From: a virus
IMG/VR virus record: IMGVR_UViG_3300045119_000270
Span: 1 to 20,861 of that record
Strand: one strand, 5' to 3'
DNA length: 20,861 bases
Part shown: positions 1 through 20,861 of the stretch, piece after piece
How positions within the stretch are numbered: the stretch's first letter is position 1
How the letters are laid out: each line of letters opens with the position of its first letter
The notes under the pieces: model-generated
What the model was told of the DNA's origin: nothing
The model's input: the letters and a program-made list of their open reading frames with translations, nothing else
Databases searched by the model: none
Program-made: the position numbers and the translations under genes

Positions 1-831
1 TCCCTTATCAGCAAGCTTCTCCAAACGATTATACGACTCAGTCATCACGTCGTTGTTGAACTGGCCGTATCGCTCGTTGAAATGCCGTGACCGTTCCTCC
101 CTGAGCTGGACCTCCGCCGGATGAGGTCCCGTTTGTTGTGTCCGGGGCTCAGGTATACGAGCTTCCCCGAAGACGTGCTTGGCCAAGTGACCAGCAGCAT
201 ACATCAGGTTCTTATCGTTGTTTCGGCGGCCATCGTTGTAGGCCATCCGAATCAAGTCTTCCAGAACGGGCATCGTAGCCCGAATATAGAGATCCTTGGA
301 CATCCTCTGCAACGTCGGCAGGAAGTTGTCCACGAGTAGAGGAACGGACTGCGGTGAGTTCTGAGCCAGCTCCTTGAGAACGAGCGACGGGTCACCACTC
401 ACGAGAGTCGCCTCGATGATGTCGAAGTCCTCAGCCTTGCGTGCGGCGTGCTGGGCTTCCTCAACCGTGGCGAACGTCTCCGAGAACTTCTGCTCCCTGA
501 AGAAGATGTCCTTGAGTCCCGGAACCTTCTTGAAGATTTCCGGGTCTGCTTTCTTCAGCTCCTGATAGGTTGGTCGTCCTTCGACAACAGGCTCTTTTCT
601 CTCAGCACCTGCCTGAGCTTCCGGGCCTTTGTCCGCATCTTCCTCACCCTCAGGTTCTTCACCTTCATCTTCATCGCCTTCGTCCTCGTCTCCTTCGTCC
701 TCGTCCTCGTCCCCGGTAGCACCAGAGTCGACGTCGTCATCATCGTCGGGGTCACTGGTGCCCTGTTCACCAGCAGTGTCAGGGTCTCCGACATCATTCA
801 AGATGTCGATATCGCTCTCGTCGTCTGCCAT
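1..831 (-). CDS. Acidic scaffold-like protein, C-terminus cut by window edge
   Basis: The minus-strand frame stays open from the ATG at 831 to base 1, giving 277 codons with no stop, so the gene runs off the window. An AGGAG overlapping the portal stop lies 6 nt before the ATG, which supports this start. Residues about 23-66 are almost all Asp, Glu and Gly; the rest is charged and probably helical. In tailed phages an acidic helical protein directly after the portal gene is usually the head scaffolding or assembly protein, which acts inside the procapsid and is followed by the major capsid gene. That role is inferred from position and composition, since no domain is recognised. The capsid gene is expected just left of this window. 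Confidence 0.8.
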   Translation of the reverse strand, partial: MADDESDIDILNDVGDPDTAGEQGTSDPDDDDDVDSGATGDEDEDEGDEDEGDEDEGEEPEGEEDADKGPEAQAGAERKEPVVEGRPTYQELKKADPEIFKKVPGLKDIFFREQKFSETFATVEEAQHAARKAEDFDIIEATLVSGDPSLVLKELAQNSPQSVPLLVDNFLPTLQRMSKDLYIRATMPVLEDLIRMAYNDGRRNNDKNLMYAAGHLAKHVFGEARIPEPRTQQTGPHPAEVQLREERSRHFNERYGQFNNDVMTESYNRLEKLADKG

Positions 832-840
832 CTGAGTCTC

Positions 841-3291
841 CTATGCGGACTGAGCCTGCGGTTCTGGATTTGGATTCGATACGTCGCCTGGACCTTGCTG
901 GTCGGACTTGCTTTCCTTCGGAGGTCCTTGCGACTTCTGTTGATTCTTCTGGTCAGCTTGCATCGCCTGCAATTGCATCTGCTGAGCTTGCTGCATCTGG
1001 ATGATCTGATTGTGCTCCATGAAGTGAGCACGCACGTTCATCCATGCCGCTGGATTCTGCTCTTTCGTTGCCAGTCCTACGTCACCATTCAGCCAAGCCA
1101 AGCAAACCTCAGCCTCGATGCCATGATTGTCCACTTCAGGGTCAACCGGGACAGAGGACTGGAATTGCTCCTGACCAGACATAGGATCGACGCCCATGAC
1201 CGTCGGTTGGCCCTGAAGCATCGTGGCGATTTCGTAGAGCTGCTTGTTACGCGAGTCGTCTCCGGGGATGTAGAGGTCTGGCATCCCAATGAGTTCCGCA
1301 ACGAAGCTCGCGTTCTCAGGATGCATGAGAATCTCCCCAACCTGGGGGTCCTTCATGTTGATGAGTTGCAACAGCACGTCGCGCTTCTGTGCCCAGGAGA
1401 TTGGGAAGGCCTCTGAGGTTTCTGGTTCGATTTCTCCAACAGTTCCTTGCAGCTGCGACTTACGAATCCAGACGTTGATGAAGCTATCGCCTTGATTCTT
1501 GACCATCTTCTCGTCTTCCGTCATATTATCGGCGTAAGACTTGACGGCCTTGGCCATGACTTTCGACCACCATGACTTGAGGACGGTCCAGGTGCCGGAA
1601 AGTCGCTGGAGAGCTTGTGCCCTCGACAGTTCATATTCCCTAGCAGTTCCTGAGCCGCCCTCAAGCTGCCCACCGTAGATGGTGGGGAATGTTCCTAGGA
1701 CGAACTGAGCCACTCCATCAAGCCTGTCCGCGAACATCTCGACTTCTTGAGATAGGCTGGCTGCCTTAATGTCGTGAAACCCGGCCGAGAGATTCTGTCC
1801 AGACGGTGCCTTGGCCTGATTGACCATCCCAGGTCGAGCTTCTGATTTCGAGTAGTTTTCAAAATCAAGGACAGATGGATCAGCAAACGTCTCTGGTATC
1901 CCAAACTCGATGGTCTCCAAAGTGATGTTCGCTAGCTCGTTGGTCATGTCCTGAACCGGCACGAGCGACGCGCCCTCAGGCTCGGAGTGAATATGCTCGG
2001 AAAATGGCGAAAGAGTGGCCGTCCAGTGCTCATCGAGCTTGTCCTGGACAACTTCAACGATCAAATCGTCGTTGATGATGACCATGTAGAGGCCATCGGG
2101 ATATTGCACCTTGAGCTGCTTGACAATTGCGTCGTTGAAGCCGCCGTAGTAGTTGAAAGCCCAGGGACGAAGCCACATCCTCTGGACCGTGCAGATATTC
2201 TCCTGCCATTCACCATTGTAGCGCCGATCGTTACGCGCCCAACGCTCGATTGCGTCAGTATCGTAAGATGGCTTGATGAGATGGGCAAATTCAGGGTAGG
2301 TTTCCTGAATCTTTCCGATTGGTTCCTCAGTTACGAACCGAAGATACGGTGTATCGTCGAGTTTTGAGATGTAATGGGGCACTTCGACGTGCAAAGGCCC
2401 AAAACATGCCAAGATTTCGCGAGATTTCGGCTTGTCGTCGTATCCAACGATGGTCGGGAACGTCTCCTGCTGGTCCTGACTCTCGGGTGGGAGGGTCAGA
2501 CCGCAGTTTGGACACGTCTGAGGCGGTTTTGGAGGCGCATTTGGGTCCGTTACGGTCTCTTGACCCTGGGGCGCGCCGCATGAAGGGCAGAAATAGGACC
2601 GATTAGTAACGCTTTGCTGTCCTGGGATGGGAACCTTAGTAGTTCCGAAGTCCTTCGACGTCTTTCGCTCGTTGTAAGCGAAGACAACTCCAGTATTATA
2701 GAGGAGATAGAGTGCGCGGAGGAAGAAAACGTCGGCCTGATTGTGCCGCTGTATCAGTTCAGAGATTTTGGAGTAGGCTTTCGCCGTCTCCACGTCGGAA
2801 GGGTTATCCGCATCGTCAGGGAAGAATCGGACAAAAGGAATTCCCGCAGCAATCGCAGAAATCCATGCCTGGCCATGAGCCTTGTAGATGTTGATGACCT
2901 TGGCGATAGCTTGAACATCTGTGTCCGCCTGCGGGTCCTCGAACGCCTGCGAGGAGCGGTCCTGATAGTCTCGATAGTCTCTGGCAATCGCGTCCCAATA
3001 GATGTATTGCAGGTTGTTCCAGTAGCACTCCAGCTTCTTCAGCTTCCGAACGAAAGCCTCTCGAACCGTCCGCTCCGGAACACAGAGCTTGTCCTTGATT
3101 CTCAGCAGCGCGTCGAGAACATCCTTCCCATAGACGTCCTCCGGGTCTTTCTCCTCTTGGTCTGGAGGTTCCTGCTGCTGGTCACCAACCGGCGGAGGTG
3201 CATCCCCCGGAACGATTGGAGGAGCGTCCGGTGGCAGCATTGGGTCAGGAAATGGCTGCTGCTGCGATGGGTCGATGGGAGGAGGATACAT
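841..3291 (-). CDS. Portal protein with zinc-ribbon insertion
   Basis: This 816-aa protein is the likely head-tail portal, which forms the ring at the capsid vertex through which DNA is packaged. It sits between the terminase/kinase-like genes and the scaffold-like gene, the normal place for a portal. The N-terminus (about 1-50) and C-terminus (about 740-816) are Pro/Gln-rich and probably disordered. The middle has the mixed helical layout of large portals, including a segment near residues 540-600 with Tyr-Gly-Gly and an Arg/Glu helix before paired Trp residues. Cys235, Cys238, Cys260 and Cys263 form two CxxC pairs, an apparent zinc ribbon within the body. The ATG follows the previous stop by one base and has only a weak ribosome site, so translation is probably coupled. 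Confidence 0.85.
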   Translation of the reverse strand: MYPPPIDPSQQQPFPDPMLPPDAPPIVPGDAPPPVGDQQQEPPDQEEKDPEDVYGKDVLDALLRIKDKLCVPERTVREAFVRKLKKLECYWNNLQYIYWDAIARDYRDYQDRSSQAFEDPQADTDVQAIAKVINIYKAHGQAWISAIAAGIPFVRFFPDDADNPSDVETAKAYSKISELIQRHNQADVFFLRALYLLYNTGVVFAYNERKTSKDFGTTKVPIPGQQSVTNRSYFCPSCGAPQGQETVTDPNAPPKPPQTCPNCGLTLPPESQDQQETFPTIVGYDDKPKSREILACFGPLHVEVPHYISKLDDTPYLRFVTEEPIGKIQETYPEFAHLIKPSYDTDAIERWARNDRRYNGEWQENICTVQRMWLRPWAFNYYGGFNDAIVKQLKVQYPDGLYMVIINDDLIVEVVQDKLDEHWTATLSPFSEHIHSEPEGASLVPVQDMTNELANITLETIEFGIPETFADPSVLDFENYSKSEARPGMVNQAKAPSGQNLSAGFHDIKAASLSQEVEMFADRLDGVAQFVLGTFPTIYGGQLEGGSGTAREYELSRAQALQRLSGTWTVLKSWWSKVMAKAVKSYADNMTEDEKMVKNQGDSFINVWIRKSQLQGTVGEIEPETSEAFPISWAQKRDVLLQLINMKDPQVGEILMHPENASFVAELIGMPDLYIPGDDSRNKQLYEIATMLQGQPTVMGVDPMSGQEQFQSSVPVDPEVDNHGIEAEVCLAWLNGDVGLATKEQNPAAWMNVRAHFMEHNQIIQMQQAQQMQLQAMQADQKNQQKSQGPPKESKSDQQGPGDVSNPNPEPQAQSA

Positions 3292-3292
3292 C

Positions 3293-4681
3293 TTATCTCA
3301 TGTGCCTTGTGATGAAGTCCTCAAAAGCTGGAGGAAGCTTCGAGACACGGTCCATGAAGTTACGCATGTAGGTGTCTCTGTTCCCGCTGGACATTTTCGC
3401 GTAGTCTAGATAAGGCCGTAGACTCTCAGCGTAGTCTGCCTCGGGAATCTGAGTCGCTGCGTGCGCAAGTTCACGATACTTGTTGGGGTCGGCAAATGGA
3501 TGAAGATCACCACCAGTTACCAAACCACTATACATGTCTCGCAAGCCGCCACCGGTCTTGGCAATGGACGCTGGCTCGATTACGTCTCGCATCCCACGCC
3601 CGATTGTAGGAATCCTATTGATACCTTTATCAACTCCTCGGAAGTCTCTCGCCTCAGGGTCAATCATGAACTGGCGCTCGCCGCGATCAACAACCCCACC
3701 AGTAGTGTCTGCTACATGCTGGGCCATCACCTGATTAGCAACGTCAGGATGGAGAGCTTTAGCCTTCTGCTCGGCAGTCATGTCGTCCCAACGGCCAAAC
3801 GAGGGGCCAAGCATTTCCTGAAGAGTCCCGCCCTCAGCAGTCTGTCGTGCGATAGGAGTCTTGCCACCAGTCATCAGACTAACAAGACGAGTTCCAGCTT
3901 CCTCTTCGGCGTTGTCACCAGCACCAGCATCCTTAAGGAGAAAGCGATTACCAGAACCCTTAGCCTCGTAGATTCGCTTCGGAGTGATGCCGCCAAGTCC
4001 GCCGCGTCCAAGATCGTAAACGTCCCCACCAGCAATAGACCTGAGAGTCGGGTGCTGAGGGTGAATGATTGCTCCCTGTGGAGAGACCGGGCCAGTTCTA
4101 GGGAGAGTCCTTATCGGGGGCGGTTCCTCAGCTTGCCGATAGAGTTCATCTTTCAGGTCTGCAATCATCTGCTCATGAGGGCCGGGATGGTCCTCAATGA
4201 ACTTCTGAGTCTCTTGGAAGCCACCGACACCACGATTCCACCGAGCCTTATCAATGATGTGACTCTCTGCTGGTGGGATGGCCTCACCGATTGAGTGCGC
4301 GATTTGGTTAACCTCAGGCTCGTAGCTTCCAGTGAGCGCCCGATTACCAAGTCCAAGGAATCGCTCGGCTGATTGGGCGTAGTCTTCGATGGGCCGACGC
4401 AGGAGATGCTGAGATTCACCGGGTGCGAGGACAATGCCGGGCATCGCGGCATTCATTATCTGGTCCTGAGGACTTCCAACCAGATTGTTGAACGTCTTCT
4501 CCGCCGCGTCGCCAAGATGGCCGACAAGGGGCAGCTCCACGTTGTTGAGCGCGTCCTTACCACGCTCCAACCACGTAGACGAACGCATTCTCGGCTTGTT
4601 CTCTCGGGAAGCCTCGGTATCGGGCGGTCCCCAGAGACGCGAGTATATGCTACGACTCGGTAGTGCTACTCTTGTTGGCAT
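3293..4681 (-). CDS. Kinase-like (HipA/PI3K-type fold) protein in the packaging module
   Basis: The 462-aa product has no obvious standard virion domain. Residues about 220-355 read like a divergent protein or lipid kinase: a Gly-rich stretch (about 224-231), RFLLK with Lys250 in the beta-3 position, a Glu cluster at 259-261 for the C-helix, then VDRGERQF with Asp332 as a catalytic-loop candidate, and VDKG with Asp351 as metal-binding candidate. HipA and PI3K-like enzymes usually have Asn where this protein has Gln337, so activity is uncertain. The N-terminal 200 residues are unassigned. The gene overlaps the preceding coiled-coil gene by 32 bp and ends one base before the portal. No strong ribosome site precedes the ATG at 4681; Met32 is an alternative start. 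It could be an internal virion protein delivered to the host. The kinase assignment is inference from motifs. Confidence 0.55.
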   Translation of the reverse strand: MPTRVALPSRSIYSRLWGPPDTEASRENKPRMRSSTWLERGKDALNNVELPLVGHLGDAAEKTFNNLVGSPQDQIMNAAMPGIVLAPGESQHLLRRPIEDYAQSAERFLGLGNRALTGSYEPEVNQIAHSIGEAIPPAESHIIDKARWNRGVGGFQETQKFIEDHPGPHEQMIADLKDELYRQAEEPPPIRTLPRTGPVSPQGAIIHPQHPTLRSIAGGDVYDLGRGGLGGITPKRIYEAKGSGNRFLLKDAGAGDNAEEEAGTRLVSLMTGGKTPIARQTAEGGTLQEMLGPSFGRWDDMTAEQKAKALHPDVANQVMAQHVADTTGGVVDRGERQFMIDPEARDFRGVDKGINRIPTIGRGMRDVIEPASIAKTGGGLRDMYSGLVTGGDLHPFADPNKYRELAHAATQIPEADYAESLRPYLDYAKMSSGNRDTYMRNFMDRVSKLPPAFEDFITRHMR

Positions 4682-4994
4682 TGTCTACTTTATCGGCCTG
4701 TCTTACCCTTTCTTCCCACGCTTCTCTCTCAATTTTCGCAGCCTTTCTTGCAAACTTTTCTTCGAGCTCGGCTTGTTTACGACTCCAGGGGACTCGACTC
4801 TTCCTAATCGAGCCCTCAAATTCTTTGATCGGACCTCGTATCTCGTGTTTGGGGGCATTTCGCTCTACTTCTGCGTTGAGAAAGTCCCTCAACATCTCTA
4901 CTTCTTCTTCGAGAACTGAGATTGTGACCTTTCGAGCGTTGCAAGCGTCACATTCATTTGTTCGCAGACTGAACAAATTAGCGAAGAAGCCCAC
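4650..4994 (-). CDS. Small coiled-coil protein with CxxC, unknown function
   Basis: This 114-aa protein starts at a GTG (4994) with GGAGG four bases upstream and overlaps the end of the terminase gene by 17 bp. It begins with a short hydrophobic segment (FFANLFSL), followed by a CDAC pair and then two long charged helices (about 27-45 and 70-100) that should form coiled coils. Small proteins of this layout are often found between terminase and portal in podovirus-like genomes, but I do not recognise a named family. Translational coupling to the terminase suggests a role in packaging or head assembly. The function is unknown. Confidence 0.75.
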   Translation of the reverse strand: MGFFANLFSLRTNECDACNARKVTISVLEEEVEMLRDFLNAEVERNAPKHEIRGPIKEFEGSIRKSRVPWSRKQAELEEKFARKAAKIEREAWEERVRQADKVDNANKSSTTES

Positions 4995-6603
4995 GGAACC
5001 TCCGATGCCTCTGAACAGATGTCACCGTCTTTGCTTTCGACTCCAGATGCTCCATCTGTCGGTGCAATCTGGTCCAGTCTTGCGTCTCGGCGAAGGATTT
5101 CATGATTCCACCAAGAGCCTGCATTTTCTGGTCTCGACTCCAGACCAGTCGAATGTATCTGTCAACCTCTTTTAGCAGGTAACGGCCACCATCGTAGGGG
5201 TCATCACCCTGGAATTCGGCTACATCCTCGACCACTTCGCCATCTTTGTTGTCGTAAATGCAGATGGGTATGGTCTTGATGAACTCCTTGCACGTATCGA
5301 ACACCTGAAGTCTCGGAAGATTCGTCTCTGGAGGCTCAGGAGTAAACACATCCTGATATTTCTTCAGAGCGTCTGTTCCGAAGTTCCGGTATATGTATTG
5401 CGCCCTCTCGTCCGAGTATCCATCTGCAGGCATATACTTCGGTGGTTTCGGCATCCACCGAAGGAATGAGTGCATGAGCATCTTCCCACCTAGACGGTCA
5501 TTGTCGGCTTGTGCGGGTCTGAAGCCTGATGCTGCTGTGAACTGCTCGGCGATTGTGAGCTTGTCGCCCCGATGATTCCAAGCAGACGGGTCCAATACGA
5601 CCGAGTGAATCTCGTGTCGTTCGTGCTGAGAGAGTCTGGCAACGTCGGCTCCCCATACTTCGATGTTTTGCTTGTCCTTAGCGTATTCCCGATAGAGGAA
5701 AACACGCGAGTCAGGAGCGACCGCAGCCCAGCCAGCCCATGTCTTTGCGGTGTAGCCCCAATCGATGCCGAGAATTCGTGGCCACCAATCGGGGATATCG
5801 AAGGGTTGTACGACGTGGACAGCATTGGCTGGTTCTGTAGCTCGACGGAAGTCTCTCCACTCTGAGAAGACCTGTCCGGAAAATACATACCAGTCGCCAT
5901 CTTTCTTGGCGCGGCGCTCGGCCTCTGGAAGTATTTCGAGGCGCCATGCGTATCCGGGGTCGGCCTCGTTGAGATAGGGATTGTCGTCGAGTTTCGCCGG
6001 GATAAAGATGCGCGAAGTTCGACTTGCGCGGTCGAAAATGATCTTGTAGCCATCACGTGCCGGGTCCACAAATCGTTCTCTGACCCAGACGTGGCCTTGG
6101 TTGCCTGGATTGCTTGCAGATCGTACAACAGGGGGTAGGCTCGGTTCGGAACTACGGACGCGGGATGTGACAAAGGAGTAGACGAACCACTTGAATGAAG
6201 TAAGCTCGTCGAACGCCGCGTAATGATACTCCGTAGTGTCATGGCGTCTAGCGTGCTTTTCCTTTTCGAGGTAGCTCGCCCTGATTACCGCGCCGCTCGG
6301 AAACTTCCAGTAGTGCTTCGCCTCGTTGAAGACTGCTCCTACTAACTTGTAGAAGCGGTCCGCACGAGGCATGAGACTTTCTTCAAGCTGAGGAAAAGTC
6401 TCGCGAAATAAGATGCCGTGAAACTTCGGGTGCAGGTGCCAGCCTCTGAGGATTGGGAGCATTATGAGAAGCTCCGATTTCCCTCCTCCCGCGGCACCTC
6501 CGTATAAAGCCTCGAAAATCGAATCCGGAATCTCGAGAAACTTTCTCTGTTTCTCGTGCGGCTTCCAAATCTGCGTGAAACGGTCGACGACTTGGATACC
6601 CAT
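4978..6603 (-). CDS. terL: Terminase large subunit (packaging ATPase/nuclease)
   Basis: This 541-aa enzyme pumps DNA into the procapsid and cuts the concatemer. The ATPase part has a Walker A GGAAGGGKS at 35-43, Walker B AAFDE at 129-133 (Asp132, Glu133) and an ASN coupling motif at 163-165. The nuclease part has the RNase H-like acidic residues Asp281 in GIDWG, Asp338 in VVLDPS and the DDPYDGGRY cluster at 468-474. The opening WKPHEKQRKFL is the usual adenine-pocket region, so the N-terminus is intact, and the length is normal. Only the ATG at 6603 can start it: an in-frame TAG lies 15 bases upstream, no Shine-Dalgarno is seen, and a U-rich stretch plus a GC hairpin come directly before it. 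Confidence 0.97.
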   Translation of the reverse strand: MGIQVVDRFTQIWKPHEKQRKFLEIPDSIFEALYGGAAGGGKSELLIMLPILRGWHLHPKFHGILFRETFPQLEESLMPRADRFYKLVGAVFNEAKHYWKFPSGAVIRASYLEKEKHARRHDTTEYHYAAFDELTSFKWFVYSFVTSRVRSSEPSLPPVVRSASNPGNQGHVWVRERFVDPARDGYKIIFDRASRTSRIFIPAKLDDNPYLNEADPGYAWRLEILPEAERRAKKDGDWYVFSGQVFSEWRDFRRATEPANAVHVVQPFDIPDWWPRILGIDWGYTAKTWAGWAAVAPDSRVFLYREYAKDKQNIEVWGADVARLSQHERHEIHSVVLDPSAWNHRGDKLTIAEQFTAASGFRPAQADNDRLGGKMLMHSFLRWMPKPPKYMPADGYSDERAQYIYRNFGTDALKKYQDVFTPEPPETNLPRLQVFDTCKEFIKTIPICIYDNKDGEVVEDVAEFQGDDPYDGGRYLLKEVDRYIRLVWSRDQKMQALGGIMKSFAETQDWTRLHRQMEHLESKAKTVTSVQRHRRFRGLLR

Positions 6604-6612
6604 GAGAAAAGA

Positions 6613-6656
6613 AGGGGGCTACTGAGGCGTCATCCCGGTCGGAATCGTAGCCCCCT
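6613..6656 (-). terminator. Terminator-like hairpin directly before terL
   Basis: A perfect 10-bp inverted repeat (AGGGGGCTAC at 6613-6622, its complement at 6647-6656) with a 24-nt loop is followed on the minus strand by TCTTTTCTC and then the terL ATG. A second small hairpin (5-bp arms, 6659-6673) overlaps the stop of the upstream gene. By form this is a rho-independent terminator, although the T-run is interrupted by C and the loop is long. It could instead be a partial attenuator or RNA processing site that sets terL expression. Confidence 0.6.
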
Positions 6657-6666
6657 CTGGAGTTAC

Positions 6667-7233
6667 CTACTCCAGCTTCTTCGGCGGTGCAGGAGGAGCC
6701 GGCGCGTGCTGCGTGGCCACCTTCCGCTCCTCCGCCGACTTCTGACCGATGGTGTAGAACACCTTGTCCCTGAAGGACAGCGTCGTCGGCTTGTCTCGCC
6801 CCTCGTTCGCTGCCTTCGCCAGAATCGCGTTGTCGAGAGCCTCGCCGGTCAGTCTCTCGTCTCCGGGATCGACTGCTCCGGTGATGAGCAGAAGCTCTGC
6901 CGTCTCGGGCGGAGGAATCACGATGCCAAGCGCCTCGGCCAGGTTCGACGGAAGCACGTATTTCCCGCCGTCCGACAGCTCGTAGATACCGTCGCCCCCA
7001 AGAGCCTTGAACAGGCCGCGGCTCTCGATGTCCTCGATGGCGATCGGTCCACCGTAGCCGAGGAACTCACGTGAGTTGACGACCGTGCACTGCTGCGTGG
7101 GGAGGACTTCCTTGCCGATGCTGACAACTCCCTCGGCGTTCGCCTTCAGGTCCTTCAGCTCGATTGCCTTCTCCACGATTGGCTTCGCGGGAGGCGGGGT
7201 TGCCATCGTTGGTGCTGGTGTCGCTGTTGCCAT
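6667..7233 (-). CDS. Unassigned 188-aa phage protein
   Basis: The start ATG at 7233 has AGGAG seven bases upstream, and the gene begins 9 bases after the stop of the next upstream gene. Both ends are Ala/Pro/Thr-rich and probably disordered (about 1-17 and 172-188). The middle (about 20-170) is a compact mixed region with VLPTQQCTVVNSREF near 43-57 and a GGKYVLPSNLAEALGI segment near 89-104. I do not recognise a family. Its place in the late operon, just before the terminase, suggests a virion or assembly protein. The terminator-like hairpin lies just after its stop. Confidence 0.8.
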   Translation of the reverse strand: MATATPAPTMATPPPAKPIVEKAIELKDLKANAEGVVSIGKEVLPTQQCTVVNSREFLGYGGPIAIEDIESRGLFKALGGDGIYELSDGGKYVLPSNLAEALGIVIPPPETAELLLITGAVDPGDERLTGEALDNAILAKAANEGRDKPTTLSFRDKVFYTIGQKSAEERKVATQHAPAPPAPPKKLE

Positions 7234-7242
7234 TGCTCTCTC

Positions 7243-7776
7243 CTATCTCATCATGAACGGATTGGGACGCTGCATCCACGGTGGCACCTGTCCCTGCGGT
7301 GGCATTCCGGGTGGTGGTCCTTGTGGAGGAGGCACTGCTTGTGGAGGCGGACCGGCCGACTGCATTGCTCTTGCTACGTTCGACATTGACTGGAGAGGTC
7401 CTGCTCCTTGTGCTCCAGGTGCTCCTCCTGGTGCCAATCCAGGAGCGAACTGGGCAGGTGTGCCCATTCCTGCTGCACCCATCGTCCTGATGCGCGGGTC
7501 CGGCATCGGGTTCTGTGGGCGCATCATCGGAGGCTGAGGAGGTGGCATAGGAGCTGGTGCTCCTACTTGAGGAGCGAAACCCGGACCAAGAGGGCCAGCC
7601 ATCCCTCCTGGACCGGGCAACGTTCCACCAAGAGGACCTGCACCTGGGCGGAATTGAGCGGTGCTCTGGTTCCCTTGTCCAGTTGCGCCTCTGAACGAGC
7701 CGCCCTGTCCAGCGATGGGGGACTGCATTTGGGGATTCGATGAGACCATCCCCATACGGCGTTGGTTCTGAGGCAT
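7243..7776 (-). CDS. Pro/Gly/Gln/Met-rich low-complexity protein
   Basis: This 177-aa protein is almost entirely Gly, Pro, Gln, Met and Ala with very few charged residues, so it is expected to be disordered. The start is supported by GGGAG eight bases upstream of the ATG at 7776. That ribosome site overlaps the stop of the PEP-CTERM gene before it, and the stop here is followed within 10 bases by the next start. No domain is recognised. Such proteins in phage late operons can be virion linkers or surface proteins, but nothing in the sequence fixes the role. Confidence 0.75.
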   Translation of the reverse strand: MPQNQRRMGMVSSNPQMQSPIAGQGGSFRGATGQGNQSTAQFRPGAGPLGGTLPGPGGMAGPLGPGFAPQVGAPAPMPPPQPPMMRPQNPMPDPRIRTMGAAGMGTPAQFAPGLAPGGAPGAQGAGPLQSMSNVARAMQSAGPPPQAVPPPQGPPPGMPPQGQVPPWMQRPNPFMMR

Positions 7777-7788
7777 CTGGCTATCTCC

Positions 7789-8574
7789 CTACAACGAGAA
7801 TTTCCTGCGCGCCGCACCGATCATGCCGAGAAGTCCAGAACCGAGAAGAATCATCGAACCCGGCTCCGGAGTCGGGAAGCTCTGCGGATTCGGACTGCAT
7901 CCAACGCACGGTGGCGTAGGACCGTCACGGAAGGCCCATTCCTCGAACGTGCCTTGTGACTCGTAGCCAGTCTCGTGTCCGAACGAGGTATACATGTAGA
8001 AGTAAGTCCCAGGGTTCGCCCCAAACACGCTGGTAGGCACGTAGAAGAACAGGTCGCTGTTCCCATTGCCACCACCGAACAGGTCGTAGTCGAGATGCAC
8101 TGACCCGTTCATCGTGTAGACCGGACTAGTCGGGCATCCATCGGCTTGCACCAGAGATGCGGTGTTACTGGTGCAGAGTTCGATGCGATCAAGCGTCAAC
8201 AGATTCATGTCGTTGCCGCTCGGTTCGCCGAGGTCGAGCATGAACTCGTAGTAGTTCGTGCCGCCGATGTTGAAGATGTTGTCGAGATCAGAGAACAGGA
8301 CATCGTGCGTCCAGATGCCGCCAATCTCATCGTTCAGAAAATCCTGCGACGGCGCACCGGTATTGTGACCATCCTCCGTCGGCTTCTGGTGGATACGAAC
8401 AAAGGGATTGAACACACCGGTGCCAGAGGGCTGAACTGAAACGGTCGAGAAGATTGCCCCACTGTATACCGCCCCTGTGCAGCCAGACTGACAGTTGAGC
8501 GGGATTGGTGTAGCCATCACCGAGGGCGCGGCAAAGAGTAGTGCAAGCAGGCTAAGCTGGGGAACCTTTTTCAT
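7789..8574 (-). CDS. PEP-CTERM secreted protein (beta-sandwich type)
   Basis: The 261-aa product has a Sec signal peptide (about 1-21, ending VMA before TPIP) and a full C-terminal PEP-CTERM signal: PTPEPGS, a hydrophobic helix (LLGSGLLGMIGA) and a basic end ARRKFSL. In bacteria this tail directs proteins to exosortase (EpsH/Xrt) for cleavage and surface or exopolysaccharide attachment. The body matches a known layout of bacterial PEP-CTERM proteins: NPFVRI near 56, WTHDVL near 88, YEFMLDLGEP near 108 and FEEWAF near 215. It starts at 8574 with AGGAG seven bases upstream. No exosortase gene is seen here, so host machinery must process it. Presence in a phage late operon is unusual and suggests acquisition from a host. 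Confidence 0.9.
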   Translation of the reverse strand: MKKVPQLSLLALLFAAPSVMATPIPLNCQSGCTGAVYSGAIFSTVSVQPSGTGVFNPFVRIHQKPTEDGHNTGAPSQDFLNDEIGGIWTHDVLFSDLDNIFNIGGTNYYEFMLDLGEPSGNDMNLLTLDRIELCTSNTASLVQADGCPTSPVYTMNGSVHLDYDLFGGGNGNSDLFFYVPTSVFGANPGTYFYMYTSFGHETGYESQGTFEEWAFRDGPTPPCVGCSPNPQSFPTPEPGSMILLGSGLLGMIGAARRKFSL

Positions 8575-8767
8575 CGTCCGACTCCTGAGTTGGCTTTCGT
8601 TGAGTTATCGAACCGGACGGACACGCCGAACCGCATGATGTGTCCATTGCCCGGTTACCCGCCGCCATGACCGAACGGCTTGTCACTGTCATCAAGACCA
8701 GTGGCAGAGCGGACTTCAGAAGCTCTCTCCGCTCGTTAACCGTTCGGTCTGTCTTTTCGGTCCCCAC
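8552..8767 (-). CDS. Possible small secreted protein with Tat-like signal
   Basis: This 71-aa frame fills what would otherwise be a 194-bp gap between the two PEP-CTERM genes. From the GTG at 8767 it has RRELLK at about 13-18, a hydrophobic stretch ALPLVLMTV, and an AxA-like site SVMAAG, which together look like a twin-arginine signal peptide. The remaining 37 residues include a CGSAC segment and an acidic tail. It begins 2 bases after the upstream stop and its end overlaps the next gene by 23 bp. Against it: no clear ribosome site, a GTG start, and short length. A non-coding spacer is the alternative. Confidence 0.4.
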   Translation of the reverse strand: MGTEKTDRTVNERRELLKSALPLVLMTVTSRSVMAAGNRAMDTSCGSACPSGSITQRKPTQESDDEKGSPA

Positions 8768-8768
8768 G

Positions 8769-9443
8769 TTACCGGCCGACGAAACGACGCTTGAACCGTC
8801 GAGCACCGAACATCAGTCCAGTTCCGAGGAGCACAAGGCTCGTTGGTTCTGGGACTGCTGAGATTTGTGCATCAGCTGTGCCTGTGAACGACGCATTGAA
8901 GGAGCCAATGGTCGTGTGCGACACCCCGCCGACCAGATACGTGTCGGTGTGGAACGGCGGGGTTACGTTACTAAGCGACAGAGAGAAGCTCTCCGGGTCG
9001 ATTAGTGCTGCCAGGTCACTCGTTAGCACCAGAGGACCGAGCAGCCCGTTGTTGCTCGTCAGGACTGAGTTGGTCCCACCGATCGTTCCAAGTTGCAGTG
9101 AGCCACCGAATGTCCCATCGAGGTAATCGAAGGTATCGGCTGCGTTGTGCAGGGAGAACGACCCAGCGAACGGCTGTGCAATCAGCGGACCGAACGCCTG
9201 AGCATCGCCGGTGCTCGTCGCGTTCAGAGTCAGCACCGCGTTCGCATCGAGCGCACCCATGAAGATCTGGGTGATGTTGACGCCAGTGTTGATGCTGATG
9301 GCCGTGGTTCCGTTGCCAAGGTCGGTGGCAACGAACTGGTTCGTCGCTGTGTTCCCGAACGAGGTGATGGTCGTCGCCTTCGCCGCTGGAACTACGAGCA
9401 GAGCAAGGCTGAGGAGCAGGGGAAGAACTCGGGCTGGTTTCAT
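8769..9443 (-). CDS. PEP-CTERM secreted protein
   Basis: The 224-aa product has a Sec signal peptide (about 1-23, ending AKA before TTIT), a Ser/Thr/Asn/Gly-rich body predicted to be beta-rich and almost free of Cys, and a C-terminal PEP-CTERM signal: VPEPTS, hydrophobic LVLLGTGLMFGA, then the basic RRFKRR. It starts at 9443 with AGGAG seven bases upstream. The body shows no similarity I can name and is clearly different from the other PEP-CTERM protein here, so the two are not a recent duplication. It is expected to be exported and processed by a host exosortase and to sit on the cell surface or in the extracellular matrix. Confidence 0.88.
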   Translation of the reverse strand: MKPARVLPLLLSLALLVVPAAKATTITSFGNTATNQFVATDLGNGTTAISINTGVNITQIFMGALDANAVLTLNATSTGDAQAFGPLIAQPFAGSFSLHNAADTFDYLDGTFGGSLQLGTIGGTNSVLTSNNGLLGPLVLTSDLAALIDPESFSLSLSNVTPPFHTDTYLVGGVSHTTIGSFNASFTGTADAQISAVPEPTSLVLLGTGLMFGARRFKRRFVGR

Positions 9444-9482
9444 GTTTGTTCTCCTACGTTACCGATTACGTTGACGTGACGT

Positions 9483-10082
9483 TCAGGCGCGAGGGTCGAC
9501 GACGGGCTGATCTCCGGGAAGCTCGTGGTCCGGGTGCGGTCGGTCACCGGTCTCGGGCGGTGCGGGCGGATTCGGGACGTATGCCCACATCCATCCGTAG
9601 CCGGGGACGTAACCGAACACCCATCCACCGTTCGGGTCCGACGCCGGAAGCTGTCCGGGGAGTCCACCCTGAGATGGAGGCTGCGTCGGTGGCTGATTCG
9701 GAGGCAGCACGATGGGATGCGTCGGTGTCGGTGGATACCACGGGCCACCCCAGATTCCGAGCGGTGGCTGTGGCGGCTGACCCCCACCAGACGGCGGCAC
9801 CCACGGATGCGCTGGATACGGGGGCAGCGTGTTGTCCACGTAGGGCGGCCAGTAGATGGGATGCGATGGACGTGAACCCCACGGTGGCTGAGGTGCGGGG
9901 CCACCGATGTCGACGTATGGCGGACGTGGGCCGGGCCAGATTCCAGGCGGAGGCTGTCCACCAGGTCCACCGGGAATCCCTCCACCGGGCGGTGACCACG
10001 GAGGCGGGTCCGCCGGATAGATGGGATGCTCCGGGTGCGGTGCGCCGTCGAGGAACGTGATGAGTGCCAGTCTTGAGCTCAT
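9483..10082 (-). CDS. Pro/Gly/Trp-rich repetitive protein
   Basis: This 199-aa protein opens with MSSRLALITFLDG and then becomes a Pro-rich chain with spaced copies of a HPI/HPW motif (EHPIYP, SHPIYW, AHPWVP, THPIVL) and many Trp and Tyr residues. The C-terminus carries GGWVFGYVPGYGWMWAYVP-like aromatic repeats followed by an Asp/His/Pro tail. A good AGGAG lies 9 bases before the ATG at 10082 and overlaps the previous stop. Proteins of this composition occur in late operons of environmental podovirus-like phages, with unknown role. Surface decoration or adhesion is possible but unproven. Confidence 0.75.
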   Translation of the reverse strand: MSSRLALITFLDGAPHPEHPIYPADPPPWSPPGGGIPGGPGGQPPPGIWPGPRPPYVDIGGPAPQPPWGSRPSHPIYWPPYVDNTLPPYPAHPWVPPSGGGQPPQPPLGIWGGPWYPPTPTHPIVLPPNQPPTQPPSQGGLPGQLPASDPNGGWVFGYVPGYGWMWAYVPNPPAPPETGDRPHPDHELPGDQPVVDPRA

Positions 10083-10094
10083 GTGCTGCGTCTC

Positions 10095-10376
10095 CTACGG
10101 AGTTGGTGTTTGACCGAACGAGAACTTGTCGGAACCGAATTGCTGAGCGCTTCCTGCCGACTTCATCCGACCCTTGAAGTTGGCCGCTCGTCCGAAGCCA
10201 GTCTGTTTCTTCTGGCCTTTCTGACCTCGCTTGCCCCTCTTCACCTTCTTTCCTTTCGATCTCCGCGCATTCGACAGCGAAGCTGCAACAGCCTGCTTCT
10301 GTGGGTGACCGGACTTGACCATCTCACGGATGTTCTGAGAGATGACATTCTGCGCGGCGCCGGGTTTGAGAGGCAT
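10095..10376 (-). CDS. Basic DUF6496-like small protein
   Basis: The 93-aa protein begins MPLKPG and contains [18 protein letters not shown] near residues 22-39, the hallmark of the small DUF6496-type proteins common in phages. It continues with a very Lys/Arg/Gly-rich stretch (about 40-70) and a Phe/Gly/Ser tail. The high positive charge suggests DNA or RNA contact, possibly inside the virion, but no function is established for the family. The ribosome site is weak (GAG about 9 bases upstream), and coupling to the upstream tiny membrane gene is likely. Confidence 0.8.
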
Positions 10377-10386
10377 GGCGATTATC

Positions 10387-10467
10387 TCAAAATGGTTTCC
10401 GGTCCAGATAGATTACGAGTGCGACGAATGCCAGAAAGACTGCGAGTGAGATGTAGAAGTTGTTCAC
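10387..10467 (-). CDS. 26-aa single-pass membrane microprotein
   Basis: A GTG at 10467 overlaps the previous stop as GTGA and opens a 26-codon frame: a short polar start (MNNFY), a hydrophobic span [16 protein letters not shown] and a basic end DRKPF. This is one transmembrane helix and little else. It fits exactly between its neighbours. The overlap and the clean helix support it as a real gene, although no independent ribosome site is visible. A role in lysis timing or membrane disturbance is possible but not shown. Confidence 0.5.
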
Positions 10468-10595
10468 TCGCCCCACTTGCCTTTGTGGTCCTTGGGTCGA
10501 CGGAAGCCGAACCAGGGCTTGAATATCGGTGCGTGCCAGAGTAGAAGGATTACGCACAAGAGAATGATGGCGATGGCTACGTTTCCGGTAGTCAC
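10464..10595 (-). CDS. 43-aa membrane protein, holin-like size
   Basis: A GTG at 10595 overlaps the stop of the cold-shock gene as GTGA, with GGAG seven bases upstream. The 43-aa product has one transmembrane helix at about 6-21 (VAIAIILLCVILLLWH), then a Trp/Phe-containing segment and a basic hydrophilic tail. A longer reading upstream in the same frame would overlap the cold-shock gene and is not needed. Small one-helix proteins next to another tiny membrane protein could be a holin-type lysis pair. There is no endolysin nearby in this window to support this. Confidence 0.6.
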   Translation of the reverse strand: MTTGNVAIAIILLCVILLLWHAPIFKPWFGFRRPKDHKGKWGE

Positions 10596-10888
10596 GCCAT
10601 TCTCCGAATCTCGATTGCGCGCGGCCCCTTCGGAGCCTCTATCTTCAGGAACTCTACTCGGTCGCCGACTTCGAGTTCGGAGAATCTGCACGAAGTCTTT
10701 TGCAGTGCGGTCCAGTGAAAGAAGTAGTCCTGTCCGTCATTCCCGGCGATGAATCCAAATCCCTCTTTCATCTTCCGGACTACTCCACTTTCGGGAACTG
10801 CCCGCGCCGCGCCTTCTGACGAGATTGACTCCTGCTCGCGAGCTTCATGACCTTCTGACAGTCTTGAATTATTGCGTCCGTTAACCAT
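10592..10888 (-). CDS. Cold-shock-domain protein
   Basis: The C-terminal two thirds of this 98-aa protein form a cold-shock OB fold: SGVVRKMKEGFGFI holds the RNP1-like GFGFI, and DYFFHWTAL the RNP2-like aromatic segment, followed by the closing strands VGDRVEF and RAIEIRRM. Such domains bind single-stranded RNA or DNA, often as RNA chaperones. The first 30 residues are an Arg/Ser/Glu-rich extension absent from simple Csp proteins. The start at 10888 is chosen because GGAGG lies 6-7 bases upstream; a start ten codons earlier would overlap the previous gene by 38 bp instead of 8. Its place near the head of the late operon suggests it acts on phage late RNA. Confidence 0.88.
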   Translation of the reverse strand: MVNGRNNSRLSEGHEAREQESISSEGAARAVPESGVVRKMKEGFGFIAGNDGQDYFFHWTALQKTSCRFSELEVGDRVEFLKIEAPKGPRAIEIRRMA

Positions 10889-11564
10889 GCTGCGCCTCCG
10901 TCGGCTTTGGTTCGTCAACTACGCCTTCGATAACCTTCGTCTCCGGTCGTTCCTCTCCTACCTCGACACGCTCGTATTCAGATTCCTCTTTCACTGGCGG
11001 ACGGAACATGTGGAAGTGCACGTTCTGATCAGCCTGCATCTCCTTCGGTAGCATCTTCTCAGCGATGGTTGCGACTTGCACTCCAATGTGAGACAGCTCT
11101 CTGGCCTTGGTAACACTCTTGATCTTCGTCTCGTCCAGACATTCCATGATGGTATTGAGACGGTCGAAAGCCAGATCGCGAATCTTAGTCCTCTGGCCCT
11201 CGATGAGACGAGTGAGAGTCTGCTCGGTGCCGTTGTGACTCTGAGTCTCCTTGTCCGTCATCAACCGAATGTGGTCAGGTTGCTTCTGGAAGAGTTGCGC
11301 CGCTAAGTCCTTCCCGGCCAGTTTGCCGACTATCACGGCGTCAGCTGCTTCTTGGCGAGTCAGGATGGGACCTGTAGCGCGGCGCGGTCTCCTCACCGCT
11401 GCCTCAACCTGTGACTGCATCGCCGGATCAATGCAATCTTCAGGTGCGGCCGGTATCTGAGGTTCCAGAGATACTTCGTCGTAATCGGACTCCCGCTGCA
11501 CCCGGTTCAACAGGTTCCGATTGCTGTTCAGGCGAATGTCTCCGTCTTCCTCGCTAATCCACAT
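10881..11564 (-). CDS. Unassigned 227-aa first gene of leftward operon
   Basis: This is the first gene after the leftward promoters, 227 aa. Residues about 60-100 contain a helical region TRQEAADAVIVGKLAGKDLAAQLF, followed by long charged helices to about 180 and an acidic Glu/Pro/Val-rich tail. No ribosome site is clear before the ATG at 11564, so initiation may be unusual. A helical DNA-binding-like first gene of a late operon could be a small terminase subunit, but it is not adjacent to the large subunit and I see no decisive motif. The function is therefore left open. Confidence 0.7.
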   Translation of the reverse strand: MWISEEDGDIRLNSNRNLLNRVQRESDYDEVSLEPQIPAAPEDCIDPAMQSQVEAAVRRPRRATGPILTRQEAADAVIVGKLAGKDLAAQLFQKQPDHIRLMTDKETQSHNGTEQTLTRLIEGQRTKIRDLAFDRLNTIMECLDETKIKSVTKARELSHIGVQVATIAEKMLPKEMQADQNVHFHMFRPPVKEESEYERVEVGEERPETKVIEGVVDEPKPTEAQHG

Positions 11565-11608
11565 AGCAATGGTGTCCGACAGTGGCCCAGAGGCCTTGCT
11601 CCCTCGCG

Positions 11609-11637
11609 ATTATACCATCGTTTTTCAGGGCTGTCAA
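11609..11637 (-). promoter_or_regulatory. Leftward promoter P-L1
   Basis: On the minus strand there is TTGACA (11637-11632), a 17-bp spacer and TATAAT (11614-11609), a perfect sigma70 match, with TGG before the -10 giving an extended -10. Transcription should start near 11,602, about 40 bases before the 227-aa gene. Confidence 0.88.
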
Positions 11638-11661
11638 GCGGTTTTTCATTGGCTTTTTTAA

Positions 11662-11678
11662 TGTTCACCAGATGAACT
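11662..11678. promoter_or_regulatory. Operator-like palindrome TGTTCA-N5-TGAACT
   Basis: Short inverted repeat about 25 bp upstream of the P-L1 -35 box. The same half-sites and spacing recur at 15,514-15,530. Size and position fit a dimeric regulator site. Confidence 0.4.
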
Positions 11679-11716
11679 TAGTTTCTCGGCGTAGGCTCTC
11701 TCGTCATAAAGGAACC

Positions 11717-11825
11717 GTTCGTATGGGACCCGTTCGAGTATGGGACCCGTTAACGACAATAGCAATTCTCAAACTGAATTTGACAGTTTGACTACTGTAC
11801 CGCCTCGGGCGGCGTCATGGGACCC
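11717..11825. repeat. GGGACCC boxes between the divergent promoters
   Basis: Three copies of TATGGGACCCG or CATGGGACCCG lie at 11,722, 11,739 and 11,816. The first two are exactly 17 bp apart within a GTTCG(AG)TATGGGACCC unit. The third core (11,819-11,825) sits at the predicted start of transcription from P-L2. Two other small inverted repeats (AAACTG/CAGTTT at 11,771-11,789 and CCGCC/GGCGG at 11,800-11,812) lie between them. Confidence 0.6.
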
Positions 11826-11831
11826 GCTCAG

Positions 11832-11861
11832 ATGATACCATACCCAGGGCACCCATGTCAA
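11832..11861 (-). promoter_or_regulatory. Leftward promoter P-L2
   Basis: On the minus strand there is TTGACA (11861-11856), an 18-bp spacer and TATCAT (11837-11832), with TGG before the -10. Expected start is near 11,825, inside the third GGGACCC box. Together with P-L1 it gives two tandem leftward promoters. Confidence 0.75.
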
Positions 11862-11971
11862 GCACAATCTACTTATGACGGTCATGCGCTGTAGTCATAC
11901 AAAAAATCTGATCCATCTTTGTATCGCAAAGTCAAGTCCAAAAAAAAGTTGTCGAAAGTTGCAATGAGCGC

Positions 11972-12000
11972 TTGACCTTTGATCGGATCGGGCGTATGAT
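11972..12000 (+). promoter_or_regulatory. Rightward promoter P-R1
   Basis: TTGACC (11972-11977), a 17-bp spacer and TATGAT (11995-12000) form a good sigma70 promoter pointing into the right arm. The leader of about 60 bases holds a 7-bp stem CGGGCGG/CCGCCCG (12,019-12,025 with 12,045-12,051) just before the ribosome site of the first gene. Confidence 0.8.
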
Positions 12001-12065
12001 TGTCTTGTTGTTGAGCGGCGGGCGGCGCGGCAACGACGAAACAACCGCCCGATTGAGAGAGTGTC

Positions 12066-12428
12066 ATGCAGACTACCAAAGTGAAGCTCGAAATCCCCGT
12101 CGACGGCAAGGCCGCTTACGAGCACAACTACGAGAAGCTGGTCGCGGAAACCGTCGACGACGCGCGGACCATCAGCAAGGGTGTCGTGGTCGGACTCCCG
12201 GCGGACGAGCAGGCGGCGGCGGCTGCGGCGTATCTGGTCAAGGCCTTCAACTATGGCCACGACCTGCTGGTCCGCGGTGTGGAACGCGCCAAGGGAAACC
12301 GTGCCGCGCAGGGACCGGCGAAGGAGATCCAGAAGGGCGTGGACGCGCTGGTGGCTTCAGGGTTCGGCCCGGACGAGGCCCGCGCCATGATTCTCGCACA
12401 GCGCGAGGCGAAGGGACTCCCGGTCTAA
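12066..12428 (+). CDS. Unassigned 120-aa first gene of rightward operon
   Basis: The gene follows P-R1 and has GAGAGAG four bases before the ATG. The product is Ala-rich and largely helical after a short beta-like start (TTKVKLEIPVDG). Residues 86-120 (KEIQKGVDALVASGFGPDEARAMI) resemble a small three-helix, UBA-like tail, but I do not recognise a family. The codon pattern is more GC-rich than in the downstream genes. A strong terminator follows immediately, so it is transcribed as a high-level single gene, which is typical of an early phage protein made right after infection. Confidence 0.8.
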   Translation: MQTTKVKLEIPVDGKAAYEHNYEKLVAETVDDARTISKGVVVGLPADEQAAAAAAYLVKAFNYGHDLLVRGVERAKGNRAAQGPAKEIQKGVDALVASGFGPDEARAMILAQREAKGLPV

Positions 12429-12436
12429 CGGAATCC

Positions 12437-12470
12437 GGGGGAGGGTCGGATGCCCTCCCCCACTTTTCGT
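12437..12470 (+). terminator. Rho-independent terminator
   Basis: A 9-bp GC-rich stem (GGGGGAGGG at 12,437-12,445 with its complement at 12,453-12,461), a 7-nt loop, and ACTTTTCG after it. It closes the first rightward gene. Confidence 0.85.
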
Positions 12471-12503
12471 CCCATCCAACCATACCGTCCAAGGAGTCAA
12501 CGA

Positions 12504-12692
12504 ATGGCACAGAGACCGTGCGACGAGCTGATCAAGGTCCACGTGACCGAGGACCAGCTCCTCGAATTAGACCGGCTAGTCACCGTGCGTATCAATCAGA
12601 TACTGGCCCTGCGTCCAATCCAGATGCAGCTGGCCGCTGAACTACAGATGCTCTACAACCTCAAGACCGAGCTGGAGCAGGCAGGAACGTAA
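12504..12692 (+). CDS. 62-aa helical protein, unknown
   Basis: The start ATG at 12,504 has AAGGAG seven bases upstream; an earlier in-frame ATG lies within the terminator and is not used. The short product begins with a beta-like DELIKVHVTE and continues as amphipathic helices with regular Leu spacing (LLELDRLVTVRINQI, LQMLYNLKTELEQ), so it probably forms a dimer or coiled coil. No family is recognised. It is placed between two terminators, which suggests read-through or a promoter I could not identify. Confidence 0.75.
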   Translation: MAQRPCDELIKVHVTEDQLLELDRLVTVRINQILALRPIQMQLAAELQMLYNLKTELEQAGT

Positions 12693-12698
12693 CACCAC

Positions 12699-12722
12699 GA
12701 GGGGCACCGCGCCCCTCTTTTT
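12699..12722 (+). terminator. Rho-independent terminator
   Basis: Perfect 7-bp stem GAGGGGC/GCCCCTC (12,699-12,705 and 12,711-12,717), a 5-nt loop and TTTTT. It lies 7 bases after the stop of the 62-aa gene. Confidence 0.88.
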
Positions 12723-12738
12723 CATTTCTGAGGATACC

Positions 12739-12822
12739 GTGTCACACCAGACCATCTACCTTCTCACTTGCGCGTTTCTCACGTGTGCGTTCCTGCTCGA
12801 CATCTTCTGCCCTGAGGTATAG
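12739..12822 (+). CDS. 27-aa hydrophobic microprotein
   Basis: A GTG at 12,739 has GAGG five bases upstream and opens a 27-codon frame ending at TAG 12,820-12,822. Most of the peptide is one hydrophobic span with three Cys (TIYLLTCAFLTCAFLLDIFC), so it is probably membrane-inserted. The next gene starts 3 bases after its stop. Short length keeps confidence modest. No function can be assigned. Confidence 0.5.
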   Translation: MSHQTIYLLTCAFLTCAFLLDIFCPEV

Positions 12823-12825
12823 ACC

Positions 12826-13011
12826 GTGCACAGCTTCACCATTTTCGTCTACAACGACTACCGCTACGCTGGCGATGGCGTAGACTACGTGTTCTCCATG
12901 ACCGTGTGGGTCAGCACCTTGGACATTGCCATTGAGCGTGTCCGCAACATGGTCGGACCGGGCCACCTGGTAACAGACCTCGACCTCTCGGGAGCGAACT
13001 CGGACATTTAG
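12826..13011 (+). CDS. 61-aa unknown protein
   Basis: The frame starts at a GTG (12,826) with GAGG eight bases upstream, inside the end of the microprotein gene. The product begins with a beta-like HSFTIFVYNDYRY, a second strand DYVFSMTVWVS and a helix TLDIAIERVRNMV, a small alpha-beta layout. No family is recognised. An antisense frame of 193 codons covers this stretch but has no ribosome site and crosses the terminator side, so the plus-strand reading is preferred. It is the last gene before the origin-like region. Confidence 0.7.
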   Translation: MHSFTIFVYNDYRYAGDGVDYVFSMTVWVSTLDIAIERVRNMVGPGHLVTDLDLSGANSDI

Positions 13012-13236
13012 TTCGCGCTCTGAACATTCTTGTCCGTGCCAGCTCCGACAGGGGCATCCGGGTTGATACGTGCCGGTTAGATGCCGCGCCGATTCCCCTG
13101 ATGCCCCTTGAACATTTTGTGCGCCGCTCTGATCAATTATCGGTCCGAGCCTGGCACTCCCGATCGCCGCCGCGCCGAAATTGATCACAAGGCCGCTGAT
13201 CATTTCGATAGGCTCGACAAGCGGTATTTGACGTGC

Positions 13237-13291
13237 ATGTCTCGGGTATCTGTCGTGTATCTGTGGGGTATGTCTCGGGTATGTCTGGGGT
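13237..13291 (+). repeat. Left iteron array, five 11-bp units
   Basis: Five tandem units with exact 11-bp period, consensus AT(G/C)T(C/G)T(C/G)GGGT. Units one and four are identical (ATGTCTCGGGT). An 11-bp period places each copy on the same face of the helix. Confidence 0.85.
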
Positions 13292-13432
13292 ATCTTTTTG
13301 ATCGCTAACCCTTTCAGGATCAATGAGTTAGCGCGATCCCCCTCCCTCTCCCCTCACCTTTTTAGGGCCGACTACCCCCACCCGTCCGAGGTCCGTTCAG
13401 CTCTTGTCGGGCACTTTTTCTTCCTTGTAGTA

Positions 13433-13456
13433 TGTATTTTTTATATATATATAAAG
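13433..13456. other. AT-rich core with alternating TA run
   Basis: A T-run followed by TATATATATATAAA, the lowest-stability stretch of the window. It lies close to the midpoint between the two iteron arrays and is the natural place for strand opening. Confidence 0.6.
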
Positions 13457-13580
13457 GAATAGAACACTCCGACATGAAATTTTTTCCGAGGGGCACCCGG
13501 CCTCCCCATTTTAGGGTAGAGGTGGGGGTGGGGGGTCTCGCTAAGTCCAATAGAATCAACGACTTACGGGCAAAAAACTA

Positions 13581-13646
13581 TCACGAGACTTACCCGAGAG
13601 ATACCCGAGAGATGCCCCAGACTAGCACGAGAGATACACCGCAGAG
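13581..13646 (-). repeat. Right iteron array, six 11-bp units, inverted
   Basis: Six 11-bp units that on the minus strand read like ATCTCTCGGGT; two adjacent copies (13,592-13,613) are identical, and the outer copies are degenerate. They match the left array in inverse orientation. Confidence 0.8.
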
Positions 13647-13724
13647 TCAGGGCTATCTTCGCTTGGGTTTCGCTTTCGCTAGTCATTTCGCTATCTCGAC
13701 GAGAATCGACCGCCCTCAGAAAAG

Positions 13725-13753
13725 TTGACATCCGGCGCAAAGTGTGCTATCAT
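13725..13753 (+). promoter_or_regulatory. Rightward promoter P-R2
   Basis: TTGACA (13,725-13,730), a 17-bp spacer and TATCAT (13,748-13,753) preceded by TGC, an extended -10 sigma70 promoter. It drives the gene run starting at 13,817. Confidence 0.88.
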
Positions 13754-13816
13754 ACTGGAACGCGAAGCGTGTCGGGCATTTCCGCCCACCTCGGATTCGC
13801 GTATGGGAGAGCAGCA

Positions 13817-13999
13817 GTGGAACAGACGACAAAGCAAGAACCTCGCTACCGCATCACCTGGACAGACTTCCTCGGTGGGAAGAACACCAGAGACTTCTAC
13901 ACCCGCAAGTCAGCCGTCCTCTCGCTCAACAGTCTCATCCTCGATATGGGCATCGCTAACGCGAAGCTCAGACTCCTCCCGCGAAAGAAGGTGAGCTAA
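13817..13999 (+). CDS. 60-aa unknown protein
   Basis: The GTG at 13,817 is preceded by GGAG at seven bases and lies about 57 bases after the predicted start of transcription from P-R2. The product has a basic, partly beta N-terminus (PRYRITWTDFLGGK) and a helix with Leu/Ile spacing (AVLSLNSLILDMGIA), ending in a basic RKK. It overlaps the next gene as TAATG. No family is recognised. Longer frames upstream would cover the promoter and are not used. As first gene after the origin it may be regulatory. Confidence 0.75.
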   Translation: MEQTTKQEPRYRITWTDFLGGKNTRDFYTRKSAVLSLNSLILDMGIANAKLRLLPRKKVS

Positions 14000-14235
14000 T
14001 GCCGAAGAAGCAAGCTCCCCTCAAGCTCGGGGACAAGATGAAGGTCATCCCTCTGAAGAAGCAACGCAGGAATCCTCGGGTTCCTTCACTCGCAGAGTTC
14101 TCGATGCAAGCGGTCAGGCGCGCCGCCGAGACATTGGTCAACCTGGGATTCTCTGAGGTCGATGCATACCGCTCGCTCGCAGCTCAGCTCCACGAGAGTC
14201 TCGTTGCCCTCAAGAAGCATCAGGAGGGCAAGTAG
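13999..14235 (+). CDS. 78-aa basic helical protein
   Basis: The ATG overlaps the previous stop in a TAATG junction, and GGTGA lies upstream, so translation is coupled. Residues 1-28 are Lys/Arg-rich and probably disordered; residues 30-70 form helices with a GFSEVDAYRSLAAQL segment resembling a small helix-turn-helix or UBA-like fold. The charge suggests nucleic-acid contact. I do not recognise the family. Confidence 0.75.
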   Translation: MPKKQAPLKLGDKMKVIPLKKQRRNPRVPSLAEFSMQAVRRAAETLVNLGFSEVDAYRSLAAQLHESLVALKKHQEGK

Positions 14236-14236
14236 C

Positions 14237-14488
14237 ATGGCTCAGATTGTCTCAATCGAGAAGGTCAAGCCTCAGGACGACATCAGGCCGGTCGCGAATT
14301 GGGCCGTCAAGAAGACGATGGAGGTTCTGGAGCGTCAAGGCCAGATTGAACCCCTGCAGGTATGGGAGCAGGACGGAGCCTACGTCATCTACGGTCAGGA
14401 GCCTTACGGAGCCGAGATTCTCGAAGCTGCCAAGAGGTTGGGATGGCCCACGTTGCTTATCGTAGTCATGATGAGGTATGAAGCATAA
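14237..14488 (+). CDS. Small ParB-like domain protein
   Basis: The 83-aa product starts at 14,237 with AGGAGG nine bases upstream. It follows the ParB/Srx N-terminal pattern: a first strand IVSIEKVKP, a helix KKTMEVLERQG, the phrase IEPLQVWEQDG, then YVIYGQEPYGAEILEAAKRLG in place of the GERRxRA box, and a final strand TLLIVV. ParB-type domains bind CTP or have nuclease activity. The box here lacks the usual Arg pair, so catalysis or CTP binding is doubtful. There is no helix-turn-helix part and no ParA, so classical segregation is unlikely. Its place beside the origin-like region is noteworthy. Confidence 0.75.
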   Translation: MAQIVSIEKVKPQDDIRPVANWAVKKTMEVLERQGQIEPLQVWEQDGAYVIYGQEPYGAEILEAAKRLGWPTLLIVVMMRYEA

Positions 14489-14688
14489 TGGCCTGCGAAG
14501 ATTATCCATGCTGTGGGCACGAGTCTGGTGATTGCCCCCGAGTCGACTCCAAGGGCCGCGAGAGATGGAGATGTGTGGGATGTGGCAAGACGCTCCCTCT
14601 CAAGGCCTCATCGAGCTACTGCAACAGATGCCAGAAGCGTCAGGCATGGAACGACCCATACGAGGACTCACACGACGGAGCATACTGA
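14488..14688 (+). CDS. Cys-rich zinc-binding microprotein
   Basis: The 66-aa product begins MACEDYPCCGHESGDCP and carries CVGCG and CNRC further on, giving nine Cys and a His near the N-terminus that should hold two zinc ions. Proteins opening with CEDYPCCGHE are a recurrent small phage family of unknown function. It starts in a TAATG overlap with the ParB-like gene, so expression is coupled. It ends in an acidic, aromatic tail. A role as a small binder of host proteins or nucleic acid is possible but not shown. Confidence 0.8.
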   Translation: MACEDYPCCGHESGDCPRVDSKGRERWRCVGCGKTLPLKASSSYCNRCQKRQAWNDPYEDSHDGAY

Positions 14689-14948
14689 TGTCAAAGATTC
14701 GATACGCACCACGGATGGCCGATGGTCAGACTGTAGCTTACAGACTACTCGACATCCTCCAGCACATCGCGCCCGACGGGGAAGCGCAGAAGGTGTGCAC
14801 CGACCTGCACAACAGCTACAATCGTGGTCGAGAGCAGGATGAGGTGATGGCCCGAGCGCTGGCCGATGGCTTTCTCTACGGGAACTGGCCTTGGGTCATC
14901 GCAGCAATGAACAAGGAAGCAAAGGCTCGACTGGGCGAGGGTAAATAG
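14688..14948 (+). CDS. 86-aa helical protein, unknown
   Basis: The ATG at 14,688 overlaps the previous TGA and has GGAG eight bases upstream; a longer frame starting inside the upstream gene is not needed. The product is mostly helical, with TVAYRLLDILQHIAP near the front and ARALADGFLYGNWPWVIAAMN near the end. No catalytic motif or family is recognised. An 80-bp spacer with a small TGCAGC/GCTGCA stem (15,001-15,022) follows. Confidence 0.7.
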   Translation: MSKIRYAPRMADGQTVAYRLLDILQHIAPDGEAQKVCTDLHNSYNRGREQDEVMARALADGFLYGNWPWVIAAMNKEAKARLGEGK

Positions 14949-15033
14949 GCGTTAGGCCCAGTGCGGCGCGGCGCTCGAAACATCAGGGTGCCGCGAGTCG
15001 TGCAGCACTAAATCAAGCTGCAAAGGAGAGATG

Positions 15034-15228
15034 ATGGGACAGAACGACGTAAGACCATGCCCCTGCAAGTCAGGCAAGCCATCGCAGTGGATGTTCGATT
15101 GCAAGGGAATCGCGCTCGACCGAGTATGCGAGGACTGCGAGGACACCAAGAGGGCGAAATACAATCCGATGGTGTTCACCGGATACACGCAGGCGGACGT
15201 CGATGAGCAGATTGAGGAGGATTACTAA
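15034..15228 (+). CDS. SEC-C-like zinc microprotein
   Basis: The product of 64 or 65 aa has CPCKSGK followed by a second pair CEDCED, similar to small phage proteins with SEC-C-like CxCxSGK zinc motifs and an ending of the form TGYTQADVDEQIEE. Two ATGs are adjacent (15,031 and 15,034); the AAGGAG lies five bases before the second and only two before the first, so the second is preferred. The stop overlaps the next start as TAATG. The family is widespread in environmental phages, with unknown role. Confidence 0.8.
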   Translation: MGQNDVRPCPCKSGKPSQWMFDCKGIALDRVCEDCEDTKRAKYNPMVFTGYTQADVDEQIEEDY

Positions 15229-15452
15229 TGTCCTCAGTAAAGCTCGCTGAGAAGGTATCGGTAGCGTTAGACCAGCTCGCAGAGAGATTGGAGTCTGGTG
15301 CAATCACCAATGACGAATACGACAATCGGATGTTTGCCATCTGTGTCTGGGCAAAGCGTCGTATCTTTCATCAGGTTCTCGACATCAGCAAGCTCACTCC
15401 AGCGAACTATCCGACGCTGAGCGAGTTCATGAACCGTTGGAGTGTCCACTAA
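15228..15452 (+). CDS. 74-aa helical protein, unknown
   Basis: It starts in a TAATG overlap and has GAGGAGG nine or ten bases upstream. The N-terminal half is a long amphipathic helix (LAEKVSVALDQLAERLESG), then NDEYDNRMFAICVWAKRRIF and a Pro-containing C-terminal helix. A SHOCT-like short helical hairpin is conceivable from the LxxGAIT..EYD pattern, but the match is weak. The function is unknown. Confidence 0.7.
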   Translation: MSSVKLAEKVSVALDQLAERLESGAITNDEYDNRMFAICVWAKRRIFHQVLDISKLTPANYPTLSEFMNRWSVH

Positions 15453-15562
15453 TGCTCCGATGTCCGAAGTGCAAGCGATATTTGCCAGTCTGCACGTGCA
15501 AGGCGAAGATTATTGTTCAACGGTTGAACAATAGCGATAACAGCCCGAGAGGAACTGTCTAG
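15452..15562 (+). CDS. 36-aa zinc-ribbon microprotein
   Basis: The ATG overlaps the previous stop as TAATG. The peptide has CPKC and CTC spaced by eight residues, a minimal zinc ribbon, followed by basic and polar residues. Its last third contains a 23-bp DNA palindrome, so the coding sequence here may also be constrained as a binding site. Short length and lack of its own strong ribosome site keep confidence moderate. Confidence 0.6.
   Translation: MLRCPKCKRYLPVCTCKAKIIVQRLNNSDNSPRGTV
15511..15533. promoter_or_regulatory. Perfect 23-bp palindrome, operator candidate
   Basis: TATTGTTCAAC and its exact complement flank a single G. The core is TGTTCA-N5-TGAACA, the same half-sites and spacing as the site at 11,662-11,678. 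It lies within the 36-aa gene, about 40 bases before the next start. Confidence 0.5.
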
Positions 15563-15573
15563 GAGATAGCGAT

Positions 15574-16482
15574 ATGGCACAGAGATTCTGCGAAGTGTGC
15601 AACGATCCACTACCGCTTGAGACCGAGGAATCCATGTGTGATTCCTGTCTTGAGGTTGTGGAACTTCAGGTGGCAGAGATAAACGAGGCCGAGGAATGCG
15701 AGACACCTGCCAGTGTGGTGGAGCCATCATCGAACGAAACGCCCGCCGAGACAAGAACCGAGGACAACAGGAGCACATCAGAGAACGCCGCTGTTCTCGT
15801 TGCCACCGTCGCTTCGGAGTTAGGAAACCTGGACTTGGGGATGGAGGAGAGCCTGAGTCCAGCGAACCCACAACCGAAGAAACCAGCTCCAAGCCTCGCG
15901 TGTGACTCCTGTGGAGTCCTGCAATACGAACTGAAGAAGTTCAAGGCACCCACAACGAGCAACACGCTGGACCTCTGCGACAAGTGCTATGAGGGCGAGA
16001 TGGCCCTCGTAGTTCATGCTGAGGATCCGATGCAGGGCAAGGTAGTTCATCCTGATGAGAGCGAGCGCGAAGAGATCATCACGATGGACGTCGAGGATGC
16101 CGAACTCTACAATGCAGAGGTTCGTATCAGCATGGAGTCGCCAATCGAGGAAGTCTACGCACGCATCGCACTCCTCGAAGGCAAGTTGCAGCGTGCGAAG
16201 CTGCTCCTGAAGGCCAGCCGAACGACACTCTTCGTGCGCATCGAGCACATGAAGTCTGCCGAGCGCGAGGCCGAATACAAGAGACTCAACGAGCGTGACG
16301 CGAAGAAGCGGCGTCGAGTGCAGCCTGTGAGCGCGGATGGCACGACGCCAGCACCGAAGCGTTCAGTCTCCCGCGCACCGAAGCGGTCCAAGGCTCAGCA
16401 GTTCCGCGACTCAATGCTCGCCAACGGATTCAGCGAAGAGTGGATTGCCGAGCAAATCAAGAAGCGAGGCATCGAGGGCTAA
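15574..16482 (+). CDS. Multi-Cys, basic-tailed protein, unknown
   Basis: AGGAG eight bases before the ATG supports this start. The 302-aa frame has an N-terminal zinc ribbon (CEVC near 6-9 and CDSC near 22-25), a low-complexity Ser/Thr/Glu-rich stretch (about 40-100), a second ribbon (CDSCG near 109 and CDKC near 134), a charged coiled region with LLEGKLQRAKLLLKASR near 198-215, and a very basic KKRRRVQP part. It ends in a small helix-turn-helix-like GFSEEWIAEQIKKRG. No named family is recognised; DNA or RNA contact is likely. The low-complexity part coincides with a second good zinc-ribbon frame, so this stretch is either overprinted or marks compensating frameshifts. Confidence 0.75.
   Translation: MAQRFCEVCNDPLPLETEESMCDSCLEVVELQVAEINEAEECETPASVVEPSSNETPAETRTEDNRSTSENAAVLVATVASELGNLDLGMEESLSPANPQPKKPAPSLACDSCGVLQYELKKFKAPTTSNTLDLCDKCYEGEMALVVHAEDPMQGKVVHPDESEREEIITMDVEDAELYNAEVRISMESPIEEVYARIALLEGKLQRAKLLLKASRTTLFVRIEHMKSAEREAEYKRLNERDAKKRRRVQPVSADGTTPAPKRSVSRAPKRSKAQQFRDSMLANGFSEEWIAEQIKKRGIEG
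15696..15905 (+). CDS. Nested zinc-ribbon frame inside the 302-aa gene
   Basis: In the +2 frame relative to the surrounding gene, an ATG with GAGG seven bases upstream opens 69 codons. It reads CQCGG, a basic helix with paired Arg, then RRCSRCHRRFGV, which is the layout of an NrdR-like or phage zinc ribbon (CxC...CxxC followed by Arg-Phe). The remaining tail is Glu/Ser/Pro-rich. The matching part of the surrounding frame is low-complexity, so this frame may be the one under selection here. It could be a separate overlapping gene or the product of a frameshift. Confidence 0.45.
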   Translation: MRDTCQCGGAIIERNARRDKNRGQQEHIRERRCSRCHRRFGVRKPGLGDGGEPESSEPTTEETSSKPRV

Positions 16483-16501
16483 GCCAAGCCCGACAAGGGT
16501 A

Positions 16502-16531
16502 TTGACAAGGGGCACCGGGCGATGCTATCAT
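16502..16531 (+). promoter_or_regulatory. Rightward promoter P-R3
   Basis: TTGACA (16,502-16,507), an 18-bp spacer and TATCAT (16,526-16,531) preceded by TGC, the same extended -10 as P-R2. Transcription should start near 16,538 and serve the helicase gene and those after it. Confidence 0.85.
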
Positions 16532-16537
16532 CTCTGC

Positions 16538-16579
16538 ATGGCCCGGTGTAACTCGATAACGAGAGGACACATGGAATAG
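16538..16579 (+). other. Possible 13-codon leader peptide before the helicase
   Basis: An ATG at the predicted transcription start opens 13 codons ending in TAG three bases before the helicase ATG. Within it, GAGAGG sits five bases before an internal ATG-GAA-TAG mini-frame, whereas the helicase ATG lies about 17 bases from that ribosome site. This suggests that the helicase start is reached by reinitiation. Confidence 0.4.
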
Positions 16580-16582
16580 ACT

Positions 16583-18175
16583 ATGGCAACGATTCACAGA
16601 AAGTGCGAAACGTGCGGGAAGGTCGCTGAGGTCCAAGCTGAGTTCAAGCTTGACTTCGGGCGTCTATCCATCCTGAGATGCGGACACACAATCGTCTTCA
16701 AGGGCATCGAGAACAAGGCTGCCATCGAGATTACATCGCGCACTGGCAAGCAGCTCTATCCCTTCCAAGCCGAGACAATCGACTTCATGGAGCAAGCGGG
16801 TGGAGTCGTGCTGGTAGGCCACGAGATGGCGCTCGGCAAGACGATCTGCGGAACAGGCTTCGTAAAGCGTAACGCGAAGGACTGCTTCAACGTCCTGGTT
16901 CTCACCAAGTCGAGCACCAAGGTCAACTGGTTCAGAGAGTTCGTCGAATGGGCTGGCATCGTTGGTCAGGTCATCGACAGCAGCATCCAGCGACCGCATC
17001 TCGACATCTTCCCCGTAACCATCATGTCCATCGACCTGTTGGCGAGGGTCACTAGCAAGACCAAGACAATCAATGGTCGAGCGGGCGAACCCAACCCTGA
17101 CTATTGGGGCGAGGACATCTGGAAGCAGTACAACACAGTCATCATCGATGAGTGCCAGTCCATCAAGAACCCTGACTCACTGCGGAGTCGGGCGCTCAAG
17201 GACAATCTCGCTCACGTCAAGTATCGCATCCCGATGAGCGGCACCGCAATCAAGAACGCGGCGCACGAATACTTCACCGTCCTAAACTTCCTCCGTCCTG
17301 AGCTGTTCCCGAGCTACGCTGGATTCATCGAGAAGTGGACGATGGGACGGCATCTTCGCAGGTCGGAAGCGTTCCACGAGATGACGAAAGACTTCATCAT
17401 CCGTAAGACGCGAGCTGAGGTTCTTCCAGACCTCCCGAAGGTGGCTCGGAACTTCCGTCCAGTGCAGATGGACGACAAAGAGCTTATGCAGCGGTATGCA
17501 GATACCGTCGCTGAGTTCAACAAGTGGATGGACGAGAATGAAGAGAAGATGACGCCCGCTGGGTATGTCAATCTCCTCGCGTTCTTCGCCAAGATGCGCT
17601 ACATCACTGGTGTGGCGAAGGTTCCAGCGGCCATCGACTACATCGAGGAGTTCCTGCTTGAGTGCGACCGCAAGCTGGTCGTGTTCGTCCATCACAAGGA
17701 TGTGGCCCTCCTGCTGACCAGTCATCTCAACAAGATGATGGCTGAGATTGGGATGCCGAAGGTTCTGAGCTTCCACTCAGGGCTGGATGGTCAGGAGAGG
17801 CAAGGAGTCATCGACGAGTTCTGGAAGCCTGAGAACCGCATCATGATTGCTTCGACGTTGGCTGCTGGAGAGGGCATCAACCTCCAGTGCTGCTCGGACT
17901 GTCTGATGCTGGAACGTCAGTGGAATCCAGCGAACGAGGAGCAAGCGGAAGCTCGATTCCCGCGGCCGGGTCAGACGGCTGACAAGATCAACGCGACGTA
18001 TCTTACGGCGCTCGGGACAATCGACGAGTTCCTCAGCGAGCTTATCGAGCAGAAGCGTCGGGCGGTCACGGCAACTCTCGACAATCGGGAACTGACCTGG
18101 GAAGAAGAAGGACTGATGAGAGCACTTGCTGATGCCATCTGGAAGGCTGGCAACAAGAAGTGGAACTACAAGTAA
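16583..18175 (+). CDS. SNF2-type superfamily 2 helicase
   Basis: The 530-aa protein is a DNA-dependent ATPase of the SNF2/RapA branch. An N-terminal zinc site is formed by Cys8, Cys11, Cys33 and His35. The helicase core has YPFQ at 59-62 (Q-motif), Walker A HEMALGKT at 80-87 (usual form DEMGLGKT), Walker B DECQ at 189-192, motif III SGT at 219-221, motif V STLAAGEGINLQ at 424-435 and motif VI QAEARFPRPGQT at 454-465 with Arg458 and Arg461 as arginine fingers. All key residues are present and the length suits a compact phage enzyme. Similar phage helicases act in replication or recombination; substrate and polarity are unknown. Its own promoter and leader lie directly upstream. Confidence 0.93.
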   Translation: MATIHRKCETCGKVAEVQAEFKLDFGRLSILRCGHTIVFKGIENKAAIEITSRTGKQLYPFQAETIDFMEQAGGVVLVGHEMALGKTICGTGFVKRNAKDCFNVLVLTKSSTKVNWFREFVEWAGIVGQVIDSSIQRPHLDIFPVTIMSIDLLARVTSKTKTINGRAGEPNPDYWGEDIWKQYNTVIIDECQSIKNPDSLRSRALKDNLAHVKYRIPMSGTAIKNAAHEYFTVLNFLRPELFPSYAGFIEKWTMGRHLRRSEAFHEMTKDFIIRKTRAEVLPDLPKVARNFRPVQMDDKELMQRYADTVAEFNKWMDENEEKMTPAGYVNLLAFFAKMRYITGVAKVPAAIDYIEEFLLECDRKLVVFVHHKDVALLLTSHLNKMMAEIGMPKVLSFHSGLDGQERQGVIDEFWKPENRIMIASTLAAGEGINLQCCSDCLMLERQWNPANEEQAEARFPRPGQTADKINATYLTALGTIDEFLSELIEQKRRAVTATLDNRELTWEEEGLMRALADAIWKAGNKKWNYK

Positions 18176-18195
18176 ACGGATAACGGAGGCGAACG

Positions 18196-18453
18196 GTGGC
18201 GAAGCGTCGATTTCAACCCCACATCAAGGGAGTTTCGAGGGTCAGCAAGCCCTCGGGACTCCTTCCAGTCGTAGAACATGGTCTGCAGACGATTGCCAGC
18301 ATCGAGAAGAAGTCTCTCTCGTGGGTAATCGCTGAGATCATATCGGCATACTTCAACTTGGACAGCGCGACAGGCAAACCGCTGGTCGAAAGACTGGCAC
18401 AGACTCAACTCATTGGCAGCGTCAGGCGGCGCAGGAAGGCGGCGGTTCGATGA
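18196..18453 (+). CDS. Small basic, ribbon-helix-helix-like protein
   Basis: The start is a GTG (18,196) with GGAGG six bases upstream. The 85-aa product is basic at both ends. Its middle reads VEHGLQTIASIEKKSLSWVIAEIISAYFN, which resembles the two helices of a ribbon-helix-helix (Arc/CopG) DNA-binding domain, though the leading strand is not distinct. It could be a phage transcription regulator. The stop overlaps the next start as ATGA. Confidence 0.65.
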   Translation: MAKRRFQPHIKGVSRVSKPSGLLPVVEHGLQTIASIEKKSLSWVIAEIISAYFNLDSATGKPLVERLAQTQLIGSVRRRRKAAVR

Positions 18454-18836
18454 AGGTCACAATCTACGCACACGATGGAGAGATCAAGGCCGATGTTCTC
18501 GGGAGCGGCGCGCATCAGTTCGTCGAGCTTGAGCTTGGCGACCTGACCGTCTTCTTCAAGGGCTTCGGACAGGACAACGTCGACTGCGTGCGTGAGGTCA
18601 TCGAGAAGCTGACCGTCGCGATGGAGCAACTGCAGGACAGCGTGTTCGCTGAGCTGTGCAAGCCCGAGCCTGAGCCTGAAGCTGGCCCGCTGTTCGACGA
18701 CGAGCCTGCGCACGCAAGCACTCCTGACTCGGACATGTTCTCCGAGCCGAGCAGGAAGCTGACCACGACCGAGCGTCATCAGTTGCAGGCTGACAACGGA
18801 CAGGACACTCGCGAGGAAGCGAGAGGAGAGCGGTAA
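18450..18836 (+). CDS. 128-aa protein with disordered acidic tail, unknown
   Basis: It starts in an ATGA overlap. Residues 1-70 form a small alpha-beta unit (MKVTIYAHDGEIKADV, FVELELGDLTVFF, then a long helix CVREVIEKLTVAMEQL). From about 73 on it is Pro/Glu/Asp/Ser-rich and probably disordered. I do not recognise a family. Tight coupling to the basic protein before it suggests that the two may act together. Confidence 0.7.
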   Translation: MKVTIYAHDGEIKADVLGSGAHQFVELELGDLTVFFKGFGQDNVDCVREVIEKLTVAMEQLQDSVFAELCKPEPEPEAGPLFDDEPAHASTPDSDMFSEPSRKLTTTERHQLQADNGQDTREEARGER

Positions 18837-18837
18837 C

Positions 18838-19086
18838 GTGCCGATTCGCTTCGGTCCTTTCCATTTCGTCTACACTCAGCGTGAGCAGGCACAGAGGACC
18901 GTGCTTGCTCACCTCATCGAGGTCTACGGCATCAATGGTGCTCGGTTGCGTATCAACCACGAAGCACATGCCGCTGCTTGGAGACACGATATCCACAGCG
19001 AGCAGCACGAGTGGTGGTTCGATCTCAAGACAATGCACCACAACTTGGAGCACTCGTTGGCATGGGGGAGAGGAGTAGGGCTGTGA
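18838..19086 (+). CDS. 82-aa His/Trp-rich protein, unknown
   Basis: A GTG at 18,838 follows the previous stop by one base, with GGAG about ten bases upstream. The product opens with IRFGPFHFVYTQ, has a helix TVLAHLIEVYG, and then many His and Trp residues (HEAHAAAWRHDIHSEQHEWWF, HHNLEHSLAW), which could bind metal. No family is recognised. The stop overlaps the next start as GTGA. Confidence 0.65.
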   Translation: MPIRFGPFHFVYTQREQAQRTVLAHLIEVYGINGARLRINHEAHAAAWRHDIHSEQHEWWFDLKTMHHNLEHSLAWGRGVGL

Positions 19087-19250
19087 CTGAGCAGGAATAC
19101 AAAGAGAATGAAACCTCTTACAAGGCTACGATTCAGAACCTGCGAGAGCGTGTCGAGACTCTCTCCGAGGAGAATCGTGAACTCAAGCGGCAAATTGAAG
19201 AGGGACAGCGCGTAATCGACGCGTTCATGGGTGGAGTGAACAAGCCTTGA
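19083..19250 (+). CDS. 55-aa coiled-coil protein
   Basis: The GTG at 19,083 overlaps the previous stop and has AGGAG seven bases upstream; a longer upstream extension lies inside the previous gene and is rejected. Residues 17-48 form one charged leucine-zipper-like helix (LRERVETLSEENRELKRQIEE), so it should dimerise. No function is known. Confidence 0.7.
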   Translation: MTEQEYKENETSYKATIQNLRERVETLSEENRELKRQIEEGQRVIDAFMGGVNKP

Positions 19251-19744
19251 ACGTAACGCGCACGATGACACCAGGAGCGGGCGAGGTCGTGGGCATTGAA
19301 TTATCGTGCCCAGACTTCGACGAATACGCTCTGTCTCCACGGTATCCGAACCATTGCAGTCCCGGTTGCAGTGATGGCATCAAGCTGTTCATTACTCCCA
19401 AGCTGCATGGCTCATCAATACACGCGAACGTCTGCTCAGGCAGATACGAGTTCGTCAAGTCCCTTTCTAGAGAATGGTGGGCGCGGAAGGCAGCCGGAGT
19501 TCTCGGATGGGACGAGAGCAAGATTCGGCAACAGATCGACCCAGTCTGGGCAATGAAAGTTCAGAACGCGAACATTGCTGCGGATTGGAAACCAGACGCG
19601 AAAGGCACTAGACGGAGCAGCGGACCATCATGTATCTACTGTGGTGGACGAGTAGCAAAAGGTGACCAAGTTTGTCTGACTTGTATCAACAAAAGTGATA
19701 AGCCAACAGTCGATCCGGGTTCGTTGGACGACCTAGATTTCTGA
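19247..19744 (+). CDS. Zinc-ribbon protein, unknown
   Basis: The longest start is a TTG overlapping the previous stop as TTGA; an ATG six codons later is the alternative, but neither has a strong ribosome site. The 165-aa product has Cys residues at about 21, 37 and 41, and a C-terminal ribbon (CIYCG near 129-133, CLTC near 143-146). The middle includes EWWARKAAGVLGWDESKIRQQID, a helical segment. No family is recognised. It is followed by an acidic tail. Confidence 0.7.
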   Translation: MNVTRTMTPGAGEVVGIELSCPDFDEYALSPRYPNHCSPGCSDGIKLFITPKLHGSSIHANVCSGRYEFVKSLSREWWARKAAGVLGWDESKIRQQIDPVWAMKVQNANIAADWKPDAKGTRRSSGPSCIYCGGRVAKGDQVCLTCINKSDKPTVDPGSLDDLDF

Positions 19745-19754
19745 GGGGGATGAC

Positions 19755-20153
19755 ATGGAACGTAGACTCTTTCTCGTAGGACTCCCGTTACTGGCGGCGG
19801 CGTGTGTCCGAGACAACACAATCGTCACGAAGAATCCTGACGATGGCGGGACGGGACCGACACCAGTGGAAGTCGTCCACGAGTTCGAGTTCCGCGTCAA
19901 TGGTGTTATCACCGGGCAGGTCGACATCACGATGTCCAACACGCAGGAAGGCACTACACTTCTGCGCTCGGACGTGCCGTGGTTCGTGACTGTCAAGAGC
20001 GTCAGGAAGCTGATGTTCGTGTCCCTGACTGCATCGTCGTTCAACTTCGGCAAGCTCACCGTTCAGATTTTCGTAGATGGTCAACTTTTCAGGGAGGCAA
20101 GCGCCGATGGGTTCTCCCCGTCTTGTTCAGTTAGCGGACAGTGGAGTGCGTGA
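19755..20153 (+). CDS. Phage-encoded lipoprotein, MmpS-like body
   Basis: The 132-aa product begins with a short basic start (MERRLF), a hydrophobic segment and Cys17 after LLAAA, a plausible lipobox, so it should be a membrane-anchored lipoprotein. The rest is a beta-rich body with VDITMSNTQEGTT, LRSDVPWFVTVKS, FVSLTAS and LTVQIFVDGQLFREA. This matches the small beta-domain pattern seen in MmpS-like and many phage lipoproteins. GAGGGGG lies close upstream of the ATG. In an early operon such proteins often act in superinfection exclusion or envelope change, but that is inference. Confidence 0.75.
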   Translation: MERRLFLVGLPLLAAACVRDNTIVTKNPDDGGTGPTPVEVVHEFEFRVNGVITGQVDITMSNTQEGTTLLRSDVPWFVTVKSVRKLMFVSLTASSFNFGKLTVQIFVDGQLFREASADGFSPSCSVSGQWSA

Positions 20154-20331
20154 CAAGTTCCGTATCACTCTGAGCCGAGATGAAGTTCTGGCACTGGACC
20201 ACTACTTCACTTGGCGTGTGGGTTGGATAGGCCACGAGGAGCCTGCCGACCTGGTTGCTAATCAGTTCGCAGACATCATCTCTGGGATGGCAAAGGAGAT
20301 TCAGAAGGAAGATGAGAACCATCGCGATTGA
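20107..20331 (+). CDS. 74-aa unknown protein
   Basis: The ATG at 20,107 has GGGAGG nine bases upstream and lies inside the end of the lipoprotein gene (47-bp overlap); an earlier in-frame ATG lacks a ribosome site. The product has a strand-like DKFRITLSRDEVLALDHYFTW and a C-terminal helix ANQFADIISGMAKEIQKE. No family is recognised. It overlaps the start of the nuclease gene by 20 bp. Confidence 0.7.
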   Translation: MGSPRLVQLADSGVRDKFRITLSRDEVLALDHYFTWRVGWIGHEEPADLVANQFADIISGMAKEIQKEDENHRD

Positions 20332-20861
20332 TAGTCAGGTGCTTAATGACGTGATGGCCTGTGGATACAAGGCGTATCTGCGGTTCATCCGTAACAAGTC
20401 ACCTGAGCACAAGGCAGAGGCGCTTGAGAAGGGCGACCTCATGCACAAGATGCTGGCCTATCACTACCGGCAAATCAAGGCTGGTCGTAAAGCCGAGTAT
20501 CCTCACATCGTCAACGAGGCGGTGAACGTCGGCGTGCAAGCCAGCAAGGAGATGGAGCTGTCACAGACCGATATTGCAGAGGACATCTTGCAGTATCGGC
20601 AATACGCGCTCTACTACCAGCAGGACGGTTGGGCACCAATCGAAGTCGAGCAGCCCTTCAGCAAGTTGCTTTATGAAGGCAAGGACATCAAAGTCATTTA
20701 CGAAGGCATTATCGATTTAGTCGCTCAGACTCCAGGTGGCCTTGCTATCGCGGACCACAAGACGAGTAAGATGAGGAAGCAACCATTCCTCCTCTCGACT
20801 CAGTTCATGGGCTACTCGTGGGCAATGAATATCCCACACGTCGTCGTCAACAAGATAGGGT
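20312..20861 (+). CDS. PD-(D/E)XK nuclease (RecB/Cas4-like), cut by window edge
   Basis: The frame opens at ATG 20,312 and remains open to the window end (183 codons). The N-terminal helix region has the usual KGDLMHKML with His45. Then come the core motifs EGIIDLV with Asp135, IADHKTS with Asp148 and Lys150, and QFMGYSWAM with Gln164 and Tyr168. This is the order H, D, DxK, QxxxY of RecB-family exonucleases, including Cas4-like enzymes. Cys17 near the N-terminus could be part of an iron-sulfur site if three more Cys follow beyond the window. With the helicase it suggests DNA recombination or end-processing. The ribosome site is close (AAGGA two bases away). Confidence 0.9.
   Translation, partial: MRTIAIDSQVLNDVMACGYKAYLRFIRNKSPEHKAEALEKGDLMHKMLAYHYRQIKAGRKAEYPHIVNEAVNVGVQASKEMELSQTDIAEDILQYRQYALYYQQDGWAPIEVEQPFSKLLYEGKDIKVIYEGIIDLVAQTPGGLAIADHKTSKMRKQPFLLSTQFMGYSWAMNIPHVVVNKIG

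What the first reader, a model, noticed from the sequence alone, without database searches (positions are those of the whole stretch)
3293..4681. Kinase-like protein encoded between terminase and portal
A Lys in RFLLK, a Glu cluster, an Asp in VDRGERQF and an Asp in VDKG occur in the order and spacing of HipA/PI3K-like kinases. Such a domain in the packaging module is unexpected. It could be an internal virion enzyme injected at infection, or a structural relic, since the usual Asn is Gln.
Basis: partly seen in the sequence, partly recalled or inferred. Interest (0 to 1): 0.7.

Follow-up and report, generated by a model that had tools for sequence, protein, structure and literature searches.

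The report
Phage kinase-fold protein beside portal
An uncultured phage carries, between its DNA-packaging motor gene and its portal gene, a fast-changing gene whose protein is predicted to fold like a phosphatidylinositol-4-kinase/HipA-type kinase with nearly the whole active site kept, probably an enzyme aimed at the host.

Summary
The ORF at 3293-4681 (minus strand, 462 aa) is a real gene in a tight terminase / small ORF / kinase-like / portal string. No sequence library recognises it, but 7 distinct relatives were found by synteny. Two AlphaFold models (the window protein and the most divergent relative) both match the PI4K-II / CtkA / PI3K kinase-like fold (best Z 14.3 and 13.6). So this is a kinase-like fold with the usual catalytic Asn replaced by an invariant Gln.

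Beyond the finding, the gene is a variable cassette. It is absent from 2 of 12 close contigs, and its kinase part is only 32% identical in a pair whose terminase and portal are 93-94% identical, while the first ~120 residues stay conserved. This fits a host-directed effector better than an essential head part or a relic. Activity, packaging in the virion and ejection were not testable. Precedents exist (Gratiaviridae HipA-like kinase; polyvalent proteins), so I class it as a new variant of a known kind.

The parts
3293..4681 (-). kinase-like protein gene, 462 aa
   Evidence: ORF; 7 distinct homologs at the same place; AlphaFold2 model
4307..4681 (-). N-terminal ~125 residues, low confidence in the model (pLDDT under 50); the corresponding region is the conserved part within the L004-L011 group of relatives
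   Evidence: pLDDT; conservation among relatives
3296..4069 (-). kinase-like domain, residues 205-462
   Evidence: pLDDT mostly 70-96, best Z 14.3 to PI4K-II beta
3932..3934 (-). Lys250, end of strand 246-250 (beta-3 lysine position)
   Evidence: invariant 8 of 8, strand from DSSP
3902..3904 (-). Glu260, in helix 254-270 (alpha-C glutamate position)
   Evidence: invariant 8 of 8, helix from DSSP
3671..3688 (-). catalytic-loop-like DRGERQ: Asp332, Arg333, Gln337 (Gln where kinases usually have Asn)
   Evidence: D332, R333, Q337, F338 invariant 8 of 8
3629..3631 (-). Asp351 of GVDKG (metal-binding, DFG-like position)
   Evidence: G349-V-D-K-G353 invariant 8 of 8
4650..4994 (-). small ORF of 114 aa (Cys-x-x-Cys near its start, charged C-terminal half) between terminase and kinase-like gene; overlaps both
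   Evidence: ORF; homologs at 48-58% identity to the window's in relatives
841..3291 (-). portal gene by position and synteny, 816 aa; starts right after the kinase-like stop codon
   Evidence: no portal profile hit
4978..6603 (-). terminase large subunit, 541 aa
   Evidence: Pfam Terminase_6N E 5.7e-5, PHROG 979 E 2.6e-46

Best explanation
The gene encodes a late, head-module protein made of a poorly structured N-terminal part and a C-terminal kinase-fold domain of the PI4K-II/CtkA/HipA-like kind, which most likely still binds ATP and transfers phosphate (Lys250-Glu260 pair, Asp332 as catalytic base, Asp351 with Gln337 holding metal). Shown here: the predicted fold, the conserved residues, the position, the absence from close relatives and the rapid divergence of the C-terminal part. 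Inferred: that it is active, on a protein rather than a lipid; that the N-terminal part attaches it to the head or portal so that it is packaged; and that it enters the cell with the DNA and modifies a host target. The fast turnover of the kinase part fits an arms race with hosts.
For: Fold: window model (residues about 205-462 confident) matches PI4K-II beta at Z 14.3 (rmsd 4.0, 217 aligned), CtkA 13.7, CotH 12.2, HipA 11.7, actin-fragmin kinase 11.2; Foldseek best E 3.5e-5 to PI3K gamma. A second model, of the divergent relative L011, gives PI4K-II beta Z 13.6 and CtkA 12.8. Residues: K250, E260, D325, D332, R333, Q337, F338, D351 invariant in 8 of 8 although the domain is only 26-72% identical between pairs. 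Selection: NG86 dN/dS 0.11-0.22 in the domain among L004, L005, L007, L009, L010, for the 9 of 10 pairs that were not saturated. Cassette behaviour: L009 and L011 share terminase 93% and portal 94% but kinase C-terminus 32%; DNA identity drops from mostly 70-87% to 37-59% about 330 nt into the gene and returns to 94% at the portal start. Dispensable: absent from L002 and L003 (L002's whole record also lacks it) although L002 and L004 share terminase 95% and portal 94%.
Against: Asn is replaced by Gln in all 8, so the domain could be a pseudokinase. No assay, no virion proteomics. The N-terminal part matches no known family and is poorly modelled; between the window and L028 it is only about 31% identical, and about 20% between the window and the L004-L011 group, so a shared N-terminal anchor is shown only inside that group. 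Tree tests do not prove a C-terminal exchange: holding L009 and L011 together is not rejected for the kinase part (p-AU 0.21), because L011 is a long branch. No profile library or profile comparison gave sequence support for any kinase family.
Confidence: 0.45

Rival explanations
1. An active kinase made late in the producing cell and not packaged: it modifies the host or its envelope during virion assembly, for instance to block superinfection, as proposed for the Gratiaviridae HipA-like kinase.
For: Same fold and residue evidence; the gene lies in the packaging/head module, usually late (inferred); precedent idea in PMC8008677 (passages). Variable and dispensable, as immunity genes are.
Against: Sits inside the tight terminase-portal string, and the conserved N-terminal part in the L004-L011 group suggests a shared binding partner in the virion. 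None of this is decisive.
Confidence: 0.25
2. A head- or portal-associated structural or assembly protein that uses a dead kinase fold (pseudokinase) as a scaffold or nucleotide sensor; the 'structural relic' of the first reader.
For: Gln instead of Asn in 8 of 8; location between terminase and portal; gene present at this place in 10 of 12 close contigs, the window included.
Against: Absent from 2 of 12 close contigs (L002, L003) whose neighbours are kept, so it is not needed for assembly there. A scaffold would not need Lys, Glu and both Asp invariant at about 30% identity. It diverges far faster than terminase and portal.
Confidence: 0.2
3. A kinase of small molecules or lipids (the PI4K-like neighbourhood taken literally), changing host membrane lipids or modifying a metabolite.
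For: The best fold matches are PI4K-II enzymes in both models, although CtkA, which is a protein kinase (recalled), is tied within Z 1.
Against: Fold rank does not tell substrate; no lipid-binding element was identified; sequence profile PF00454 does not recognise it.
Confidence: 0.08

Closest known systems
Type II phosphatidylinositol 4-kinases (PI4K2A/B)
   Same: Best structural match in both models (Z 14.3 and 13.6); DRGxxN / IDNG catalytic motifs of PI4K-II (recalled, not from a call) look like DRGERQ / VDKG here
   Different: Gln for Asn; 10-12% sequence identity; no profile match; no known lipid substrate; encoded in a phage head module
CtkA (bacterial PI4K-like protein kinase, PDB 3akj/3akk/3akl)
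   Same: Tied with PI4K-II in fold (Z 13.7 and 12.8); similar compact size; the match spans the domain
   Different: About 9-15% identity; a bacterial protein, while this one carries an extra N-terminal part and lies in a phage
HipA-family kinase of Gratiaviridae phages (PMC8008677, passages read)
   Same: HipA-like kinase encoded among phage head genes, late module
   Different: There it lies between portal and major capsid genes with an ATPase and a glycosyltransferase upstream; here between terminase and portal with neither of these between; direct sequence comparison was not made
Polyvalent-protein kinases of phages (Iyer et al. 2017, PMC5512222, passages read)
   Same: Kinase domains in proteins predicted to be packaged or transferred and to modify host proteins; conflict-type turnover
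   Different: Those lack the C-terminal subdomain and are fused to other domains; here the C-terminal helical lobe is present and no second catalytic domain was found
BFVD phage proteins with similar predicted fold (A0A6J5MJB0 'PI3-/4-kinase catalytic domain', A0A6B9L6W7 Mycobacterium phage Onyinye ADP-ribosyltransferase, Gordonia phages GodonK and Sixama)
   Same: Foldseek E 3.6e-6 to 5.0e-4, probability 1.00: kinase-like folds exist in other phage proteins, often inside much larger ones
   Different: 11-14% identity; their gene contexts and catalytic residues were not read here

Membership tests
Protein-kinase-like (PKL) fold | N-lobe sheet with helix C, C-lobe with catalytic loop and helices | tested here: met
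   DSSP order: strands 221-226, 235-240, 246-250; helix 254-270; helix 312-328; strands 338-341, 346-349; C-terminal helices; matches
Protein-kinase-like (PKL) fold | beta-3 Lys, helix-C Glu, catalytic Asp, metal Asp | tested here: met
   K250, E260, D332, D351 invariant in 8 of 8; their geometry in the model could not be inspected
Protein-kinase-like (PKL) fold | Asn five residues after the catalytic Asp | tested here: not met
   Gln337 in 8 of 8
PI3/PI4 kinase family (PF00454) | match to the family profile | tested here: not met
   0 of 8 members at E <= 10; no match in the window
PI3/PI4 kinase family (PF00454) | phosphorylates phosphatidylinositol | not testable with these tools
   needs an assay
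HipA toxins (PF07804) | match to HipA_C profile | tested here: not met
   0 of 8 members match any Pfam family at E <= 10
HipA toxins (PF07804) | HipA-like fold | tested here: met
   HipA 4pu5/4pu3 Z 11.7, but below PI4K-II and CtkA
HipA toxins (PF07804) | neighbouring HipB antitoxin | not tested
   neighbours are the small CxxC ORF and portal; the small ORF hit no HTH family at E <= 5, not looked for further
CotH kinases (PF08757) | sequence relation to CotH profiles | tested here: not met
   no Pfam hit; hhalign against 5 CotH proteins probability 0.2, same as the terminase decoy 0.2
CtkA | sequence relation | tested here: inconclusive
   profile search of PDB sequences gave only dethiobiotin synthetase at E 0.8-0.97, while the fold matches at Z 13.7
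Polyvalent proteins (Iyer 2017) | two or more disparate domains in one polypeptide | tested here: not met
   no second domain found by Pfam or PHROGs; N-terminal part poorly modelled
Polyvalent proteins (Iyer 2017) | encoded among virion/packaging genes | tested here: met
   terminase - small ORF - kinase-like - portal

The most novel reading that the evidence does not exclude
A virion-delivered polymorphic kinase: a conserved N-terminal packaging/delivery part carries exchangeable PI4K/CtkA-type kinase tails with a Gln-type catalytic loop, so that closely related phages swap or drop the injected kinase as hosts change; a phage counterpart of polymorphic toxins, possibly with lipid as well as protein substrates.
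Probability: 0.22. Interest if true: 0.8.

Novelty: new variant of a known kind. Interest (0 to 1): 0.55.

Why it matters
Few phage kinases are understood (PMC8008677, passages, names only two characterised examples). Here is a family invisible to sequence libraries, at a fixed place in the packaging module, with a distinctive invariant Asn-to-Gln change and natural presence/absence and tail-divergence pairs among near-identical phages. If it is packaged, it offers a direct way to find which host protein or lipid a phage phosphorylates in the first minutes of infection, and whether Gln can serve in the metal site of a kinase.

Tried and rejected
Profile libraries: Pfam, PHROGs, NCBIfam and PADLOC gave no useful family for any of the 8 members (PHROGs gave 4 stray matches, one member each, best E 0.03). 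tblastn of three members against 50,697 phage records: no match. Scan of genome contigs with the kinase alignment: no relative. A scan of viral contigs with the window protein alone found nothing; relatives came only by synteny through portal and terminase. PF00454 in 50 virus records: 0 of 50. Kinase profile in 32 records: 8 of 32. N-terminal scan for the same head with another tail: 11 loci, all on contigs already known from the terminase scan to carry this family or, for L033, cut off before the kinase part, so no non-kinase tail was found. HipA genes: only one HipA_C locus was obtained, so no HipA profile comparison was made.

Slot comparison: in more distant relatives the space between terminase and portal holds other things: low-complexity ORFs (L013, L014), a 166-aa ORF in L134, a frame of 1206 aa or more in L136 whose contig ends before a portal is reached, or only a short ORF (L015, L017). 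Pfam did not identify L134, and L136 gave only weak HD-domain similarity, E 0.07. I read L134 as papain-like from memory of motifs; not tested. These are suggestive of a cargo slot but not used as proof.

Tree test: L009+L011 is a clade for portal (99/95) and for the N-terminal part (100/100). For the kinase part the tree places L009 with L004/5/7/10 (78/86, not starred), but the AU test does not reject L009+L011 there (p 0.21). So exchange versus very fast evolution is not settled. The portal test that rejected the five-row group (p 4.8e-65) also excludes L002 and the window, so it is not specific to L011.

Considered and dropped: chance motif (9 of 20,000 shuffles; invariance in homologs); true HipA or CotH membership (no profile support). 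Families that do not appear in the structure lists are not excluded. Residue superposition in the models could not be inspected: no coordinates were available. Literature on phage PI3/PI4-type or virion kinases: the searches gave only PMC8008677 and PMC5512222 as relevant (PMC6293099, passages, concerns a possible HipB-like antitoxin); this is not a claim that nothing else is in print.

Full report
What is there. The window is a 20,861-base virus record. On the minus strand it holds terminase (4978-6603), a 114-aa ORF (4650-4994), the 462-aa ORF of the finding (3293-4681) and a portal-like gene (841-3291), in this order and overlapping or directly abutting. Terminase is recognised by profile. 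The portal gene is named by its place, its size and its synteny with relatives, since no portal profile matched. In the relative L009 the same string continues with an acidic 410-aa and a 425-aa ORF, which I read as scaffold and major capsid proteins (recalled; no such profile match).

Relatives. No library or phage collection knows the protein. Scans with the portal and terminase brought in contigs in which the gene at the same place is a distant relative: 7 distinct proteins besides the window's, aligned in A1. Identity to the window protein is 41% for L028 and 26-29% for the rest over the whole length, and 33-38% (L028 49-51%) over the kinase domain. L028 is cut off by its contig's end near its C-terminus.

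Residues. Thirty-five of 258 kinase-domain residues are invariant in the 8 sequences. They include K250, E260, D325, D332, R333, Q337, F338, and G349-V-D351-K-G353. The catalytic-loop motif is DR[G/H]xxQF, with Gln where kinases usually have Asn, in 8 of 8.

Fold. AlphaFold2 on A1 gave mean pLDDT 65.2 for the whole protein, with residues 1-125 under 50 and most of 205-462 between 70 and 96. Strands and helices come in kinase order, with K250 at the end of the third strand, E260 in the following helix, D332 in the loop after helix 312-328 and D351 after strand 346-349. Foldseek against PDB: PI3K gamma E 3.5e-5, CtkA 1.3e-3. VIA-align: PI4K-II beta Z 14.3 (rmsd 4.0, 217 aligned), CtkA 13.7, CotH 12.2, PI4K-III beta 12.0, HipA 11.7, actin-fragmin kinase 11.2. 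A second model, of the C-terminal 338 residues of L011 (alignment of all 8, mean pLDDT 68.0), gave PI4K-II beta Z 13.6, CtkA 12.8 and Foldseek E 5.2e-5 to Tel1, a PI3K-like kinase. The two models share the same 8 proteins, so they are not fully independent. Viral structures: phage proteins, one of them annotated as PI3-/4-kinase, at E 3.6e-6 to 5e-4.

Sequence-level membership. Profile comparison with five CotH proteins gave probability 0.2, no better than a terminase decoy. So the statement is about fold and active site, not about descent from a named family.

A variable cassette. Counting contigs of the close group (terminase at least 80% identical) that hold both terminase and portal sequence, the window included, 10 of 12 carry the gene; L002 and L003 have the small ORF followed directly by portal. 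L002 and L004 share terminase 95% and portal 94%. L009 and L011 share terminase 93%, small ORF 83%, portal 94%, but their kinase C-termini are 32% identical. In DNA the identity is 66-87% up to about 330 nt into the gene, 37-59% for about 1,400 nt, and 94% at the portal start. The N-terminal part follows the flanks: L009 and L011 are 69% identical there and form a clade with 100/100 support, as they do for portal with 99/95. The kinase part groups L009 with others, but without firm support, and the AU test does not reject the flank grouping (p 0.21). Whether this is exchange or very fast change is open; either way the kinase tail turns over much faster than its neighbours. The window and L028, which form the other branch, do not share this N-terminal sequence (about 20% identity to the group). 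Among the closer relatives the domain is under purifying selection (dN/dS 0.11-0.22 in the 9 unsaturated of 10 pairs of L004, L005, L007, L009, L010).

Mechanism. The best reading is an enzyme that keeps Lys-Glu, catalytic Asp and metal Asp, with Gln as an unusual metal ligand, directed at a host target. Head-module position and a conserved N-terminal part in one group suggest packaging and ejection, as for T4 Alt and as proposed for polyvalent proteins (PMC5512222, passages). An alternative is late action in the producing cell, as proposed for Gratiaviridae (PMC8008677, passages). A structural pseudokinase is the third option. It is disfavoured by dispensability and by the invariant catalytic residues, but the Asn-to-Gln change keeps it alive.

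Novelty. Kinase folds in phage head modules have precedents. New here are the PI4K-II/CtkA-like type between terminase and portal, the invariant Gln, and the presence/absence and tail-divergence pattern among near-identical phages. I call it a new variant of a known kind.

Noticed in passing
window 7789-8574 (-) and 8769-9443 (-): Two proteins with N-terminal signal-like stretches and PEP-CTERM sorting motifs (PF07589, E 4.5e-6 and 1.5e-5) lie just upstream of terminase; relatives of the second are in L028, L040 and L041 (49-59% identity). Phage-encoded candidate exosortase substrates; a search for phage + PEP-CTERM + exosortase found 12 papers, none on phage-encoded ones by title or abstract start among the 10 listed.
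   Followed up: partly
window 10592-10918 (-): Cold-shock-like protein with an N-terminal extension (phrog_729 cold shock protein, E 5.5e-6).
   Followed up: partly
window 16583-18175 (+): Helicase (phrog_62 DNA helicase, E 1.2e-76) on the opposite strand, outside the head module.
   Followed up: partly
L134 4547-5044 (+); L136 4214-7831 (+): In more distant relatives other ORFs follow terminase, among them a 166-aa one before portal that reads like a papain-type enzyme (recalled motifs) and an open frame of 1206 aa or more: the slot may be a general cargo site.
   Followed up: partly
window 4650-4994 (-): Small ORF with a Cys-x-x-Cys motif and GTG start overlaps both terminase and kinase-like genes; it diverges faster (48-58% to the window's) than terminase (85-88%) in the same phages. 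Function unknown.
   Followed up: no

Follow-up and report, generated by a model that had tools for sequence, protein, structure and literature searches.

The origin of phage lambda consists of direct repeats that adjoin an AT-rich unwinding element, and lies in or beside the replication module. The same arrangement is found in oriL and oriR of phage SPP1 (PMC6316719). In oriS of herpes simplex virus, initiator boxes in inverse orientation flank an AT-rich spacer, and the protein that binds them is an SF2 helicase (PMC12543377). Repeats of 11 bp also occur in parC, the partition site of plasmid R1; there, ten direct repeats lie on either side of a promoter, and R1 ParR requires two 11-bp repeats (PMC9426499 and its reference list).

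The locus described here lies in a 20,861-bp IMG/VR fragment of an uncultivated bacterial virus (phage), referred to below, at its full length, as the window. It is a soil or sediment phage with a genome of roughly 48 kb; the contig ends of one relative (G004) join in frame, which makes its map a circle of 48,151 bp with an intact SNF2 frame. In the window, the structural genes, namely terminase (4978-6603) and portal (841-3291), are transcribed leftward, and the early genes run rightward from 13.8 kb. Between the latter and two small plus-strand genes (12066 and 12450), which precede a terminator-like hairpin, about 1.1 kb carries no convincing gene and holds two arrays of 11-bp repeats. The features of this region are as follows.

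12699..12717, plus strand: terminator-like hairpin, ending the small plus-strand operon 12066-12692
About 12700-13800: non-coding region enclosing both arrays, larger than the stretch first described
13108..13207, leftward of the left array: block of TGAACA / TGATCA inverted repeats, its position kept in clades A and B (defined below)
13223..13299, plus strand: left array, seven 11-bp units in strict register, consensus GGTAT[C/G]T[C/G]TCG
13223, plus strand: left unit 1, GGTATTTGACG
13234, plus strand: left unit 2, TGCATGTCTCG
13245, plus strand: left unit 3, GGTATCTGTCG
13256, plus strand: left unit 4, TGTATCTGTGG
13267, plus strand: left unit 5, GGTATGTCTCG
13278, plus strand: left unit 6, GGTATGTCTGG
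13289, plus strand: left unit 7, GGTATCTTTTT
13318..13330, plus strand: IHF-like motif GATCAATGAGTTA, one mismatch to WATCAANNNNTTR
13338..13358, unstranded: C-tract between left array and core, plus strand pyrimidine-rich
13424..13463, unstranded: AT core with TATATATATATA, the contig's weakest 40-bp duplex and a candidate DNA-unwinding element
13514..13535, unstranded: G-tract between core and right array, plus strand purine-rich
13554..13566, plus strand: IHF-like motif AATCAACGACTTA, the window's only exact match to WATCAANNNNTTR
13580..13645, minus strand: right array, six 11-bp units in strict register, opposite in orientation to the left array
13580, inverted: right unit 1, ATCACGAGACT
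13591 and 13602, inverted: right units 2 and 3, TACCCGAGAGA in both
13613, inverted: right unit 4, TGCCCCAGACT
13624, inverted: right unit 5, AGCACGAGAGA
13635, inverted: right unit 6, TACACCGCAGA
13725..13753, plus strand: sigma-70-type promoter TTGACA-17-TATCAT with extended -10, reading into the early operon

The locus is like the SPP1 and lambda origins in its direct repeats, its AT-rich element and its association with a replication module; it differs in having two inverted arrays around one core, in being intergenic and in lacking a recognised initiator gene. As in herpes simplex virus oriS, inverted sites flank an AT spacer, and the phages here have a gene for an SNF2-family (SF2) protein; oriS, however, has two or three single boxes rather than long arrays and belongs to an unrelated virus. 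By analogy, the likeness would lie in the working mode, not in homology, and the phage SNF2 protein conceivably binds here. R1 parC likewise has its 11-bp repeats in two groups, one on each side of a central segment, but there the repeats are direct, the flanked segment is a promoter and a gene for an actin-like ATPase adjoins, whereas the window's arrays are inverted. No description of an array-core-array layout in phages was found in the open-access library searched.

Self-matching at a lag of 11 reaches 42/55 in the left array and 37/55 in the right array, whereas 300 shuffles of the whole window that preserved dinucleotides gave at most 30 at that lag; when any lag from 7 to 24 was allowed, 100 shuffles peaked at 34. 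The arrays reported in the earlier note are therefore real. Its six inverted units on the right stand; its five on the left, counted from 13237, become seven when the array is followed from 13223. The midpoint it gave (13,441) agrees with the least stable 40 bp, which centre at about 13444, and the C-rich and G-rich stretches that it placed left and right of the core coincide with the two tracts listed above. The units are imperfect, with GGTAT as their firm part: two of those in the window's right array are strong and four degenerate, and the outer units, those of the left array included, are degenerate in the window and clearer in relatives. Short direct repeats at helical spacing, as expected of an iteron origin, are thus present.

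An iteron origin also has an adjacent AT-rich element that is easily unwound, and by computed stability this is present as well. From nearest-neighbour energies over 40-bp stretches, the window's core has a duplex stability of -39.6 kcal/mol, against -48.5 kcal/mol for the next weakest 40 bp. The core is the weakest 40 bp in every spanning contig tested (nine, near-duplicates counted), at -37.1 to -40.5 kcal/mol, with the next weakest at -45.4 or lower and a margin of about 5-10 kcal/mol per contig; the pattern is absent from G017, whose contig stops short of the core. IHF-like motifs lie between the core and the arrays. The consensus WATCAANNNNTTR occurs as a single copy in most contigs and adjoins an array in 8/8 contigs of clades A and B; its left position is an exact match in seven of these eight, and the position equivalent to 13554 fits the relaxed form TCAANNNNTTR in all eight. 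The relaxed form flanks both sides in 8/8 clade A/B contigs, although the host may lack IHF; it is absent from G012, so that both-sided motifs are found in 8/9 family contigs.

A terminase search yielded 18 loci at 83-100% protein identity. The locus is covered by the window, G003/G004, G008/G009, G005/G006, G010, G011 and G012; several of these contigs are near-duplicates, so about seven distinct genomes are represented. All nine non-identical family contigs across the locus carry, in order, the left array, a C-rich tract, the AT core, the G-tract and the inverted right array, followed by a sigma-70-type promoter and the early replication operon (for right arrays whose units are degenerate, the scripted count of flanking arrays is a minimum). 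No lag-11 array was found elsewhere in the locus-covering contigs at the threshold used. The alignment of relatives that the earlier note had called for shows conserved arrays and a variable spacer, with 264 to 303 bp between the arrays. Beyond the family, G017 (terminase 51%, polymerase about 41-43%) has four GGTAT units arrayed at the corresponding map position, its contig stopping just past this left array, before any right array. In G016 (terminase 49%), 11-bp arrays are absent, which means that the wider group can do without them; reading by eye shows TGTCA palindromes and tracts rich in C, in AT and in G ahead of this contig's early promoter.

The last base of the unit differs by clade. 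In clade A (window, G003, G009) it is G in 29/33 units (19/21 left, 10/12 right); among the units of clade B (G005, G010, G011), T holds this position in 37/42 (18/21 left, 19/21 right). This shift occurs in both arrays, which therefore follow one specificity. The co-change fits one protein that would read both arrays, and repeat homogenisation by recombination may be an alternative. In principle, the two arms, which are inverted and up to 79% complementary, could also form a large hairpin or belong to a non-coding RNA. Comparison across genomes, however, shows no position-by-position match between left and right units (similarity 7.2-9.0 of 11 when mirrored, 7.4-8.2 when unmirrored, with a small mirrored excess in a few genomes), which disfavours hairpin pairing, and no Rfam family matches. 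Arrays that co-change without such matching fit shared protein sites better than a stem, and a structural or RNA element is extremely improbable.

Since relatives keep this design, the region is probably the start of viral DNA copying: a candidate iteron-type phage replication origin in which two inverted arrays surround a DNA-unwinding element. Its genetic setting bears on this. The array locus forms the opening of the early replication operon, whose products are an SNF2-family helicase, a PD-(D/E)XK nuclease (exonuclease), a Sak4-like ATPase, a ParB_N-methyltransferase, a UDG-PolA polymerase and a DUF3987 primase-like protein. In G004, ParB_N is fused with an N6/N4 DNA methyltransferase (L030 7187-8482) and uracil-DNA glycosylase with DNA polymerase A (L030 9204-11726). 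Nearly all genes point away from the array region, to meet at a convergence point about 17-20 kb rightward of it. Cumulative GC skew, which the earlier note proposed computing, has its minimum at most about 5 kb from the array and its maximum at the gene convergence. The minimum is thus near the array, but the curve also follows gene direction, with which it is fully confounded; genes diverging from the array region predict the same curve, and the skew is therefore weak, non-decisive evidence for an origin. Neither an absence of conservation in relatives nor a skew minimum elsewhere with arrays missing from close kin, the outcomes that the earlier note took to speak against an origin, was observed, because the arrays are conserved and the minimum lies near them.

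Several further observations concern the coding regions. A PEP-CTERM C-terminal sorting signal (TIGR02595, above cut-off) is found at window positions 7789-8574 and 8769-9443 (both minus strand) and at G004 6473-7129; such proteins are unexpected in a phage and hint at an exosortase-bearing host. The late operon of G009 contains a radical SAM/SPASM-like gene (28182-29375; L034:8285-9475), whose best match, below cut-off, is the cyclophane-forming maturase AmcB. A small cysteine-rich ORF at window 15696-15905 is nested in another frame within 15574-16479; both are conserved in the family, and the former is a possible overprinted gene.

The strong sigma-70-type promoter sits about 80 bp rightward of the right array, similar TTGACA...TATAAT sequences are visible in relatives, and the early region encodes small ribbon-helix-helix (RHH)-like proteins. 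The arrays might thus be operators of an early-operon regulator, looping over the core onto the 13725 promoter. Operators do exist nearby, as judged from TGTTCA-N5-TGAACA palindromes, which are likely operators of some regulator: most relatives have one on the left side of the array and a second some 2.4-2.7 kb downstream, and the window has one at 15514. Neither array, however, overlaps the promoter, the left one being more than 400 bp upstream; a promoter scan found none inside the core; no RHH gene is common to all array-bearing genomes; and transcription control leaves the extreme weakness of the core without explanation. We regard it as rather unlikely.

RHH-like proteins, together with 11-bp repeats that form two groups on either side of a central region, would also suit a centromere-like partition site of the R1 parC kind, with ParR-type RHH proteins on the repeats flanking the core. 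Against this, the arrays are inverted rather than direct, the core has no detected promoter and ParA-type ATPase (AAA_31) is absent, with the control working. A StbA/ParM search, whose control was silent, carries no weight either way. Terminase relatives numbered 0 in 84,980 bacterial and archaeal species genomes, and PF00589 integrase matches 0 in nine records (control working; serine recombinases outside the search), which gives no hint of a prophage or plasmid phase. A partition role is accordingly very unlikely.

The lack of a PF00589 integrase in these nine records also argues against a recombination (attP-type) site. As regards a packaging or genome-end site (pac/cos), three of the 14 contigs compared (G007, G018 and G017) end +45 to +115 bp from the AT core, and some intergenic 11-bp arrays in other phages adjoin terminase genes. 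Most contigs, however, pass uninterrupted through the locus, nearly complete ones open elsewhere, and the ends of G004 close into an intact SNF2 frame; the terminase is about 6.6 kb distant. G/C tracts alone can interrupt short-read assemblies, and the contig ends beside the core perhaps reflect a G-tract breaking the assembly. Packaging or recombination is a highly improbable role for the locus.

How common such arrays are in other phages was gauged by scanning viral contigs for GGTAT four times at 11-bp spacing, which gave 112 stretches. Outside the main family loci, 82 non-redundant arrays were found, 32 of them inside ORFs of at least 120 aa; 21/30 of the array-containing ORFs scanned belong to replication-initiation, DnaD-like, replisome-organizer or primosomal families. 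With a scrambled pentamer, GTGAT, 52 non-redundant arrays were obtained, of which 11 lie in ORFs; initiators made up 5/10 of those scanned, which weakens GGTAT as a specific origin motif. As the control behaves in this way too, 11-bp arrays embedded in genes are markers of phage initiator genes irrespective of the unit; 11 not being a multiple of 3, the repeat is not explained by protein sequence. Among phage contigs L055-L162, ORF-embedded 11-bp tandem arrays lie mostly within replication-initiator genes and offer a simple means to locate phage origins. The arrays in DnaD-like, replisome-organizer and O-like genes resemble the window's in their 11-bp period, about four or more copies and, often, GGTAT; they differ in lying inside an initiator ORF, and such an initiator was not detected in the window's family. 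The window's array being intergenic, this base rate helps only in part. The 72 ORFs neighbouring intergenic arrays show no link to replication genes: terminase is the commonest family (4), with at least one replication initiation family among the matches listed. An inverted partner within 1 kb was flagged, in the pair test on fetched contigs, solely in the window's family.

The earlier note had also proposed the products of three small downstream genes as candidate initiators, and this part of its origin claim fails, whereas the origin itself remains the best-supported reading on conservation, weakest duplex and skew minimum. The 13817 product has a homologue in just one relative pair, the 14237 product in no relative, and the 13999 product is missing from the array-carrying G012 and G017. 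The RHH-like 18196 protein (model pLDDT 71, modest; RHH fold matches without significant E-values) was rejected as universal binder, being absent from the nearly complete G009. The p12066 protein is universal in clades A-C, yet tblastn did not find it in G017, and its model (pLDDT 69) offers no DNA-binding fold. No homologue of the replisome-organizer family phrog_6251 was found in these phages. No small early gene is common to all array-bearing genomes, and hence none stands out as the cognate initiator of an iteron origin. Array-bearing contigs, where they extend over the relevant part, share the SNF2 helicase, the polymerase, the primase-like protein, the Sak4-like ATPase and the ParB_N-methyltransferase; an initiator of unrecognised type may be encoded nearby.

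In the proposed mode of action, a putative protein would bind the helically phased GGTAT iterons of both arrays. Because the arrays face one another with the AT core between them, the two resulting nucleoprotein arms could strain and melt this core, perhaps with an IHF- or HU-type protein bending the arms at the flanking motifs. The DUF3987 primase/helicase-like protein and the UDG-PolA DNA polymerase would then be loaded at the melted core, and forks would depart both ways, co-directionally with nearly all genes. That the locus represents a new class of phage origin, with facing iteron arrays opened symmetrically by an initiator of novel type, conceivably the SNF2-family helicase acting as a herpesvirus-like origin-binding helicase, is a speculative and fairly unlikely extension.

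If the region is an origin, it would be a compact phage origin with dyad symmetry, amenable to cloning and testing. It would belong to a lineage without a cultured representative here and without a recognisable initiator, and its repeats would offer a route to that initiator via binding assays.
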